From Opitutia bacterium (GTDB lineage Bacteria; Verrucomicrobiota; Verrucomicrobiia; Opitutales; Opitutaceae), in the NCBI GenBank assembly GCA_947453695.1, contig CANGHW010000013.1:1-64000 (forward strand): a DNA stretch of 64,000 bases, given 5' to 3'. Positions 1 to 64,000 of the stretch are shown in pieces. A model generated the notes under the pieces. The model was not told where the DNA came from, did not search any database, and worked only from the letters and a program-made list of their open reading frames with translations. The stretch's first letter is position 1; every line of letters begins with the position of its first letter. A program made the translations under genes and the position numbers.

Positions 1-810
1 GTTTACCGCTTCTTGCGCGATGCGATAGAGGTGACCGGCGACAAAGGGCTCGGCGACGGCCACCGGTGCGGGGCATTCGAAGCGGCAGCGCACGCGACCG
101 AGAGCATTGATGCGCTCAGAGAGTTCAGCCAGGCCGATTTGCAAGGCGTCCGATTCGCTTCCAACCGGCACCAAACCGCGGGCAAGAAATCGTGTCTGCG
201 CAATCGCTTCGCGCAGCATTTTACCCAGATCGGCGAGGCCGGCGGCGAGTTTCGGTTGGCCCGCGGCTTCCTCTTTCAGCGCGGCACACATGAATTCGAT
301 CGCAGTGAGTTGCTGGCCGAGGCCGTCGTGGAGATCGGCCCCGATGGTGTGCCGCTCCCGTTCGCTGACATCGAGAATCTCGTGTTCGAGGCGCTTTTGT
401 TCGATTTGAGCGTTGGCCAGAGCCTTCTCCTGCCCCACGGCGGCGAGAGCGCGCCGCACGACGGACGGGAGGAGATCGAGGAGCCCGGTGTCCTTCATCA
501 CGTAGTCGAGCGCGCCCTGCTTCATGACCTCGACGGCGACTTTTTCGTCGCCCTGACCCGTCACCACCACGAAGGGCACCGGGGCCACTCGCTGGAGATC
601 GGCGACCAGGGGCGGGCCTTCGCCGTCCTTGAGCTTCAAATCGAGGAGCAGGAGATCGGCGCGTTGACTCCCGAGCCACTCGCGGGCGGCGGCGGCCGAG
701 CCGGCCGTAGCGACCTCGTAGTGCTCGGCGGCGAGCGCATCGGCCATGAGAATCAACAGGCCTTCGTCGTCATCGACGACCAGAATACGCGGCGCGGGGT
801 TTTGCGGCAC
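1..810 (-). CDS. Receiver-HisKA_3 histidine kinase (partial, cut by left edge)
   Basis: A CheY-like receiver is joined to the start of a NarX/DegS-type kinase core; the 3' end lies beyond the left edge (270 codons visible). The receiver shows RILVVDDDEG near its N-terminus, the phospho-acceptor Asp in LLLLDLKLKDGEG, then VVVTGQG and a Lys in YVMKD. A short helix leads to the HisKA_3 block ERHTIGADLHDGLGQQLTAI, whose His is the expected autophosphorylation site, and the ATPase begins at YRIAQEAVN. A GTG at 810 is the best start: the only Met codon nearby (747) lies inside the receiver. It sits 16 bases after the preceding receiver gene, so the three genes are probably one transcript. A receiver fused in front of a kinase suggests it relays a signal from the upstream PAS kinase. 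Confidence 0.85.
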   Translation of the reverse strand, partial: MPQNPAPRILVVDDDEGLLILMADALAAEHYEVATAGSAAAAREWLGSQRADLLLLDLKLKDGEGPPLVADLQRVAPVPFVVVTGQGDEKVAVEVMKQGALDYVMKDTGLLDLLPSVVRRALAAVGQEKALANAQIEQKRLEHEILDVSERERHTIGADLHDGLGQQLTAIEFMCAALKEEAAGQPKLAAGLADLGKMLREAIAQTRFLARGLVPVGSESDALQIGLAELSERINALGRVRCRFECPAPVAVAEPFVAGHLYRIAQEAVN

Positions 811-826
811 AGGCTGGAGGCGCGGC

Positions 827-1261
827 TCAGTGGGTCGTGACGGTAGGCAGCACCAGCAGCGGCACGAAGAGCCCGAGGCGCCGGATGGCTTCGGCGAACT
901 TGTCGTAGTCGACCGGTTTCTGCAGGTAGACACTGCAGCCGAGTTCATGGCAGCGCTCGACCTCCCGGCTGTCATCCGTGGTGGTGAGCATAATGACCGA
1001 GAGCTTGCGCAACTCCGGGTCGGCTTTCAGGCGGCGGAGCACCTCGATGCCATCGACTTTGGGCATCCGGATATCGAGAAGAATGAGAAACGACTCACTG
1101 TTTCCCGGGCGTCCCTTGAAAAAGAAATCCAGGATAGCCTGGCCATCGCGGAAGTGCTCGATGCGGTTGGTCAGGCCGGCGGCTTCGAGATTTTCCCTAA
1201 TCAGGATCGCGTGGCCCTCGTCGTCGTCGACGATCAGAATGGTGGGATGGGGTTGGCTCAT
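827..1261 (-). CDS. Single-domain response regulator (CheY/Rcp1-like)
   Basis: A 144-residue stand-alone receiver domain with no output domain. Seen: acidic pocket at D12-D14, phospho-acceptor D63 in [11 protein letters not shown], switch Thr at T93 in MLTTTDD, and the conserved Lys K115 in LQKPVD. The spacing and the inserted [10 protein letters not shown] loop before the acceptor strand resemble Rcp1-type receivers that partner phytochrome-like kinases. Its start codon overlaps the stop of the PAS kinase by four bases (ATGA), which implies translational coupling and a cognate pair. It most likely shuttles phosphate between the kinase upstream and the receiver-kinase downstream. The family call is firm; the partners are inferred from position. 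Confidence 0.93.
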
Positions 1262-2535
1262 GTGGTGGTTGATCGGTTGTCGAGCGCGGGCAAAGAGACA
1301 AAAAAAGTGGAGCCTTCGCCGGGACGGCTCTCAACCCAAATTCGGCCTTTTTGCCGCTCGAGCACGCGTTGGGCGATCGTGAGGCCGAGACCTTCGCCGG
1401 CGGTGCGGTCGGGATCGAGGCGGTGAAAGATATCAAACACCTTGCCCTGATGCTCAGGGGCGATGCCGATGCCATTGTCGGCGACGAAATAGATCGCATC
1501 ACCATTCTGCACGCGGCCGGAAATCGTCACCTGCAACGGTCGGGATGGATCGCGATACTTAAGCGCATTATCGAGGAGGTTGGCGAAGACCTGGCTCGTC
1601 TGCACGTGGTCCGCGAGACACGTGGGCAGCGCCTCGACGTGCACCTGAGCGCCCGCCTCGCGCAGCTGAAACTCCATCGCGGCGAGGATCTCAGCGAGGA
1701 GGCCGTTGGGATTAAGCGGACGCGCGACGAGGGCGACCCGGCCGAGACGCGAGTAGCGCAAGAGGCCGGCGAGGAGCGTGTCCATCTTGTTCGCGCCGGC
1801 ATTGATAAACTTGAGGGCCTGCGGGATCGCGACCTCGACGGGCTGGCGCAGCTTCGCCGCGGGCACGAGTCCGTCGGGCGCACCCTGCATCGCGAGGCGA
1901 ATGACGTCGCACGCGCGATTAAGCTGCTTGCCGAAGCCCTGCACGTTGACGAGGGGCGAGCGGAGGTCGTGTGAGACGGTGTAGACGATGGCCTCGAGCT
2001 CCTTGTTTTTTTCCGCCAGTTCCGCCGCGATGCGCTGGAGCTCCTCCTCGTAGGTCTTGCGCGCCGTGATGTCAGTGCGGATCGCCACGTATTGCTGGGG
2101 TTTTCCAGCTTCGTTGACGAAGGGATAGATGGTCGTCTCGACCCAGTAGAACGAGCCGTCTTTGGCGCGATTGCGGATCTCACCCCGCCACACGCGCCCA
2201 CTCCCAATCGTGGACCAGAGCTCGTGAAAAAACGCCTTGGGATGGTGGCTGGAGTTGATGATCCGATGGTCCCGCCCCAGCAGTTCCTCCCGGGGATACT
2301 TCGAAATGGCGCAAAACTTGTCGTTCACATAAGTGATCCGCCCGGCCGGATCCGTAATTACGACGATCGAGTGCTCATCGAGGGCGGCTTTGACATCCCG
2401 CAGCTCCTTGACCGTCGCCAACAAGTCCTGCTCCAACCGGTCGCGGGCCTCCGCCACCGAATCGCTCGCCGCAGCCTCCAACGCCTCTAGGCGGGCAACG
2501 AGTTCCGCGTGGGAGAGTTGAGAGTAGTCGGCCAT
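1258..2535 (-). CDS. PAS-domain sensor histidine kinase
   Basis: A 425-residue cytoplasmic kinase without membrane segments. Residues 8-52 are a predicted coiled coil, 50-160 a PAS/PAC sensor ([20 protein letters not shown], ending [12 protein letters not shown]), and 165-200 the dimerisation helix with phospho-acceptor H189 in [10 protein letters not shown]. The ATPase domain has an N box at NALKYR (about 323), G1 at DNGIGI (353-358) and G2 at GEGLGL (380-385). HisKA and ATPase resemble bacteriophytochrome-type kinases, but there is no GAF/PHY chromophore module. It is the first gene of a minus-strand operon with two receiver proteins and is divergent from the PocR/AraC regulator at 2663. 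The ligand sensed by PAS cannot be read from the sequence. Confidence 0.93.
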
Positions 2536-2662
2536 CGGTTGCGGCCCATCGTCGCGTCGTTCGGCCGTGGCGCAAGCCGCGCGATATAGGGAAATCCTTT
2601 AGTCAGAAGCCTCCATCATCCCAATATCGCAAGAAATGCGGATAGGATATGGTGGGGACGCA

Positions 2663-3637
2663 ATGAACGAGCCCACCCACACCACCACCGCCGAGCCCAC
2701 TCCCACCGCTTCGGCTCCCGCCCATCACAACCGCGATGCCGACGTCGTTAACCGGCTGCAGAACTCGAAAATCTTCAAGGACTACCGACAGGCCTTCCAG
2801 ACCGCGGCCGGCCTGCCCCTCGTGCTCCGCCCCGCCGGTTCGTTTCAAGCCCCGATGGCTGGCTCGAAGCAGATCAATCCCTTTTGCGCACTGATGTCGT
2901 CGACGAGCAAGGCCTGCGCCGCCTGCATCCAGCTCCAACAGCGCGTCGAAGCCGAAGCCATCACGGAGAGCAAGACCCTCCAATGCTTCGCCGGCCTGAC
3001 CGAATCGATGGTCCCGGTCCGCCTCGGCAACAAAGTCATCGCCTATCTCCAAACCGGCCAAGTCCTGCTTCAGGCTCCGACCGAGACCAAGTTCAAGGCC
3101 GCCATCCGCCAGCTCGAGAAGTGGAACGCCGGCCTCGATGCCGCCGCTCTCCGCCCCGCCTACTTCAACACCCGGGTGCTGACCAAGGGCCACTACGATG
3201 CCGTCGTGCGCCTCCTGGGCAGCTTTGCCGAGCACCTCTCGCTCGTGAGCAATGAACTCATGATCCAGCAAGTCAGCGCCGAGCCGCCGGTGGTCACCAA
3301 AGCCCGCGCGTTCATCACCGAACACCTTGGCGAAATGCTCTCGCTGCAACAGGTCGCCCGCGCGGTGAACATGAGCGCGTTCTATTTCTGCAAGGTCTTC
3401 AAGGCGGGCACGGGCCTGACGTTTACCGATTACATCGCCCGCGCCCGGGTCGAGAAGACCAAGCAGCTCCTCTTGAACCCCAACACCCGCGTCAGCGAAG
3501 CCGCCTACGAGGCCGGTTTCCAATCGCTCTCGCAGTTCAACCGCGTGTTCCGCCGCGTCACGGGCGAACCGCCGTCGGCCTACCGCGAACACCTCCACGG
3601 TCACGGTGGCCATGGTGGCCTCGCCTGCGCCGCCTGA
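2663..3637 (+). CDS. PocR-domain AraC-family transcriptional regulator
   Basis: A 324-residue regulator. After a Thr/Pro-rich N-terminal tail, residues about 30-195 match the PocR ligand-binding domain: four Cys spread over NPFCALM, ACAACIQ and LQCFAG, followed by YLQTGQVL. The C-terminal 100 residues form a two-helix-turn-helix AraC domain (LSLQQVARAVNMSAFYFCKV, then VSEAAYEAGFQSLSQFNRVF). The ATG at 2663 is preferred over 2636 because GTGGGGA lies just before it. PocR domains in known regulators sense small hydrocarbon derivatives such as propanediol; the effector here is unknown. It is divergent from the PAS kinase, so the 2536-2662 interval probably holds both promoters. A rho-independent terminator at 4027-4060 could end this transcript. 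Confidence 0.92.
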   Translation: MNEPTHTTTAEPTPTASAPAHHNRDADVVNRLQNSKIFKDYRQAFQTAAGLPLVLRPAGSFQAPMAGSKQINPFCALMSSTSKACAACIQLQQRVEAEAITESKTLQCFAGLTESMVPVRLGNKVIAYLQTGQVLLQAPTETKFKAAIRQLEKWNAGLDAAALRPAYFNTRVLTKGHYDAVVRLLGSFAEHLSLVSNELMIQQVSAEPPVVTKARAFITEHLGEMLSLQQVARAVNMSAFYFCKVFKAGTGLTFTDYIARARVEKTKQLLLNPNTRVSEAAYEAGFQSLSQFNRVFRRVTGEPPSAYREHLHGHGGHGGLACAA

Positions 3638-3739
3638 GCCGCCGCCCCACCCGATCAATCGACGCGCCGTTTCCGCCAATCCCTGCGCAGCACTAGCGTC
3701 CACCTCGGCGTAAACTGCCCACCAACCGGAAGCTTCCCC

Positions 3740-3949
3740 ATGGTCTTCTTTCCGCTCACCCTCACCATCAGCTCCTGTCTCGTCTTCAGTTGCGCGGTCT
3801 TCGCCGTGCGCGAGCAGTTGCGCCGCCGGCTCGGAGCCGGTCGCGCTGCCGCCGCACCAGATACCGACCATATTTTCGCGCACGCGTCTACTTCCCGTGA
3901 CTCGGCCGTCCACGGCAACAGTGGTCCCAGCGACCGCTCCACCCCCTGA
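3740..3949 (+). CDS. Small hypothetical protein, possible membrane anchor
   Basis: A 69-codon frame that I do not recognise. The first 25 residues are hydrophobic (VFFPLTLTISSCLVFSCAVF) and would form one membrane helix, followed by a basic patch RRRLGAGR and a polar tail. GGAAG lies about eight bases upstream of the ATG, a plausible ribosome site. It falls in the 535-base gap between the AraC regulator and the UspA gene, with a terminator 78 bases downstream on the same strand. Against it: short length and no recognisable family. It could be a chance frame in GC-rich DNA, in which case 3638-4026 holds no gene. Confidence 0.35.
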   Translation: MVFFPLTLTISSCLVFSCAVFAVREQLRRRLGAGRAAAAPDTDHIFAHASTSRDSAVHGNSGPSDRSTP

Positions 3950-4026
3950 CCCGGCCGCCTCCGACGTTTAGCCGACGCGTGCGCCCGTTTTTTTCTTCAC
4001 GCTAGCAAAACCCTGCTAAACCCAAA

Positions 4027-4060
4027 CCGTGAGCCAACCCGATTGGCCCACGGTTTTTTT
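4027..4060 (+). terminator. Rho-independent terminator
   Basis: The arms CCGTG-GCCAA and TTGGC-CACGG pair with one bulged position around a CCCGA loop, directly followed by seven T. It ends plus-strand transcription from the AraC regulator or the small frame at 3740. Confidence 0.8.
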
Positions 4061-4115
4061 GCGCACCTCAACAGGTCATCCGCCTCCAACACGCCGCGCC
4101 AATACGGCCGGGGCA

Positions 4116-4148
4116 AAAGAAAGGGCGCGGGCCCACATGCCCGCGCCC
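4116..4148 (-). terminator. Rho-independent terminator of uspA
   Basis: A perfect ten-base stem GGGCGCGGGC/GCCCGCGCCC around the loop CCACAT. Read on the minus strand it is followed by TTTCTTTT. It lies 25 bases past the UspA stop codon. Its loop resembles those of the three hairpins at 5.99, 6.20 and 6.54 kb. Confidence 0.8.
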
Positions 4149-4172
4149 GGTGTTCCCACTACCCAAATTCCA

Positions 4173-4661
4173 CTAGGCAAATGCCGGTTTCGCGACGAGG
4201 TCGCGCTCTTCGATCACCACGATCCGTTTCGTCGAAGGCACGATCACCACAGGGCACGTGGCCCGTTGCAGGACGCCGTGCGTCGTGCTCCCAACGAGCA
4301 GATCGTAGAGGGCGGTGTGGCCGTGCGAACCCATCACGATATAGTCGGCCTTGAATTCTTCGGCGCGCTCAACGATGTTAGTGATCGGCGCTCCGACCAT
4401 CTGGACTGCCTCAGTGACGATATTGTCGAGGTTGAGCTGCGCCTCGATGCGGGCCAGTTGGCGCTCGGCGTTTTTCTCCCCAGCGGCGGTGAGCTCGGTG
4501 AGGTCGTTGATGAGTGGCGCATACTCCGCCATGATGGCCGGCGGTTGGATCACCGTCAGGAGAACCACGCGTCCGCCGACTGCTTTGGCCAAGGTCGCCG
4601 CTTCCGTAACCACAGCGTCGCTGACGCTGGAAAAGTCGATTGGGGTGAGGATCGTTTTCAT
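4173..4661 (-). CDS. Universal stress protein, UspA family
   Basis: A 162-residue single Usp domain. It begins MKTILTPIDFS, the usual first strand with the nucleotide-binding Asp, and carries the ATP-binding signature G-2x-G-9x-G(S/T): G111, G114 and G124-S125 in GSHGHTALYDLLVGST, followed by the terminal strand CPVVIVP. The motif suggests the ATP-binding subgroup. The ATG at 4661 is chosen because the domain begins there; an in-frame extension upstream has no homologous look. It lies 88 bases downstream of hemA on the same strand and ends in its own terminator. A role in stress or starvation survival is the usual family function and is not specific to this context. Confidence 0.93.
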   Translation of the reverse strand: MKTILTPIDFSSVSDAVVTEAATLAKAVGGRVVLLTVIQPPAIMAEYAPLINDLTELTAAGEKNAERQLARIEAQLNLDNIVTEAVQMVGAPITNIVERAEEFKADYIVMGSHGHTALYDLLVGSTTHGVLQRATCPVVIVPSTKRIVVIEERDLVAKPAFA

Positions 4662-4749
4662 GGCCAGAGTATAGTCCCGAATCCTTCTCCCGGCTGCGCA
4701 GCGTTTGCGAAACGTTGGGCGAGTTTTGCGCCCGCCCGGCCGGCGCGCG

Positions 4750-5844
4750 TCACCCGGCCAACACGGCGGCGCCAAAAGTCTCGCGGGCACCGCGGTCCGC
4801 GACGGGAGCCGCGGGAGCGAGCTGGCGCTCGATCTGCGCCCAGAGGGCACTCGCACGCTCGGCGAGGAGCGCTTCGCACTTGGCGATTTCGGCTTCGCGC
4901 GCGGTGCGGTTCTCAGCCGCGATGCGGGCCAGGTCGTCGAGATCGTAGAGGAAAACGTTTTCCATCCGCGCGACCGCGGGCTCGACGTCGCGCGGCATCG
5001 CCGCATCGATGAAAAAGATCGGTCGGCTGCTGCGGCCCTGCATGGCGGCCGCGACAACTTCCGGCGAGATCAAGGTGGTGGGCGCTGCAGTGGAGCAAAC
5101 CACGACATCGAATTCGCCGAGCCGTGCCGCACTGTGCTCAAACGGCAGCGCGCGAATGCCGAGTTCGTTCGCGACCTCGAGGGCGCGCTCCGGACTGCGA
5201 TTCGAAACCGTGAGGGACACGGCGCCGCGGTTCAGGAAGGCGCGGCCGCACTTGCGACCGATGTCACCGGCGCCGAGCAGGAGGATATTGGCGCGGGCGG
5301 GATCGCCGAAGATTTTCGCGGCGAGGTCGACCGCAACGTTGGCCACGCTCACCAGGCCGGAAGTGATGGCGGTGTGCGTGCGGACGTGCTTGGCGGCCTG
5401 AAAGGTTTTTTGAAACACCCGGTTGAGCACGGCGCCGGCCGAACCGCGCTCCTGCGCGACTGCGTAGGCCTTCTTAACCTGGCCGAAGATTTCGTTTTCC
5501 CCGAGCATTTGGGAGTCGAGGCCGGCCGATACTGCGAGGAGGTGCTCGGTGGCCGCTTTTCCGCGCAGATCGAGCCGCAAGGGGGCAAACTCGCCCTGAT
5601 CCAAACCCTGGCGGCGGCAAAATGTGGCGGCGACGCGGTCGATAGTCGCACCGCTTTCGGCGACGCCGTAGATTTCGAGACGGTTGCAGGTATTGACCAC
5701 GGCAAATTCGACGAGGCCGTGGAGCGCCGCGAGATCAGTAGCGAAGGCCTGCTCAGCGTCGGCGGAGAGGCGCAGGCGTTCACGGACGCCGAGGGGGGCG
5801 GTGCGATGGGTGACGCCGACGACGAAGACTTCGCGAGGCTGCAT
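4750..5844 (-). CDS. hemA: Glutamyl-tRNA reductase, short C-terminus
   Basis: Catalyses NADPH-dependent reduction of glutamyl-tRNA(Glu) to glutamate-1-semialdehyde, the first step of C5-pathway tetrapyrrole synthesis. Seen: N-terminal catalytic domain with active-site C53 in NTCNRLEIYG, the segment SAGLDSQMLGENEIFGQVKK, the Rossmann glycine motif LLLGAGDIG, and NVFLYDLDDL. At 364 residues it is roughly 50 shorter than usual. Only about 50 residues follow the DLDDL strand, so most of the helical dimerisation domain seems absent; the frame ends cleanly at TGA. Heme supply fits the many cytochromes encoded from 8.9 to 11.1 kb. Transcription arriving from feoA would meet two terminators first, so hemA probably has its own promoter in 5845-5986. 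Confidence 0.93.
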   Translation of the reverse strand: MQPREVFVVGVTHRTAPLGVRERLRLSADAEQAFATDLAALHGLVEFAVVNTCNRLEIYGVAESGATIDRVAATFCRRQGLDQGEFAPLRLDLRGKAATEHLLAVSAGLDSQMLGENEIFGQVKKAYAVAQERGSAGAVLNRVFQKTFQAAKHVRTHTAITSGLVSVANVAVDLAAKIFGDPARANILLLGAGDIGRKCGRAFLNRGAVSLTVSNRSPERALEVANELGIRALPFEHSAARLGEFDVVVCSTAAPTTLISPEVVAAAMQGRSSRPIFFIDAAMPRDVEPAVARMENVFLYDLDDLARIAAENRTAREAEIAKCEALLAERASALWAQIERQLAPAAPVADRGARETFGAAVLAG

Positions 5845-5986
5845 GCGGATGAGTATGCCGAAACGCCGGGTCTCATGCTCCGCGAGGGTTGCGAACCGCT
5901 GCGCAGAAATTGTCGGAGCCCCGGTGGCGCCGGCAGATTATGCGCAGGCCGCGAGCGACGAACTGCCTCCGGCCGCTGGCGTCCCT

Positions 5987-6031
5987 AAAAAAGGGGTCGG
6001 CCGCGTTGCACCCACATGCACCGCGGCCGAC
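5987..6031 (-). terminator. Long terminator hairpin, copy 1
   Basis: The arms GTCGGCCGCG (5996-6005) and CGCGGCCGAC (6022-6031) pair perfectly and the stem extends inward through TGCA/TGCA with one mismatch around the loop CCCACA. On the minus strand the hairpin is followed by CCCC and six T. It lies upstream of hemA and would block read-through from feoA. Confidence 0.75.
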
Positions 6032-6069
6032 TGGGGTAACTATCACTAACAAGTTCGTCTGAGCCTTGC

Positions 6070-6132
6070 TCAGGCGAAAATTAGAACGACGACACTATGC
6101 CCGAAGCGCGGACTCCATGCGCCGCGTGAATT
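6070..6132 (-). pseudogene. Possible remnant of a second feoA 3' end
   Basis: The minus-strand frame ending at the TGA of 6070-6072 finishes ...FGHSVVVLIFA, close to the end of the intact FeoA 202 bases away (...LGHTVAMQ...AMQIFA). The bases around both stops also match (CTCAGGCGAAAAT on the plus strand), and both are followed by the same kind of spacer and hairpin. Nothing upstream in this frame resembles the rest of FeoA, so only the last 10-20 codons would survive. It may instead be a convergent duplication of the terminator unit alone. Confidence 0.35.
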
Positions 6133-6193
6133 GGCAATTCCTGCGTGGATTTTGTCCAATCCACTAAGGGACCGCGGCGTGGGCGACTCGGAC

Positions 6194-6237
6194 AAAAAAA
6201 AGTCGGCCGCGATGCACCCACATGCACCGCGGCCGAC
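6194..6237 (-). terminator. Long terminator hairpin, copy 2 (feoA)
   Basis: The arms GTCGGCCGCG (6202-6211) and CGCGGCCGAC (6228-6237), with inner TGCA/TGCA and loop CCCACA, are nearly identical to copy 1 at 5996-6031. An eight-A run at 6194-6201 gives a U-tract on the minus-strand RNA. It terminates feoA, whose stop is 35 bases away. Confidence 0.82.
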
Positions 6238-6271
6238 GGGGATAACACCTATCAAATCGTCCGAGCTAGGC

Positions 6272-6523
6272 TCAGGCGAAAATCTGCATCGCGACGATGA
6301 TCTGCATGGCGACGGTGTGGCCGAGGGCTACGCGCGTGCCGTTGATCTGGCAGACAAACGGGCCGGTGCCGCCGATCTTGGTGACCGGGGCCGACTCGCC
6401 GAAACCCATCTCGCGCGCCCGCTGGCAAAACTCCGGCTCACCTTTCAGCGCATGCACGCGCGCGGCCGTGCCGGGCGGGAGCTGACAGAGGGGGACGAGG
6501 CGTTGGAGGGGAGCGCGGTTCAT
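6272..6523 (-). CDS. feoA: FeoA-family ferrous iron transport accessory protein
   Basis: An 83-residue protein with the FeoA SH3-like fold: LPPGTAARVHAL, a central REMGFGESAPVTKIG (the characteristic 'MGF' turn), then GTRVALGHTVAMQI. FeoA is the small cytoplasmic partner of the FeoB Fe(II) permease; no feoB is visible in the window, so this is a solo copy. The ATG at 6523 lies immediately after the mtrB-homologue terminator, and the gene is on the same strand as the outer-membrane conduit genes at 6587-9670, hinting at a common iron theme. It ends in a strong terminator. Read-through from the conduit genes or a separate promoter cannot be distinguished. Confidence 0.85.
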   Translation of the reverse strand: MNRAPLQRLVPLCQLPPGTAARVHALKGEPEFCQRAREMGFGESAPVTKIGGTGPFVCQINGTRVALGHTVAMQIIVAMQIFA

Positions 6524-6526
6524 GGG

Positions 6527-6568
6527 AAAAAGAGGCCGGCTGCAGGCACCCACATGCCCACAGCCAGC
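6527..6568 (-). terminator. Terminator of the MtrB-like gene
   Basis: The arms GGCTGCAGGCA (6538-6548) and TGCCCACAGCC (6555-6565) pair with two mismatches around the loop CCCACA. On the minus strand the hairpin is followed by TCTTTTTCCC. It is a weaker relative of the hairpins at 5996 and 6202 and sits 18 bases past the barrel gene's stop, almost touching the feoA start. Confidence 0.65.
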
Positions 6569-6586
6569 GGGGGTAACTAACAGGGT

Positions 6587-8848
6587 TCAGAGGGCGTGTT
6601 CGAACGAGATGTAGGCCAGCGGGCCCTTGAAGTTGGTGTTGCCGCCGGTCGTGTCGTTCTTGCTGTCGAAGTAGCCGACCTTGGCATTGCCGACCCACTT
6701 GTCGGAGAACTTGTGCTTCAGGCCGACGGTGACGGAGGTCTCCCGCACGGTGACACCATAGGGCATCGAGAGCGGGGCGAGGACGGCGTTGCCATTGTCG
6801 GCCCGGTAGGAGTTCACCTGCAGTTGGGCATCCGTGGCTTTGTCGACTACCCAACCGCTGACGAAAGTGATGGTGGAGTAGTTGTTGTCGGAGTTCTGCA
6901 CGATCCGGTTGGTGTCGAAGGCCACGGCGGTCGTGAGACCGGCAGCATTGACGACAGCGGGGGTCACACCGGCCCGTGGATAGGCGGTGCTGATCACGTG
7001 ATAGACCAACGTGCCGGCGACCTGGAAGTAGCATTGGGCGTTCGGATTGTAGTCGATCGTCTCGCTGAGCATGTAGTTCTTTGAGTTAAGCGAATCATAC
7101 GCCGGATAGGTCGGCAGGAAGCCGGTGACCTTCATCCGACCGTGTTGCTGCACGAAACGAGTGGTGGAGCCGAATTGCGCGATCGGCTTGGCAATCGCGG
7201 TGAGCTTGTAGCCATCGTAGGTTGAATCGAGCAGGTAGTAGTCACCGACAATCGTGGCCGGCGTGGTCGCGAAACCGACGGTGTTGTCCTTATGGCCCTT
7301 GCGGAAGAGTTCGCCGCGGAGGGTAAGCATCGGGGAGGTCTTCCAGCTCGCGCCGAGGGTGTAGTTGCCGTGGTCCTCGGAGACATTGTTCGCGGCGGGT
7401 GTGCCGATGACGGCGGTGAGCGGATTGTAGGAGGAGGTGTTTTGCTCCACGCCGCTGAGGTCGCGTTTGCTACCGTTGAAGTAGAGCGCGAGGTCCTTGA
7501 TGCCAGTGTAACGGACCTCGACGACCGGCGTGCGGACATTCTGGTGGATCTTGGCAAACCCGGTGCGGGGTGTGGTCGCAAGGGTGACGGCGGGAGTGCC
7601 GGAGGCCGCGATGACGTTGTAGCCGCTGGAGCCGCGGATGAACTCACTCTGGGCGCGGAACGCGAACTTCATGAAGAGGTTCTTCGTCGGCTTGTAGTCT
7701 AGGGCGATGTTGCCGGTGTAGTCCTTGACGCGGGTGCCGCCGTAGAGTCCGGCGTAGGCATCGGTCGCAACCGGGACCACACCCGTGGCCGTGGGCGTCT
7801 GGGTGACGATTGGGCGGCCGCCGCCGATCGTAGTGTGCACGAGATCGTAGTTGGCGCCGAGCCGCAGCGTGAACTGGTCGCTGAGCACGGTATCGGTCTC
7901 AAAGTTGACGCCGTTGGTCTGCGTCTTCTGCGCGTCGGTCTCGGTGATGGCTTGTTGGTTGTTCCAATTGTTGGCCGGAAGAGCGGCCTTCGCGATATTT
8001 TGCGGTGCGGCCACTTGGCCGGCGGGCACGGTGGCCGACAGACTCGCAACGGCCCATGGGATTACTTCACCGGGATAATTGGTGACGAAGCGGGTGTCGG
8101 AGTTGTTGGTGCGGTCGGCCAGGAGCGTGAGGCGCAGCGAGGTCTTCTTGATCTGGTGCTTCACCGTGGCCTCGACCACTTCGTGGCGCTCGCCGATCTG
8201 CATATAGCTCGGAGCAAACTTGCGGCCGGGATTGATCGGATTGGGTGCGAGGTTGAAGGGCAGACCCGTCAGATCCGTCGTGCCCCAGATGGTGGAGTCC
8301 TTCTGGCCGTTGCGGAGCTCATTGGTGTAGCGGATGACGAACTCGGGCGCATCTTTGAGCGCCAGCTTGGCCTCGACCCAGAACTTCGAGCGGTCGACGT
8401 GGAGATCCTCGTTGGCGAGGGGCATCCACTGCCTGTTCAGCGGGAAGAATCCGCCGACCCCGTCGTAGAAGGTCCGGAAGCGTTTGTAGCCGGCGTCGAT
8501 GGAGCCGACGTTGGTCTTGGTCACATTGAAGTGTCCAAGGTAGTCCTCGCTGCCGACGAGGGCCTTGCCGTCCAGGGTGACGGTGGTGGTTTTGTCGACA
8601 TCCTTGGCGATGTGGAGGTCTTCGATGCCGGCGCCACCATTGGCGTTTTGGCGGGTGCGGTTTTGGAAGGCGGCATCGTTGCCGGACACGGCGGGTGCCT
8701 GACCGCTGATCTTAATGTAGCTCTCGAAGTTCGGGAAGGCGTCGGCTTGGGCTTTATCCGCGGCGCGGAGCGAAATGCCCGAACCGAGGAGACAGGCTCC
8801 GGTGAGGAGCCCGGCACTGCGAATGAAGGGAGAAAACAGTGTTTTCAT
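6587..8848 (-). CDS. MtrB/PioB-family outer-membrane beta-barrel
   Basis: A 753-residue exported protein with a signal peptide (residues 1-30, cleavage near LRAADKAQ). The rest consists of alternating amphipathic strands ended by short turns, e.g. VNVQG-free repeats such as KFAFRAQSEF, LTLRGELFRKG and NAKVGYFDSK, as expected for a large porin, and it ends in an aromatic-containing strand YISFEHAL. The early segment with DGKALVGSEDYLGHF and the Tyr/Arg-rich strands resemble the MtrB/PioB family, which sheathes a periplasmic multiheme cytochrome across the outer membrane. It follows an octaheme cytochrome gene by 21 bases, the arrangement seen in mtrAB/pioAB/mtoAB. The usual N-terminal CxxC of Shewanella MtrB is not seen. 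No cell-surface MtrC-type cytochrome is encoded nearby. Confidence 0.8.
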   Translation of the reverse strand: MKTLFSPFIRSAGLLTGACLLGSGISLRAADKAQADAFPNFESYIKISGQAPAVSGNDAAFQNRTRQNANGGAGIEDLHIAKDVDKTTTVTLDGKALVGSEDYLGHFNVTKTNVGSIDAGYKRFRTFYDGVGGFFPLNRQWMPLANEDLHVDRSKFWVEAKLALKDAPEFVIRYTNELRNGQKDSTIWGTTDLTGLPFNLAPNPINPGRKFAPSYMQIGERHEVVEATVKHQIKKTSLRLTLLADRTNNSDTRFVTNYPGEVIPWAVASLSATVPAGQVAAPQNIAKAALPANNWNNQQAITETDAQKTQTNGVNFETDTVLSDQFTLRLGANYDLVHTTIGGGRPIVTQTPTATGVVPVATDAYAGLYGGTRVKDYTGNIALDYKPTKNLFMKFAFRAQSEFIRGSSGYNVIAASGTPAVTLATTPRTGFAKIHQNVRTPVVEVRYTGIKDLALYFNGSKRDLSGVEQNTSSYNPLTAVIGTPAANNVSEDHGNYTLGASWKTSPMLTLRGELFRKGHKDNTVGFATTPATIVGDYYLLDSTYDGYKLTAIAKPIAQFGSTTRFVQQHGRMKVTGFLPTYPAYDSLNSKNYMLSETIDYNPNAQCYFQVAGTLVYHVISTAYPRAGVTPAVVNAAGLTTAVAFDTNRIVQNSDNNYSTITFVSGWVVDKATDAQLQVNSYRADNGNAVLAPLSMPYGVTVRETSVTVGLKHKFSDKWVGNAKVGYFDSKNDTTGGNTNFKGPLAYISFEHAL

Positions 8849-8869
8849 GGCGGTGGTGTTGGGGCGTGC

Positions 8870-9670
8870 TCAGTTGCGGAAGTGGAAGCTGGCGTTGGAA
8901 CCGTGCGGTTGCTCGTGGCAACCCGCGCTCCAGCAGGTGCCCTGCATCAGGCGGCTGTTGTGATTTTCCGAGGTGTGCCGGATGGCATTGGCATTGATCT
9001 GGCCAGAGGAGCCGGCGTCGGGCGTCTCAAGGTGGCACCGGAGACAGAGGTTGGCGTCGCGGGCGACGAGCATCTTGGCGTTGATGGTGCCGTGCGGGTT
9101 GTGGCAGGCGACGCAGCCTTCGCGCATGGCGCCGTGTTCATAGACGAACGGGCCCTTCTGCTGCGTATGGCACTTGGTGCAGGTGGCGTTCATGCCCTCG
9201 AGGTCGGCACCGGTGCCGGCGATGGCGTTGCCCTTGTGCACTTCGTGACAGTCCGAGCAGCTCATCTTGCCGTTCAGCACCTGGTGACTGTTGGGCAGAC
9301 TAAACTGCGCCCGCTTGTCCAAGTGACATTGGAAGCAAGTCTCGGGGGACTTCTTGGGATTGATGATGGTGCCGCGGCTGCCGCCGGCGGCGACGTGGAT
9401 GCTGCCGGGACCGTGACACGCTTCGCAACCCGTGTCACCCAACTTGGGATCGGCGATGGCGAGGCGGGCATGGCTGGCGGAGTCGAAGTGACCGGTCTGG
9501 TCTTCGTGGCATTGGGTGCACTCCTTGGTGCCGACAAAGGTCGCGCCGGCGATCTGCGGCGGTGCGAGCAGGGTGCGATTGACCGCCACACAGCCGATCA
9601 GCACGGCGCCCCACAGGGCGGTGCCGCCGACAATGAGCGCGGTTTTATTCCTACGGATGAATGAGATCAT
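8870..9670 (-). CDS. Octaheme c-type cytochrome, MtrA/DmsE-like
   Basis: A 266-residue protein with an N-terminal signal or anchor helix (about 9-30) and eight heme sites: seven CxxCH with first Cys at 51, 82, 112, 138, 164, 186 and 209, and one C-x4-CH at C246-C251-H252 (CWSAGCH). Additional His residues in HxxH spacing (e.g. ARLAIAD upstream His, EVHKG, NPHG) can serve as distal ligands. Paired motifs of this kind and the adjacent MtrB-like barrel identify it as the periplasmic electron carrier of a porin-cytochrome conduit. Family members commonly carry ten hemes, so this is a shorter form. The ATG at 9670 gives MISFIRRNK before the hydrophobic helix. Divergent from the cytochrome/NrfD operon at 10028. 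Confidence 0.9.
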   Translation of the reverse strand: MISFIRRNKTALIVGGTALWGAVLIGCVAVNRTLLAPPQIAGATFVGTKECTQCHEDQTGHFDSASHARLAIADPKLGDTGCEACHGPGSIHVAAGGSRGTIINPKKSPETCFQCHLDKRAQFSLPNSHQVLNGKMSCSDCHEVHKGNAIAGTGADLEGMNATCTKCHTQQKGPFVYEHGAMREGCVACHNPHGTINAKMLVARDANLCLRCHLETPDAGSSGQINANAIRHTSENHNSRLMQGTCWSAGCHEQPHGSNASFHFRN

Positions 9671-10027
9671 GGTGAGGGCAGGTTGCGGTTGGCTGTGACG
9701 GAGGGTTTTGAGAGTAACGGATTCTTCCTCAGCGTTGAGATAGTGACAGACTATCGGCGCGAGCGCTGCGCATGCCTTGTCAACCAATGCGCGGTCGTTG
9801 CTTTTTATGCGTAGGAGGTGCGCACCTCTCAGAGGAGAAATCGCCCCACCCGAATAATTTCCGGTCACCGCGCGCGCTGCGCAGATTTTAATAACACAGC
9901 AACGGATGCGGTGTGCTGGCCAAAATGCGCGGAGCACCTGAACGGCGTTTCGCCGATAGTGGGATCCAAGCGCAATCGCCCCTCCGCAGTTCTTGTTGCG
10001 CCAATCCCTCCTCAAACACCGCAAAAA
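9671..10027. promoter_or_regulatory. Divergent promoter region of the electron-transfer clusters
   Basis: 357 bases separate the start codons of the octaheme cytochrome (minus) and monoheme cytochrome (plus), so both operons must be controlled from here. No coding frame in it resembles a protein. It is locally richer in A/T near 9695-9760 and 9800-9850 than the genes around it, and contains a perfect palindrome at 9815-9828. I cannot place -35/-10 boxes with confidence. Confidence 0.6.
9815..9828. promoter_or_regulatory. 14-base perfect palindrome, candidate operator
   Basis: GAGGTGCGCACCTC is a perfect dyad between the divergent electron-transfer operons. Nothing else in this gap is so symmetric. 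It could bind a dimeric regulator, but a single occurrence gives no proof. Confidence 0.35.
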
Positions 10028-10357
10028 ATGAAACACTCGCTTCGCATCCTCGCCCTCGCTCTTGCCTGTGGCTCTCTCTCCGCCCTCGCCGCCGATGGTC
10101 CCGCTAACTGGGAGCAACACTGCGCCAAATGTCACGGCCCCGACGGCAAAGGCGAAACCAAGATGGGCAAGAAACTCGGCATCGCCGACCTCAGCGACGC
10201 CAAGGTCCAGGCCAAGTTCGCCGACGCCGACGTCATCAAATCCGTCAAAGAGGGTATTAAAGACAAGGAGGGCAAACTCGCCATGAAGCCCATCGAGGGT
10301 CTCACCGACGACGAGATCAAGGCCCTCATCCCCGTCGTGCGCGCGCTCAAGAAGTAA
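10028..10357 (+). CDS. Monoheme cytochrome c (class I)
   Basis: A 109-residue exported cytochrome. Signal peptide of about 22 residues (LALALACGSLSALAAD), heme site C32-A-K-C35-H36, and M86 in KLAMKPIEGL as the likely axial ligand; the terminal helix is LTDDEIKALIPVVRALKK. It is a soluble periplasmic electron shuttle. It is the first gene of a five-gene plus-strand operon and is divergent from the MtrA-like cytochrome. In this setting it could carry electrons between the inner-membrane module downstream and the outer-membrane conduit. The ATG at 10028 is the one that gives a signal peptide; an in-frame upstream extension does not. Confidence 0.93.
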   Translation: MKHSLRILALALACGSLSALAADGPANWEQHCAKCHGPDGKGETKMGKKLGIADLSDAKVQAKFADADVIKSVKEGIKDKEGKLAMKPIEGLTDDEIKALIPVVRALKK

Positions 10358-10388
10358 CCCTCCACCCGGCGACCGCGCCACCGCCCCC

Positions 10389-11060
10389 ATGGACCAACGC
10401 CCCAATCCCGATCCCGGCAGCAAGCTGCCCCGCACCAATCTCCTCCTCGGTGGCCTGACGATCGGCTTCGTCGCGCTCGCGGCGCTGTTCGCGAAGGACC
10501 CATGGGGGCATGTGGCGCCGCCACAGAATATTCCCCTCGTCGATGCCAAGTTCCTCGAGACGACGCCGTGGCGTCGGACTTACACGGACATGGTCAAGGC
10601 CAAGGAGGACATGTCCGACTACGATTGCTACGGCTGCCATGAGAAGAACAAGCCGCCACCCATCCGCTACGACGCCAAGGGGAAGATCGTCATCCCCAAG
10701 GAGCACTCCAATATCGTCATGGGCCACGGCTCCCACGACCGCAACGACCTGTGCTACAACTGCCACAATGAGCAGAATCTCGTCACTCTTCAGGTCCGCG
10801 ACGGCCGGGAGCTGAAGTTCGACAACATTCCGCCCCTCTGCGGTTCCTGCCACGGCCCGACCTACCGCGACTGGGAAAACGGCGCGCACGGCCGCACCAG
10901 TGGCAATTGGGACTTCAGCAAGGGCGAATCCACCCGCCTGAGCTGCGCCAATTGCCACAATCCCCACGCCCCGCGCATCCCGACGCGCGAACCCGCCCCG
11001 GGCCCGCATCCGATGCGCTCCGCGGAGAAAACTTCGGCCCTCACTCCGACCCACCACTGA
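10389..11060 (+). CDS. Membrane-anchored tetraheme c-type cytochrome
   Basis: A 223-residue protein with a single N-terminal membrane helix (about 17-36, LLLGGLTIGFVALAALF) that is probably not cleaved, and four CxxCH sites with first Cys at 80, 122, 151 and 186 (CYGCH, CYNCH, CGSCH, CANCH). Extra His residues (e.g. MGHGSH, GAHGRTS) may be distal ligands, which would fit a bis-His NrfB/NapC-like low-potential chain. It lies 31 bases after the monoheme gene and one base before the iron-sulfur gene. With the NrfC-like and NrfD-like proteins it would form an inner-membrane quinol:cytochrome module. I do not match it to a named family. Confidence 0.88.
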   Translation: MDQRPNPDPGSKLPRTNLLLGGLTIGFVALAALFAKDPWGHVAPPQNIPLVDAKFLETTPWRRTYTDMVKAKEDMSDYDCYGCHEKNKPPPIRYDAKGKIVIPKEHSNIVMGHGSHDRNDLCYNCHNEQNLVTLQVRDGRELKFDNIPPLCGSCHGPTYRDWENGAHGRTSGNWDFSKGESTRLSCANCHNPHAPRIPTREPAPGPHPMRSAEKTSALTPTHH

Positions 11061-11061
11061 C

Positions 11062-12006
11062 ATGTCCCCCTCTCCTCTCCCACCAGACAAGACGTCCGAC
11101 GCCGCGATGTCGCGCCGCAGCTTCCTGCGCGGCACGGCTGCCGTCGGCGGTCTCACCGCTCTCGCTGCGAGCCTCGCTCCGCTGCGCGAGCTTTCCGATT
11201 TCACCAACACCGAGCAGTTCCTCCAAAAATACTACAAGGAACTCACCCCCGATGACATGGCCAAGGTCATCAAGCGCATCGAGGGCGACGTCGAAAAACA
11301 ATACGGCGTGCGCCCGCACGTCCGCGACCTCAAGCCCATGGACGGCGTCGAGTTCGTCTACTGCCTCAATCTCACGCGTTGCATCGGTTGCCGCAAATGC
11401 GTCCACGCCTGCGTCAACGAGAACAACCAGTCGCGCAGCCCGGAGATCCAATACATCCGCGTCCTCCGCCTGCCGCACGGTTCCCTCGACATCGAGAAGG
11501 CCGAGCACAACTACGATTCAAAGCAGGTCCCGGAAAAAGGCTTCTTCTACATGCCAGTGCAGTGCCAACAGTGCAAAAATCCTCCCTGCGTGAAGGTTTG
11601 CCCCGTGCACGCCACCTGGCAGGAGACCGACGGTATTACGGTGATCGACTACGACTGGTGCATCGGCTGCCGCTACTGCGAGGCGGCCTGCCCCTACTGG
11701 GCGCGCCGGTTTAATTTCACCAAGCCCTCGATCCCGAAGGAACGCCTGAACACCAACATGGCCTACCTCGGCAACCGCCCGCGCAAGCAGGGCGTGATGG
11801 AAAAGTGCCACTTCTGCATCCAGCGCACCCGCGCCGGCAAATACCCCGCGTGCCTCGAAGTCTGCCCCGTCGGCGCCCGCAAGTTCGGCAACATTCTCGA
11901 TCCCAACAGCGAGGTTTCCTACATCCTCCGGGAGAAGCGCGTGTTCATTCAGCTGAAAGAGGAAATGGGGACGTCACCACGGTTCTTTTACTACTTCGAC
12001 AAATGA
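11062..12006 (+). CDS. Tat-exported 4x[4Fe-4S] ferredoxin subunit (NrfC/DmsB-like)
   Basis: A 314-residue electron-transfer subunit. A twin-arginine signal SRRSFLRGTAAVGG (residues 17-30) directs it to the periplasm folded. Four Cys clusters follow: C107-C110-C113-C117, C168-C171-C176-C180, C200-C203-C206-C210 and C249-C252-C264-C268. This is the NrfC/HybA/PsrB pattern that binds four [4Fe-4S] clusters. Such proteins dock on an NrfD/PsrC membrane subunit, and that gene follows with a four-base overlap (ATGA). No molybdopterin catalytic subunit is encoded here, so electrons probably pass to the cytochromes of the same operon rather than to a Mo enzyme. Confidence 0.95.
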   Translation: MSPSPLPPDKTSDAAMSRRSFLRGTAAVGGLTALAASLAPLRELSDFTNTEQFLQKYYKELTPDDMAKVIKRIEGDVEKQYGVRPHVRDLKPMDGVEFVYCLNLTRCIGCRKCVHACVNENNQSRSPEIQYIRVLRLPHGSLDIEKAEHNYDSKQVPEKGFFYMPVQCQQCKNPPCVKVCPVHATWQETDGITVIDYDWCIGCRYCEAACPYWARRFNFTKPSIPKERLNTNMAYLGNRPRKQGVMEKCHFCIQRTRAGKYPACLEVCPVGARKFGNILDPNSEVSYILREKRVFIQLKEEMGTSPRFFYYFDK

Positions 12007-13748
12007 TCTCCGCGACCCGCAACTACCTCCGCTTCCTCGTTCGCTGCGCCCGCATCGCGTTCGTCGGCGACTGGCGCTACTACGCCTGGATGGGCGTCCT
12101 CACGCTCTTCGTGCTCCTCGGGCTCAACGCCTACTGCAAACAGCTCGTCCACGGCCTAATCACGACCGGCATGAGCGATGAAGTCTCCTGGGGCGTCTAC
12201 ATCGCCAACTTCACGTTCCTCGTCGGCGTCGCCGCCGCGGCTGTGATGATGGTCATCCCCGTCTATATCTACAACAACGAGGAGATGCATGATCTAGTGA
12301 TCTTCGGCGAACTACTCGCCGTCGCCGCGATCTTCATGTGCCTCGCGTTCGTGACCGTCGACCTCGGGCGACCGGACCGCTTCTGGCACCTCATCCCCGG
12401 GATAGGACAGTTCAACTTCCCAGCCTCGATGCTGAGCTGGGACGTCCTCGTGCTCAACGGCTACCTCGCCCTCAATGTCTGGATCTGCGGCTATCTCCTC
12501 TACAGCCGCTACCAAGGCAAGAAGCCCTCGAAGTGGTTCTATATTCCGTTCGTGTTCATCGCGATCGTGTGGGCCGTCTCGATCCACACCGTCACCGCGT
12601 TCCTCTACGTCGGCCTCGGCGGCCGCCCGTTCTGGAATTCCGCCATCGTCGGCCCCCGTTTCCTCGCCTCCGCCTTCGCCGCTGGTCCGTCGCTCATCAT
12701 CCTAGCGCTGCAGGTCATCCGCCGCGTCACCGCCTCCACGTCCGCGGAAGAGGCCGTGGCCCTCAGGGCCGCGTCGACCGTGCATCCCAGCGGACGTCCC
12801 GCCACGCTCGATGATCTCGATCTTCTCTCGTGCCACCTTCCTGAGCTCGCCGGCCTCACGCCGGCGGAGCGCGCTCTGTGCATTGAGGGCGCGACGGTAT
12901 TCGACGTCGCCGCCGGCGATGTCCTTCTTAAACAGGGCGAGCGCGACGTCCACGCTTTCTTCGTGCTCAACGGCCGTGTGGTTGTGAAACGTGAGGAAAG
13001 CGGCCGCTTCCGCGTCACCCGCAGCGTCGTCCCGGGCGGCCAGTTCGGCGAAGTCTCCGCCCTCAACAACACGCCCCGCATGGCCACGGCCATCGCCGAG
13101 GAGCCCACGCGCGTCATGTGCCTGCCGGCCGCTGCGCTGCGCGCCATGATGAAGAACCGCAAGGTCGAGGCCATCATCCGCTCGCACATGAGCGAGCGCC
13201 TCATGATCACCGACCACGCACTGCTCACCCTGCGCAGCATCGTGCAGGTTTCGATGATCATCAACGTGTTCCTCCTCGCGAACGAGGTCTTCAAGGAATT
13301 CTACTCCGGCAACCTCCACGTCGCCTCCTCGAAGTATCTCTTCCTCGGCCTGCACGGACACCACGCCCTCGTGCCGTGGATCTGGACCGCCGTCGGCCTC
13401 AACGTTGTCGGCATGATTCTCCTCATTCTGCCGATCAGCCGCAGTCTCAAGTGGCTCGATCTCGCCTGCGTGCTCTGCATCGTCGGTATCTGGATCGAGA
13501 AGGGCATGGGCCTCGTCATCCCCGGCTTCATCCCCACTCCGCTCGGCGCCATCGTCGAATACAGCCCGTCGCTCAACGAGACGCTCGTTTGCATCGGCAT
13601 CTGGGCCTTCGGCCTCCTCTGTTACACGATCTTTCTCCGCATGGCCGTCCCGATCCTCCAGGGCCGCATGTCCAAGGCCAACGAGGGCAAGAACGAGCTC
13701 GCCGAGGAAACGCCCACCCTCCCCAACGTCGCCCCTGCCACCCACTGA
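12003..13748 (+). CDS. NrfD/PsrC-type membrane subunit with inserted cyclic-nucleotide-binding domain
   Basis: A 581-residue polytopic protein. Residues 28-240 hold about six membrane helices with NrfD-family features (SWGVYIANFTFLVG, VDLGRPDRFWHL, FLASAFAAGPSLIILALQVI). Residues about 245-400 are soluble and contain a CAP_ED-like fold (285-385): VAAGDVLLKQGERD, FFVLNGRVVV, then GGQFGEVSALNN with a conserved Glu at about 350 and Arg 359 in TPRMATA, the positions that bind the cyclic nucleotide in CRP. NrfD helices resume at about 405-428 (LRSIVQVSMIINVFLLANEV) and continue to 548 (LHGHHALVPWIWT). NrfD subunits exchange electrons between quinones and the iron-sulfur partner. Start overlaps the Fe-S stop. 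The insertion sits cleanly between two helices and the frame is uninterrupted. If six helices precede it and the N-terminus is inside, the domain faces the cytoplasm. Confidence 0.92.
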   Translation: MISATRNYLRFLVRCARIAFVGDWRYYAWMGVLTLFVLLGLNAYCKQLVHGLITTGMSDEVSWGVYIANFTFLVGVAAAAVMMVIPVYIYNNEEMHDLVIFGELLAVAAIFMCLAFVTVDLGRPDRFWHLIPGIGQFNFPASMLSWDVLVLNGYLALNVWICGYLLYSRYQGKKPSKWFYIPFVFIAIVWAVSIHTVTAFLYVGLGGRPFWNSAIVGPRFLASAFAAGPSLIILALQVIRRVTASTSAEEAVALRAASTVHPSGRPATLDDLDLLSCHLPELAGLTPAERALCIEGATVFDVAAGDVLLKQGERDVHAFFVLNGRVVVKREESGRFRVTRSVVPGGQFGEVSALNNTPRMATAIAEEPTRVMCLPAAALRAMMKNRKVEAIIRSHMSERLMITDHALLTLRSIVQVSMIINVFLLANEVFKEFYSGNLHVASSKYLFLGLHGHHALVPWIWTAVGLNVVGMILLILPISRSLKWLDLACVLCIVGIWIEKGMGLVIPGFIPTPLGAIVEYSPSLNETLVCIGIWAFGLLCYTIFLRMAVPILQGRMSKANEGKNELAEETPTLPNVAPATH

Positions 13749-13759
13749 TCCCACCCACC

Positions 13760-14311
13760 ATGGCTCAACAACTCACCGCCGAAGACGCCCGCCAGTCCCT
13801 CACCGGCCACGTCGAACAAAAAGGCATCGAAGTCTTCAGCAAATACGGCCCCGTCCTCGATTGGGACCAACTCCAACTCCTCCTCGCCGACCGCGCTCAC
13901 GTGCGCTATCCGGTCGAGCTCGCATTCGACGCCACGCCGTTCCAACCGGGCGAATTCGCCTACCCGGCCCAGAAAGGCTCCGCACCCGAGGAGGGTTTCA
14001 CAATGTTCGTTCATCCGAGCTTCGAAAACCAACCCGACCGCGCCGTCGCTGCCGTGCTCTACCAGCTCGTCGTGGTCAATTACGGCGATTTCGCCGGGGC
14101 AGACGAGGCCGAGACCTTCGGCGCCGCCAGCCTCGGCCTCACGCGCGACGAATACTACGCCCAGCTATGCGCCATGGCCGATGAAGTCGGCGGCCCTGTG
14201 GAATACGTCGACGCCGCTCGCGAACACGCCGAGCCCGCGCTCGCTGGCTTCGGTAACGAGAGCGGAGGCTGCAGTTGCGGCGGTGGTGGTGGCGGGTGCC
14301 ACGGCCACTGA
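13760..14311 (+). CDS. Uncharacterised protein with Cys/Gly/His C-terminal tail
   Basis: A 183-residue soluble protein that I do not recognise. No signal peptide. The body is mixed alpha/beta (GPVLDWDQLQLLLADRAHVR, VELAFDATPFQPGEF, FTMFVHPSF). It ends in GGCSCGGGGGGCHGH, three Cys and two His in a glycine stretch that could bind a metal or tether a cofactor. It is the last gene of the cytochrome/NrfD operon, 11 bases after the NrfD stop, and is followed by a strong terminator. Assembly or metal delivery for the cytochrome/Fe-S module is a guess from position. The ATG at 13760 follows the NrfD stop; earlier in-frame codons lie inside NrfD. Confidence 0.85.
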   Translation: MAQQLTAEDARQSLTGHVEQKGIEVFSKYGPVLDWDQLQLLLADRAHVRYPVELAFDATPFQPGEFAYPAQKGSAPEEGFTMFVHPSFENQPDRAVAAVLYQLVVVNYGDFAGADEAETFGAASLGLTRDEYYAQLCAMADEVGGPVEYVDAAREHAEPALAGFGNESGGCSCGGGGGGCHGH

Positions 14312-14348
14312 GCGGCGCCCGATCAAACCGTTCTATCCTCATTACCTG

Positions 14349-14376
14349 ACGCGGGGCCAACCAGCCCCGCGTTTTT
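14349..14376 (+). terminator. Rho-independent terminator of the cytochrome/NrfD operon
   Basis: Perfect stem CGCGGGGC (14350-14357) / GCCCCGCG (14364-14371), loop CAACCA, then five T. It marks the end of the five-gene operon that begins at 10028. Confidence 0.9.
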
Positions 14377-14425
14377 CGTGCCGCTCATCGGGCCTTAGGC
14401 GCAACGGGCGTTTTCTACGCCTAGG

Positions 14426-16084
14426 TCAGTGCTGCTCTTTCTTCCGCCGCGCCCGCGTAAACGACAGCGATACGATCAACAGCACGGCGCCGAGCACGAG
14501 GAACGACACCACGCGGTTGCCCGGATCGCTCCGGCCGAGACTCACCACCACAAGGTAGATCGTCGTCAGACCGAGCGTGGCGTGGCCCATCCAGCGGTAT
14601 TTCTGATTCCGACCCCACACGCTCATGGCGTAGTAGCAGGCCGCCAGCCCCACCCACGTCAGCGCCGCGTAGCTCACCGGCACGAGGTGGTAGAGCGCGT
14701 AGGGCAGGACGAAAAACGCGCTCACCAGGTAGGCGTTGCGCATCAGCTCCGTTTTCAGATCGAGGCGGCTCTTCTGCCAATTGAGGATGCGGGCACTTAC
14801 CAGCGCGACCACGCCGAAGCCCACGCTGATGCCCGTCTCGCTCTTCGCCAGCACCACGTAGGCGAGCACCATGGCCACGTAGATGAAGAAGTTCGCCACC
14901 ACGATCAGCCGCGAGCGGAACCAGATCGCCGTCGCCACCACGAGCACGCTTTGCAGGGACAGCCACACAAACACCGCCGGCGCATCCGCGAGCTTCAAGA
15001 TCGCTATGCTGAGCGCCCCGTAACCGGTCATGGCGTAGAGAAAGGTTGCGCCCGGTGATTGCCACCGCAGCCAAAACGCCGCCGCCAATCCGAGGAACAC
15101 CACGAACGCCGCACCATGGTCGACCGCGAGGTTCGCCGGAAACGCTGCGAGCGTGTGCACCAGGAAAATCCCGTAGCCGAGCGCACAGTTGACCAACGCG
15201 TGCGCTGTCTCCCACGCGGCATCGTGCTCCTCGCTGCGCCGCAACCACGCTCCCGCGGCAAAAATCATCACGAGCATCAACTCGATCATTGGCGCCCACG
15301 AGGCGGTCTTCACAAAGTGCCACCCGCCCCCACGCAACATAGGGCCAAGCGCCCACGCCAGATAAGCCACGAACCCGCCCGCCACCACCGCCAGAGCCAA
15401 TGCCGGCCACTTGCCCTTCAAGCTCACCTGCGAGGCCCACGCCCCCAGGCCTACGAGCCCAGCCAGCGCCCACCACGCGGGCGTCACAAGGCTCACCGCC
15501 AGCGCGCCGAGGGCGAGCGCGAGGCCCGTCAGCCACGGTGAACGCCGGCGGTGTGCAATCACGAGATTGGCCGCCACCACGAGGGCGAGGATCAGGCGCG
15601 CCGCCCACGAATCGATATCAAGGAGCGCATTCGCCACCGGAAAACACAGCCGCAGCGCCGACCCAAAGAGCAATGCCATGGCCGCTCCACGCACGGCACT
15701 GGAGAGCACCACCAACGACCGCCGCCACCAATGCGACACCGCGAACAGCACCGCGACCATGCCCAGTCCTGCCAGCGGCGGCACCACCGGCGCCACTCCC
15801 ACCAACGGCAACGTGAGCAGCGAGGCTGCGCCGAGCGTGAGCACCGCGACACCCGCCAGTGCGAACCAGTTCTGACCGACCTCGAATTCCAATTCCTCTT
15901 CTGTCACCGCGGCTGCCGCCGCGAGCGGGGCCGGCTCAGGGGGAATCGGCGTCACGGCCGACAATGCGATCGGCGCGCTGCTGGCCACACCGGCAAGCGA
16001 GGTCTCCAACCGGGCCAAGCGCTGCTCTATCGCCGCGAGACGCGCGGCGAGATCAGACGGAATGGATGGTTGCGGGTCGGACAT
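14426..16084 (-). CDS. DUF2339 polytopic membrane protein
   Basis: A 552-residue protein. The first 40 residues are a coiled coil (LAARLAAIEQRLARLETSLA), then EEELEFEVGQNWFALAGVAVL opens a chain of some 14 or more hydrophobic helices to the C-terminus, which ends in the basic RARRKKEQH. A short N-terminal coil followed by 'G..W..~G~~~L~~G' and many helices is the DUF2339 pattern. Function of the family is unknown; it is proposed to be a transporter or envelope protein. The ATG at 16084 (MSDPQPSIPSD) is preferred to an upstream in-frame start at 16150. It is convergent with the cytochrome operon and shares no obvious role with it. Confidence 0.82.
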   Translation of the reverse strand: MSDPQPSIPSDLAARLAAIEQRLARLETSLAGVASSAPIALSAVTPIPPEPAPLAAAAAVTEEELEFEVGQNWFALAGVAVLTLGAASLLTLPLVGVAPVVPPLAGLGMVAVLFAVSHWWRRSLVVLSSAVRGAAMALLFGSALRLCFPVANALLDIDSWAARLILALVVAANLVIAHRRRSPWLTGLALALGALAVSLVTPAWWALAGLVGLGAWASQVSLKGKWPALALAVVAGGFVAYLAWALGPMLRGGGWHFVKTASWAPMIELMLVMIFAAGAWLRRSEEHDAAWETAHALVNCALGYGIFLVHTLAAFPANLAVDHGAAFVVFLGLAAAFWLRWQSPGATFLYAMTGYGALSIAILKLADAPAVFVWLSLQSVLVVATAIWFRSRLIVVANFFIYVAMVLAYVVLAKSETGISVGFGVVALVSARILNWQKSRLDLKTELMRNAYLVSAFFVLPYALYHLVPVSYAALTWVGLAACYYAMSVWGRNQKYRWMGHATLGLTTIYLVVVSLGRSDPGNRVVSFLVLGAVLLIVSLSFTRARRKKEQH

Positions 16085-16237
16085 TGCGCAGGGGTGAGGC
16101 GCCACCAGCGCAAGCCAGCGCCGGTAGTTGTCACCCCCACTATCCTCCAATCATCCACCGGCAGCTAACGGCCTATTGGCCGATGCTGCGCATCTCTTGC
16201 CACGCGGACCGGGCCGACCGCGCGCTTTTTGTCGGGA

Positions 16238-16783
16238 CTACTTCGCCGCGAGCGCGGTTTCGATCGCGCGGGTGAGTTCCGCGCTGTCGGGCTCCACACC
16301 GGAATCGTAACGCGCGATCACTTGGCCGTCGCGGCCGACGAGAAACTTGCCGAAGTTCCACTTGATGTCGCCGGGCACGGGCGAGCCTTTGCCGGCCAGC
16401 ACCACGTAGAGCGGGTGGCGCTTCGACCCGTTGACGTCGATCTTGTCGAACAACGGGAACGTCACGCGGAAGGTCGTGGAGCAAAACTGTTTGATCTCTG
16501 CATTCGAGCCCGGCTCCTGGCCGCCAAACTGGTTGCAGGGGAAGCCCAGCACGGTGAGCCCTTTCGCCTGATACTTCTCAAACACGCGCTGGAGCCCGGT
16601 GTATTGCGGCGTGTAGCCGCACTCAGAGGCGACGTTGACGATGAGCAGCACCTTGCCGCGGTAGGCGTCGAGTTTCACGGCCTTGCCGTCGATGTCGTTC
16701 ACTGTGATGTCGTGGACGGAGGCGGCGGAGAGCGAGGGCATGACCAAGGCAAGGGAGGCGACGAGCAGGAGCAGGCGTTTCAT
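16238..16783 (-). CDS. Glutathione peroxidase family thiol peroxidase, exported
   Basis: Reduces hydroperoxides using a peroxidatic Cys, usually recycled by thioredoxin in bacterial members. 181 residues with a signal peptide (MKRLLLLVASLALVMPSLSA). The GPx tetrad is present: C55 in VASECGYTPQY (a TGC codon, so Cys and not Sec), Gln in FPCNQFGGQEPG, and WNFGKFLV with the conserved Trp/Asn. The FPCNQF Cys is a candidate resolving or structural residue. Export to the periplasm is unusual enough to note. It is 19 bases downstream of the phosphoribosyltransferase gene on the same strand and may be cotranscribed with it. Confidence 0.93.
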   Translation of the reverse strand: MKRLLLLVASLALVMPSLSAASVHDITVNDIDGKAVKLDAYRGKVLLIVNVASECGYTPQYTGLQRVFEKYQAKGLTVLGFPCNQFGGQEPGSNAEIKQFCSTTFRVTFPLFDKIDVNGSKRHPLYVVLAGKGSPVPGDIKWNFGKFLVGRDGQVIARYDSGVEPDSAELTRAIETALAAK

Positions 16784-16802
16784 CGGTCGTTAGGGGAAAA
16801 GG

Positions 16803-17327
16803 TTAGCTTTTGGCGCTCGCCACGCGGCCGCTATCGCGGATCGGTTTCGAGAAACGGTAGTCGATATCCCAGGGGAAAAAGATCCACTTGTTCTGCTTAA
16901 ACTCCTTCACGCAGGTATCGACGAAGGGCCGCCCCGCGGGCTTGGCGTAGATCGTGGCGAAATGCGCCTTGGGAAGCATCTGGCGCACGTGCTGCGCGGT
17001 GCGACCGGTGTCGACGAGGTCGTCGATCAGGAGAAACCCTTCGCCGTCACCACTTACGCTGCCTTTAAGAACCTTGAGTCCGCTCTGCTCTTGCTCAGCG
17101 CCACCGCCGCCCGCCGCGCCGTAGCTGGAGATGCACACGGTATCAATGAGGCGAATCTCCAACTCCCGCGCCACCAGCGCGGCCGGGACGAGCCCGCCGC
17201 GGGTGATGGCGACGATGCCCTTCCACGTGCCAAGGTGATGGAGCTCCTGCGAAAGGAAGCGCGCATCGCGATGCAGCTCAGGCCAGGAAATGACGATCTC
17301 GTCGTCGTAACGGGAAGCAGTGCTCAT
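16803..17327 (-). CDS. gpt: Xanthine phosphoribosyltransferase
   Basis: Transfers phosphoribose from PRPP to xanthine or guanine (purine salvage), cytoplasmic. 174 residues. It follows E. coli Gpt closely: WKGIVAITRGGLVPAALVAR, DTVCISSYG, GDGEGFLLIDDLVDTGRTA (the PRPP-binding loop with the two Asp), PKAHFATIYAKPAGRPFVD, and a terminal WIFFPWDIDY where Gpt has a similar hydrophobic hood. A Gly-rich stretch AAGGGGAEQEQ replaces a shorter loop. It precedes the peroxidase gene. The assignment rests on motif identity through the whole length; hypoxanthine activity cannot be judged. Confidence 0.93.
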   Translation of the reverse strand: MSTASRYDDEIVISWPELHRDARFLSQELHHLGTWKGIVAITRGGLVPAALVARELEIRLIDTVCISSYGAAGGGGAEQEQSGLKVLKGSVSGDGEGFLLIDDLVDTGRTAQHVRQMLPKAHFATIYAKPAGRPFVDTCVKEFKQNKWIFFPWDIDYRFSKPIRDSGRVASAKS

Positions 17328-17374
17328 AGAGGGAGGAAAGGTTGGGGCGTGGCGGCGTCAATCGCCGGGAAAGC

Positions 17375-19885
17375 TCACTTCACCGAAAACCGAAACTCCG
17401 TCGTCTCACGCAGCGTTTCTCCCGGGCGGAGGACCGTGGTTGGGAAATGCGGGTGGTGGATGGAGTCGGGGTAGTGCTGGGTCTCGAAGCAGTAGAAGCC
17501 GAATTTCTCCGGCACGGGTTTGTCGCCGAGTGGGCTCGTGTAGAGCTGGAGGCCAGGTTGCGTGGTCCAGGTTTCCATCGTGCGTCCGGAGCGTGGATCG
17601 CGAACTCGGGCGGCGAAGGTCAGCGAGGCGTCGCCGGCGGGGCGGTTGACCACGAAGTTGTGGTCGTAGCGACGCGAGGCTGAGAGTTGCGCGGCGCGGG
17701 CGCCGAGGAGCGCAGGCGTGGAGAAGTCGAGCGGCGTGCCTTTCACCGGGGCGATCTCGCCAGTGGGAATCAGCGTGCCGTTCACCACCGTGTAGCGGTC
17801 GGCGTTGAAGGTGAGTTCGTGGTCGAGCACGTCGCCGCCGCCCGCGAGGTTGAAGTAGGCGTGGTTGGTGAGGTTGACGACGGTGGGTTTGTCGGTGGTC
17901 GCGGTGTAATCGAGGCGCAGGACATCGTCCGGCGTAAGGGTGTAACTCACGGTGGTGGTCAGCGTGCCGGGATAGCCTTCTTCGCCGTCCGGGCTCACGT
18001 AGGTGAGCGTGACGGCGGCCTCGCCAGCGGCGGTGGCGGGTGCGGCTTGCCAGACGACGCGGCTGAAATTCTTCAGGCCGCCGTGGAGGTGGTTCGGCTT
18101 GTTGTTGGCGGCGAGTTGATATTCCCGGCCGTCGAGCGTGAATTTCGCCCCCGCGATGCGGTTGGCCACACGGCCGAAGACCGCACCGGCCTGGCCGAAG
18201 CCGCGCGCGAAGCCCTGCTCGGAAGGGGCAATGGGGTTGACGACGCTCGCGAGTTTCCCGTCGCGATCCGGCACCTGCAGGTCGGCGAGGATGGCGCCCA
18301 CGGTGAGGACTTTGGCGCGCAGGCCGTGGCGGTTGGTGAGGGTAAAGGCTTCGACTTCCACGCCCTCGGGGGTCTGGCCAAAGACGGCCCGCGTGACGCC
18401 TGCGATGGGCTGCGCGCCGGGCGTGGCGGGGACGACGGTGTCATCGGGCAAAGGCACGATCCGCGCGATGCGGTAAGGGCCGTCGAAGAGCACGTAGAGC
18501 AGGCCGTCGGGGCCGGTGACGACGTGGCGCACGCGGCCGTATTCGCGAAACAGCGTTTCCTGGTGCGTCACGCGGTCGCCATCGCTCTCGATCCGGCGGA
18601 TCTCCTGTCCGCCGAGGCCGGCGACGAGGAGGCTGTTTTTCCAGCGGGGAAACTTATCGCCGGTGAAATAGGAAATGCCCGAGGGCGCGAGCGAGGGCGT
18701 CCACGTCGCGAGGGGCGCATCCATGCCCGCCTGCGAGGCGGCGAATTTGCGGACCGAATCGGTGCCAGCGGACACGACTGGCCAGCCGTAGTTGTGACCG
18801 GCGGCGATCACGTTGATCTCATCACCGCCGGTCGGGCCGTGCTCCGTGGCCCACAGGCGACCGGTCACGGGATGATAGGCCATGCCCTGCACGTGGCGGT
18901 GGCCGTAGCTCCAGACAGAGCCAAGGGCGCCGGCGCGGTTTGCGAAGGGGTTGTCCGCCGGGATACGGCCATCGTCGAGGATGCGGTGGATCTTGCCCAG
19001 CGGGCTCGCGAGGTCCTGCGCATCCTCGGGCCGACCGCGATCGCCGAGCGTGAAGAAGAGATGGCCGCGGCCGTCGAACAGGAAGCGGCAGCCATAGTGC
19101 GAGGTGTCGCGCGGCGTGTAGTGCTTTTGCTCGGCGCGAAACAGCGTCTCCTGATCGGCCCACGCACCGTCGCGGATCCGCCCGCGGATCACCACCGTCA
19201 TCGAGGTCTGCGGTTCGGCGCCGCGCTCGACGTAGGCGAGGTAGACCCAGCCGTTTTTGGCGTAGTCGGGGTGCACCGCCACATCGAGTAGCCCGCCGTC
19301 CTGCCGTGCAAAAATCTCGGGCAGTCCGCCGATGGGAGTGGGGTCGAGTTTGCCGTTGGCGATCACCCTCAGTCGGCCGGGCCGCTCGGTCACGAGCAGT
19401 TTCCCATCAGGCAGAAACGCCAGTCCCCACGGGGCTTGCAAGCCGTCCACCCAGGTTTCCAGCCGAAAAACATGGCGCTCGCTGCGCACGATCAGCTCGG
19501 CGGGCGGCACGGGGAGCTTGATCTCACCGCGCCCATACGCCTCCGCTTGGCGATGGATGTAGCCGAGCATTCCCTGGATTTCCTCCTCGGTGAGCACGCC
19601 GCGAAACGCCGGCATGCCGGCTTCCGGCCAGCCATCGCGAATACTGCGCAGGACCTGTTCGTCACGTCCGCCGTGGATCCAATACCAATCGAGCAAATTG
19701 GGCGCAGGGATGCCGGTGAGGGTGGCTCCGTGGCACGTGCCGCACAGCTCGGCCACGATTTTTTCGGGCGGGCGTGGCGCCGCGGCAGGCTCGGCAGCGA
19801 CCAGCGCGGCACCGGCGAGGCCGAGGATTGCTAACAACGAAGATAACAACGAGAACGCGCGGAAGCGCAGCGGGGCTGAGGACAT
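17375..19885 (-). CDS. Cytochrome c - PQQ-type aldose dehydrogenase - aldose 1-epimerase fusion
   Basis: A single 836-residue frame with three enzymes. Signal peptide 1-31 (LLAILGLAGAALVAAEP); cytochrome c domain 38-115 with C48-G-T-C51-H52 and M91 in GMPAFRG; then a glucose/sorbosone dehydrogenase beta-propeller at about 135-480 (ETWVDGLQAPWGLAFLPDGK, H205 in VAVHPDYAKNG, YGHRHVQGMAYHP, EHGPTGGDEINV); then a mutarotase domain at about 505-836 with H675 in NLTNHAYFNL and E801 in CFETQHYPDS, the catalytic pair of GalM. The parts describe a periplasmic device in which a mutarotase supplies the right sugar anomer, the PQQ propeller oxidises it, and the built-in cytochrome takes the electrons. 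All catalytic residues I can place are intact. No PQQ synthesis genes are visible. The ATG at 19885 gives the signal peptide. Confidence 0.9.
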   Translation of the reverse strand: MSSAPLRFRAFSLLSSLLAILGLAGAALVAAEPAAAPRPPEKIVAELCGTCHGATLTGIPAPNLLDWYWIHGGRDEQVLRSIRDGWPEAGMPAFRGVLTEEEIQGMLGYIHRQAEAYGRGEIKLPVPPAELIVRSERHVFRLETWVDGLQAPWGLAFLPDGKLLVTERPGRLRVIANGKLDPTPIGGLPEIFARQDGGLLDVAVHPDYAKNGWVYLAYVERGAEPQTSMTVVIRGRIRDGAWADQETLFRAEQKHYTPRDTSHYGCRFLFDGRGHLFFTLGDRGRPEDAQDLASPLGKIHRILDDGRIPADNPFANRAGALGSVWSYGHRHVQGMAYHPVTGRLWATEHGPTGGDEINVIAAGHNYGWPVVSAGTDSVRKFAASQAGMDAPLATWTPSLAPSGISYFTGDKFPRWKNSLLVAGLGGQEIRRIESDGDRVTHQETLFREYGRVRHVVTGPDGLLYVLFDGPYRIARIVPLPDDTVVPATPGAQPIAGVTRAVFGQTPEGVEVEAFTLTNRHGLRAKVLTVGAILADLQVPDRDGKLASVVNPIAPSEQGFARGFGQAGAVFGRVANRIAGAKFTLDGREYQLAANNKPNHLHGGLKNFSRVVWQAAPATAAGEAAVTLTYVSPDGEEGYPGTLTTTVSYTLTPDDVLRLDYTATTDKPTVVNLTNHAYFNLAGGGDVLDHELTFNADRYTVVNGTLIPTGEIAPVKGTPLDFSTPALLGARAAQLSASRRYDHNFVVNRPAGDASLTFAARVRDPRSGRTMETWTTQPGLQLYTSPLGDKPVPEKFGFYCFETQHYPDSIHHPHFPTTVLRPGETLRETTEFRFSVK

Positions 19886-19926
19886 GGGGTCGGATAAAAG
19901 CGGAGAAAGGAAAACGGTGGCAGCGG

Positions 19927-20730
19927 TCACGCCGTTGGTTTTTCCAAGAGATACGAGCGATACGAAACCTCGCCACGTTCCAGCGCGGCATAAATCCGCG
20001 AGCCGCGGATGCCGGCGAAATCGCGCCCGAGGCTGTGCATCCACTGCGGCAAGTGGCGCACGATCAGCGCAACCGAACGCTCGGAGTTGCGGTCCATGCC
20101 GCGCAGCACCTCGGCGTTGATCACCCGACTGGCCCGCGTGACGAGCGGTGCCGCTGCCAGCGCGGCCTCCCACTCGGCGATGCCCGGCGCGAACCGGAAA
20201 TCCGCGTAGTGCAGCAAACCACCGGGCCGCAGAACGCGGGCAACCTCCGCGAGAAACTGCGGAAAATGCGGGTAGCAGTGCGACGCCTCGACGTTCACCA
20301 CCGCGTCGAACGTCGCGTCGCGAAACGGCAGGTCCTCCGCATCGCCCTGCACAAAGGCCAGGCCCTCGACGCGGTGCCGCTGCCGGCAAAAGGCGATGCC
20401 CGTCGGGTTCAGGTCGAGTCCGGTGTAGCGCGCGGGCCGCAGCGTGCGCTTGATCCACGAGGCGCCCCCGCCGTGCCCGCAGCTCACCTCGAGCACTTCC
20501 TTGCCGCGCAGGTCGGCTTGGGTCGCAACGTGATGGTAGAGCTGGATGCACGCGCGGTTCGGTTCATCGGCAGTCTCGAGCGACAGCGCCCGCGGCGGGT
20601 TTTCCTCAAACGCGTAGTTGAGAAACAAGACCTCCTCCGCGCGCAGGCGGCGCGTCAGAAACGGATACCAGAGCCGCCAGATGGCGCGCCGCACGGTCGT
20701 GGACGCGAGGAGGTGATCAATGACGGGCAT
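19927..20730 (-). CDS. SAM-dependent methyltransferase
   Basis: A 267-residue class I methyltransferase. SAM motif I is VLEVSCGHGGGASWIKR, acidic loop YTGLDLNPTGIAFCRQRH, motif II GDAEDLPFRDATFDAVVNVE, followed by SHCYPHFPQFLAEVARVLRPGG. The spacing and the N-terminal block FLNYAFEENPP resemble phthiotriol/phenolphthiotriol and related lipid or polyketide O-methyltransferases, but the substrate cannot be read. The ATG at 20730 is chosen from the start of the conserved N-terminus. It is 41 bases upstream of the cytochrome-dehydrogenase fusion on the same strand, so the two may be cotranscribed, and divergent from the DUF1801 gene. Confidence 0.88.
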   Translation of the reverse strand: MPVIDHLLASTTVRRAIWRLWYPFLTRRLRAEEVLFLNYAFEENPPRALSLETADEPNRACIQLYHHVATQADLRGKEVLEVSCGHGGGASWIKRTLRPARYTGLDLNPTGIAFCRQRHRVEGLAFVQGDAEDLPFRDATFDAVVNVEASHCYPHFPQFLAEVARVLRPGGLLHYADFRFAPGIAEWEAALAAAPLVTRASRVINAEVLRGMDRNSERSVALIVRHLPQWMHSLGRDFAGIRGSRIYAALERGEVSYRSYLLEKPTA

Positions 20731-20814
20731 GGCTCGGTGTGAGGTATCCGACGCCGCGTGTCCGCAGCAAAAATCGCGCTGGCCCAGCCTCGCCCCCCCG
20801 CCTAAACCAGCGCC

Positions 20815-21423
20815 ATGCCGACGAAGCCCGACCCCCGCATCGACGCCTACATCGCGAAGTCCGCCCCCTTCGCCCAGCCGATCCTCACCCACCTCCGCGC
20901 CCTCGTCCACCGCGCCTGCCCGGAAGCCACCGAGACCATCAAGTGGAGCATGCCGTTTTTCGAACATCACGGACTCCTCTGCAGCATGGCCGCGTTCAAG
21001 GCCCACTGCGCGTTCGGCTTCCACCATCAGGAAATGGACCGGCTGCTCGCCGACGACGGAGCCAAGGGCGAAGACGCCATGGGCAGCCTCGGCCGCCTCG
21101 GCGTGCTCACCGACCTGCCGAGCGACGCCACGCTGGTCCGCTACATCCGCCAGGCGGCGAAACTCAACGAATCCGGCACCGCACGCCGGCCCGCGAAGAA
21201 AGCGAAACCCGCCCTCGCCGACCCGGCCGATCTCGTCGCGGCCCTGAAGAAGAACGCCGCTGCCCACGCGACGTGGACGAAGTTTCCACCGGGTCACCGC
21301 CGCGAATACATTGAGTGGATCACCGAGGCGAAACGCTCCGAGACCCGCGCTACCCGCCTCGCAACGACGCTCGAGTGGCTCGCTGAGGGCAAACAACGGA
21401 ACTGGAAATACCAGAACTGCTAG
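20815..21423 (+). CDS. DUF1801 / YdeI-OmpD-associated family protein
   Basis: A 202-residue cytoplasmic protein. Residues 8-115 form a DUF1801 (YdhG-like) domain: ILTHLRALVHRACPEATETI, IKWSMPFFEHHG, AAFKAHCAFGFHH, and GRLGVLTDLPSD. The C-terminal part (about 135-202) is the OmdA/YdeI-type helix block with FPPGHRREYIEWITEAKRSE and TRLATTLEWLAEGK. This pairing is common in YdeI-like proteins linked to iron or stress phenotypes, but the biochemical role is unknown. It stands alone, divergent from the methyltransferase and convergent with the DUF2911 gene. Confidence 0.9.
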   Translation: MPTKPDPRIDAYIAKSAPFAQPILTHLRALVHRACPEATETIKWSMPFFEHHGLLCSMAAFKAHCAFGFHHQEMDRLLADDGAKGEDAMGSLGRLGVLTDLPSDATLVRYIRQAAKLNESGTARRPAKKAKPALADPADLVAALKKNAAAHATWTKFPPGHRREYIEWITEAKRSETRATRLATTLEWLAEGKQRNWKYQNC

Positions 21424-21464
21424 CGCGCCGCGTCCTCACGCCTCCACCCGGTCCGCGCCACGCA

Positions 21465-21495
21465 GAAAATAAAAAAGCCCGGCCGAAGCCGGGCT
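21465..21495 (-). terminator. Rho-independent terminator of the DUF2911 gene
   Basis: Stem GCCCGGC (21477-21483) / GCCGGGC (21488-21494), loop CGAA on the plus strand, i.e. a stable UUCG tetraloop in the minus-strand RNA, followed by TTTTTTATTTTC. It is a textbook terminator 40 bases past the stop at 21538. Confidence 0.93.
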
Positions 21496-21537
21496 CGCGC
21501 ACTCATCCGCAAAATTTTCAGCGGGGTTGGCTACTGA

Positions 21538-22119
21538 TTACTTCTTGATCGAGACGGGCACGGAGAACGCCGTGTTGGCCCACGAGATCTTCAACGTGGC
21601 CTCGCCCTCGGCGCCCTTGACGATCGCGATCGTGAGCTGTTCGACGGCCTGCTCGATCGCTTCCTTCTTCAGTTCCACGCGGGCGACATCCTTGGTCTCG
21701 TCGACCGGGATGCCCCACTTGCCGATGTTGGAGCTGATCGCGAGTTTCGAGGCGCCCGTGGCAGAGGGCACGATGTAGAGCGTGTAGGCGCCGGGCTGGA
21801 TCGTGGCGTCGCCGATCTGCAGCGCGCTCTGCGTAAGGAGCAGCGTGGCCTCGTCCGCACCGAGGCGATCACCCTTGTCCCACTTTACGAGTTCGCCCCA
21901 GACCGTGCGGCCCTTCGCGTAAGGACGGCCATAGGTGATCGTGATGCGGGTATTGGTGCCGCGGGCTCCGAGCACCGCGCCGATGGTCTCGTGCGGGCTG
22001 GCGCGACCGCCGGCTTTCGTGGCGGCCTTGGCTTTGGGAGCAGCCTCTTGGGCGGAGAGCGGCGAAAGCACGCCGAGGGCGAGCGTCGCGAGGAGGAGGG
22101 CGGAGGTGAATTTACGCAT
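21538..22119 (-). CDS. DUF2911 exported protein
   Basis: A 193-residue protein with a signal peptide (KFTSALLLATLALGVLSPLSA). The DUF2911 core is recognisable: SPHETIGAVLG, ITITYGRPYAKGRTVWGELV, WDKGDRLGADEATLLLTQ, ATIQPGAYTLYIVPSA, and KLAISSNIGKWGIPVDETKD. The family is frequent in Verrucomicrobiota and Bacteroidota, and its molecular function is unknown; a beta-sandwich is expected. A linker of Ala/Lys (EAAPKAKAATKAGG) follows the signal peptide. It is transcribed alone, divergent from the protease at 22279, and ends in a strong terminator. Confidence 0.92.
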   Translation of the reverse strand: MRKFTSALLLATLALGVLSPLSAQEAAPKAKAATKAGGRASPHETIGAVLGARGTNTRITITYGRPYAKGRTVWGELVKWDKGDRLGADEATLLLTQSALQIGDATIQPGAYTLYIVPSATGASKLAISSNIGKWGIPVDETKDVARVELKKEAIEQAVEQLTIAIVKGAEGEATLKISWANTAFSVPVSIKK

Positions 22120-22278
22120 GGTGGGATCGGGGGTGAGGACTCGGTTGGGTTGACCGGCGGCACGCGCAAACTGCTCGCGTCGCGGGATGGACAATCGCTC
22201 CGACACTGTGAACCGGCTCCCACGCGGCGAGAAAAACTTTCTGGCGTTATCGGTAGGTTGCGCTTCGTTTCCGCGACC

Positions 22279-23856
22279 ATGGTTTACCCCGCCCGTCCCG
22301 CCGGCGCGCTCACCTGCGCGTTTCGAGTCGCCACGCTTGCCGCCTTGCTCGCCACCGGGCGCGCCTTCGCCGCCGAAACCGCCACCGCCCCGGCCAAGAC
22401 CGCGGACGCTCCGGCCGCCGACGCCAAAGCCACCTCTCCTGTCGAAAACGCCATCGTAAAGATATTCTCCACGATGCGCGGCCCCGATCCCTACAAGCCG
22501 TGGACCAAGCAGGCCCCGCGCGAGGCCACCGGCACCGGCATCATCATCGAAGGCAAACGCATCCTCACCAACGCCCACGTCGTGCTCTACTCGAGCCAGG
22601 TGCAGGTGCAGGCCAACCAGTCCGGCGACAAGATCTCCGCCAACGTCGAGTTCATCGCCCCCGGCATCGACCTCGCCGTCCTCAAGCTCGAGGACGAAAC
22701 GTTTTTCGACACCCGCCCGCCCCTGCCCCGCGCCACCATGCTCCCGGCCGTGAAGGACGGCGTGATGGTCTACGGCTTCCCCACCGGCGGCACCTCGCTC
22801 TCGATCACCAAGGGCATCGTCTCCCGCATCGAGTTTACCTCGTATAACTTTCCGACCTCCGGCCTCCGCATCCAGATCGACGCCGCCATTAACCCCGGCA
22901 ACAGCGGTGGTCCCGCCCTCGTCGGTGACAAGATGATCGGCCTCGCCTTCAGCGGCCTCCGCGGCGCCGACAACATCGGCTACATCATCCCGTGCGAGGA
23001 AGTGGATCTCTTTCTTCAGGACGTGGCTGACGGCAAATACGACGGCAAACCCGCGATGTTCGACGATCTCCAGACGCTCGAAAATCCCGCCCTCCGCGCT
23101 TACCTCAAGCTCGACAAGGCCATCGAGGGCATCGTTGTGCACGATCCCGACACCAGCGACGCCACCTACCCGCTCAAAGAGTGGGACGTCATCACCAAAA
23201 TCGGCCACACCAAGGTCGACAACGAGGGCATGATCAAGCTCGGCGACAACCTCCGCGTGAAGCTCCGCTACCTCATCCAGAAGATCGCGAAAAACGGCAC
23301 CGTCCCGCTCACCCTCGTCCGCGCCGGCAAGGAACTCACCGTGCAGGTGCCCGTGGCGGCCAACCGCCCGATGCTCATCACCAACATCGAAAACACCTAC
23401 CCGTCCTACTTCGTCTACGGCCCGCTTGTGTTCTCACCCGCGACCTCGCTCTTCGTTGGCGGCCTCAACAACGCCATGGGCGCCCTCAGCATCTCCAGCA
23501 GCCCCCTCGCCCTCCGCCGTGGCGACAAACCCGCCTTCCCCGGCGAGGAACTCGTCGTCGTCACCTCCCCGTTCTTCCCGCACAAGCTTTCCAAGGGCTA
23601 CTCGAACCCCATCTCGCGCGTCGTCGAGACAGTGAACGGCGTGAAGATCAAGAACCTCAAGCACCTCGTCGAAACCCTCCGCGATTCGCGCGACGAATTC
23701 ATCGTCTTCGAATTCGCCGGCCGCAGCGGCGAATCCCCCGTCTTCCCGCGCAAGGAAGTCCTCGCCGCCACCGAAGACATTCTCACGGACAACGGTGTCC
23801 GCAGCCAGGGCTCGCCCGACACCCTCGCCGTCTGGAACGCGAAGCCGGCGCAGTAA
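22279..23856 (+). CDS. Trypsin-like serine protease with PDZ domain (HtrA-like), active triad intact
   Basis: A 525-residue exported protease. Signal peptide 1-31. The chymotrypsin-fold domain has H100 in ILTNAHVVLYS, D131 in APGIDLAVLKL and S209 in INPGNSGGPALVG, so the triad is complete. The stretch SNIGYIIPCEEVDLFLQD follows the nucleophile, as in plant Deg-like proteases. A PDZ-like region at about 260-360 (EGIVVHDPDTSDATYPLKEW, GHTKVDNEGMIKLGDNLRV) and a second, more diverged one toward 430-500 complete it. The long Ala/Pro linker after the signal peptide is typical. It probably handles misfolded or signalling proteins in the periplasm. It contrasts with the HtrA homologue at 31699, which has lost its catalytic residues. 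Confidence 0.93.
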   Translation: MVYPARPAGALTCAFRVATLAALLATGRAFAAETATAPAKTADAPAADAKATSPVENAIVKIFSTMRGPDPYKPWTKQAPREATGTGIIIEGKRILTNAHVVLYSSQVQVQANQSGDKISANVEFIAPGIDLAVLKLEDETFFDTRPPLPRATMLPAVKDGVMVYGFPTGGTSLSITKGIVSRIEFTSYNFPTSGLRIQIDAAINPGNSGGPALVGDKMIGLAFSGLRGADNIGYIIPCEEVDLFLQDVADGKYDGKPAMFDDLQTLENPALRAYLKLDKAIEGIVVHDPDTSDATYPLKEWDVITKIGHTKVDNEGMIKLGDNLRVKLRYLIQKIAKNGTVPLTLVRAGKELTVQVPVAANRPMLITNIENTYPSYFVYGPLVFSPATSLFVGGLNNAMGALSISSSPLALRRGDKPAFPGEELVVVTSPFFPHKLSKGYSNPISRVVETVNGVKIKNLKHLVETLRDSRDEFIVFEFAGRSGESPVFPRKEVLAATEDILTDNGVRSQGSPDTLAVWNAKPAQ

Positions 23857-23864
23857 GGCCGTTG

Positions 23865-23886
23865 CGGCGGGAGTCTCTGCCCGCCG
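23865..23886. terminator. Hairpin between convergent genes
   Basis: The arms CGGCGGG (23865-23871) and CCCGCCG (23880-23886) pair perfectly around AGTCTCTG. It sits between a plus-strand stop at 23856 and a minus-strand stop at 23887. There is no long T-run on either side, so bidirectional termination is only suggested. Confidence 0.45.
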
Positions 23887-25329
23887 TTATACTTCCACCG
23901 CCGTCATCCCGCTCAGGTCCGGCTCGCCCGCGACGCCGAACGGCGCGCGCAGCACCGAGCCGAGCGCGAGTTTTCCACCGCGCACGGCGAGTCGCGGCCA
24001 GTCGCCCGCCGTCGCCCCCGCGCCTGCGTGACGCACAAACAAATCTCCATGCTGCGCCAGTGCGTGCGCCTGGAGCGCCGGCGGAAATTGCGCGAGGCCC
24101 GCGAAGTAATGGTGGCCGTTGCGCTCCACGCTCGTGACGCCGAGCGCGGCCTGCGCCGCGAGATCCTGCAGCAGTCCCACCGGGCCGACGTTTGCCAGAT
24201 CCTCGCCACTCAACACCGCGGTCGCGCCCGTCGCGCGTCGCTGCGCGAGCAGACTCGCGTTGACCACGCTCTTGAAGACGCCCTTGCAGTTCTTGTGGCT
24301 CGTGCCCGCGTAGCCGAGCGCCAACGCCGTCGGCAGGCTCGCGAGCTCTGCATCGCTCTCGTCGATGATGATCGGCGGCCGGTCAGGCCACGCGCGCGCG
24401 AGTTCGCCGATTGCCGGACTCAACGCCACACTCCGGTGCCACGGCTGCTCGACGTAGAGCAGGTGCGGCCACAGTGCGCGCAGCTCCGGCGCCGCGACGA
24501 GATCGCGGTAGTAGCCGGCAAACGACGCCACGTCGTGAAAGCTCTCGTTCCCATCGAGCGAGAACGCGAAGTCACCGCCGCACTCCGCCGCGAACACCGC
24601 CGACATGCGCGCGAGCCGGTCGCGATCGCGCGCGGCCTCGCCGTTGATTTTGATCTTAAAATGCCGGAGCCCGTAAAACCGGATGCACGCATCGAGCGAC
24701 TGCGGCAGCCCGTCGTCCACGCGGTCCTCGGCCGCAATCTCGCCCGGCCACATCGGATCTGAGAGCCCGACCGTGTGCCGCGCGAACACCTCCGCTGGCG
24801 GAGTGGCCGGCAACCAATCGCGCGGCGCGGTGCCTGCGAGCGAAGGCTGGAGGGCGCCGAGTTCGATACCGAGAAGATTCTCCCGCAGCGCCGACGTCAG
24901 CGTCGCGCCGCGTGCGCGACACACGGCATGAATGAGGGCTCGCTCCACGAAGGACGTGCCAAAATTCGAGAGTAACGGCGGCAATTTCTCCGACGACGCC
25001 CACGCCGCCCACGCCGCCTGCGCCGCCTCCAGCTCCCGCCAAAACGCAAACGGCGTCTCCGCCCGAGTCCCCCGTGCGTGAGCCACCGCCGCGCTGATCA
25101 CGCGCAGCATCTCGTCGACTTCGTCTTCGAGCAGCCGCTTCGGATCCTTGGTAAACCACTTCGGCGGCAGGTTGTCGGCCGCCAGCCCCGTGTGCGCCAC
25201 GCCATCGATCTCCCACGTGAGCCGCAGGATCACGTGCGGCAACCATGTCATCGTCGCGATGCCATAGCGAAACGGCATGCGCGCGCGCAGGTCGCAACGG
25301 AAGAGTTCGGCGTGTTTGAGCGTGATCAT
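23887..25329 (-). CDS. Enolase-superfamily enzyme (mandelate racemase / dipeptide epimerase type), 480 aa
   Basis: A TIM-barrel enzyme that abstracts an alpha-proton from a carboxylate substrate. Seen: lysine block FKIKINGE, three metal ligands in FSLDGNESF, LLYVEQPWH and PIIIDESDAE, and a second conserved Lys in GTSHKNCKGVF. The N-terminal capping domain starts MITLKHAELFRCDLR and includes PFRYGIATMTW. At 480 residues it is longer than most members (about 350-400), with an expanded cap. Substrate and reaction type (racemase, epimerase or dehydratase) cannot be read. It starts 8 bases after the stop of the second enolase-superfamily gene, so they are cotranscribed and probably in one pathway. 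Confidence 0.88.
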   Translation of the reverse strand: MITLKHAELFRCDLRARMPFRYGIATMTWLPHVILRLTWEIDGVAHTGLAADNLPPKWFTKDPKRLLEDEVDEMLRVISAAVAHARGTRAETPFAFWRELEAAQAAWAAWASSEKLPPLLSNFGTSFVERALIHAVCRARGATLTSALRENLLGIELGALQPSLAGTAPRDWLPATPPAEVFARHTVGLSDPMWPGEIAAEDRVDDGLPQSLDACIRFYGLRHFKIKINGEAARDRDRLARMSAVFAAECGGDFAFSLDGNESFHDVASFAGYYRDLVAAPELRALWPHLLYVEQPWHRSVALSPAIGELARAWPDRPPIIIDESDAELASLPTALALGYAGTSHKNCKGVFKSVVNASLLAQRRATGATAVLSGEDLANVGPVGLLQDLAAQAALGVTSVERNGHHYFAGLAQFPPALQAHALAQHGDLFVRHAGAGATAGDWPRLAVRGGKLALGSVLRAPFGVAGEPDLSGMTAVEV

Positions 25330-25337
25330 GGACCGCC

Positions 25338-26636
25338 TTACTTCTGCGGAAACAGTGCCTCGTAGTGCGGCATCACGGCGAAGACTCCCCCGCTCCGCGC
25401 GTAGTAATCCGCGCCCAACTCGAAAACTCCGCGCGAAGCATTGGCCCACGGCGCATCGGGCGCGCTGTGGTGCGCGCGCATTGCGGCCCAGTTCCGATAA
25501 TTTTGGTGACCGTTCGTCTCGACCAACCCGAGGCCGAGGCCAGGAAACGGCGCGAGCCGCGCGGCGACGTTCTTGTTCCACTCGACGAGGAGCGGGCCAA
25601 CGGTGAGGTCGGCGCAAAAACAAGGCACGCCGCGCTCGTGCGCGAGTTTCGCGATCTTCAGCGACATGCTAAACGTCTTCGCGATCGGTTTTAAAGCGAT
25701 GGCCGTGTAGCCCATCTCAATCCGCTTCAGCGCATCCGCGTCCGTGTGCGCGCTTTCGTCCGCCGCGATGCGCGCGGGGATGTCGCGGATGTCGATCTCC
25801 AACTCCTCGGGAAACGGTTCCTCGATGAGCGCGATCTGGTCGAAGGCCCCGATGGCCCGTGCGTGATCGAGCAGGCGCAGCAGCGTGTCCTTGCTCTCGT
25901 AACGGCCGTTGGCGTCGAAGTAGTAGGGCAGTTTGCCGTTGGCCGTGTAAGGCGTGCGGGCATCGCCGATCGCGGCGTGGATGGCGCTGAGCCGCGCCTT
26001 GTCCTTCTCAAGCATCTCGGCCTGCGTCCCGGGCTGGCCGATCTTGATCTTCATGAAAAAATAGCCGTCCGCGACCGCCGCCTTCAGTTCCTCGATCGGT
26101 ATGCCGTAGGCCATGAGCGGAATGCTCGCGACCTGCGCGTGTCGGTGCCCGAGCGCCGGGCGATATTCCGCCGGGATGAGGTCGTCGAACGTCGTTATTC
26201 CGTTTTCCGCGGCGTAGAGCAGCCAAGCGGCGAAATCGATTCCCACGAGCGAATTCAACGCGAACGTCTCACGCAGCCCGGCGTGGCCCGTGATTTTTTT
26301 CCCGTAGGCATAAACCTCGTGCCGGATCGACTCCATCATCGCGATGGGATCACCAAACGTCTGCCCTTTGAGCCGCTGGAGCGCCCACTCCGTCATCGTA
26401 TACATCAGCGCGTTGCCGCCGGCCTCCGAGTGTCCGGCAAACACGTGCGCGTCACTCCACAACACACCCTGTGAGCAGAGCCCGATACCGCGCCGGCCCG
26501 ACGCGCCTTGGAGCATCGCCACCGTCTGCCAGATTTCCGACATGTAGCCGCCCTTGAAGCCAAAGGGCCGGATGAGCGGCTCGCGTTCGAAGTTGGAGCT
26601 GACGGCGGAGATCGTGAGGGGACGAAGGGAAGTCAT
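25338..26636 (-). CDS. Enolase-superfamily enzyme (MR/MLE type), 432 aa
   Basis: A second enolase-fold enzyme. Seen: KIKIGQPG with the catalytic KxK, metal ligands in YYFDANGRY, IALIEEPFPEEL and RIAADESAHTD, and TAIALKPIAK with a Lys on the opposite face. The cap begins MTSLRPLTISAVSSNFEREP and contains an unusual Gly/Arg-rich stretch LQGASGRRGIGLCSQGV. A Cys in PCFCADLTVGP lies near the last barrel strands. Its close pairing with the 480-residue paralogue suggests successive or alternative steps in the breakdown of a sugar acid or amino-acid derivative, though no substrate is implied by the sequence. It is separated from the upstream TIM-barrel gene by a palindromic hairpin. Confidence 0.9.
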   Translation of the reverse strand: MTSLRPLTISAVSSNFEREPLIRPFGFKGGYMSEIWQTVAMLQGASGRRGIGLCSQGVLWSDAHVFAGHSEAGGNALMYTMTEWALQRLKGQTFGDPIAMMESIRHEVYAYGKKITGHAGLRETFALNSLVGIDFAAWLLYAAENGITTFDDLIPAEYRPALGHRHAQVASIPLMAYGIPIEELKAAVADGYFFMKIKIGQPGTQAEMLEKDKARLSAIHAAIGDARTPYTANGKLPYYFDANGRYESKDTLLRLLDHARAIGAFDQIALIEEPFPEELEIDIRDIPARIAADESAHTDADALKRIEMGYTAIALKPIAKTFSMSLKIAKLAHERGVPCFCADLTVGPLLVEWNKNVAARLAPFPGLGLGLVETNGHQNYRNWAAMRAHHSAPDAPWANASRGVFELGADYYARSGGVFAVMPHYEALFPQK

Positions 26637-26641
26637 GTCTG

Positions 26642-26674
26642 GAAAAAGTAGGGCGGACTTCAGTCCGCCCTTTT
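26642..26674. repeat. Palindromic REP-like element / terminator
   Basis: Perfect stem GGGCGGAC (26651-26658) / GTCCGCCC (26663-26670) with loop TTCA, bounded by AAAAA on the left and TTTT on the right. It can terminate the upstream minus-strand TIM-barrel gene. A partial copy of its right arm, CAGTCCGCCCTATTTT, lies at about 26720. Its opening GTAGGGCGG is shared with the palindrome at 43918. Confidence 0.6.
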
Positions 26675-26740
26675 ACGCGATGAGTATTCGATGAGAATAG
26701 CCGACCAACGAGCGGGGGTCAGTCCGCCCTATTTTCAATC

Positions 26741-27745
26741 TCACGCCACGCCGGCCTTCGCCATCGCAGCTTTGAGGAAGGCGGCGTCCTGTTTCATGAA
26801 CGCCGTCATCTGTGTGAGCCGGTCCGCCGCACTCAGGGTGGCGGCCGGGCGCTCGAAGGGCGCATACTCAAGGTGCACCGAGATTGGGCCAGTGAGTTTC
26901 AACTCCTTCACCAGTTTGAAATACGCGTCGAAGGGCACGATGCCCTCACCGAGCGGCACGTTGTCGATCACCGACTTGCCCGGCGATTGGCCCCACTTGA
27001 AGTCCTTGATATCGGTGCAGCGAATCCACGGCGCGAGCAGCTTCAGCGGCAGCGGCCAGGACTGACCGCCCTCGGCGGTGGCGTGGCGGATGTCGTATTG
27101 CACGCCGAGCCCGCGCGGATCGATGTCCTTGAGCAAATGATAGAGATCCCAGAGCGCGCTGCCGATACGCGTGCCAGCGTGGTTCTGGATCGCACCGTGG
27201 ATGCCGATGCTCGCGTTGAACGCGGCCAGTTCGACGAGCTCCGGCCTCAGCTTTTCGATCGTGCCCATCACCCCGAGCTTCGGGTCATAGTTCCAATTGC
27301 CGACGCGGTAGAATTTCACGCCATGCTTCGCCGCCGTGCGGAGGAGCTTCTCGGTGTCTTTCTGCCGCACGCTCGTGACCTCTGTAGTGATCATCTCGAC
27401 CTTCAGCCCGGCGGCGTGGGCGGCCTCGATCGCGCGCGGAAGATCTTCTTCCACTTTTTCCGGGAGCACATGGCCCTGCGCGGTGCGCACCGTGTAATCG
27501 ATGCCACCGAATCCGCAGGCCGCGATAATCTTGGCGGTCTCCGCGGGCGAATACATGTGCAGCGGCTTCGAGAAAACATGGATCACGGTCGGACCCGCCG
27601 GCGCAGCGGGAGCGGACGAAGCGGGTTTGGCGGCGGCAGGCGCCTTGGTGTCGGCAGCGTGGCTGACGAGGGGGAGCGCGGCTCCAGCCAAGGCAAGCGT
27701 GGAGAGGAAATCGCGGCGGGTGGGGTGGGGAATTTCAGGTTTCAC
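26741..27745 (-). CDS. Tat-exported TIM-barrel sugar isomerase/epimerase-like protein
   Basis: A 334-residue AP-endonuclease-2 / xylose-isomerase-like TIM barrel. The GTG at 27745 (reads VKPEIPHP) is chosen because a twin-arginine signal follows at once: TRRDFLSTLALAGAALPL. A low-complexity Ala/Pro linker (APAAAKPASSAPAAPAG) leads to the barrel: VIHVFSKPLHMYS, GGIDYTVRTAQGH, VEMITTEVTSV, IGIHGAIQNHAGTR, VQYDIRHATAEGG, RCTDIKDF, and SVHLEYAPF. The Glu/Asp/His residues in these strands could bind a metal. Members of this family act on sugars or inositols. It lies upstream of the two enolase-fold genes on the same strand, suggesting a shared carbohydrate-related role, but a hairpin separates them. 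Confidence 0.85.
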   Translation of the reverse strand: MKPEIPHPTRRDFLSTLALAGAALPLVSHAADTKAPAAAKPASSAPAAPAGPTVIHVFSKPLHMYSPAETAKIIAACGFGGIDYTVRTAQGHVLPEKVEEDLPRAIEAAHAAGLKVEMITTEVTSVRQKDTEKLLRTAAKHGVKFYRVGNWNYDPKLGVMGTIEKLRPELVELAAFNASIGIHGAIQNHAGTRIGSALWDLYHLLKDIDPRGLGVQYDIRHATAEGGQSWPLPLKLLAPWIRCTDIKDFKWGQSPGKSVIDNVPLGEGIVPFDAYFKLVKELKLTGPISVHLEYAPFERPAATLSAADRLTQMTAFMKQDAAFLKAAMAKAGVA

Positions 27746-27864
27746 GGCCGAGACGCTTCGTGAATCCCCCGCGCGGTGCAAGTCCGCGAGCGCACGGAAC
27801 CGCGTCGTAACCGACGCGGCTACCCAAAACAGCGCCCGCTTCATCCCCAGCCTTCCGTCCGTAG

Positions 27865-27884
27865 CCGCATCGGATTCGATGCGG
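27865..27884. terminator. Hairpin downstream of the 27902 gene
   Basis: Perfect eight-base stem CCGCATCG / CGATGCGG with loop GATT. It lies 17 bases past the stop of the minus-strand gene at 27902 but has no T-run, so its role as terminator is uncertain. Confidence 0.4.
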
Positions 27885-27901
27885 TCCGCCCGTGACCTCG
27901 C

Positions 27902-28360
27902 TCAACCCTTCCCGCCGCGCAGCACCACGAGGTTGTCGACCCCGCGCGCCTCGAACTCGCGCCAATAGCTGTCCTCCAGCGCCTCGAGGCGGTCCAGTTC
28001 GGCCTCGTCGAGTTCCTCGGCAAGCTTGGTCGCATCCCTGGGCTCGTCGGCGTGCAAATCGCGCTCGGCCAGCCGGGCGACGAGTTCGCCCCAAAACGTA
28101 TCTTCGAGAAACGCATCGAGTTTCTCCCGCGCTGTCCCGCCCGTGAGTTTCTCGTTGGGAAACAGTTCTCCGTTCACGTCGGCTTCGACCAGATCGGCAC
28201 AGCCGAACACTTCGGCGAGGCCGTAGATCTTCTGCGCCACCTCGGAGTAGCGTTCCGGCATCGTGGCCGGATCATCGGGGCGCGCGCCCGCCACGCGGAG
28301 GCCGAGGTAGGCGAGTTCAAGCAGGCGCGTGTATTCTTTGGTCGTGAACGAAACCTTCAT
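27902..28360 (-). CDS. Hypothetical protein, acidic
   Basis: A 152-residue soluble, mostly helical protein that I do not recognise. It begins MKVSFTTKEYTRLLELAYLG and is rich in acidic residues in the second half (KLAEELDEAELDRLEALEDS). There is no signal peptide, Cys motif or membrane helix. The ATG at 28360 fits the first conserved-looking strand; an in-frame upstream ATG at 28435 adds a basic, unstructured leader. The gene is 109 bases downstream of the SRPBCC gene on the same strand, and a stem-loop follows its stop. Codon use matches neighbours, so I consider it real. Confidence 0.72.
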   Translation of the reverse strand: MKVSFTTKEYTRLLELAYLGLRVAGARPDDPATMPERYSEVAQKIYGLAEVFGCADLVEADVNGELFPNEKLTGGTAREKLDAFLEDTFWGELVARLAERDLHADEPRDATKLAEELDEAELDRLEALEDSYWREFEARGVDNLVVLRGGKG

Positions 28361-28469
28361 GCGGCCAACAGAGGACGCATCGCCCGGCACCGCGCAAGGG
28401 CGGAGTGCGCGACGATCAGCCCCGAGAGAATCCATGCGCTAGGTAAATGCGTCCGCGAATTCAGGCCAA

Positions 28470-28934
28470 CTACGGCAGACTAGGTGTTGTCTGCACCAGA
28501 TGGGCCGCCAGTCGGTCAAAATTTTGCTCGTTGGCCGGCTCGATGAAGCTCCGCACTCGCGCACACTCCGCCGCCGAGGCGAACACCATCCGCCACTCCA
28601 CCCGCGTCCCACCACATGCGGCGACAAGCGTCATCGCCATCTCGAAATCGTGCGTCGGCTGGTGATGCCGAAACTTCACCCGCTCCGGGGGCACGACCTC
28701 GCTAAACGTTTTCTCGTTTAAGTAGTTCGCGCCATCCGGAGCATGCAGGGTGATTCGCCAGCGACCACCCGGCCGCAGGTCAAACGCGTGAATTGTATTG
28801 GTGAAACCGCTTGGCCCCCACCACAACGCCAACCGCGTCGGATCGCTAAACGCCGCCCAAACCGCCTCCCGCGAAGCCGGTAACACCCGCGCGCTGACAA
28901 TCGTGCGCGCCGCTTCGTTCTTCTCTTCGCTCAT
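28470..28934 (-). CDS. SRPBCC/AHSA1-domain protein
   Basis: A 154-residue helix-grip fold protein of the activator-of-Hsp90 (AHSA1) group. Seen: ARTIVSARVLPASREAVWAA, FSDPTRLALWWGPSGFTNTI, FDLRPGGRWRITLHAPDG, SEVVPPERVKF, and MAMTLVAACGGTRVEWRMVF. The fold has a deep cavity for hydrophobic ligands; bacterial members are often of unknown use, sometimes toxin/antitoxin-like regulators or polyketide cyclases. Its start overlaps the PhoN-like phosphatase stop by four bases (ATGA), so the two are coupled. The ATG at 28934 fits the family start. Nothing connects it to a particular ligand. Confidence 0.93.
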   Translation of the reverse strand: MSEEKNEAARTIVSARVLPASREAVWAAFSDPTRLALWWGPSGFTNTIHAFDLRPGGRWRITLHAPDGANYLNEKTFSEVVPPERVKFRHHQPTHDFEMAMTLVAACGGTRVEWRMVFASAAECARVRSFIEPANEQNFDRLAAHLVQTTPSLP

Positions 28935-29692
28935 CGCGTTGCCTTCGCCGCCATCTCCGCGCGGCATTTTTCTACCCGTGCGCGGAACGCCGCATTCTTC
29001 GCGAACTCCGCGACCAACGGCTCGGCCAGCATCCACCCACCCACGAGATCGCTCGGGAAATGCACTCCGCCGTAGATGCGACCCCACACGGCGCGATGCG
29101 CAAAATCGAACAGCGCTTCACGTTTTTCCGGGAAAATCTCCGCGAGCACTCCGGCGCGCGTAAAGATCGAGACCGTGTGTCCGCTCGGATAGGAATCATT
29201 CGTCGGTTTGCCCACGACTGGCTGCACGCGCGGATCGACCACCCACGGCCGGGGGCGGGCGAAGAGTTTTTTCGCAACTTCGGTGACCTCATGCCGGTCC
29301 TCATCCACGTCTTTCAAAAACGCGGCGGTCAGCGGCAGATTCTCCTTCGTAAACCACGCCCCGAGCACGTCGGAAAACATGAACGCATCGTTCTTTTCGA
29401 CGCGCTTCGCCCAAGCCACCTGCTCGGGCGTGCGCCACGCCTGCATCTGCAACACCGCCTCGAGATCAGCGCGAGCGGCGAGCGATCCCGGCGCGGGCGG
29501 CGGCGGCAAGATCTTTGCGCAATCGACGCCCGTCGGCGGCACGAAGTGAGTGTCGAACGGCTTCTTCACCGCGGCCGCGGCCACCGGCGTTTTTGTCGCC
29601 ATTTCCTGTGCGTAGATCGACGGAACAGCGAAGGTCAGGCCGAGCGCGACAAACAGCGCGACCCAGGGACGAAGCGTGAAAACAGATTTCAT
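28931..29692 (-). CDS. PhoN-like class A acid phosphatase (PAP2 family), exported
   Basis: A 253-residue periplasmic phosphatase with a signal peptide (LRPWVALFVALGLTFAVPSIYA). The PAP2 signature is complete in order: K-x6-RP in KKLFARPRP, PSGH in DSYPSGHTVS, and (G)R-x5-H-x3-D in GRIYGGVHFPSD, in which the usual Ser before Arg is Gly. This is the class A nonspecific acid phosphatase pattern with a His nucleophile. It hydrolyses phosphomonoesters in the periplasm, supplying phosphate or removing it. It is coupled to the SRPBCC gene and divergent from the Mpo1-like gene. The ATG at 29692 gives the signal peptide. Confidence 0.92.
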   Translation of the reverse strand: MKSVFTLRPWVALFVALGLTFAVPSIYAQEMATKTPVAAAAVKKPFDTHFVPPTGVDCAKILPPPPAPGSLAARADLEAVLQMQAWRTPEQVAWAKRVEKNDAFMFSDVLGAWFTKENLPLTAAFLKDVDEDRHEVTEVAKKLFARPRPWVVDPRVQPVVGKPTNDSYPSGHTVSIFTRAGVLAEIFPEKREALFDFAHRAVWGRIYGGVHFPSDLVGGWMLAEPLVAEFAKNAAFRARVEKCRAEMAAKATR

Positions 29693-29855
29693 TGGCGTGG
29701 GAGTCCGCGCCACGAGCGCAGAAACGTGATCGGAAACAAACCCGCATCTCCAGTCCAGCCACCTTTCGGCCTGTTTATTCGCGACGGGATCACTCCCTGT
29801 CACGCCGTTGACCGCCCTGTTTTCACTTGCTCTGCTCTTCTACCCACCCGCCGCC

Positions 29856-30335
29856 ATGTCCGCCAAGAATTCCGCCGACCAGTGGTTCGCCGTTTACGGC
29901 GAGAGCCACCAGCACCACACCAACCAGTTCATTCACTGGATCTGCGTGCCGCTGATTTTCTTCTGCGCAATGGGTTTCATCTGGATCATTCCCGTGCCGG
30001 ACAACCTCCTCGAGCGCGCTCCGTGGTTCAATTGGACCCTGCCCGTCATTGCGGCTGTTATGGCGTTCTACCTGCGTCTCTCGCCGATGCTCAGCGCCGG
30101 CCTGCTGTTCTATATTTCGCTCTGCTATTCCGTCCTCGCCATGCTGGAGCTGATCGACCCAACGCTGATTGGGAAACTCTGTGCCGCGCTCTTCGTGCTC
30201 GCGTGGATCGGTCAGTTGATCGGCCACCAAATCGAGGGCCAAAAACCCTCCTTTCTCCACGACCTCGTCTTTCTGTTGATCGGACCCGCTTGGCTGATGG
30301 CCAAGATCTACAAGAAACTCGGCCAACCCTACTGA
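29856..30335 (+). CDS. Mpo1-like/DUF962 membrane protein
   Basis: A 159-residue protein with four membrane helices (about 24-44, 53-75, 80-100, 105-125). The Mpo1/DUF962 pattern is present: WFAVYGESHQHHTNQFIHWI near the N-terminus with several His, then WIGQLIGHQIEGQKPSFLHD, in which His residues could coordinate iron, and a final VFLLIGPAWLMAKIY. Yeast Mpo1 is an iron-dependent dioxygenase acting on 2-hydroxy fatty acids, so alpha-oxidation of lipids is a possible role. The function in bacteria is not established. The ATG at 29856 skips a hydrophobic in-frame lead-in. Confidence 0.9.
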   Translation: MSAKNSADQWFAVYGESHQHHTNQFIHWICVPLIFFCAMGFIWIIPVPDNLLERAPWFNWTLPVIAAVMAFYLRLSPMLSAGLLFYISLCYSVLAMLELIDPTLIGKLCAALFVLAWIGQLIGHQIEGQKPSFLHDLVFLLIGPAWLMAKIYKKLGQPY

Positions 30336-30367
30336 GCGCGCCGCCGTTCGCCGCGTGTTCCAGACGC

Positions 30368-31018
30368 TCACGCCACCTCGATCACCGGCCGGCAAAACGC
30401 CCCCGAGCAGCCCGGCCAGTTCAGTGGCAGCGCCCAGAATTTCACCGGCTGCGGCAGCGTGAACACCTCCGCGGGAAACTTGAGTTCCTCGACGACCCAG
30501 ATCCCCGACCCGAGGAGAATCGTGTGCGTCTCGGCATTCGTTTCCCCGCTGCCACCGATCGAGTAGTGGTCGATTCCCACGCCGCGCACGCCCCGGCCCA
30601 CAAGCCACCGCGCGCCCGCCGGATCGACGAAGGGCGAATGCCGCAGCCACTCCTCGGTCTTCGCGCGCTTGTCGCCCCAACCCGTCGCGAGCAGCACGAT
30701 CTCTCCCGCGATCCGTCCGTGCAGTGCCCGCGCCAGCACCTCCGGCCCGATCGGCGCATCTGCCGCGAGCCCGCGCAGATCTGCGATGTGCGCCGGCCCG
30801 ACAAACGTCTCCAGCGGCAAATCCGAAATGCTTTTCCCGCCCGCGATCTTGTGCAGCGGCGCATCGAGATGACTCCCTGTATGCGTCGCCATCGCGATCT
30901 CCTCCATCCGCCAGCCATCGGCCGGATGATCCGCCGTGCGCTTGAACGCCACCGGCGGGTGCACCGGGCAATTCGGCGCGTTGTCGTAGAGCGGCTGCGA
31001 GAGATCGATGAGGCGCAT
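30368..31018 (-). CDS. Cyclase-family metal hydrolase (kynurenine formamidase-like)
   Basis: A 216-residue Zn/Mn hydrolase. It has the cyclase-family signature HxGxHxD in ATHTGSHLDAPLH, preceded by MRLIDLSQPLYDNAPNCPVH, and later VGIDHYSIGGSGETNAETH and ELKFPAEVF. Known members hydrolyse N-formylkynurenine or related amides and cyclic compounds. I cannot say which substrate applies, because no other tryptophan catabolism gene is visible. The ATG at 31018 is chosen over 31036 because the conserved start MRLIDLSQP begins there. It is convergent with the Mpo1-like gene and divergent from the SOUL-domain gene. Confidence 0.93.
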   Translation of the reverse strand: MRLIDLSQPLYDNAPNCPVHPPVAFKRTADHPADGWRMEEIAMATHTGSHLDAPLHKIAGGKSISDLPLETFVGPAHIADLRGLAADAPIGPEVLARALHGRIAGEIVLLATGWGDKRAKTEEWLRHSPFVDPAGARWLVGRGVRGVGIDHYSIGGSGETNAETHTILLGSGIWVVEELKFPAEVFTLPQPVKFWALPLNWPGCSGAFCRPVIEVA

Positions 31019-31088
31019 AGTGGAGCCCTCCACCAAACGAATCTTCCGCCCGTTTGCTATCCCGACTTCGCTGCACCCTCTTGTTCAC

Positions 31089-31631
31089 ATGCGCCGGCTC
31101 TTCGTCGTCCTCGCCCTACTCACCACCACTTTCGCCATGTCCGCCAAAGAAGCCTTTCCGCCCACTCCCGCCGGCACCAGCGAGCTCAAGAAGCTGCCCG
31201 CCGGCGTGCTCCTCAAATCCGCCGGGCGAGGCAACTATTTCGATGGGGCCGACAATCTCTTTTCCCCGCTATTTCGCTATATTTCGAAACACGACATCGC
31301 GATGACCACGCCCGTCGAGGCCAGCGTGGACGATGCCGCGATGTTCTTCTGGGTCGCCGAGAGCGAGCGGACCAAGGTCGCCGGCAACGAGGCCAACGTC
31401 GAAGTCGTCACCATTCCCGAGCGCCGCGTCGCCAGTCGCGGCGAACGCGGTGGCTACTCCCGCGCCAATTTCGAGAAGACCCGCGACCTCCTCCAAACGT
31501 GGCTCGCCACGCGCACCGACGTCGAGGCCGCCGGAGACGCCTACGCGGTCTATTGGAACGCGCCTTTCGTCCCGCCCTTCCTAAAGCGATTCGAAGTGCA
31601 CATCCCGGTCCGTCTCAAAGCCGCAAAATAG
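31089..31631 (+). CDS. SOUL heme-binding family protein, exported
   Basis: A 180-residue exported protein. Signal peptide RRLFVVLALLTTTFAMSA (residues 2-19), then the SOUL/HBP fold: YFDGADNLFSPLFRYISKHD, IAMTTPVEASV (the strongly conserved 'MTTPV'), MFFWVAESER, RRVASRGERGGYS, and APFVPPFLKRFEVHI. SOUL proteins bind heme or other tetrapyrroles in animals and plants; bacterial members are of unknown role, perhaps carriers of heme in the periplasm. In this window, rich in c-type cytochromes, that is plausible but unproven. The ATG at 31089 gives the signal peptide. Confidence 0.92.
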   Translation: MRRLFVVLALLTTTFAMSAKEAFPPTPAGTSELKKLPAGVLLKSAGRGNYFDGADNLFSPLFRYISKHDIAMTTPVEASVDDAAMFFWVAESERTKVAGNEANVEVVTIPERRVASRGERGGYSRANFEKTRDLLQTWLATRTDVEAAGDAYAVYWNAPFVPPFLKRFEVHIPVRLKAAK

Positions 31632-31698
31632 CACTGCGCCCCCGCCATGGGGTCGCGGGCTATGTCCCAAACCGTCACACTCTTCCCGCCCGCTCACT

Positions 31699-33228
31699 TC
31701 ACTTCTTCGACTCATCGACCACGATGAACCGCGTGCGGCCTTCGCGCCAGAGCTGCACGAGGACTTTCGGACCCTTGATTTCCTCGCTCAGCTTCACCGC
31801 TTCCTCGACGTTACGCGTCGGACGGCGCTCCAGCTCGATGATAATGTCTCCTTCCTGAATTCCGGCTCGCGACGACGGACCTCCAGGGGCGACCCGCGTC
31901 ACGTAGACGCCTTCGAGCCGCTTCGGCACGCGCAGCTCTTCGCGAATCTCCGCCGTGAGTTCGTCGATCGACACATCATCGAGCACGCCTTCAGTGTCGG
32001 CGATGTCGCCGCTGCCGCCATTCGCTGCGGCTTTCTCTACCGAGGCGGCACCGAGCTTGACCTTGGCCTCGGCTTTCTGGCCGTCGCGCACGTAACCAAC
32101 AGCGATCTCGGTGCCCGGTGCGAGGCGCGCGATCGTGAGTTGCAGGTGCCGCGGATCGCGAATCTCGGTCGCGTCGACCCGGGTGACGATATCGCCGCCC
32201 TTGAGTCCACCTTTGTCTGCCGGAGAACCGGTGCGCACTTCGGTGAGGAGCGCACCCTGTTTCACATTAAACACCGCGATCAGCTCGGGCTCGAGCGGCT
32301 GCGTCTCGACGCCGAGGAGCGCACGCTCCACCCGACCGTTCTTTGCCAACTGCTCGGCAACGAAACGAGTGAGGTTGGCCGGAATCGCCAACCCGAGGCC
32401 GGCATTGCCTTCATCGCGCGCCGGACGGGCGGAATTGAGGCCCACGATACGGCCGTCGGTATCAATAAGAGGTCCGCCGGTGTTGCCGGGGTTGATCGCG
32501 GCGTCGGTGAGAATGGAGTCCTCACTGCCGTCGCCCTCACGGCTGAGCGCGCTTACAATCCCGCGGCTCACAGTGAGGCCCTTGCCCGCGGGATTGCCAA
32601 GGGCAAGCACCACATCGCCAAGCTCCACTGTATCGCTATCCGCTAAGGCAAGTGGACTGAGGCCGGTGGCATCAATTTTCAGCAGGGCGAGATCGGAACG
32701 CGCGTCGCGGCCGGTGATTTTGGCCACGTATTCTTTGCGCGGTTCGCCCAACGCCACCTTTACCTCTTCCGCACCGTCGATCACGCGGTAGGTCGTCAGC
32801 ACATAGCCATCCGCCGAGAAAATCACCCCTGAAGCCGGCGCGGACGTCGGCGCCATCGCGACGTTCGCCGAGGGTGCGGGCTGGCTAGGAAAGGGCGTGC
32901 GATCGCGACGGCGCGGTTGGGCTCCCTGGCCGGGCAATCCCGGCATCCCCCGGCGCAACAAATCCTCGAGGCTGGGCGTGCCCACGGGGGCGGTCGGCGC
33001 TTCCTTCCGCGTCGCCATCACGGTTACCACACTCGACGCCGCTTTTTTCACCAACTCCGCGTAGCTGACTCGCTCGGCCGCACTGCGATTTACGACTCGC
33101 GCGTCCGACCGGACGTTCAACACCACTCGCGGCTCTGTCGGGGCGGATGCTTTCTCGGCGGCCTGCAGTGGAGCAAGAAAAGTAAGTGCAGTGCCGAGGA
33201 AGAGGTGGGTGGCAAAACGGGAAGTCAT
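31699..33228 (-). CDS. HtrA/DegP-like protein with two PDZ domains; catalytic His and Ser replaced (pseudoprotease)
   Basis: A 509-residue exported HtrA homologue: signal peptide 1-22, disordered Pro/Arg-rich linker 72-130, protease domain 130-300, two PDZ domains (about 310-400 and 430-505). The triad is broken: where HtrA has the His of 'TNNHVV', this reads VLTTYRVIDG with R148; D179 remains in RSDLALLKI; and the nucleophile in 'GNSGG' is T250 in NPGNTGGPLI. I checked both codons in the sequence (CGC for R148, ACC for T250). It therefore probably binds but cannot cleave polypeptides, acting as a chaperone, scaffold or decoy. The PDZ domains look intact. An attenuator-like hairpin precedes its start by about 30 bases. 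Confidence 0.9.
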   Translation of the reverse strand: MTSRFATHLFLGTALTFLAPLQAAEKASAPTEPRVVLNVRSDARVVNRSAAERVSYAELVKKAASSVVTVMATRKEAPTAPVGTPSLEDLLRRGMPGLPGQGAQPRRRDRTPFPSQPAPSANVAMAPTSAPASGVIFSADGYVLTTYRVIDGAEEVKVALGEPRKEYVAKITGRDARSDLALLKIDATGLSPLALADSDTVELGDVVLALGNPAGKGLTVSRGIVSALSREGDGSEDSILTDAAINPGNTGGPLIDTDGRIVGLNSARPARDEGNAGLGLAIPANLTRFVAEQLAKNGRVERALLGVETQPLEPELIAVFNVKQGALLTEVRTGSPADKGGLKGGDIVTRVDATEIRDPRHLQLTIARLAPGTEIAVGYVRDGQKAEAKVKLGAASVEKAAANGGSGDIADTEGVLDDVSIDELTAEIREELRVPKRLEGVYVTRVAPGGPSSRAGIQEGDIIIELERRPTRNVEEAVKLSEEIKGPKVLVQLWREGRTRFIVVDESKK

Positions 33229-33257
33229 GGCGGAGGTGAAAGGGATGAGACCGAACT

Positions 33258-33293
33258 GAAAAACAAAAATGCCCGCAGCGCAATCTGCGGGCA
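33258..33293 (-). promoter_or_regulatory. Terminator-like hairpin in the leader of the HtrA homologue
   Basis: Perfect nine-base stem TGCCCGCAG (33270-33278) / CTGCGGGCA (33285-33293), loop CGCAAT. On the minus-strand RNA it is followed by TTTTTGTTTTTC. It lies 30-65 bases upstream of the start at 33228, with no minus-strand gene further upstream, so it would act on the HtrA leader itself or on a short upstream RNA. Confidence 0.55.
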
Positions 33294-33444
33294 CCGCCGC
33301 GTGTGACTGGCCTCAACCCCATCCGTTCCCTTCTAAGCTACTACGCCACGCTAAACGCTCGACGGTCTCGACCGGATCGTGCGTCATGACGTCCCGTCCC
33401 TCCGCGACCACTTACCTACGGCCGCCGATTGCGAACCAAAGCCC

Positions 33445-35793
33445 ATGCGCACTCTTCTCCTCGGCCTGCTTTTGGCGACGTGCGTCTCCAATCTCGTTGC
33501 GGCCGACGAGCGCCTGCGCATCGGGATCGAGACCGCCGATGCACCCATATCGTTCATCGACGCCAAAGGAAAACCCGCTGGTTTTACTCCGGAACTCCTC
33601 GCCGAAATGGGCCGGGCCGGCCTCTCTGACTTTGAGGTCGTCGCTGCTCCATGGAGTGCGCTCGCACGCGATTTCAGCGCGGGCCGTCTCGATGTCCTGG
33701 CCAATGTCGCACTCACCGACGATCGCCTGCGAGAGATGGATTTCTCCGTCGGCCACGCCTTTGTGCACGGCCTGATCTATACCCGGAAAGACCGTCCGCC
33801 GATCCGCCTCACCTCTGATTTTGTCGGCAAGACCGTCGGCAGCCTAAGTGGCAGCATCGCCTACCTCAACGCCGTCGCCCACGGCGGGTGGGGCGGCACC
33901 ATTCGAGCCTTCAAAAATCCCCAAGAGGCCATGGACGCCACCTTCCGCGGCGAGACTGATGGCACGCTCCTCGTTTACGGTCTGGACCGAAAATACATCA
34001 AGGACACCCACGGCATGCGCCGCGAATTCGTCGATGATATTGTCCACCAGTTCCGCTTCGCCGTCCACAAAGGTGATACTGCAACCCTTTACCGCCTCAA
34101 CGAGGCCCTCGCTACCGTCCGCCATGACGGCACCTTCGACCGCCTCTACGATCACTGGATCGGTCCCATCGAGCCGCACCCGATTCGACTCGCCGACCTT
34201 CGCCCCTACTGGAAACACATTCTCTTCGGCGCCCTGGCCATCGTCGCCATCATCCTATGGCAACGCCGCATGCTCCGTCAGGCCGCCCGCCAGGCCCAAG
34301 CTCTCCGCGAAAGCGAGGAGCGCTTCCACGGCCTAGTCGACTCGGCCTTTGAAGGCTGGGTCGTCCACCGCGATGGCGTCATCCTCCTCGCCAACAGCGC
34401 TTACGCTACGACTTTTGGCTACACTCCCACTCAACTCGTCGGCCGCAACGTTCTCGAGCTCGCCGCACCGGAGGCCCGGGCCGCCGTCGCCCACGCGATC
34501 CGCTCCGGCGATTCCCATCCCCGCGAATCGATCGGACTTCGCCAAGACAGCACCCAGATTCCCATCGAGACTGCCGGCCAAAACTGCACCTTCAACGGCC
34601 AACCCGCCCGTGTCGTCGCCGTGCGAGACCTCACCGCGCAGAAACAAGCCGCCGCCAACCAACTCGTGCTCAGTAAACTCGAATCCACTGGCATCCTCGC
34701 CGGCGGTCTCGCCCACGACTTCAACAACCTGCTCGCCATGCAGGTCCTCAATCTCGACCTCGCCCTTCTCACCGAGCGACTCTCCCCGGCCGGAGTTCGT
34801 TGCCTCCAAGCCGCAAAAAACGCCACCGAAACCGCCAAGACTCTCACGCAACAACTCGTCACCTTCTCCCGCGGCAGTGCCTCCGTCCGCCAACCCACCG
34901 ACCTCCCAGCGCTACTCGCGAAGGCCGTCCCCCTCACGCTCAGCGGCGCCAATGTCCGCGGCGAAGTCGCCCCAGCTCCCGGCCTCTGGCGCGTGGACGT
35001 CGATCCCGGCCAGATTGAACGCGTCGTCGGCAACCTCGTCCTCAACGCCCGCGAAGCCATGGCCAGCGGCGGCACCGTCACACTCCGTGCGGAAAACCTC
35101 ACCGTGGCAGCCGGAGCCATCCCCATGCTCGCCGCCGGCGACTACGTTCGGCTCGACGTCATCGACCGCGGCCCCGGTATCGCGCCCGACATCCTCCCGA
35201 AAATCTTCGACCCCTACTTTTCAACCAAGGAACGCGGCACGCAAAAAGGCATGGGCCTCGGCCTCACCATCTGCCACTCGCTCGCCCATCAACACGGAGG
35301 CGCCCTCACCGTCGAATCCACCCTCGGCGCCGGCTCTACCTTCCGGCTCTACCTGCCCGCCACGCAGAAACCAGCCGTCACCGCACCACCTGCGCCGGTG
35401 GTTACCGCACCTCGCACCGCACGCATCCTCGTGATGGACGACGAGGAAGGCCTCCGCGATACTGTCGTCCTCGCCCTCGAACAGCACGGCCACACCGCCG
35501 TCGCCACCGCCGATGGCGCCGCCGCCGTGGAAAGCTACGCGCAAGCCAGCGCCCAAAATCGCCCCTTCGACCTCGTCATCTTGGACCTCACCGTGCGCGG
35601 CGGCATGGGCGGCCTCGACGCCCTCAGGGCCCTCCGCGCCCTCGACCCCTCGGTGAGGGCCCTGGTAATGAGCGGCTACTCCAACGAAGCCGTCCTCCGC
35701 GACTACGCCGCCCACGGGTTCGTCGCCGCCCTCGCAAAACCCTTCACGCTCGACACCCTCCACGCCACCGTCGCCCGTCTGCTCCCCGCGTAA
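33445..35793 (+). CDS. Hybrid sensor histidine kinase with periplasmic solute-binding domain
   Basis: A 782-residue membrane sensor. Signal-like helix 1-20; periplasmic SBP_bac_3 domain about 22-258 (LRIGIETADAPISFIDAKGK, GFTPELLAEMG, VLANVALTDDRLREMDFS, GKTVGSLSGSIAYL); one membrane helix near 261-280 (ILFGALAIVAIILW); PAS domain about 295-405 (NSAYATTFGYTPTQLVGRN); HisKA with H424 in GGLAHDFNNLLA; ATPase with DRGPGIAPD and GMGLGLTI; and a C-terminal receiver with phospho-acceptor D714 in LVILDLTVRGGMGG. The SBP domain suggests sensing an amino acid or similar small molecule. The receiver's usual Pro after the acceptor is missing (VRGGMGG). No cognate regulator lies beside it. The ATG at 33445 gives the signal helix. 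Confidence 0.92.
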   Translation: MRTLLLGLLLATCVSNLVAADERLRIGIETADAPISFIDAKGKPAGFTPELLAEMGRAGLSDFEVVAAPWSALARDFSAGRLDVLANVALTDDRLREMDFSVGHAFVHGLIYTRKDRPPIRLTSDFVGKTVGSLSGSIAYLNAVAHGGWGGTIRAFKNPQEAMDATFRGETDGTLLVYGLDRKYIKDTHGMRREFVDDIVHQFRFAVHKGDTATLYRLNEALATVRHDGTFDRLYDHWIGPIEPHPIRLADLRPYWKHILFGALAIVAIILWQRRMLRQAARQAQALRESEERFHGLVDSAFEGWVVHRDGVILLANSAYATTFGYTPTQLVGRNVLELAAPEARAAVAHAIRSGDSHPRESIGLRQDSTQIPIETAGQNCTFNGQPARVVAVRDLTAQKQAAANQLVLSKLESTGILAGGLAHDFNNLLAMQVLNLDLALLTERLSPAGVRCLQAAKNATETAKTLTQQLVTFSRGSASVRQPTDLPALLAKAVPLTLSGANVRGEVAPAPGLWRVDVDPGQIERVVGNLVLNAREAMASGGTVTLRAENLTVAAGAIPMLAAGDYVRLDVIDRGPGIAPDILPKIFDPYFSTKERGTQKGMGLGLTICHSLAHQHGGALTVESTLGAGSTFRLYLPATQKPAVTAPPAPVVTAPRTARILVMDDEEGLRDTVVLALEQHGHTAVATADGAAAVESYAQASAQNRPFDLVILDLTVRGGMGGLDALRALRALDPSVRALVMSGYSNEAVLRDYAAHGFVAALAKPFTLDTLHATVARLLPA

Positions 35794-35842
35794 GTTTTTC
35801 GCCGACGCTCGCGCGCGACGCGGGCCCCTGCGTTTTCCTCCC

Positions 35843-38560
35843 ATGAAGCGCCCAGCCCTCCTCTTCGCCCTCGTTGCGTTCGCACTCAGTCTCGCCGCAC
35901 CTGCCCGCGCCCAAGGCACCCTCGTCATCCACCTCCAGGACTACGCCGCCGCCCCCATTACCGGCTTCAACACCGCCGGCGAAAACGCCGTCTACGGCGC
36001 CCGCATCAACTTCCTCCGCGAAGAGCCCGGCACTCCCACCCTCAACCGCTTCTTCGTCTGCGACCTCAACGGCCGCCTCTACATCCTCGACCACACCACC
36101 CGCCAGTTCACACCCTACCTCGATTTCAACCGCAACTCTGCCGAAACCCCCGGCGCCACCTCCGGCCTCTTCCCCGCCTTCACCCGCGCCGGCGGGTACG
36201 CCAACGGCTTCGTCACCTTCCAATTCGACCCCGCCTACCGCACCGCCGGCAGCCCCCACTTCGGCAAGTTCTACACCGTCCACCTCGAAACCAACACCGC
36301 CGACGGCGCCGCCTCCCGCCTCCCGAACCCCTCCGGCCACCCCGGCTTCAGCAACACCGCCGCCTACACCTCGACGCCGGCCCAACTCGCCCCCGGCACC
36401 GTCAACGCCAACACCCGCCAAGCCATCCTCATCGAGTGGCAGGACACCAATCCCACCAACCCCACCTTCGAAGGCACCGCGCGCGAACTCCTCCGCATCC
36501 AGTTCAACGGCCGCATCCACCCGCTCGGCGACCTTCTCTTCAACCCCCTCGCCACCGACGCCACCCATCCCGACTGGCGCATGCTCTACCTCGCCGTGGG
36601 CGACGGTGGCGCCGGCGAACAAAACAACGCCACGCTCCACCCCACCCCCCAACGCATCGACGTCCTTCAGGGCAAAATCCTCCGCCTGTCCCCCGACGCT
36701 CCCGCCCCCGGCACTCCCGGCGCCCTCCGCTATACGATTCCCAACGACAACCCCTTCACCGGCCCCACCGTCGCCCTCCCTGCCGGCACCCGCCCCGAAA
36801 TCTACGCCTACGGCTTTCGCAATCCCCACCGCCTCTCCTTCGACCCCGCTACCGGCCTCCTCTTTGCCTGCGACATCGGCTTTCACTCTTGGGAGGAAGT
36901 GAATGTCATCCGCCACGGCGCCAACTACGGCTGGGGCGAACGCGAAGGCACTTTCGCCCTCAACCTCGTCACCGGCCTTGCCAACCTCCCGCTTCCCGCC
37001 GACGACGCCACGCGTGGCTACACCTACCCCGTCATCGCCTACCCCCACAGCCCCTCCCTCGGCGTCGGCGACGCCATTGCTGGCGGCTTCGTCTACCGCG
37101 GCACCCGCCTCCCCGCCCTCCGCGGCAAATTCATCTTTGGCGACATCACCACCGGCGAACTCTTCTACGCCGACCTAGCCGAACTTCTCGCCGCCGATGA
37201 TGGAAACCCCGCCACCCTCGCCCGCTACCACCACCTCGATATCGAGTGGGCCAATCCCCGCGCCTCCACCGTCGCCGGCACCGTCGTCCGCTACGATCGC
37301 ATGTATGAGATCGTCGCCGACGCCTACCGCGCCCGCGGCGGACCGCTCGACCGCCTCCCCGGCTCCGCCACCGTCTCCGATCTCACCGGCGGCGGCCGCG
37401 CCGATATCCGCCTCGCCACCGACAACGCCGGCGAAATCTACATTCTCAGTAAAAGCGACGGCATGATCCGCTACGTCGACGCCCTCGTCGTCCCCACCGC
37501 CGCTCCCGTCATAACCCGCCAACCCGCGGCCCAGTCCATCGCCCCCGGCGCCACCGTCGCCTTCGCGGTCACCGCCACCGACGCCGCCGCCTACCAGTGG
37601 AAACGCAACGGCCTCGCCCTCCCCGGCGCCACCACCGCCAACCTCACGCTCACCGCGCCCACCACCGCCTCCGCCGGCGCCTACACCGTCGACGTCGCCA
37701 ACGCCGCCGGCACCACCACGAGCGCCCCCGCCGCGCTCACCGTTTCCACGCCCGCCGACCCCGGCCGCCTCGCCAACCTCTCCATCCGCGCCCCCGCCGG
37801 CACCGGCGCGCAAACCCTCACGGTTGGCTTCGTCCTCGGCGGCCTGTCCACCGCCGCCCCCCAAACCCTCCTCATCCGCGGCGTCGGACCCGGCCTCGCA
37901 CCCTTCGGGCTAACCGGCCTCCTCGCTGATCCCGCGCTTCAACTCTTCCGCGGCACGACAGCCCTTCTCGCCAACGATAATTGGGAAACTGCGGGACCCA
38001 CTATCGCCCCGCTCGCCGCCCAAGTCGGCGCGTTCGCCCTCCCCGCCGGCTCGCGCGACGCCTCCCTCGTCACCTCGACCCTCACCTCCGGCGCCTACAC
38101 CGCCCAAATCACCGGTCCCACGACCGGTCTCGCGCTCGCCGAAATCTTCGACGCCACCCCCGCCACCCCCGCGCCGCGCCAACTCCTCAACGTCTCCGCC
38201 CGCACCACCGCCGGCAACGGCGACCAAACCCTCATCGCCGGCTTCGTCATCGGCGGCACGACCGCACGCACCGTGCTGATCCGCGCCGCCGGCCCCGCCC
38301 TCACGACCTTCGGCGTCCCCGGCATTCTCGCCGACCCCACACTCACGCTCTACCGCGGCACGGAGAAGATCGCCGAAAACGACAACTGGCAGACGAGCCC
38401 CGACCTCGTCGAAACCTTCGCCAGCGTCGGCGCCTTCCCCTTCACCGCACGCTCCAGAGACGCCGTCCTCTATCTCACACTCCCACCCGGCGCCTACACC
38501 GCCCAAGTCACGGGTCCCACCACCGGCCTCGCCCTCGTCGAAGTCTACGTGCTGCCGTAA
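35843..38560 (+). CDS. PQQ-type sugar dehydrogenase propeller with Ig-like domain and C-terminal repeats
   Basis: A 905-residue exported protein. Signal peptide 1-24. Residues about 30-500 form a glucose/sorbosone dehydrogenase propeller: [83 protein letters not shown]. The RNPHR segment is a hallmark of the family. Residues about 550-635 are an immunoglobulin-like domain ([20 protein letters not shown]). Two repeats of about 125 residues close it, each with [37 protein letters not shown] and GAYTAQ(I/V)TGPTTG. These ends resemble modules I associate with Opitutaceae secreted proteins. A role in sugar oxidation at the cell surface is inferred. There is no cytochrome domain, unlike the fusion at 17375. 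Confidence 0.85.
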
Positions 38561-38691
38561 ACCACCACGCCGCCGCCCGTGCGCGACATTCGCTCTTTCG
38601 AACACCGCGTTCATTCCCAGCGAAAGACCTAACGTCTTTCCCAACCGTAGAATTGACCCCGCCGCTTCGTGCGGGCTATCTCTCCCTTCTT

Positions 38692-40230
38692 ATGTCAGCC
38701 GAATCCACTGCATCCGTCCCGCCCGCTGTCTCCATGGACAACATCGTCGCGCTCGCGAAGCGCCGCGGTTTCATTTTCCAGTCCTCGGAAATCTATGGCG
38801 GTTTCAACGGCTTTTTCGACTACGGCCCCCTCGGCTCCGAGCTGAAGAAGAACATCCGCGACTGCTGGTGGAACGACATGGTCCGCCGCCGCGACGACAT
38901 CGTCGGCATCGAGACTTCGATCATCATGCACCCGAAGGTCTGGGAAGCCTCCGGCCACGTCGCCGGCTTCAGCGACCCGCTCGTGGACTGCAAGGCCTCG
39001 AAACAGCGCTTCCGCGCCGACCAGCTCTTCTTCTCGCCCGTGATCGTTGACGGCAACACCGTCGGATACGTCAGCGCCCTCGAGAGCGAGAAGACCGCCG
39101 CCGACCTCCAAGCCGCCGCCGAATCGTTCAAGCGCAAGAAAGCCATCGTCGGCACGCTTGCCCCCGTCACCCCCAAGGATTTCACCGAGGCCACGCCCGA
39201 GCAGGTCCCCCTAATCCCGTCCCCCGCCACCGGCGAGCCCGGCTCTCTCACCGAGGCCCGCTCGTTCAACATGATGTTCCAGACGAACGTCGGCGCCATG
39301 ACCGACGGCTCCTCCGTCGCCTACCTCCGCCCCGAGACCGCGCAGGGCATGTTCGTCGATTTCAAAAACGTCTGGGACACCGGTCGCGTTAAGCTCCCCT
39401 TCGGCATCGCCCAAATCGGCAAGTCGTTCCGCAACGAAATCACCCCGCGCAACTTCATCTTCCGCTCCCGCGAATTCGAGCAGATGGAGATGGAATACTT
39501 CATCCACGAGGACGCCGATTGGGATAAATGCCATAAGGAGTGGATCGAGTGGTGCCGCCAGTGGCTCATCTCCGTCGGTCTCCCCGAGTCGCACCTCTCA
39601 CTCTATGCGCACCCGAAGGAGAAACTCGCGTTCTACTCCAAGGGCACCGTGGACATCATGTTCAACTACCCCTTCGGCGTGCAGGAGCTCTGGGGTATAG
39701 CCGCCCGCGGCAACTACGACCTCGGCCAGCACGCGCAGGCCTCCGGCAAGACCCAGGAAGTCTTCGACGAAGCCTCCAAGAAGAAATTCGTCCCGCACGT
39801 CATCGAGCCCGCCGTCGGCGTTGATCGCATTCTCCTCGCCGTCCTCTGCGCCGGTTACGCGGAAGAAGACGTCAAGGACGAGAAGGGCAACGTCGAGAAA
39901 CGCACCGTGCTCCGCCTCTCGCCGCGCATCGCGCCCGTGAAGGTCGCCGTGCTCCCGCTCCTCAAGAATAAGGAGGCCCTCGTCGGCCGCGCCCAGGCGC
40001 TCTACAAGAAGCTCCAGCGCCGCTACGCCGTCTTCTTCGACGACTCCGGCAACATCGGCAAACGCTACCGTCGCCAGGACGAGATCGGCACGCCGTGGTG
40101 CGTCACTATCGACTTCGACACGATCGAGAAACCGGGTGACACTTTCACTCTCCGCGAACGCGACTCCATGGCCCAGCGCCGCATCACCGAGGCCGAGCTC
40201 TTCGCTCTCCTCGAGGAGCAGGTTTACTGA
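38692..40230 (+). CDS. glyS: Glycyl-tRNA synthetase (alpha2 dimeric type)
   Basis: Charges tRNA(Gly) in the cytoplasm. 512 residues, class II fold. Motif 1 region includes [20 protein letters not shown], motif 2 shows [19 protein letters not shown], followed by [11 protein letters not shown], and motif 3 is [21 protein letters not shown]. The C-terminal anticodon-binding domain has [10 protein letters not shown] and [18 protein letters not shown]. The alpha2 form is the eukaryote/archaea-like type present in a minority of bacteria; Verrucomicrobiota members are among them as far as I recall. Start ATG at 38692 lies just before the N-terminal catalytic segment. A weak hairpin (38622-38640) precedes it. 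It is a housekeeping gene and is followed by a REP-like palindrome. Confidence 0.95.
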
Positions 40231-40238
40231 GGTCCGAG

Positions 40239-40270
40239 GTAAGGCGCGTTGTTCCCCAACGCGCCGAGCT
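40239..40270. repeat. REP-like palindrome, copy upstream of the SNF2 gene
   Basis: The element reads GTAAGGCGCGTT, loop GTTCCCC, AACGCGCCGAGC; the stem GGCGCGTT/AACGCGCC is perfect. It closely matches the palindrome at 43918-43947 that follows the SNF2 gene. There is no T-run. It lies between the glyS stop and the SNF2 start. Confidence 0.6.
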
Positions 40271-40290
40271 TCTCTCCTCTATCGCCCACC

Positions 40291-43200
40291 GTGGCTGCTA
40301 AAATTCGCCCGCCCATCGTGCGCAGCGTCCAAACGCCCGAGGCGTTGACCGCGCTGAGCAAGTGGCTGGCCGCGTTCGAAGAGGTCACGCGTCACCGCGG
40401 CGAGGCCCACTTCAAGGCCGGCCACGTCTCTGCGCCCCGCACGCCCGCCGACCACTACGTCGAGACCGAGGTCCGTGACGATGAGAACTACCGCGTCACC
40501 CTCTTCCTGACCCGCGGCCAGTGGACGTCCGTCTGCTCCTGCGCGCGCCGCACGCATTGTCGTCACGCGGTCGCCGCCGCCTACGCGTGGCTCGCCGCCG
40601 CCACCGAGCCCGCCGCACCCGTCGCCGAGGTCGTCGCCGCACCCGCCCCCAAAGTCGCCGCCTTCACCACGCCGCCGGAAAAAGTTCTCTTCCGCGAAAA
40701 ATGGTCGCCCGTGATCGCCGGAAAACTCGGACGCCCGCTCACAAATGCCGAGGGCGCGCAGCTTGAGAAACTCGCCGCGCTCTACGCCGAATTCGCCTCC
40801 GCCCACGGCACACTCTATCCGGGCGTCCTCCTCCGCCACGGCTTCGAGCACACGCCGCCCCGCGGCGCTCCGCTCTACGCCCCCGCTTTTCCCGGCTGGT
40901 GGGATCAGGAAACTGCCCCCACTGATCCCTGGGCGCTGTGGCAATTTGTCGCCCACGATTACGAAGTGACTGGTCGCCCGATCCCGGACGTGTTTCGGCC
41001 GCTTACCGACCTCGCCGCCACGCGCGCCGCCGTCGAAGCCAATCTTCTCCGCCACGATCTCGCCTCCTGGCAACGCGCCCTCTCCGCCGCCGACGATTCC
41101 TCTGCTCTCGTCTCCACCCATCTCGCCACGCGCGAAATCGCCGGCCTCCGCGCCCGCGTGCGTCAAGAAGGCGGCATCGTGATCGAGACGCGCGCCGGCC
41201 CCGGCAAGCCCTGGAAATCTCCGCCGCAAAAATGGTTCGTCGCGCTCGGCACCGCCCGCCCCATCGACTTCGAGCACCTCACGCCCCCCGAGGCCGCACT
41301 CGGTCTCGCGCTCACAGCAGAAATCCGCGCCGGCCTCGTGCCTCCTGCCCTGCGCATGCCGCTTCCGGCTGAAGCCACCGCCAATCTCTTCCGCACCCGC
41401 GCCGCCCGCGAGGCCTTCGTCCTGCCGGACGGCTCGCCGTTTGTCATCGAATCTCTCGGACTCGCCCTAGAAGCCACCGTCTCGCCCACGGCGGCGGAGC
41501 GCCTCAATCTCCGCCTCGTCACGCCCGACGGCCGCGACGCCCGCCGCGCCACGCTCATCACGCTGCGCCCCACTCCGCTCTACTTTTTCGAAAACCGTGT
41601 GTGGCCCGGCCCGCCGCCCACGCCCACCACGCCGCTCCCCACCGCCGCGCTCGGTGACACGCGTCTCATGTCGCGCCTCCGCGCCGTCGGCCTCCGCCTC
41701 CCGGCCGCGCTCGAGCAGAACGTTCGCCGCATCCCGCTTCGCCCGCTCCTCAAGTGCTGGCTCGCCGCCGATCCCACCGACAGTTCTTCGATGATTTTTC
41801 ACGCGCAGCTCCTGGCGCGCGCTGACGACCTTCCCGCTGAGCAACACTACATCAACACCGGCTGGCAATGGACCCCGCGCGGCGCTCCTCCGCTCCGCCG
41901 CCCTGGCGATCCGATGCTCGAGTTCGACCTCGCACCCGCGCAGGCCGCGTCCGCCCGACTCCCGGAGTTTCTGCTCAACTGGCACGACGCCGATGGCACG
42001 TGGGCCCGCCCGGTCATGAAGACGTTCCCCGACGACTTCATCGCGTGGCACGCTTCGTTCCCTCCCGGCCTCGCTGTCGATGCCTCGCCCAGTCTCGCCA
42101 ATCTCCTCGGCCCACCCCTCCAGGCCCACGTTGAGTTTACCGCCGCGCCCGCCGAGGCCGCCGGTCGCGACTGGTTCAATCTCACCGTCAAACTCCGCGT
42201 CTCCGACACCAAGCTCACGCCCGAGGAAATCGCCCTCCTCATGAAGGCACGCGGCAAATGGGTCAGCCTGCCGAAGCACGGCTGGCGCCGCCTCGAAATC
42301 GCCGAAGACGATCCCGCCACTGCCGCCGCGCTCGACCGCCTCGGCCTTGATGCCTCCGACGTCCTCCTCGACGGCCGGCCGTCCACGCACCGCATCCACA
42401 CGCTGCAGCTCGCCGCCGAGGCCGAACTCCTCGAGACGCAAGACGCCGCCCTCGCCGCCAACCTCCGCACCCGCGCCCACTCGCTCGCCGCTCTACCCGC
42501 GCCCGCGCTCCCGGCCGGCCTGCGCGCCACGCTCCGTCCCTACCAACAAGAGGGCTTTCACTTTCTCGCGCACCTCTCCGCCCTCGGCCTCGGCGGTATT
42601 CTCGCCGACGACATGGGTCTCGGCAAAACCGTCCAGACGCTCGCGTGGCTCCTCCACCTTCAGGCCGTCCGCTCGCCCGACGAAAAACACCCCTTCCGCG
42701 CCCTCGTAGTCTGTCCGAAGAGCGTCACCCACGGCTGGCTCGTCGAGTGCGGCCGCTTCACGCCCGACCTCACCGCCGCCTCCTTCGACCCTCTGCGTCT
42801 CGGCTCCGGCTCGGCCCAGTCCGGCTCGCATCTCCTCGTCGCCAACTATTCTCAGCTCCGCCTCAACGCCCCGTGGTTCCAAGGCCAGCACTGGGACGCC
42901 GTCATCCTCGACGAAGGCCAGTTCATCAAAAACCCCGGCAGCCAGGTCGCCTCCGCCGCCCGCGCCCTCCCGTCGCGCCACCGCCTCGTCCTCACCGGCA
43001 CGCCGATCGAAAACCGCCTCACTGATCTCTGGAGCCTCTTCGCCTTCGCGCAGCCCGGCCTCCTCGGCACGCAGACTTCGTTCCGCCGCCAGCATGCCCA
43101 GGCCGATGGCGCCGCCCTCACCCGCCTCCACCGCCGCGTCCGCCACTTCCTGTTACGCCGCACCAAGGCCCAGGCCGCACCCGATCTTCCCTCGCGCACC

Positions 43201-43908
43201 GAGGACGAAATCATCGTCGAACTCGAGGGCGAGCAACGCACCCTCTACGACGCTGAGCTCAAGCGCGCCCGCGCCCAGCTCCTCGGCGTCACCTCCTCCG
43301 CCGATCTCGCCTCCGTCCGCTTCAACGTCCTCGCGAGCCTGCTCCGCCTCCGGCAGATCTGCTGCCACCCGGCCCTCGTCGATCCCGCGCACCGCGACCT
43401 CCCCAGCGCCAAACTCGACGCCCTCCTCGAGCGCCTCGAAGAGCTCCGCGATGAAGGCCACCAGGTCCTCGTGTTCAGCCAGTTCGTCACGATGCTCGAG
43501 ATCATCCGCGAAAAACTCGTCGAGACCGGCATCGACCACCTCATGCTCACCGGCGCCACGGAAAACCGCGCCGAACTCGTCGACGAATTCCAGTCCGACA
43601 AAACGAAAACCGTCTTCCTCCTTTCGCTCAAAGCCGCCGGTTTCGGTCTCAACCTCACCGCCGCGAGCTACGCCATCCTCTACGATCCGTGGTGGAATCC
43701 CGCCGCCGAGGCCCAAGCTATCGACCGCACCCACCGCATCGGGCAGACGCAGCCAGTCGTCGCCTACCGCATCTTGGCTGAAGGCACCGTGGAGGAAAAA
43801 ATTCGCGCCCTGCAAAAAGACAAAGCCGCCCTTGCCGCCGCCGTCGTGCAGGAAGAATCGCTCTCCAGCGTCCTCGACCTCGACAGCCTCCGCGCAATTT
43901 TGGAGTAG
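40291..43908 (+). CDS. SWIM-finger SNF2-family helicase
   Basis: A 1205-residue DNA-dependent ATPase of the SWI2/SNF2 type (RapA/HepA-like). An N-terminal SWIM zinc finger is present (WTSVCSCARRTHCRHAVAAA: CxC...CxH). The ATPase carries Walker A DDMGLGKTVQT, motif Ia VVCPKSVTHGW, Walker B reading ILDEGQFIKNPGSQ (DEGQ where DEAH/DEAQ is usual), LVLTGTPIENRL, then a C-terminal lobe with VLVFSQFVTMLEII, LKAAGFGLNLTAASY and AQAIDRTHRIGQTQPV. It probably remodels protein-DNA or transcription complexes. A GTG at 40291 (VAAKIRPP) is preferred; the TTG at 40249 would start inside the palindrome. It is flanked by matching palindromes on both sides. Confidence 0.92.
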   Translation: MAAKIRPPIVRSVQTPEALTALSKWLAAFEEVTRHRGEAHFKAGHVSAPRTPADHYVETEVRDDENYRVTLFLTRGQWTSVCSCARRTHCRHAVAAAYAWLAAATEPAAPVAEVVAAPAPKVAAFTTPPEKVLFREKWSPVIAGKLGRPLTNAEGAQLEKLAALYAEFASAHGTLYPGVLLRHGFEHTPPRGAPLYAPAFPGWWDQETAPTDPWALWQFVAHDYEVTGRPIPDVFRPLTDLAATRAAVEANLLRHDLASWQRALSAADDSSALVSTHLATREIAGLRARVRQEGGIVIETRAGPGKPWKSPPQKWFVALGTARPIDFEHLTPPEAALGLALTAEIRAGLVPPALRMPLPAEATANLFRTRAAREAFVLPDGSPFVIESLGLALEATVSPTAAERLNLRLVTPDGRDARRATLITLRPTPLYFFENRVWPGPPPTPTTPLPTAALGDTRLMSRLRAVGLRLPAALEQNVRRIPLRPLLKCWLAADPTDSSSMIFHAQLLARADDLPAEQHYINTGWQWTPRGAPPLRRPGDPMLEFDLAPAQAASARLPEFLLNWHDADGTWARPVMKTFPDDFIAWHASFPPGLAVDASPSLANLLGPPLQAHVEFTAAPAEAAGRDWFNLTVKLRVSDTKLTPEEIALLMKARGKWVSLPKHGWRRLEIAEDDPATAAALDRLGLDASDVLLDGRPSTHRIHTLQLAAEAELLETQDAALAANLRTRAHSLAALPAPALPAGLRATLRPYQQEGFHFLAHLSALGLGGILADDMGLGKTVQTLAWLLHLQAVRSPDEKHPFRALVVCPKSVTHGWLVECGRFTPDLTAASFDPLRLGSGSAQSGSHLLVANYSQLRLNAPWFQGQHWDAVILDEGQFIKNPGSQVASAARALPSRHRLVLTGTPIENRLTDLWSLFAFAQPGLLGTQTSFRRQHAQADGAALTRLHRRVRHFLLRRTKAQAAPDLPSRTEDEIIVELEGEQRTLYDAELKRARAQLLGVTSSADLASVRFNVLASLLRLRQICCHPALVDPAHRDLPSAKLDALLERLEELRDEGHQVLVFSQFVTMLEIIREKLVETGIDHLMLTGATENRAELVDEFQSDKTKTVFLLSLKAAGFGLNLTAASYAILYDPWWNPAAEAQAIDRTHRIGQTQPVVAYRILAEGTVEEKIRALQKDKAALAAAVVQEESLSSVLDLDSLRAILE

Positions 43909-43917
43909 CACCTGACG

Positions 43918-43947
43918 GTAGGGCGGGTTGCTCCCAACCCGCCGCTC
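43918..43947. repeat. REP-like palindrome, copy downstream of the SNF2 gene
   Basis: The element reads GTAGGGCGGGTTGCTCCC followed by AACCCGCCGCTC; the stem GGCGGGTT (43922-43929) / AACCCGCC (43936-43943) is perfect. It is the counterpart of the copy at 40239-40270. A T-run is absent, so it is not a standard terminator. Confidence 0.6.
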
Positions 43948-44151
43948 AGGATTCCCGCCCGCGCAATCCGCGCTCGCGCCGCCCCGTGGCCCGGCTCGTG
44001 GCAGCCGGGACTGTCCGCCTGCCCTTCCGCCGTTCGTCGTGATCCAGACGAACCTCCCTCACCGCACTCACGCGCCCGTTTTCTCCGTGTCTCGGTGTCC
44101 CCGTGGTTTAACTCTTTCCTGCGCCCACACCCCTCCCTCCCGCCCACTCGC

Positions 44152-45558
44152 ATGTCTGCCCCCGCCGCCGCACCACCGTCTGTTTTCCGCACGATCGTCC
44201 AATCGCTCCGCGGGGAGCACCACGACTACACCTCCGCTCCACTCAACCGCGCCGTGCTCCTGCTCGCGGTGCCTATGGTGCTCGAGATGGTGATGGAATC
44301 GCTTTTCGCCATCGTCGACGTCTTCTGGGTCTCGCGCCTCGGCAAGGAAGCCGTCGCTGTCATCGGCCTCACCGAGTCCGTGATGTCGCTCGTCTACGCC
44401 GTCGCCATCGGCCTCTCCATCGCCGGGACCGCCATTGTCGCCCGCCGCATCGGGGAAAAAGATCCTGTGCGTGCCGCCCACGCCGCCGGTCAGGTCATTT
44501 TCCTCGGCCTCGTGCTCTCCGCCGCCCTCGGCCTCACACTCGGTTCCTTCGCCCCGCAGATCCTCCGTCTCATGGGCGCTGACGAGGCCACCGTCACCCT
44601 CGGCTCCGGCTTCACCGCCCTCATGCTCGGCGGTAACGCCACGGTATTCCTGATTTTTCTGCTCAACGCGATTTTCCGCGGCGCCGGCGATGCCGTCATC
44701 GCCATGCGCACCCTCTGGCTCGCCAACGCCCTCAACATCCTCCTCGGCCCGTGTTTCATTTTCGGCTGGGGCCCGTTTCCCGAGCTCGGCCTCACCGGCG
44801 CTGCCGTCGCCACCAACCTCGGCCGCGGCATCGGCGTCCTCTACCAAATCTGGCACCTCACCGCGCGCCCCAGCCGCGTGCGCCTCCACCTCGCCGGCCT
44901 CCGTCCTGATTTCCCCGCGCTCAGGGCCATCCTCCGCACCGCCGTCCCCGGCATCGCGCAATTCCTCATCAGCACCACCAGCTGGGTCGGCCTCTTCAAG
45001 ATCCTCGCCGTCTTCGGCAGCTCCGCCGTCGCCGGCTACACCATCGCGATCCGCGTCGTGATCTTCGCCCTCATGCCCGCTTGGGGACTCGCCAACGCCG
45101 GCGCCACCCTCGTCGGCCAAAACCTCGGCGCCGGTCACCCCGACCGCGCCGAAGCCGCCGTGCGCCTCGCCACGATGTTCAACACGCTCTTCCTCGGCGC
45201 CGTGGGCCTCGTCTTCGTGCTCGGCTCACGTCTCATCGTCGGCCTCTTCACGACCGACCCCGATGTCTTCCGCCATGCCAACGCCGCGCTCTGGATCGTG
45301 AGCCTCGCCTTTCCGCTCTACGCCGCCGGCATGTGCCTCGAAGGAGCCTTCAACGGCTCCGGCGACACCCGCACGCCCACGCGCCTGAATTTCTTCTGCT
45401 TCTGGCTCGGTCAAATCCCCCTCGCCTGGCTCCTCGCCCAGCCGCTCGCCCTCGGCCCCCTCGGTGTCTTCATCGCCGTCCCCGTCTCGTTCACCACCCT
45501 CGCCACCGCGAGCTACGTGATCTTCAAAAAGGGCCGCTGGAAGATGCAGAAGTTGTAA
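44152..45558 (+). CDS. MATE-family efflux transporter
   Basis: A 468-residue multidrug/toxin extrusion protein with about 12 membrane helices in two homologous halves. The family signature appears in ILLLAVPMVLEMVMESLF (N-half), VSRLGKEAVAVIGLTESVM, and FNGSGDTRTPTRLNFFCFW (C-half). It exports cationic drugs or metabolites using Na+ or H+. There is no regulatory gene beside it. The interval 43948-44151 upstream is noncoding and presumably holds its promoter. The ATG at 44152 is chosen because the first helix follows after about 30 residues. The NADPH-FMN-type gene follows after 59 bases and may be cotranscribed. Confidence 0.93.
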   Translation: MSAPAAAPPSVFRTIVQSLRGEHHDYTSAPLNRAVLLLAVPMVLEMVMESLFAIVDVFWVSRLGKEAVAVIGLTESVMSLVYAVAIGLSIAGTAIVARRIGEKDPVRAAHAAGQVIFLGLVLSAALGLTLGSFAPQILRLMGADEATVTLGSGFTALMLGGNATVFLIFLLNAIFRGAGDAVIAMRTLWLANALNILLGPCFIFGWGPFPELGLTGAAVATNLGRGIGVLYQIWHLTARPSRVRLHLAGLRPDFPALRAILRTAVPGIAQFLISTTSWVGLFKILAVFGSSAVAGYTIAIRVVIFALMPAWGLANAGATLVGQNLGAGHPDRAEAAVRLATMFNTLFLGAVGLVFVLGSRLIVGLFTTDPDVFRHANAALWIVSLAFPLYAAGMCLEGAFNGSGDTRTPTRLNFFCFWLGQIPLAWLLAQPLALGPLGVFIAVPVSFTTLATASYVIFKKGRWKMQKL

Positions 45559-45617
45559 GTGAGGTTTGCCTAACGATCACCTAGACGAAATGCGCCAACT
45601 GCGGCACTCCTTCCCCT

Positions 45618-46304
45618 ATGCCCGTCCTCCGCCCGCACCTGCTCCTCCTCAACGCCTCCCTCACCGGCGACGCGGGCAACACCGCCGTTCTCCTCTCCCA
45701 CGCCCACCGCCTCCTCGCCCGCCGCGCCACAGTCGAGAGCCTCACCCTCGCAGCTTCCTTCACCTCCACTTCTGTTTCCCGCTCTCAGCTCTCCGCTCTT
45801 AGCTCTTCGCTCCTTCCGGTTTCTCAACCCTCAGCTCTCAACCCTCAACTCCTCGGCGCGCTCCAACGCGCCGACGGCTTCCTCCTCGGCACCGGCACGC
45901 ACTGGGACTCCTGGAGCAGCGTGCTCCAAAAATTTCTCGAGGACGCCACGCCGCACGAGGGCACCGCCCTCTGGCTCGGCAAACCTGCGGCCGTCGTCGT
46001 GACCGAACACAGCGTCGGCGGTAAAGCTGTGCTCTCTCGCCTCCAGGGTGTCCTCATCACCCTCGGCTGCACGCTCCCGCCGATGAGCGGCCTCGTCCTC
46101 TCCCGCGCCGCACTCCTCGCCGCCGAGCACGCGCCTGACCCCGCCACCACCTCCGACTTCTGGTGCGAAGCCGATCTCCGCGTCGTTTGCCATAACCTCG
46201 CCGAAGCCGCGCGCGTCTCTCTCTCCGGCGCGAAACCCGATCACCCGCGTTGGCGCACCTGGCCCGTCGATCGCCGTGATTTCAGTGCGCGTTGGCTGGC
46301 CTGA
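45618..46304 (+). CDS. Flavodoxin-fold NAD(P)H/FMN oxidoreductase-like protein with in-frame repeat insertion
   Basis: A 228-residue flavodoxin-like protein. The N-terminal strand and P-loop-like turn read LLLLNASLTGDAGNTAVLL, the cofactor segment is GFLLGTGTHWDSWSSVLQKF, and VVVTEHSVGGKAVLSRLQG follows, as in NADPH-dependent FMN reductases. Residues about 46-78 are a Ser/Leu-rich low-complexity stretch (TSTSVSRSQLSALSSSLLP) that interrupts the fold between the second strand and the FMN region and corresponds to a CTC/AGCTC repeat in the DNA. It is probably a redox enzyme for quinones or nitro-compounds. It ends in a strong hairpin that overlaps its stop. The insertion is unusual and could affect activity. 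Confidence 0.75.
   Translation: MPVLRPHLLLLNASLTGDAGNTAVLLSHAHRLLARRATVESLTLAASFTSTSVSRSQLSALSSSLLPVSQPSALNPQLLGALQRADGFLLGTGTHWDSWSSVLQKFLEDATPHEGTALWLGKPAAVVVTEHSVGGKAVLSRLQGVLITLGCTLPPMSGLVLSRAALLAAEHAPDPATTSDFWCEADLRVVCHNLAEAARVSLSGAKPDHPRWRTWPVDRRDFSARWLA
45751..45858. repeat. Pyrimidine-rich degenerate repeat inside a coding region
   Basis: An irregular run of CTC, AGCTCT and CTCAACCCTC units: CTCTCAGCTCTCCGCTCTTA, then AGCTCTTCGCTCC, then TCAACCCTCAGCTCTCAACC. It keeps the reading frame of the flavodoxin-like gene open, so it is a tolerated expansion. The composition is unlike the flanking genes. Confidence 0.6.
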
Positions 46305-46328
46305 CGCCTGCTTGGCCGGCATCAGGCC
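46298..46328. terminator. Strong hairpin between convergent genes
   Basis: GGCCTGA (46298-46304) pairs with TCAGGCC (46322-46328), and an inner GCC/GGC pair extends the stem. It includes the stop codon of the flavodoxin-like gene and faces the minus-strand gene that ends at 46351. No T-run, but the stem is long. Confidence 0.55.
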
Positions 46329-46350
46329 CGTAAGCACCGTTGCCCGTCCC

Positions 46351-46716
46351 TTATCCGTGCAGCGGATAGAAGAATTGCTCGCGCACGATCTTTCCGTCCC
46401 GCACTTCGTAGAGGCAGATTTCTTCCATTGTGAAGCGCGGACCGCCGGCCTTCGGCGTGATATCCAGCGCCATCGCCAAGGAGAAAAACTGTCCCGCGAC
46501 CACAGCGTCGCTCACGGTGCCGCCGTGAATCTCGACGGATGCGACGAAGGCTTTCCCTTTCGCGATGATGGCGTCGCGACCTTTGACATTCGGCGTGGGC
46601 GAGCCCTCGGGTTCGATACTCACGGCCTCGGCGGCGTAGAGTTCGGACTGGGCGGTTTCATAAGCACCCTGGCGGCAAAGCTCGACCAGGCGTTGGGCAA
46701 CTTCGGTGGGGATCAT
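46351..46716 (-). CDS. SnoaL-like/NTF2-fold protein
   Basis: A 121-residue SnoaL-like protein: MIPTEVAQRLVELCRQGAYE, LYAAEAVSIEPEGSP, GRDAIIAKGKAFVASVEIHG, then FSLAMALDITPKAGGPRF and a terminal EEICLYEVRDGKIVREQFFY, the usual ending of the family. It has the cone-shaped NTF2 fold but I see no conserved catalytic residues typical of a known enzyme. The function is unknown. The ATG at 46716 fits the domain start. It is divergent from the aldo/keto reductase gene and convergent with the flavodoxin-like gene. Confidence 0.88.
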   Translation of the reverse strand: MIPTEVAQRLVELCRQGAYETAQSELYAAEAVSIEPEGSPTPNVKGRDAIIAKGKAFVASVEIHGGTVSDAVVAGQFFSLAMALDITPKAGGPRFTMEEICLYEVRDGKIVREQFFYPLHG

Positions 46717-46989
46717 GCGGCTTTCACCGTGGCGCGTCTTCACCCGCGCGCAACCCACGCACCGTGACAAGTGCGCGACAATCCGGGCGGCCGTCGCGCG
46801 GACTGCACCCAGCCACGGCGCGTAGAGCTACTCCCACCGCCTCAGCCGTAAAAAATTCCTCTCCAGTCCCTACAAATCCCAGTGATCCGCGCGATGGCAG
46901 CGAATCACGCGCTTCTGCCCGGCACCCGCCGCGATTTCAGCGCGCTGGCTCGCCGGCCCCCGCCCAACCTGTTTGTAATCCCCTCCGCC

Positions 46990-47940
46990 ATGCACCCCAT
47001 CGCCTTGAAACGCCGCGAGGTCCTGCGCCTGTTCGGCGCAGCCGCGCTTACCGCCAGCACGCGCCGTCTCACCTCCGCCGAAGCTTCCCCCGTGGCCCCG
47101 GCTACACCGCCCAAGCCCATGCTCACCCGCCCGATCCCCGCCACCGGCGAACAACTCCCCGTCATCGGCCTCGGCACGTGGCAGACCTTCGATGTCGATG
47201 CCGACGAGGCCTCCCGCGCTCCGCTTTCCGCCGTGCTGCGAGAATTCGCCGCGCTCGGTGGCAAGCTCCTCGATTCCTCTCCGATGTATGGCCGTTCCGA
47301 GGAAGTCGCCGGCGATCTCATGGCTGCGCACGGACTCCGCGAAAAACTCTTCGTTGCGACCAAGGTCTGGATCAACGGCCGCGCGGCCGGCATCGAACAG
47401 ATGAACGCCTCACTGCAGAAACTCCGTGCCCGCCCCATCGACCTGATGCAGGTGCACAACCTCGTCGATACCGCCACGCACCTCGACACCCTACGCGGCT
47501 GGAAGCGCGACGGCCTCGTGCGTTACCTCGGCGTCACGCACTACACGGCGAGCGGCGCCGAGGCCGTGGCCAAACTCATTGAGCGCGAGGCGGTCGATTT
47601 CATCCAGATCAACTATTCCGTCGGCGAGCGCGACGCCGAGCAACGCCTGCTCCCACTCGCCCGCGAGCGCGGCGTGGCCGTGATCGCCAACCGCCCTTTC
47701 GCCGGCGGCGAACTCCTCCGCAGTCTCCGCGCGAAACCGCTCCCCACCTTCGCCGCCGAACTCGGCTGCACGAGCTGGGCTCAATTACTCCTGAAATTCG
47801 TGATCGCGCACCCGGCCATGACCGTCGCCATCCCCGCCACCTCCAAGGTCGAGCATCTACGCGACAACGTCGCCGCTGGCACGGGCCGTCTGCCCGACGA
47901 AACGCTGCGCACCCGCATCGCCGCGGCCGCCGTGGGATGA
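46990..47940 (+). CDS. Tat-exported aldo/keto reductase
   Basis: A 316-residue oxidoreductase. Tat-type signal KRREVLRLFGAAALTAS (8-24) then a linker, then the (beta/alpha)8 barrel with the AKR tetrad D95 (KLLDSSPMY), Y100, K125 (VATKVW) and H156 (LMQVHNL). It probably reduces a carbonyl with NADPH or another cofactor. Export by Tat would allow it to leave the cytoplasm with bound cofactor, although NADPH would not be regenerated outside, so the direction or cofactor is open. The ATG at 46990 is the start just before the basic Tat segment; an upstream in-frame extension looks random. It is convergent with the hypothetical gene at 47965. Confidence 0.92.
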   Translation: MHPIALKRREVLRLFGAAALTASTRRLTSAEASPVAPATPPKPMLTRPIPATGEQLPVIGLGTWQTFDVDADEASRAPLSAVLREFAALGGKLLDSSPMYGRSEEVAGDLMAAHGLREKLFVATKVWINGRAAGIEQMNASLQKLRARPIDLMQVHNLVDTATHLDTLRGWKRDGLVRYLGVTHYTASGAEAVAKLIEREAVDFIQINYSVGERDAEQRLLPLARERGVAVIANRPFAGGELLRSLRAKPLPTFAAELGCTSWAQLLLKFVIAHPAMTVAIPATSKVEHLRDNVAAGTGRLPDETLRTRIAAAAVG

Positions 47941-47964
47941 GACGCGGCCAAGTCCTCCTTCCAC

Positions 47965-48525
47965 TCACCACCCGCGCGGCTCATCCTCCAGATCGGGAAG
48001 ACCCATCTCGCGGCGGAGCCGGTCCAGCCCCCACTGCAACAGTGCACAGAGCTCCCCGCCATTGATCCGGCGCTGCTCCTCCTCCTGCTCCTCCGTCATG
48101 TCCCAACAGATGTCCGGCGCCACCACCAAGCGAAACTCCGTCGACTTGATCGTGACCCGGCCGTGCTCCGGCACGAACCACTCGAGATACAGCACGTTGG
48201 CCTGATGCATTGGCGCCTCGGCGAAATCCTTCGGACGCTCCAACCGCGCCAACACCTCCTCTGGCGTGAGCGGGATCCGCTCCGACTCCGGCACATCCGG
48301 CACGCATTGGACACCCGTCAGGAACTTCAACTCGTCCGAGATGGGCTTCGGCAGCGGATTGAAAAACTCGAGCCGCCGTCCGGCCAGATCCCGCATCGCA
48401 TCGCCGACCAGCACGAGCTCCAGCGGCTCGGCGCGACCACACAACCACACTTGGCCCGTCACGCGGCCGCGCACGCGGTTATCGAAGACCCCGCGGACCA
48501 CGCCATAGGCGATATGCCAGAACAT
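47965..48525 (-). CDS. Conserved-looking hypothetical protein
   Basis: A 186-residue soluble protein that I do not recognise. It starts MFWHIAYGVVRGVFDNRVRG, then VTGQVWLCGRAEPLELVLVG and a C-terminal helix LCALLQWGLDRLRREMGLPD. The central part holds ICWDMTEEQEEEQ. There is no signal peptide or membrane helix. Two starts are possible: ATG at 48525, used here, or ATG at 48603, which follows the YkgJ-like stop directly (TGAATG) and would add 26 residues by coupling. Either way the gene is in an operon with the YkgJ-like and TonB-receptor genes. Confidence 0.75.
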   Translation of the reverse strand: MFWHIAYGVVRGVFDNRVRGRVTGQVWLCGRAEPLELVLVGDAMRDLAGRRLEFFNPLPKPISDELKFLTGVQCVPDVPESERIPLTPEEVLARLERPKDFAEAPMHQANVLYLEWFVPEHGRVTIKSTEFRLVVAPDICWDMTEEQEEEQRRINGGELCALLQWGLDRLRREMGLPDLEDEPRGW

Positions 48526-48603
48526 GACCGCACCGTGCTCCCCGCCGGCAAAGACCGCGAGTGCAGAAACTCGCGCGGCCACCGCCCGCCCGGCGGCCCG
48601 CAT

Positions 48604-48927
48604 TCAGCCCACCTTGCCGGCCTTCGTCTCGAGCTCGGCCTCGCACTCGGGTGAACCGCGGCCGAGGTCGCGGCAGATTTCCGGGCGACGCTCGTAGATC
48701 GTGCAGAAAAATTCCTTCGCTCCGTCCGTTGTCGTCCGCACGTCGAGCGCGGCGCAGTGCCCGTTTTCCATCCGCATGAAGGCGCGATGCCCAATGAAGT
48801 GCGCGAGCCGGTCCGCGTCGTCACCGAGTCGCGACCAATCGTCGCCGCGGATCCAAACGTATTCCGCCGACTCCGAGTAGCAGCACACGCCGCAACGCAG
48901 GCAATGGGTCGGGATCGTTACACTCAT
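48604..48927 (-). CDS. YkgJ-family zinc/iron-chelating cysteine-cluster protein
   Basis: A 107-residue metal-binding protein. The Cys cluster is visible as C-L-R-C-G-V-C-C near the N-terminus, with GHCAALD and FCTIYERRPEICRDLGRGS and PECEAEL downstream, giving the eight-Cys pattern of the YkgJ/UPF0153 family. The family is proposed to chelate Zn or Fe-S; its function is unknown. The ATG at 48927 is used, since the frame further upstream starts with TTG at 48957 inside the TonB gene's stop. It starts 26 bases after the TonB stop and is coupled to the hypothetical gene at 47965. Confidence 0.85.
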   Translation of the reverse strand: MSVTIPTHCLRCGVCCYSESAEYVWIRGDDWSRLGDDADRLAHFIGHRAFMRMENGHCAALDVRTTTDGAKEFFCTIYERRPEICRDLGRGSPECEAELETKAGKVG

Positions 48928-48953
48928 CGGCGGATGCGCGGTGTCGGGCTTGC

Positions 48954-51854
48954 TCAATACTCAAACGTCGTCGTCAGCCGGTAGGCGCGCGGGGCGTTGA
49001 GATAGACGCGGAGGAGGCCGTTGTAGGTCGTGTTGTAGCGACCGAGGCCGACGAGGTAGGAGTTGGTCACGTTGGTCACGTTGAGCTGCACCGAGACCGG
49101 GATCTTTCCCCACGGCAGACGCGTGCGGTAACCCGCAAAGGCGTCGCCCATCAGCGTCGGCGTGCCCCAGTAGTCGCGGCCCGTCGAGGTGTCGGTGCTC
49201 ACGAAGTTCCGGCTCTGGAAGCGCACCGCGCCGCCGGCAAATCCGCCTTTCAACCGGCCTTCGCGAAACGTGTAGCGGCCGGTGAGGTTGGCCTTGTGTG
49301 GCCGCGTGCCGAAGGGCGCGGATTGGCGCGTAGTCTGAAATGCCAGCTCGCTTTCGATCGTCGCGATTTCGCTGTTGATCGTGTTGAGCAGTGTCGGGTT
49401 GCCCGCTGCGAGCGCGCGCCACTCGGGGAACTTCGCCGCAAAGAAGCTGAGGATTTCCTTGTAGTGATTGCCGCGGCGGCGGTCCGTGTAGGAGTAGCCG
49501 AGACGCAGCGTGAGCGCCTGCGTCGGGTTGGCGACGAACTCCACTTCGTAGCCCTTGGTGAAGAGGTCGATGATGCCCGCGTTGTAAGTGATGGCCTGCG
49601 CGTCGTATTGGGCGGAGGTAAGTTTGCCGGCGTCGCGCAGAGCTCCAACGATGTTGAGGAGGTTGTCGCCGCCGAGGGAGCCGGAGGTCGAAACGGTGAG
49701 GCCGTCGGGGATCACACTGGCATCGTTCAACTGGTCGGACTTGTAGTAAGTCGCCCGCAGGAAGGTTCGGTTGTCGCCGAAGAAATCGAACATCACACCG
49801 AGATCCTGCCCGGAACCGGTGACGGGTGGGGGCACGCCGCCGTTGGGGAGCACGGTGCGGTCGAAGCGGGGCGGACCGTTGCTCTCAGAGGTGTTGTAGA
49901 AAAACGAGAGGCGCTTGTTCGCGTGGAGCACCGCGCCGGCGGTGATCGTCTTCGGTTCGTAGCGGTTCACCGTGTAGTTGCCGTTGAAATCCCACTCATT
50001 GAGCAGGACTTGGTGCGAGGTCACGCGCGGATCGGTCGGACTCGTTACCCGGGCCTCTTCCTCGTTACGGAAAGTCACTTTGTCGCGGCGGTAGCCGAGC
50101 GTCGTGACGAGGCGGTCCTTCCACCAGAAACTCTGGCCGGCGAACATGTAAGAATCGATTTCCTTGAACGCGTGGGCGTTGGCTTTCACGCGGGAGACAA
50201 ATGTCGGTGTGATCTGGCGGCCGTTGTAGGTGAAGGGCTGGACCGCGGCGCGCGGATCGCCGGCGTAGTAGGTCGTGAAGTCGCCCTCGGTCACGTATTG
50301 GCGGCGGTTGAGCTGATTCTGCGCACCCTCAGGCGTGGCGGCGTTAGTGATAGCAACGTAGGCGGAATCGATAAGGATTTCATTCTTCCAGCGGCGGGTG
50401 CGTTCCTGTTTCGAATGCTCCACCAAGCCCGCGACCCGGTGGCGGCCGAGCCACTTGCCGGCGTCGAATTCATACGCGGCCGTGAGGCGGGCGACGTCGT
50501 TGGTCGTCACCAAGGCGTCCTTGAACCACGTGGTGTCCATGTAGAGGCCACCGCGGCTGGGATTGGCCACCGTGGCCGTGCCACCCGCGGGCGCGGGAAG
50601 CGTGATATTGGGGTCGCCGCGGAGTTCCGGGAGCGTGGTATTGGCGCCGTCGGTGTTCACGCGGCCCTCGTTGTGAAACACGGAGCCGACGACCGTGATG
50701 GACGGCGTCACGCGCTGCTCGATGTTCACGTTGAAGCTGTCGAAATCCTGCCGGCGCAGGCCGCCCGGCCCGATGTAGTTATACTGGTTGGGTGCGAGGG
50801 AGACGGGCGCGAGCGTAGTTGCGGAAAACGTGCTGCTGCTCTGCAGCTCGCCCTTGAGGTTGTAGACGATACCGCTGTTGCCAGTGAGCGTGAAGCGGTC
50901 CGTGCCCGTGGCGAAGCGCGCCGTGCCCGGCACCGCGACGCCGTCCGCAGTCGGGCGGCCGTTGTTCAGCCACAGCGAGATGCTATCCACGGCGTTGCCG
51001 GTCACCGAGAGACTGTTGCTCGTGCGGCCTTTTTCATACGAGCCGTCGATCGTCGTGTGCTTGAAGGGCTTGATCGTCACCGCGCCGGTGAAGCGGTCCT
51101 GATCGTCGCGCGTCCACTTCCGCCAGCCTTCCGCGGTGTGGTGCACGCCGAGGAGGCGCAGCGCTACTTTGTCCTTCACGATCGGTCGGTTGAAATCGAG
51201 TTCATAGCGCTGGTAGTCGTATTCCGCGAACACGGTCTTGAGCGTCGTGCGCGGGCGGCGGACGTTGGCCTTTTTTCCGGTGATCGAAACGAGACCGCCC
51301 GCCGGCCCGAGACCGAAGAGGATGGAGTTGGGGCCGCTCGACACCTCGGCGCGCTCGACGTTGTAGAGGTCGTTGGGCGCGGAGGCGTCGACGAAGTCGC
51401 GTGAGACGCCGCCGATGATGCCACGCACGCGGAACGAATAGTCGCCGCCTGTCGAGTCGCGACCGGGCGGGTTGTTGAAGCCCGCCTGCGCGTCCTCCAG
51501 CTCGACCTCGATGTTCGTCGCATACGCGAGCATCTCAGAGAGATTCGTCGCCGCGATGTCGGAGAGGAACTCCGGCGTGAAGGGCGAGACCGAGGCCGGC
51601 GTGTCCTTCAGGCGCGCGTTGAGGCGACTGCCGCTCGTGGTGTTACCCGCCTGATAGCCGACATCGTCCTCGGCCCGGACTTCGAACACGGAGAGCTCGA
51701 CCGGCTGCGTCTCGGCGGAGCGAGGGGCGGGCGCGGCGGAGGCAGACGGCGAGGGCGCAGTCTGCGCACCGGCCGTGAAGGGACTGGCGGCCAACACACT
51801 CGCGGCAAGCGCGAGGCCGGCGCGGGAAAACGCAGCAATGACAGGCTGTTCCAT
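48954..51854 (-). CDS. TonB-dependent outer-membrane receptor
   Basis: A 966-residue receptor. Signal peptide about 1-29 (AGLALAASVLAASPFTAGAQ). A plug domain follows with VELSVFEVRAEDDVGY (likely TonB-box region), GSRLNARLKDTPASVSPFTP, SDIAATNLSEMLAYATNIEV and VERAEVSSGPNSILFGLGPA. The barrel runs to the C-terminal YRLTTTFEY, ending in the expected aromatic residue. A 22-strand barrel is expected for this length. It imports a ligand across the outer membrane using TonB energy. The ligand cannot be read, since no substrate-binding partner is adjacent. The YkgJ-like and hypothetical genes downstream on the same strand are in position to be cotranscribed. ATG at 51854 gives the signal peptide. 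Confidence 0.93.
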   Translation of the reverse strand: MEQPVIAAFSRAGLALAASVLAASPFTAGAQTAPSPSASAAPAPRSAETQPVELSVFEVRAEDDVGYQAGNTTSGSRLNARLKDTPASVSPFTPEFLSDIAATNLSEMLAYATNIEVELEDAQAGFNNPPGRDSTGGDYSFRVRGIIGGVSRDFVDASAPNDLYNVERAEVSSGPNSILFGLGPAGGLVSITGKKANVRRPRTTLKTVFAEYDYQRYELDFNRPIVKDKVALRLLGVHHTAEGWRKWTRDDQDRFTGAVTIKPFKHTTIDGSYEKGRTSNSLSVTGNAVDSISLWLNNGRPTADGVAVPGTARFATGTDRFTLTGNSGIVYNLKGELQSSSTFSATTLAPVSLAPNQYNYIGPGGLRRQDFDSFNVNIEQRVTPSITVVGSVFHNEGRVNTDGANTTLPELRGDPNITLPAPAGGTATVANPSRGGLYMDTTWFKDALVTTNDVARLTAAYEFDAGKWLGRHRVAGLVEHSKQERTRRWKNEILIDSAYVAITNAATPEGAQNQLNRRQYVTEGDFTTYYAGDPRAAVQPFTYNGRQITPTFVSRVKANAHAFKEIDSYMFAGQSFWWKDRLVTTLGYRRDKVTFRNEEEARVTSPTDPRVTSHQVLLNEWDFNGNYTVNRYEPKTITAGAVLHANKRLSFFYNTSESNGPPRFDRTVLPNGGVPPPVTGSGQDLGVMFDFFGDNRTFLRATYYKSDQLNDASVIPDGLTVSTSGSLGGDNLLNIVGALRDAGKLTSAQYDAQAITYNAGIIDLFTKGYEVEFVANPTQALTLRLGYSYTDRRRGNHYKEILSFFAAKFPEWRALAAGNPTLLNTINSEIATIESELAFQTTRQSAPFGTRPHKANLTGRYTFREGRLKGGFAGGAVRFQSRNFVSTDTSTGRDYWGTPTLMGDAFAGYRTRLPWGKIPVSVQLNVTNVTNSYLVGLGRYNTTYNGLLRVYLNAPRAYRLTTTFEY

Positions 51855-51967
51855 AGGGGTAAATGGGCTGGGATAACCGGGGCTACCGGCGCGGAGTCGA
51901 TCCGCGCAGAAGACATGACGTCGTCGCCGCCCGGCGTGCAAGTCCGCAGGCGCCGACCCCGCACCAG

Positions 51968-52438
51968 TCACTCGCCCGGCGGACGGCGCTCCATCAGCTC
52001 CCAATCGAGCTGCGAAGCTTTCAGCGACAGATTGATCTCCGCGAGAAACGCACACATCGCCCCGATCAACGCCACGATCGCCGCGCAGAACAGGATCACG
52101 AGCAACGGCGCAATCTCCATCCTCGCCAGCGCCGCGAGAAACAACCCGAGGATCAGCACCCCCACGCATAGCACCGTAGTCGTCACCAGCGCGATCGCCA
52201 TCCTCAGCAATCGGGCGCGCCGCTGCAGGATCGCGACCTGCGCCCGGAGGTTCTCGACGGCCGCTGCCGATTTTCCACCGGTCTCCACCTCGTGGATCAA
52301 TGCCCGCGAGCGGTCCAGCATGCGGCCGAAGCGGTTCGTGAGCGTGAGCAGGAGCAGGCCAACCCCCGAGATGAGGATCACCGGCCCGACCGCGAGCTGC
52401 AGCGTCGGGACGAGTTCGGTCAACGTGAGTTCTTTCAT
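51968..52438 (-). CDS. DUF2721 membrane protein
   Basis: A 156-residue protein with three hydrophobic segments: near 14-34 (LQLAVGPVILISGVGLLLLT), 83-103 (MAIALVTTTVLCVGVLILGL), and 115-135 (LVILFCAAIVALIGAMCAFL). It has the DUF2721 pattern NRFGRMLDRSRALIHE followed by a helical LRAQVAILQRRARLLRMAI and a final LSLKASQLDWEL. The function is unknown. The ATG at 52438 (MKELTLTEL) is preferred to an upstream start at 52522 that would overlap a neighbouring gene region. It is divergent from the DUF4202 gene and lies 113 bases upstream of the TonB receptor. Confidence 0.9.
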   Translation of the reverse strand: MKELTLTELVPTLQLAVGPVILISGVGLLLLTLTNRFGRMLDRSRALIHEVETGGKSAAAVENLRAQVAILQRRARLLRMAIALVTTTVLCVGVLILGLFLAALARMEIAPLLVILFCAAIVALIGAMCAFLAEINLSLKASQLDWELMERRPPGE

Positions 52439-52533
52439 GGGTTCCAGCCTGAGCCAATCTCCCGCGTGTATACAGCCTGCAATGCATCCACCGCTTGCCG
52501 CGCTGCGTCCAAAACTTTCCACTCCGTCCCGCC

Positions 52534-53121
52534 ATGGACGCCTACGCCCACGCCCGCTCCCTCATCGACGCCGCGCACGCCGCCGATCCCGCCCGCGCGG
52601 CCGACGGCCGCCCCGCCGAACTCGTCTACGGCGAGCGCGTCGAGGCTTGGGTCGTCCGCCTCGTGCCCGCCGCTTCGCCCGCCCTCCGCCTCGCCGCCCG
52701 CAGCCAGCATCTCGAACGCTGGCTCACGCCGCGCATAACGTTTCCCGAGGGCAAAGCCGGCTATCTGACCTGGCGCCGTTCGCTTTATACGAAACAAGCC
52801 GAGCGCGCCCGCCGCCTGCTCCTCGAGGCCGGCGTTCCCGCCACCGAAGCCGCCGATGTTGCCACCTGGGTTTCGAAGACCGGCCTGAAAACCAACGCAG
52901 GCACCCAAGCCCTCGAAGACGCCGCATGCCTCGTGTTTCTGGAAAACGAGATCGGCGCCTTCGCGGCCCAACACGCCGACTACCCGCGGGAGAAGTTCAT
53001 CGAGATCCTCCGCAAGACCTGGAAAAAAATGAGCCCCGCCGCGCATGACGCTGCCTTGTCCCTCGATCTCCCGCCCGCCATCGCCGCCCTCGTGCGCGAA
53101 GCGCTCAGCGGCGCGGCGTGA
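52534..53121 (+). CDS. DUF4202 family protein
   Basis: A 195-residue cytoplasmic protein. DUF4202 features run throughout: MDAYAHARSLIDAAHAADP, ELVYGERVEAWVVRLVPAAS, LRLAARSQHLERWLTPRITF, GKAGYLTWRRSLYTKQAERA, and a terminal KTGLKTNAGTQALEDAACLV. The His and Glu residues in RSQHLERW and ALEDAACLVF resemble an HD-like metal site. The biochemical role is unknown. The ATG at 52534 is the one that gives the usual MDAY start. The short exported heme-binding protein and an acetyltransferase follow on the same strand. Confidence 0.92.
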   Translation: MDAYAHARSLIDAAHAADPARAADGRPAELVYGERVEAWVVRLVPAASPALRLAARSQHLERWLTPRITFPEGKAGYLTWRRSLYTKQAERARRLLLEAGVPATEAADVATWVSKTGLKTNAGTQALEDAACLVFLENEIGAFAAQHADYPREKFIEILRKTWKKMSPAAHDAALSLDLPPAIAALVREALSGAA

Positions 53122-53240
53122 GGCCGGTCTAGGCGCCTGGCCCATCAGCCTCTTGGGTAGCGGCTGGTTTGGCCGCGCGCGGGCTTGTCGACCCGCTGGT
53201 GCTGCGTCACCGTCATCACGCCTGCTTCGTCTTACCCGTC

Positions 53241-53702
53241 ATGGTCAAAAAAATCCTCCTCGGCCTCGCTGCGCTTCTCGTCGTCGCCCAATTCATCCGG
53301 CCGGCGAAGAACATCTCCACGACCCCGCCCGACAAGGACGACTTCATCGTCAGCCTCGCCCCACCTGCCGAGATCAAGACCATGCTCCAAGTCGCCTGCT
53401 ACGACTGCCACTCCGATAACACCCGTTACCCGTGGTATGCCGAGCTCCAGCCCGGCGGCTGGTGGCTCAAGCAGCACATCGACGACGGCAAGAACGAGTT
53501 CAACTTCTCCGTCTTCGGCGGCTACAGCGCCAAGAAAAAGGCCAAGAAACTCTCCGCGCTCGTCGACGTAATCGGCGACCGCTCCATGCCGCTCAAGTCC
53601 TACACGTGGATCCACCGCGACGCGATTTTCACCGACGCGCAGATTAAAACACTCACGACCTGGCTCGAGGCGCAGGGAGAGAAGCTCGCCGACGAAAAGT
53701 AG
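53241..53702 (+). CDS. Haem-binding domain protein with one CxxCH
   Basis: A 153-residue exported protein of the haem_bd group. Signal/anchor helix ILLGLAALLVVAQFIRP (5-21), one heme site C53-Y-D-C56-H57 in ACYDCHSDNTRYPWY, then YAELQPGGWWLKQHIDDGKN, typical of the family, and IGDRSMPLKSYTWIH with a Met that may be the second ligand. It is likely a periplasmic electron-transfer or heme-handling protein of unknown partner. The ATG at 53241 starts the signal helix; upstream frame is unlikely. The GNAT acetyltransferase starts two bases after its stop. Confidence 0.92.
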   Translation: MVKKILLGLAALLVVAQFIRPAKNISTTPPDKDDFIVSLAPPAEIKTMLQVACYDCHSDNTRYPWYAELQPGGWWLKQHIDDGKNEFNFSVFGGYSAKKKAKKLSALVDVIGDRSMPLKSYTWIHRDAIFTDAQIKTLTTWLEAQGEKLADEK

Positions 53703-53704
53703 CC

Positions 53705-54271
53705 GTGCCCAACTCCGCTCCCCAACCGCCGCCGCCCGCCACGTTTGTGACGGCCCGCCTCTTCGCCCGGCGACCGCGGGCGGACGATGCGCCAGCGGTG
53801 TTTGCGGCCTATGCAAGTGATCCGGAGGTGACCCGCTATCTATCTTGGCCGCTCTATACCCGCGTGGAGCCACTGGCGGCATTTCTTGGCGAAGCGGCGG
53901 CAAACTGGGATAAACGCGATCGCCCCGTGCCGCTCGCATGGCTCCTCTGTCTCAAGGGCACCGACACCCCCATCGGCTCCATCGGCGTTACGCTCGAAGG
54001 CCAAGGGCGGGCGATGTTCGGCTACGTGCTCGCGAAGAAATTCTGGGGCCACGGCTTCACCGCCGAAGCACTCACCTACCTGGTCGACTGGGCGCTGTCG
54101 CGGCCGGACCTCTACCGCGCCTACGCGTTTTGCGACGTGGATAATCTCGCCTCGGCCCGCGTGATGGAAAAGGCGGGAATGACGCGCGAAGGCATTCTGC
54201 GCCGCTGGCACATCGCCCCTACGCTCGGCCCGGAGCCGCGCGACTGTATCGTCTGCGCGAAGGTGCGCTGA
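53705..54271 (+). CDS. GNAT-family acetyltransferase (RimJ/RimL type)
   Basis: A 188-residue N-acetyltransferase. It begins with a GTG at 53705 (reads VPNSAPQPP), two bases after the previous stop. RimJ/RimL features are ARLFARRPRADDAPAVFAAY, SDPEVTRYLSWPLYT, GYVLAKKFWGHGFTAEALTY (acetyl-CoA-binding loop), and YAFCDVDNLASARVMEKAGM with LRRWHIAP at the end. It probably acetylates an amino group of a protein or small molecule; a ribosomal protein target is one option. It is coupled to the heme-binding gene by tight spacing, yet no functional link is clear. Confidence 0.9.
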   Translation: MPNSAPQPPPPATFVTARLFARRPRADDAPAVFAAYASDPEVTRYLSWPLYTRVEPLAAFLGEAAANWDKRDRPVPLAWLLCLKGTDTPIGSIGVTLEGQGRAMFGYVLAKKFWGHGFTAEALTYLVDWALSRPDLYRAYAFCDVDNLASARVMEKAGMTREGILRRWHIAPTLGPEPRDCIVCAKVR

Positions 54272-54307
54272 CCGCGCGCCGCCAAGGCCCCGCGCGTCCG
54301 GCGGTGC

Positions 54308-55714
54308 CTAGCGCGCCGGAGCGAGCACGTTGTCCATCGGCCGGCCATCGGCTGTCGGTAACGCCACGTCTAGCAACCGCGCGATCGTCGGCGCCACGTC
54401 GAGGTTGCGCACGCGGTCGAGTTTTACGCCCCGGCGGATGCCGGCGCCCTGCGCGATGAAAATCCCGTCGAGCTCCGGATCACTGCTCGGGTAGCCGTGC
54501 GTGCCGCCGTAGTTCACCGAGGGGCCGTTCACGATGTCGCCGGTCGCCGCGCCCGTGAAGGCGTAGCCGGCCTTCGGGTAGAGAATGATTTCGCCCATCG
54601 CCTCGTTCTCCTCGGGCGTGGGCAGTCCGCGCGCGTGAGCCTCGGTCGCAGCGTCGAGCACTTCGGCGACGCCCTCGGTCGCCGCAAAGAGCGCCTTCAA
54701 TTTCGGCAACAGCTCCGCGCGCCGCGCCGGCTCGGTAATGTAGACAAACGCAATACCACCCTGCGTGCCCACGTAGGCGTCGCACTGCGCGATGGTCGCG
54801 CCGGCGGGCTGGAGCAGGCCGGCTTTTTTCAACGCGACGTTCGGGTAAATGAACTTGTCGACCTTCTTGAAACCGTGGTCGGTCGTGACGATCACCGTCG
54901 TCTGTTCACGCCGGCCGCTCGCGTCGATCGCCTTGAGCAGATCGCCCACGTAGCGATCCGCGAGGCGTAGCGCGGCGCGGCCTTCCTCTGAATTGGGCCC
55001 GTAGCGATGGTGCTGGCCGTCGGTGTTGAGCGGGTGAAACAGCAGCAAGTTGGGCCGGTGTTTTTGAAAAACGAAACTCGCCGCGCGCGTCCACAACTCG
55101 TCGCGCTCAGCGGCGTTAAGTCGCTTCGGGGGCTCGATGTTCAGGCCGACGACCGGCTTTTTTTCGGCGACGGATAGAATTTCCTGCTCCGTCGCGACAC
55201 CCGCAGCGACCATTTCACGCGGGAGCACTGCGGTGGGATCGACGATTTCGGCGAAACTCCAATTGATCGTGCCGGGACGCGTGATCGCGACCCAATCCAC
55301 CTCGGCCGTCGTGAGACCCCCGTGGAACGCGGCATCGTAAACCGTCGGCACGCGCACGAGTTTGGCTTTGTCGGCCCACTGTTCGTTCTTGATCGGTTTC
55401 CCTGGTCCAAGGCGGGTGACGAGACCGTTGTAAAGCACACCGTGTTTCTGCGGTGCGACACCAGTAACGAGTGAAGTGTGGTTGGGCCAGGTGATCGCGG
55501 GATTCACGATGGTCATCGCATCGGCGACGACGCCCGCAGCGGCCAGCTGGCGGAGATGGGGCAACGCGAGCGTCTCGTCGCGCCAGAGGTAGGCCGGGAA
55601 ACCGTCGAGGCTGATGAGCACAACATGGCGGTCGGCGTTGGCGGCAAACGCAGGCGCGGTCGCCAGGAGTGCGAGTAGCGTGAGCGCGTGGCGGCGAAGC
55701 GAAGGGGATTTCAT
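54308..55714 (-). CDS. Nucleotide pyrophosphatase/phosphodiesterase (alkaline-phosphatase superfamily), exported
   Basis: A 468-residue exported phosphohydrolase. Signal peptide RRHALTLLALLATAPAFAAN (5-25). NPP/PC-PLC features: VVLISLDGFPAYLW (first metal Asp), NPAITWPNHTSLVTG with the Thr nucleophile context, HPLNTDGQHHRYGPNS (metal ligands), and VIVTTDHGFKKV (DHG) with GTHGYPSSDPELDGIFIAQG near the end. It cleaves nucleotide phosphodiesters or pyrophosphates outside the cytoplasm, feeding phosphate scavenging. The ATG at 55714 gives the signal peptide. It is followed downstream by no gene on the same strand within 36 bases and sits downstream of the esterase gene. Confidence 0.93.
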   Translation of the reverse strand: MKSPSLRRHALTLLALLATAPAFAANADRHVVLISLDGFPAYLWRDETLALPHLRQLAAAGVVADAMTIVNPAITWPNHTSLVTGVAPQKHGVLYNGLVTRLGPGKPIKNEQWADKAKLVRVPTVYDAAFHGGLTTAEVDWVAITRPGTINWSFAEIVDPTAVLPREMVAAGVATEQEILSVAEKKPVVGLNIEPPKRLNAAERDELWTRAASFVFQKHRPNLLLFHPLNTDGQHHRYGPNSEEGRAALRLADRYVGDLLKAIDASGRREQTTVIVTTDHGFKKVDKFIYPNVALKKAGLLQPAGATIAQCDAYVGTQGGIAFVYITEPARRAELLPKLKALFAATEGVAEVLDAATEAHARGLPTPEENEAMGEIILYPKAGYAFTGAATGDIVNGPSVNYGGTHGYPSSDPELDGIFIAQGAGIRRGVKLDRVRNLDVAPTIARLLDVALPTADGRPMDNVLAPAR

Positions 55715-55796
55715 GCGAAGGGAAGTTGCGCAGAGAGACGCGCGGCGCAGACCGAGGCAACGCCGCACTCGGTGTGTCGCACAGAAGTCACCGGGG

Positions 55797-56534
55797 TCAG
55801 CCCGGAAACAGCGCGCGCAGACCTGCGCCAAAAGCGTCGGGGAGGACGTCGAAGTGGTTCTTTCCGGGGAAACGCTGCGACGTCACCGCGAGCTGCGGAA
55901 ACGGCAGCGCGGCGAGTTGGTCTTCGAGCAAGGCGAGGTCGCCGGTCATCGACGTAGAGTCTTCCTCGCCGACACTGAGGTAGAGTTTCGCCGGCAGCGC
56001 GACGCCCTTGCGCTGGAGATTCTGCGCGTCGCACAGGATCGCGCGGTCCGCCCACCAGAGAGACGGCGCGCTCGCGAGATGGTGGGTAAAAAATGGTTTT
56101 TCCTGCCACAGTGCGTGCAACACGAAGAGCGAGCCGAGCGAGTGGCCGGCGATTCCGCGCACGTCGTTGCGCACGGGCACGCGGCGCGCGAGGTCCGGCC
56201 AAAACGTGTGCGTGAGAAATCTCCGGAAACCCTCCGCGCCGCCACTTTCCGCTTCTGTCGGGAGTGCCGCCGGCGTGTAGTCGCGCACGCGCCAGTTGCC
56301 CGGCTTCATGTAGCTCGCGCCGTAGCCGAGGCCGACGAGCACGAGAGGGGCGACCTCGCCGGCGGCGCGGGCCGCACGATAAGCGTCGACCGCAAAACGA
56401 AACTGGTCGTCGCCATCTAGGAACAAGACGGCCGGATGCGGACCGGGCTCGCTGACCGGCGGCACTTCGAGAAACACGAGGTAGTCGGTGCCAGTGGCGG
56501 GATCGGTCAGGGTGTAGGCGGGCTGCGGTTTCAT
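55797..56534 (-). CDS. Alpha/beta hydrolase (esterase D/IroE-like)
   Basis: A 245-residue serine hydrolase. The nucleophile elbow is GIAGHSLGSLFVLHAL (G-H-S-L-G), and a terminal PGKNHFDVLPDAF carries the His. Other features: DYLVFLEVPPVSEPGPHPAV, FLDGDDQFRFAVDAYRAARA, and LVGLGYGASYM, matching the esterase-D-like or IroE/Fes group of putative enterobactin-type esterases. There is no signal peptide. A role in hydrolysing a siderophore or acyl ester is possible. It is 82 bases upstream of the phosphodiesterase gene on the same strand and divergent from the S9 peptidase. Confidence 0.9.
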   Translation of the reverse strand: MKPQPAYTLTDPATGTDYLVFLEVPPVSEPGPHPAVLFLDGDDQFRFAVDAYRAARAAGEVAPLVLVGLGYGASYMKPGNWRVRDYTPAALPTEAESGGAEGFRRFLTHTFWPDLARRVPVRNDVRGIAGHSLGSLFVLHALWQEKPFFTHHLASAPSLWWADRAILCDAQNLQRKGVALPAKLYLSVGEEDSTSMTGDLALLEDQLAALPFPQLAVTSQRFPGKNHFDVLPDAFGAGLRALFPG

Positions 56535-56701
56535 GATGTCACGCAACGTTGCGAGGACCACAGCCGCGCGCAAATTGGTCCGGCGATGGCCACCGTGACG
56601 CCGCCAATCGGCTTGCGCTCGGCTCGCCGCCGCGGGGTAGTGGACGCCTCCTCGTGCGGCGTATTCCGCGGCGCACGTCGAAATCTCCCGCTTTCCCCGT
56701 C

Positions 56702-59700
56702 ATGCTCACCCATCGCGTCGGTTTCCGTGTTTTTGTGCTCTCGCTCATCGTCGCCCTGAGCCTGCCGCTCGGCGCCCAGCCCGCGGCCCCCAGGCCGCTT
56801 ACCCACGAGGACTTCGATGCGTGGCGCAGCCTGTTTACGCCGACGCTCTCGCGCGACGGTCGCTGGCTCGCCTACTCTTCCATGCCGCAGGATGGCGACG
56901 GCGATGTCGTCGTCCGCGAACTCGCCACGGGTAAAGAGCAACGCCTCCCAGTCGGTATGCTACTGCCGCCACCTCTCACAACCGGCGACGAGGCCGCGCC
57001 CAATCCCGAGGCCGGCCCGCCCCAGCCGCGTAACATCCGCCTCACATTCTCCAGCGACAGCCGATTCCTCGCGACCAGCACGCACCCGACCAAGGCTGAG
57101 ATCGCGCAGGCTCGGAAGGACAAGAAAAAGCCCGAGGAGGGCCCGAAAAACGGTCTGCTCATCCTCAACCTCGCCACCGGCGAAACCACCCGCGTGCCGA
57201 TGGTAAAGAGTTTCCAACTCCCCACCCGTGGCGGCGCTTGGCTCGCCTACCTCAAGGAACCGAAGCCCGAAATTGCGAAGGCCGCCGACGAGAAAATCGA
57301 CCAGACCGCCAAGCCTGTCGAGGGCCGCACCGAAGAAGATGGCGACGACCCGTTCGCCGAGGATGACGCTGACCAAAATACCAAGCGCGGCACCACGAAA
57401 TCCGGCAGCGCCGCCACCTCCGCCACCGGTGAGACGCCCGGCCGCACCTACGGCACCGACCTCGTCCTCCGCGATCTCGCCGCCGCGTCGCAACGCACCT
57501 TCGAAAACGCCCTCGACTATTCATTCGCCCGTGACGGCAAGACGCTCCTCTACACCGTCGCCGCCAAGACCGAGACTACCAACGGTGTCTACGCCGTCAC
57601 CCCCGGCGACGCCGCCGCTCCTCTCGCCCTCCTCGCCGGCAAAGGCAAATACTCGAAACTCACCTGGGACCGCGAGCAGGCCCAGGCCGTCTTCGTCAGC
57701 GACCGCGACGATGCCGCTTCCCGCACTCCCAAGTGGAAAGCCTACCACTGGCCGCGCGGCGCTGCCGCCGCTACCGAACTTGTCCGCGGCGAGACCGCCG
57801 GCCCTGCCGATGGCCTCGTGCTCAGCGACAAGGGCCAACTCGGCTTCTCACGCGACGGCAAGAAACTCTACCTCCCCGCCGCCACCCCGCCCAAGCCGCC
57901 GCGCCGGCCCGACACCCTGCCGCCCGACGAGGAAAAAGTCACCGCCGACCTCTGGCGTTGGAACGACGACCTTGTCCAACCCATGCAGAAGGTCCGCGCC
58001 AACCAAGAGCGCAACCGCACCTATCGCGGCGTGCTCGACCTCGCCACTCACCGCTACACGCAACTCGCCGACTCCGCCCTCGCCATCGTCACGCTGAGCG
58101 ACGACGGCACGCGCGCCCTCGGCAGCGACGACCGCGCGTATCGACGCCTCATCGATTTCGACGGACGCTACACCGACTACCACCTCGTCGATCCTGTCAC
58201 CGGCGCCCGCCGCCTCGTGCTGGAAAAGCAACGCGCCGAAGGCGCCGTCCCCCAATGGTCGCCCGACGGTCGTTGGGTCGCGTGGTTCCAGAGCAAACAC
58301 TGGCACCTGCTCAACACCGCCGACGGCACGACCCGCTCCCTCACCGCCGCGATCAAGCCACCCGTTTGGAACGAACAGGACGACCGCCCCGAACCCCCAT
58401 CGCCCTACGGCGCCGCCGGCTGGACCAAGGACAGCCAGTCTCTCGTGATCTATGACCGCTACGACGTCTGGCAGGTTTTCACCGACGACCGCCCCGCGAA
58501 AAACCTCACCGCCGGCCACGGTCGCGCTACGAAGACCATCCTCCGCGTGCAACGCATCGAGCCCTTCGAAGAAGACGACGAGGAGCGCGGCCTCGATCCC
58601 GCGAAGCCCCTCATTCTCCGCGGCGAAAGCGAGGAGACGCGCGCCAGCGGTTTCTTCCGCACTACTTTCGACGGCGCGAAAGCACCCACGCGCACCCTCT
58701 GGGGCGACATGAGCTACCGCTACGTCGCCCGCGCCGCCGAAGCCGACGTGCTCCTCGTCACCGCCGCGCGCTTCGACGTATTTCCCGATCTGCACACGAC
58801 CGATGCCACCCTCACCACACTGACCAAAGTCTCCGACGGCGCAGCGCAGCAGAAGGCGTTTCTCTGGGGCACCGCCGAGCTCGTGAATTTCAAAAACAAG
58901 CAGGGCGTCCCGCTCCAGGCCACGCTCTACAAACCGGCAAACTTCGACCCGAAGAAAAAATATCCGTTGATGGTCTACATCTACGAGCGCCTCTCGCAAA
59001 ACGTGAACGAGTTCGTAACGCCGCGCCCCAGCAACGCCGTCAATGCCGCCCTCTACGCCAGCAACGGCTACCTCGTGCTACAGCCCGATATCGTCTACAC
59101 CACCGGCGAACCCGGCCAGAGCGCACTCCGCTGCGTCCTTCCCGCCGTCGATGCCGTCGTGAAGCGTGGGTGCGTCGATGAAAAAGCCATCGGCATCCAA
59201 GGCCACTCCTGGGGCGGCTACCAGATTGCCTACATGGTTACGCAGACGGACCGCTTCCGCGCCGCCGAAGCCGGCGCCGCCGTCGGCAACATGACAAGCG
59301 CCTACTCCGGCATCCGTTGGGGGAGCGGCCTCCCGCGCCAGTTCCAATACGAGCAGACCCAGAGTCGCCTCGGGAAATCGCTGCAGGCCGCGCCCCAGCT
59401 CTACCTCGACAACTCGCCGATTTTCCAAATCGAGAAAGTCCACACGCCGCTGCTTCTAATGGCCAACGACGCCGACGACGCCGTGCCGTGGTATCAGGGC
59501 ATCGAGCTCTTCCTCGCCCTGCGCCGCCAGGGCAAACCCGCGTGGCTGTTCAACTACAACGGCCAGGCTCACAACCTCCGCCGCCGCGCCGACCAAAAGG
59601 ATTTCGCGAAACGGATGAACCAGTTCTTCGACCACTACCTCAAAGGCTCCCCCGCCCCCGAGTGGATGGAAAAAGGCATCCCCTATCTCGACCGCGACGA

Positions 59701-59740
59701 GGAAAAAATCCGCTTCAACACCCCGGCGGCGAAGAGTTGA
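56702..59740 (+). CDS. S9 family prolyl oligopeptidase-type peptidase, exported
   Basis: A 1012-residue peptidase. Signal peptide MLTHRVGFRVFVLSLIVALS (1-20), an N-terminal beta-propeller of about 650 residues (repeats such as TLSRDGRWLAYSS, FSRDGKKLYLP, WSPDGRWVAWF), then the alpha/beta hydrolase domain (about 755-990) with the catalytic Ser at S836 in IQGHSWGGYQ, Asp in ANDADDAVPWY and His in NGQAHNLRRR. It cleaves peptides in the periplasm. An acidic low-complexity insertion lies at about 200-245 (TEEDGDDPFAEDDADQNTKR, then SAATSATGETPGRT). The start ATG is at 56702. It is divergent from the esterase gene and upstream of the large kinase. Confidence 0.92.
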   Translation: MLTHRVGFRVFVLSLIVALSLPLGAQPAAPRPLTHEDFDAWRSLFTPTLSRDGRWLAYSSMPQDGDGDVVVRELATGKEQRLPVGMLLPPPLTTGDEAAPNPEAGPPQPRNIRLTFSSDSRFLATSTHPTKAEIAQARKDKKKPEEGPKNGLLILNLATGETTRVPMVKSFQLPTRGGAWLAYLKEPKPEIAKAADEKIDQTAKPVEGRTEEDGDDPFAEDDADQNTKRGTTKSGSAATSATGETPGRTYGTDLVLRDLAAASQRTFENALDYSFARDGKTLLYTVAAKTETTNGVYAVTPGDAAAPLALLAGKGKYSKLTWDREQAQAVFVSDRDDAASRTPKWKAYHWPRGAAAATELVRGETAGPADGLVLSDKGQLGFSRDGKKLYLPAATPPKPPRRPDTLPPDEEKVTADLWRWNDDLVQPMQKVRANQERNRTYRGVLDLATHRYTQLADSALAIVTLSDDGTRALGSDDRAYRRLIDFDGRYTDYHLVDPVTGARRLVLEKQRAEGAVPQWSPDGRWVAWFQSKHWHLLNTADGTTRSLTAAIKPPVWNEQDDRPEPPSPYGAAGWTKDSQSLVIYDRYDVWQVFTDDRPAKNLTAGHGRATKTILRVQRIEPFEEDDEERGLDPAKPLILRGESEETRASGFFRTTFDGAKAPTRTLWGDMSYRYVARAAEADVLLVTAARFDVFPDLHTTDATLTTLTKVSDGAAQQKAFLWGTAELVNFKNKQGVPLQATLYKPANFDPKKKYPLMVYIYERLSQNVNEFVTPRPSNAVNAALYASNGYLVLQPDIVYTTGEPGQSALRCVLPAVDAVVKRGCVDEKAIGIQGHSWGGYQIAYMVTQTDRFRAAEAGAAVGNMTSAYSGIRWGSGLPRQFQYEQTQSRLGKSLQAAPQLYLDNSPIFQIEKVHTPLLLMANDADDAVPWYQGIELFLALRRQGKPAWLFNYNGQAHNLRRRADQKDFAKRMNQFFDHYLKGSPAPEWMEKGIPYLDRDEEKIRFNTPAAKS

Positions 59741-59834
59741 TCCTCCCCTGCTTCCGCCCCCCGACGAAAACCTTGACTGACTTCCGGCCGGTGCGTCCCG
59801 TCGGTCGCGTGGCAACATCTCGCCGCCCTTCGCC

Positions 59835-62800
59835 GTGACGCGCTTCCTTTTCCAGCTCTCCCGCTCCCACACAGTCGTCTCGCGACGCCGGCGTTGGGTG
59901 CGGCTGGCCGGCCTGTTTGCGCTCTTGGCCGGTCCCGGCGATCTCTCTGCGCGCCCGCTGCCCGTGCCGTTTACGAGCGACTATCTCGCGGAGAACTGGG
60001 GACTCGATGAAGGGTTTCCTGAAAACTCCTGTTCCGGCATCGCCCGAGCACCCGACGGCGCGATGTGGCTCGGCACGTTCCGCGGACTCGTGCGGTTCAA
60101 CGGCCAGAAATTTCTTCCGTGGGCACCCGCCGCGATGCCGGAGTTGAAGTCCGCGTCCATCATGAGCATGTTCCAGGACCGGGGCGGCCGCGTCTGGTTC
60201 AGCACGCTCGACGGGCTCGTGCTCCATGACCGCGGGACCTGGCGCCGCTGGCAGGAAGCCGATGGTTGGGGCAACCGCACTAACTTTGTGCGCGGCTACG
60301 CCGAGAGTAGCGATGGCACACTCGTGTTCTCCCGGGCCGACGGGCAAGTGACGCGGCTCGGCGCCGACGGCGTCTGGCAGGCCCTGCCGACTCCGCCGGG
60401 CGCCGGCGGCACCATGTGCGCGTTCGACGATACCGGCGCGCTCCACGCTTTCCGGCCCGGTTTCGCCGGCGTCCTGGAAAACGGCGCCTGGCGCCCACTA
60501 CGCGGCGATCCCCAAGTGCAAAAGCTGGCCGTCGGAGTCGGGCAACGGCGAGACGGACGCGTCGCATTTTTTTGTAAGACCGAACTGCTGCATGTCCGCG
60601 GCGGCGAGGTGCTCACCCGCACCCCACTTTCCCGGCCCATCGCGATCTTCTGGCGCATGGCAGAAGATGCGCAGGGCACGCTCTGGCTGCCCGCCATCGG
60701 AGCCGGCGTGTATCGCATCCAGCCGGGCGGCGAGGTGCGGCAACTGCTGAAAGCCGACGGTCTGCCGACGTCCGGGCCCACGCGGGTCGTGCATCCGATG
60801 GACGATGACAGCGTGTGGATCGGCAGCGGCGTCGGCGGATTGGCTCGACTACGGCCGCGGCGCTTCCGCCATGTCGGCGAGTCCGAAGGCATGGGCGACC
60901 GCACGATCCTCACCCTCGCCCCGTTATCGGACGACCGCGTGTTGCTGACCTCCTACGGCGCGGGCATGGCGTATTTTGACGGTGAGAAATCCGTAGTTCC
61001 TCTGGAGGCCGGCAAACTTGGGACCGCACTCATCCGCTCGGTGGTGCACCGCCGCGATGGCTCCACTTGGGTCGGAACGGCGTTCAATGGCCTGCTGCGC
61101 CTCGACAACGGGGGGCTCGTCCCTGTTTCCACGGACACTTTTAGCGCCACCGACACCATCAATACTCTCTTCGAGGATTCGCGCGGCCGACTCTGGATCG
61201 GCGGCGACCACCGGGTCGTCGTCGAAGAAGGGGGAGCCTTTCACCGCGTCGGCCCCATCGGCACGGCGGAGCGCACGAGTTCCACGATGTTTGCCGAACG
61301 GGCCGATGGCACGGTGCTGCTAGGCCGAGAAAATGCCGTGTTTGCCTACGGGCCGGGCGGCCTGCAGGCCGAGCCGGTGCTGCGCTTGCCCGAGCTCCGG
61401 CAAATCTCCGCCCTGTGCGTCGACCGCGACGACCGCGTGTGGATCGGCACGCAACGCCATGGGCTCACAGGCTGGCAGGGAGGGACCCCGCACACGCTCA
61501 CGGCGGGAGCCGGCCTGCCCGGCGATGCGCTCAGCTCCATTGTGCAAGACCGGGCGGGGTTTCTCTGGTTCGGCTGCAATCGCCACGTCGTGCGCGCCGC
61601 TCCGGCCGAACTCTGGCGCGCCGCCCAAGATCCGGACACCGCGTTGGAGTGTCAGATTTTCGACCAGAGCGACGGCCTGCGTGACCTCGACTTTCCCGTC
61701 GCCACTCAGCCGAGCGTCGCGGTCGACCGCCGGGGCCGCCTCTGGTTCGCCCTGATCCGCGGCGCGGCGATGATCGATCCCGCCGAGCTCAAGCTTCACA
61801 CCGTGCAGCCGCCAGTCGCGATCGAATCGCTGAGCTACGTGCCCGACGGCGCAAGCGTGCACGTCGAACTCCACCTCGAAGCGGCCGGCCCGACACCCGT
61901 TCTGCCGGCCGGCAGCCGCCTCATTCGCATTTCCTACGCCGCCTTGGATTTCCTCTCCCCCCGGAAACAACACTTCCGTGTGCGCCTAGACGGTGAGCGC
62001 AGCGAGTGGCAGAACCTGCACAACGAGAACACGGTGAGCTTCCTCGAGCTGCCGGCCGGCCGCCACACGCTCCAAGTGCAGGCCTCCGGGAGCGACGGCG
62101 TGTGGAACCGCACGGGGGCAACGCTCGCCTTCGAGGTCGCGCCCTTCCTCTGGCAGACGGCGTGGTTCCGCGGTGCACTCGGTCTGGGACTCGCCGGGCT
62201 TGTCGGCGGCGGCGTGTGGTTCGCTGCGCAACGCCGCGTTCGCGCCGAACGCGAAAAATACGAACGCGAACGCCATCTCGCCGAAGCCCAGGCCCGGCTA
62301 GCCCTCGTGTTGGAAAACACGAGTGACTTCGTCGAGTTTGCGGACCCTGCGGGCCACCTGCTCTACATTAACCGCGCAGGCCGCGCCATGGTCGGCCTCA
62401 CTGCCGAAGAGCCCTTGCATGACCGGCTCGCCGCCACGCTCATGCCGGCCACCGCGCACCAAGACTACACGCGCATCGCCCTGCCCGCCGCGTTGCGCGC
62501 CGGCATCTGGTCGGGTGAATCGACCCTCCGTCACCGCGACGGCCACGAAATCCCCGTCTCCCTCGTGCTCCTCGCTCACCGCGGCGCCGGCGGACAGCTC
62601 GATTTCTTTTCCGTGATCGCCCGCGACATCTCCGCCGCCAAGCGCCACGCCCGCACCCAGGATGCCCTTCGCCTCCTCGCCGCTAAACTCAGCGCCGCGC
62701 TCCAACCCGATACGCTCGGCTTGGCGATCGCGGAGTCCTGCCGCGAGCTGTTCGGACACGACGCGCTTTTCTTTGCGCCCGTCAACGATCGTGGCGGCGT

Positions 62801-64000
62801 GGAACTCGGAGCACACGTCGAAGACACCGCCGCGGATGCAAACACTCCGGAACCCGTGCCGGTCACGATTCGAAAGTTAAGTCCGATGTTGCAGCCAGTG
62901 CTCGCCGGCGAGCCGATGCTAATCAACCGCGACGGCACTGCCACGGATCCAACTTTGACGGGACTTTCCTCTCGTGGTTTCCGCGAGCGACGCAGCGCGT
63001 CCCTCATGTATGTGCCCATCCGTTGGGAGGGGAAAACCATCGGTGTCATTTCAGTCCAGAGCTATACCCCTCAGCGTTATGGCCCGGCCGACCTCGCCCA
63101 GCTGCAGACCCTCGCTGAGCACTGCGGCGCCGCCATCGCCCGCTTAGACGCCGAAGCCTCGCTCCGCGCTAACGAAGAACGCCTCCGCCTCGCCATGCAA
63201 AGCGCCCGCATGGGCTCATGGGAGATCACGGTTGCCACGCGCCAGTTGAGCGCCTCTCCGGAGGCAGAGACGGTCTATGGCTGCGCGCCTGGTGCACTAT
63301 CCGGTCCTGCGGAACGCCTCGCGCTGCATGTGCCTCCCCAGGATTCCGCCATTCTGCTGCAGGCAATCGACGACCTCCTGGCCGGCCGCTCACCCGAACT
63401 CGCACTAACCCACCGATTACTCACACCAGACGGCACAGAACGCTGGCTTGAGGTAAAGGGCCGCCTGCTCCGCCTCCTCGGTGCCGCTGACCAGACACGG
63501 GTAATCGGCGTAACGGCTGACATCACCGCTCGTCGGCACGCCGAACAAGAGCGGATCCGTCTCGGAGAACAGCTCCGACACGCCCAAAAACTTGAATCGG
63601 TCGGCACCCTCGCCGGCGGCATCGCCCACGACTTCAATAACATCCTCACGGCCATTCTCGGCAACGCGGAGCTTGCGACGTTGGAAATCGGACCCGATAG
63701 CCCGCTTGCCGCCCCATTGGAACAAATCCGTCGCTCCGGACACCGCGCCCGCGACCTCGTCCGCCGTATTCTCGCCTTCAGCCGCCCCCGCGAGCAACGG
63801 CGTCACGTTATCGCCCCGCTCCCACTCCTTGAGGAAGTAGTGAAACTCCTCCGAGCGACCATCCCGGCCAACGTCACTCTCGCGATCGCAGACTCACCCA
63901 GCGTTCCCGCCATTTTGGCCGACGCCTCCGAGATCCACCAAGTCCTCCTCAACCTCGGCACCAACGCATGGCAGGCCATCGGCAGCCGGCAGGGCCGCAT
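59835..64000 (+). CDS. Propeller-PAS-GAF-PAS sensor histidine kinase (partial, cut by right edge)
   Basis: A very large sensor; 1388 codons are visible and the frame is still open at the edge. A GTG at 59835 (reads VTRFLFQLS) is used. A signal helix near 22-40 ([20 protein letters not shown]) is followed by a two-component regulator propeller ([20 protein letters not shown] and similar repeats such as [34 protein letters not shown]), a Y_Y_Y domain with [15 protein letters not shown], and a membrane helix near residue 770 ([16 protein letters not shown]). Cytoplasmic: PAS, GAF ([29 protein letters not shown]), PAS, HisKA with H1265 in [11 protein letters not shown], and the ATPase start. The propeller likely senses polymers or their fragments. 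Downstream receivers may lie outside the window. Confidence 0.93.

Follow-up and report, generated by a model that had tools for sequence, protein, structure and literature searches.

The gene cluster and its membrane subunit

The window, the whole stretch of 64,000 nucleotides that was analysed, carries a cluster of redox genes around a gene for a quinone oxidoreductase membrane subunit with an inserted cyclic-nucleotide-binding (cNMP) domain. The genes are as follows.

6587..8848, minus strand: MtrB/PioB-like porin candidate (21.8 bits, just below the Pfam cut-off of 23)
8870..9670, minus strand: DmsE/GSU2203-like multiheme cytochrome with 7 CxxCH motifs, below the NCBIfam cut-offs
10028..10357, plus strand: monoheme cytochrome c (1 CxxCH)
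10389..11060, plus strand: tetraheme c-type cytochrome (4 CxxCH)
11062..12006, plus strand: 4Fe-4S ferredoxin-like subunit (DsrO 172.5 bits, cut-off 200)
12003..13748, plus strand: quinone oxidoreductase membrane subunit of the DsrP/NrfD type, 581 aa, carrying the cNMP-binding insert
13760..14311, plus strand: conserved 183-aa companion protein with a Cys/Gly-rich tail and no family match

Within the 581-aa protein the following parts can be told apart.

12003..12731, plus strand: helix A and TMH1-5, residues 1-243, with presumed quinone-site residues D120, S142 and D147
12732..12785, plus strand: variable linker, residues 244-261 (17.5% mean pairwise identity over 245-261)
12786..13208, plus strand: cyclic-nucleotide-binding domain (beta-roll and C-helix), residues 262-402, predicted cytoplasmic
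13035..13094, plus strand: phosphate-binding cassette, residues 345-364, with E350 and R359 invariant (55/55)
13209..13745, plus strand: TMH6-8, helix B and C-terminal tail, residues 403-581, with presumed gate lysine K500

The frame from 12003 to 13748 is open throughout, as an earlier note on this DNA had it, and the assignment made there to the NrfD type is borne out by a Pfam NrfD match over residues 55-246 (124.4 bits, cut-off 25.8, E 9.9e-36). The protein also passes the NCBIfam equivalog model for DsrP (409.8 bits, cut-off 350), an identity that the earlier note had missed, together with the cytochrome/porin neighbourhood and the repeated gain or loss of the insert, although it did name the Fe-S partner. 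The NrfD profile (PF03916) is matched by 74/74 members of set A1, and PF00027 by 50/74, which is the number of insert-bearing members in that set; the NCBIfam DsrP model is matched by 19/19 insert-free members (E<=0.001), the insert-free L055 reaching 421.8 bits.

The predicted model of the full chain, which represents one predicted state without partners or ligand, has 10 long membrane-type helices (mean pLDDT 81.3), in keeping with the two four-helix bundles and 8-10 helices of the NrfD/PsrC family. The closest solved membrane fold is that of ActC of Alternative complex III (Foldseek ranks 1-4: 6btm, 8k9e, 6f0k, 6lod), with a profile match to ActC chain 6f0k_C at E 2.8e-12, but this is a different complex for which the Foldseek and profile matches report no cNMP domain, and we know of none in ActC. 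The quinone-site and gate residues of the 581-aa protein were assigned by mapping through ActC, and D120, S142, D147 and K500 are kept in 88/88 rows (111 were assembled and identical ones merged, leaving 73 loci, 14 rows from other genomes and the window). The DsrP1 of D. vulgaris has an Asp/Ser quinone site and a Lys in TMH8, according to the available text of PMC8076601, and the same Asp/Ser and TMH8 Lys are found here through the ActC mapping. The 581-aa protein is probably a quinone-reacting subunit drawing electrons from the respiratory quinone pool.

The cNMP domain sits between membrane helices 5 and 6 of this DsrP-type NrfD subunit, so that the earlier placing of it between membrane helices was right, as were the flanks given for it, LALQVIRRVT and LRSIVQVSMIINVF. 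The 33 distinct insert-free rows measure 386-435 aa, thus the excess length of the 581-aa protein is the insert. The DsrP of DsrMKJOP, a 10-helix member of the NrfD/PsrC family, is similar in that Fe-S and multiheme c partners are encoded here too, but the cytochrome partner here is tetraheme and not triheme, and there are about 160 extra residues that hold the cNMP domain between TMH5 and TMH6. DsrM and DsrK are absent among the seven neighbouring proteins scanned. A part in dissimilatory sulfite reduction was considered and rejected, as the best DsrA match in the host genome (92.95% complete) reaches 22.3 bits against a cut-off of 392.85 and DsrC has no match in it. The SirCD of Shewanella, a quinol dehydrogenase of the NrfD/PsrC type, also combines an Fe-S protein with an NrfD-type subunit and takes its electrons from quinols; unlike the present protein, it has no sensor domain mentioned for it in the available text.

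The stop of the Fe-S gene and the start of the NrfD gene overlap by 4 bases. Among loci with enough flank the Fe-S gene lies upstream of NrfD in 52/52 with the insert and 26/26 without it, and the tetraheme gene is found in 51/51 and 26/26 respectively. The Fe-S subunit has a Tat-like signal of 22.2 bits, just below the Pfam cut-off of 22.7, which was counted toward a cytoplasmic side of the insert. Clusters of porin and multiheme cytochrome genes have been described in Verrucomicrobia by He et al. 2017 (PMC5615132), and the present cluster resembles them in both kinds of gene and in phylum; in the available text of that paper electron transfer at the inner membrane is named only 'ET in IM', and there is no mention of DsrP, of polysulfide reductase or of quinol.

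Fold and ligand pocket of the inserted domain

The CAP_ED-like domain that had been recognised in the insert is complete, with a match to Pfam cNMP_binding (PF00027) over residues 302-385 (67 bits, cut-off 27.5, E 1.4e-18). It had been placed at about 285-385 and is indeed present there, but the folded insert spans about 262-402 and follows the variable linker. Structure prediction of the insert alone, which the earlier note had proposed as a check, gave a CAP_ED-type fold and not the lack of one that was considered there, the model being a beta-roll (pLDDT 91.6) whose top Foldseek matches are PKA and CRP, with CNG-channel domains alike and DNR also among the matches. A chance domain match is excluded by these E-values and by the recurrence of the domain described below.

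In the 55 distinct insert sequences F348, G349, E350, S352, R359 and A363 are invariant (55/55), with A361 kept in 53/55 and T362 in 50/55. The earlier note had the ligand-site residues as partly conserved, which understates the case, as they are conserved in full; the Glu350/Arg359 pair is intact, and the family-wide loss of it that the note had envisaged is not seen. In sequence and predicted structure alike, the ligand pocket is shown to be intact. The codons of the insert show it to be under purifying selection (dN/dS 0.10-0.27 in 9/9 pairs), with 7/18 of its invariant columns falling within the 20-residue cassette of a 141-residue insert (hypergeometric p 0.005).

Amino-acid change is faster in the insert than in the core, mean pairwise identity being 58% for inserts and 83% for the core. 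It could be supposed from this variability, from the patchy occurrence of the insert and from the fact that insert-free forms must function without the domain, that it is a structural or docking module which makes a dimer contact, recruits partners or localises the protein, its nucleotide being either constitutively bound or of no consequence for electron flow. This is rather unlikely, as the invariant positions are enriched in the ligand cassette and the lid helix joins TMH6 after only six residues.

The residue after Arg359 varies across the 55 rows (M 15, T 14, V 11, A 6, others 9), and a preference for cAMP or cGMP is therefore unreadable from it. CRP-family sensor domains are known to have diversified in their ligands, and together with this variable position, the DNR match and two GGDEF matches in the host genome (one full-length) this would suit a cyclic-nucleotide fold kept for another ligand, be it c-di-GMP, another cyclic dinucleotide or a redox or gas signal as in some CRP/FNR relatives. 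Such a change of ligand appears rather unlikely when set against the invariant classical FGE...R.A cassette and the 4 class III cyclases of the genome. An Fe-S or heme sensor of the FNR/DNR type was rejected, the insert having no conserved Cys/His pattern for such ligation; no column holds Cys or His in >30% of the 55 rows, H278 (33/55) being the only exception.

Recurrence of the insert among relatives

Sequences and predicted models show both the anatomy of the subunit and the recurrence of its insert. Of 80 related loci kept, 54 have the insert and 26 do not, and the close relatives without it run straight on at this place, as had been stated of NrfD relatives, typically reading IIRRVTxYHITDKALLTLRSIVQVSM. 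The same architecture is found in other genera and families of the class, the earlier note having proposed a search for it across Verrucomicrobiota, with both forms inside each of six genera of one family and the insert present in five families, a count that covers insert-bearing matches only; some other matches are incomplete. Seven of the 80 loci were left out of the trees and of the conservation count, L024 for an odd frame end and L050-L053, L068 and L073 as truncated; the cassette is still visible in L024, L050 and L051, and L052 and L053, whose contigs stop within the insert, were both counted as insert-bearing.

A single clade of insert-bearing cores is rejected (AU p 0.002) on a quick tree of 81 rows from which 7 distant rows were omitted, and the insert label changes at least 10 times across the core tree. 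Distances of insert and core have a Spearman correlation of 0.56 over 1485 pairs, and as this is only moderate it is possible that the insert has been recombined or transferred. Relatives that lack the insert but share the operon are frequent, thus the domain is dispensable. There are 8 plasmid records with a relative, none with a single place covering 80% of the query, and the best of them, a Flammeovirga DsrP, covers 64% of it in 2 pieces, which suggests, judged by coverage, that this plasmid DsrP is without the insert. The Family 2B encapsulins likewise have an internal cNMP domain (PF00027) that is present or absent among relatives (available text of PMC8346489), although they are soluble shell proteins and not membrane redox subunits.

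The absence of the insert from close relatives had been put forward as a possible sign of an assembly chimera. That absence is real, in 26/80 loci, but chimera or misassembly is refuted because 54/80 loci, on different contigs and records, have the insert at the same place; the frame is continuous, the insert is under purifying selection and GC3 is similar before, in and after it (0.89, 0.84 and 0.90). The pattern of presence and absence is therefore natural.

Possible control of quinol oxidation by a cyclic nucleotide

The insert is predicted by topology to face the cytoplasm, as the earlier note had supposed; Lys and Arg average 15.7 on the assigned cytoplasmic loops vs 7.2 on the periplasmic ones over the 33 insert-free rows, and DsrP is described with a P-side quinone site and a 10-helix topology (available text of PMC8076601). 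The tetraheme c cytochrome, the Fe-S protein and the DsrP-type NrfD subunit would form a periplasm-facing quinol:cytochrome oxidoreductase, which probably supplies periplasmic cytochromes and, in the window, perhaps also feeds a porin-cytochrome conduit. A cAMP/cGMP-type sensor would then sit in the cytoplasmic TMH5-TMH6 hairpin, within the second four-helix bundle. In the model the C-helix that acts as lid (386-397) is followed by six residues and then by TMH6 from 404, and from this we infer coupling of the lid to the TMH5/TMH6 pair. Binding of the nucleotide would move the lid and alter this pair, the shift would change proton movement, and quinol oxidation and electron export would change with it.

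It is fairly probable that quinol oxidation by the DsrP-type subunit is subject to allosteric modulation by a cyclic nucleotide, where we infer ligand binding, the identity of the ligand, the allosteric coupling and its sign. A narrower proposal is given an even chance: cAMP or cGMP, bound to the domain within the second, proton-path bundle, would turn quinol oxidation on or off in a matter of seconds, bacteria would thereby control electron export directly by second messenger, and the insert would be a plug-in that has repeatedly been acquired and lost, or exchanged between alleles. The CNG/HCN/SthK/MloK1 channels and the exchanger SLC9C1, all of them membrane proteins, have a cytoplasmic domain of the same fold, and direct gating by the ligand provides an analogy. 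In the cyclic-nucleotide channels the domain is C-terminal to the pore and the membrane part is unrelated, whereas here the domain is internal to a protein that would move electrons and perhaps protons. As the direction of signalling is not fixed by the architecture, and redox sensing at the membrane is a known principle, the signal could instead run from the NrfD core through the domain to the cytoplasm and convey the redox state of the quinones or the proton load, in a protein that is mainly a sensor. This is very improbable, as the redox operon and the conserved quinone and gate residues point to an enzyme, and Pfam shows the cNMP domain only, with no other output domain.

The host genome encodes, besides its class III cyclases, 9 cNMP domains (the inserted one included), and there is no cyclase match on the window's own contig. 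Genomes of one family were scored as insert-bearing on a single match that runs across residues 244-400 or stops within them (n=34) and as insert-free where the two halves were adjacent with no insert (n=49). A class III cyclase is found in 33/34 of the former, the exception being G540 (93% complete) with no such match, vs 39/49 of the latter (p 0.023, kinship ignored). G477, with a C-terminal fragment only, was left out of this count, and scoring it as insert-free gives 40/50 (p 0.025). Against close insert-free relatives only (29/33 with a cyclase) the association is gone (p 0.20), and this co-occurrence was set aside as weak and confounded.

The known control of respiration and extracellular electron transfer by cyclic nucleotides is for the most part described at the level of transcription, as with Crp in Shewanella. 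No description of an NrfD-cNMP domain fusion was found in the open-licence literature as far as its text was available, and the one paper using both NrfD and cyclic nucleotide-binding domain does so for different genes. If cyclic-nucleotide modulation of the DsrP-type subunit is true, it would be a post-translational, seconds-scale control of electron export in a quinone-reacting subunit, and some bacteria may have a respiratory route switched directly by a second messenger. Close orthologues, some with the insert and some lacking it, provide a ready natural control. It has been proposed (available text of PMC8076601) that the helix bundles of NrfD are linked with the movement of protons and with the turnover of quinol, which a ligand switch would allow to be tested.

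Architecture of the subunit and its relatives

The gene at 12003-13748 (+) is an uninterrupted frame of 581 residues in which Pfam recognises NrfD at residues 55-246 (E 9.9e-36) and cNMP_binding at residues 302-385 (E 1.4e-18). The protein also scores 409.8 bits against the DsrP model of NCBIfam (cut-off 350), the alignment splitting into two stretches as is expected for a model interrupted by a domain. An NrfD-type subunit with a CAP_ED-like domain inside its open frame was what the earlier note had read from the sequence alone, and these matches bear out both parts. The single parts are already known, their combination was not found in the literature as far as this could be searched, and a new domain architecture in a respiratory protein is well supported.

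When a species-level genome collection was scanned, at least 557 stretches coding for relatives came up, and among the best 80, which were kept, the insert is present in 54 (counting L052 and L053, two loci whose contigs stop within it) and absent from 26 (L055-L080). The insertion site is common to all insert-bearing loci, VIRRVT - linker + domain - RLMITDxALLTLRSIVQVSM, with insert-free proteins typically reading IIRRVTxYHITDKALLTLRSIVQVSM. Within the family the closest insert-free proteins share up to 90% identity with the window protein in the N part and up to 88% in the C part. An assembly chimera, with the insert absent from close relatives with identical flanks, had been considered; like-flanked relatives do lack it at the 26 loci, yet the other 54 carry it at the same site, and a chimera was rejected. 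All 80 loci have record titles beginning MAG, and the architecture occurs in many metagenome-assembled genomes.

Fold, redox core and probable ligand site

The full-chain AlphaFold2 model (74 aligned sequences; mean pLDDT 81.3, pTM 0.83) has ten long helices, six before the insert (24-54, 59-82, 93-121, 144-170, 177-204, 218-243) and four after it (404-434, 457-475, 482-501, 524-552), with low confidence in some loops (137-141, 204-207). Calisto and Pereira (PMC8076601) predict ten helices for DsrP that correspond to the ActC helices; the two termini lie on the N-side, and the first bundle has its quinone site close to the P-side. Following their numbering, the insert is modelled between TMH5 and TMH6 (218-243 and 404-434), so the proposed insertion between membrane helices holds in the model. 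Lys and Arg number 15.7 on assigned cytoplasmic loops against 7.2 on periplasmic ones (33 insert-free aligned relatives), and a Tat-like signal on the Fe-S partner scores 22.2 bits, just below the Pfam cut-off of 22.7; with the helix topology, these predict that the insert faces the cytoplasm.

Modelled alone (pLDDT 91.6), the insert takes the CAP_ED fold proposed for it, its top matches among solved structures being PKA RI-alpha and CRP/GlxR; MloK1 domains appear among the matches too. For the full chain the top match is ActC of alternative complex III, followed by cyclic-nucleotide channels and PKA.

All 88 aligned sequences keep D120, S142, D147 and K500. When the insert-free profile is aligned with ActC, positions counted by hand, D120 and D147 fall on the quinone residues His139 and Asp169, and K500 on the gate residue Arg395, where D. 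vulgaris DsrP1 has Lys (PMC8076601). In the genome, DsrA matches stay below cut-off and DsrC has no match, so that the DsrP name marks ancestry and sulfite reduction was rejected as the role of the subunit.

The Glu/Arg pair, which in CRP and PKA touches ribose and phosphate, is retained in all 55 distinct insert sequences (E350, R359). The cyclic-nucleotide residues had been described as partly conserved; the conservation stands but the qualifier does not, as six residues of the phosphate-binding cassette (345-364), F348, G349, E350, S352, R359 and A363, are invariant in the 55, with A361 kept in 53 and T362 in 50. Of the 18 insert columns that never vary, seven fall within this 20-residue cassette (hypergeometric p 0.005), and pairs of sequences share on average 83% identity in the core (the subunit without its insert), 76% in the cassette and 58% in the insert. 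At position 360, which in kinases helps decide between cAMP and cGMP, the inserts have M, T, V, A, E, L or Q, a variation that predicts neither nucleotide. Across nine pairs dN/dS is 0.10-0.27 for the insert and 0.02-0.14 for the core, the insert being under purifying selection that is weaker than the core's in eight.

The sensor domain is complete, its pocket intact and the redox core conserved. The insert very probably binds a cyclic nucleotide, and we lean towards binding modulating turnover. By analogy with CNG-type channels, binding would close a lid and shift the C-helix (386-397), which leads, six residues on, into TMH6 (from 404); the shift could then change the bundle proposed to carry the P-side half-channel in NrfD proteins (PMC8076601). 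The switch may be on or off. Direct nucleotide gating of a respiratory subunit is plausible and testable.

Operon and cyclic-nucleotide signal

The gene lies among the following features.

12003-12006 (+): overlap of Fe-S gene stop and NrfD gene start, from coordinates
Upstream of the subunit gene: tetraheme cytochrome and monoheme cytochrome
13760-14311 (+): 183-aa companion protein with a Cys/Gly-rich tail, following the operon
6587-9670 (-): DmsE-like multiheme cytochrome and MtrB/PioB-like porin candidate (just below the Pfam cut-off), divergent from and adjoining the quinol oxidoreductase operon

Where the flank is long enough, the Fe-S gene precedes the subunit gene at 52/52 insert-bearing and 26/26 insert-free loci, the tetraheme gene at 51/51 and 26/26 and the monoheme gene at 34/47 and 21/25, with the companion, which has no family match at E<=0.1 in Pfam or NCBIfam, downstream at 37/43 and 17/22. 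The opposite-strand pair is a candidate porin-cytochrome conduit. Within about 6 kb, a DmsE-like match (at least 40% identity) is found at only 10/25 insert-bearing and 7/9 insert-free loci and a porin match, weak ones included, at 11/25 and 6/9; these partial counts link some loci, the window's included, to electron export, and at the remainder the complex may pass electrons to other periplasmic cytochromes. Extracellular electron transfer is the role proposed for Verrucomicrobiota porin-cytochrome clusters (PMC5615132), and a functional precedent is SirCD, a quinol dehydrogenase of NrfD type that supplies ferric citrate reduction (PMC11434368).

The window's genome has four class III cyclases, nine cNMP domains (the subunit's own among them) and two GGDEF matches, one full-length and one short with an in-frame stop. 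Among family genomes with the subunit, a class III cyclase occurs in 33/34 insert-bearing (the exception being G540) and 39/49 insert-free genomes (Fisher p 0.023, uncorrected for kinship); it occurs in 29/33 close insert-free relatives, against which p is 0.20. This co-occurrence fits cAMP or cGMP as ligand without proving it.

Distribution and origin of the insert

The subunit is found in 84 of 252 genomes of the window's family, with the insert in 34 (15 genera) and without it in 49, by manual reading of match ranges that placed G477 in neither class; both kinds coexist in six genera (g2, g5, g6, g14, g209, g222). In even draws, 39/384 genomes of the class match at E<=1e-60, nine with the insert, in five families, and 17/387 of the phylum at E<=1e-20, five with the insert, all of the window's family. 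The search across Verrucomicrobiota suggested earlier finds the architecture in other genera and families of the class.

The insert is absent from distant rows of the core tree and so is probably derived. The insert label requires 10 changes, four forced by starred branches, on a quick tree with long-branch warnings for distant rows, and a single clade of insert-bearing cores was rejected (AU p 0.002, quick tree). The domain has been repeatedly lost, or moved between alleles. At insert-bearing L137 (genome G462) the core differs by about 7% from insert-free L060, L062 and L064, whereas its insert and the closest of the other inserts compared are about 39% different, a pattern possibly due to domain-only transfer or to recent loss in the neighbours. 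Two genomes, G490 (L134) and G438 (L135), have an insert-bearing copy plus a distant insert-free copy (N-part identity 65% and 66%).
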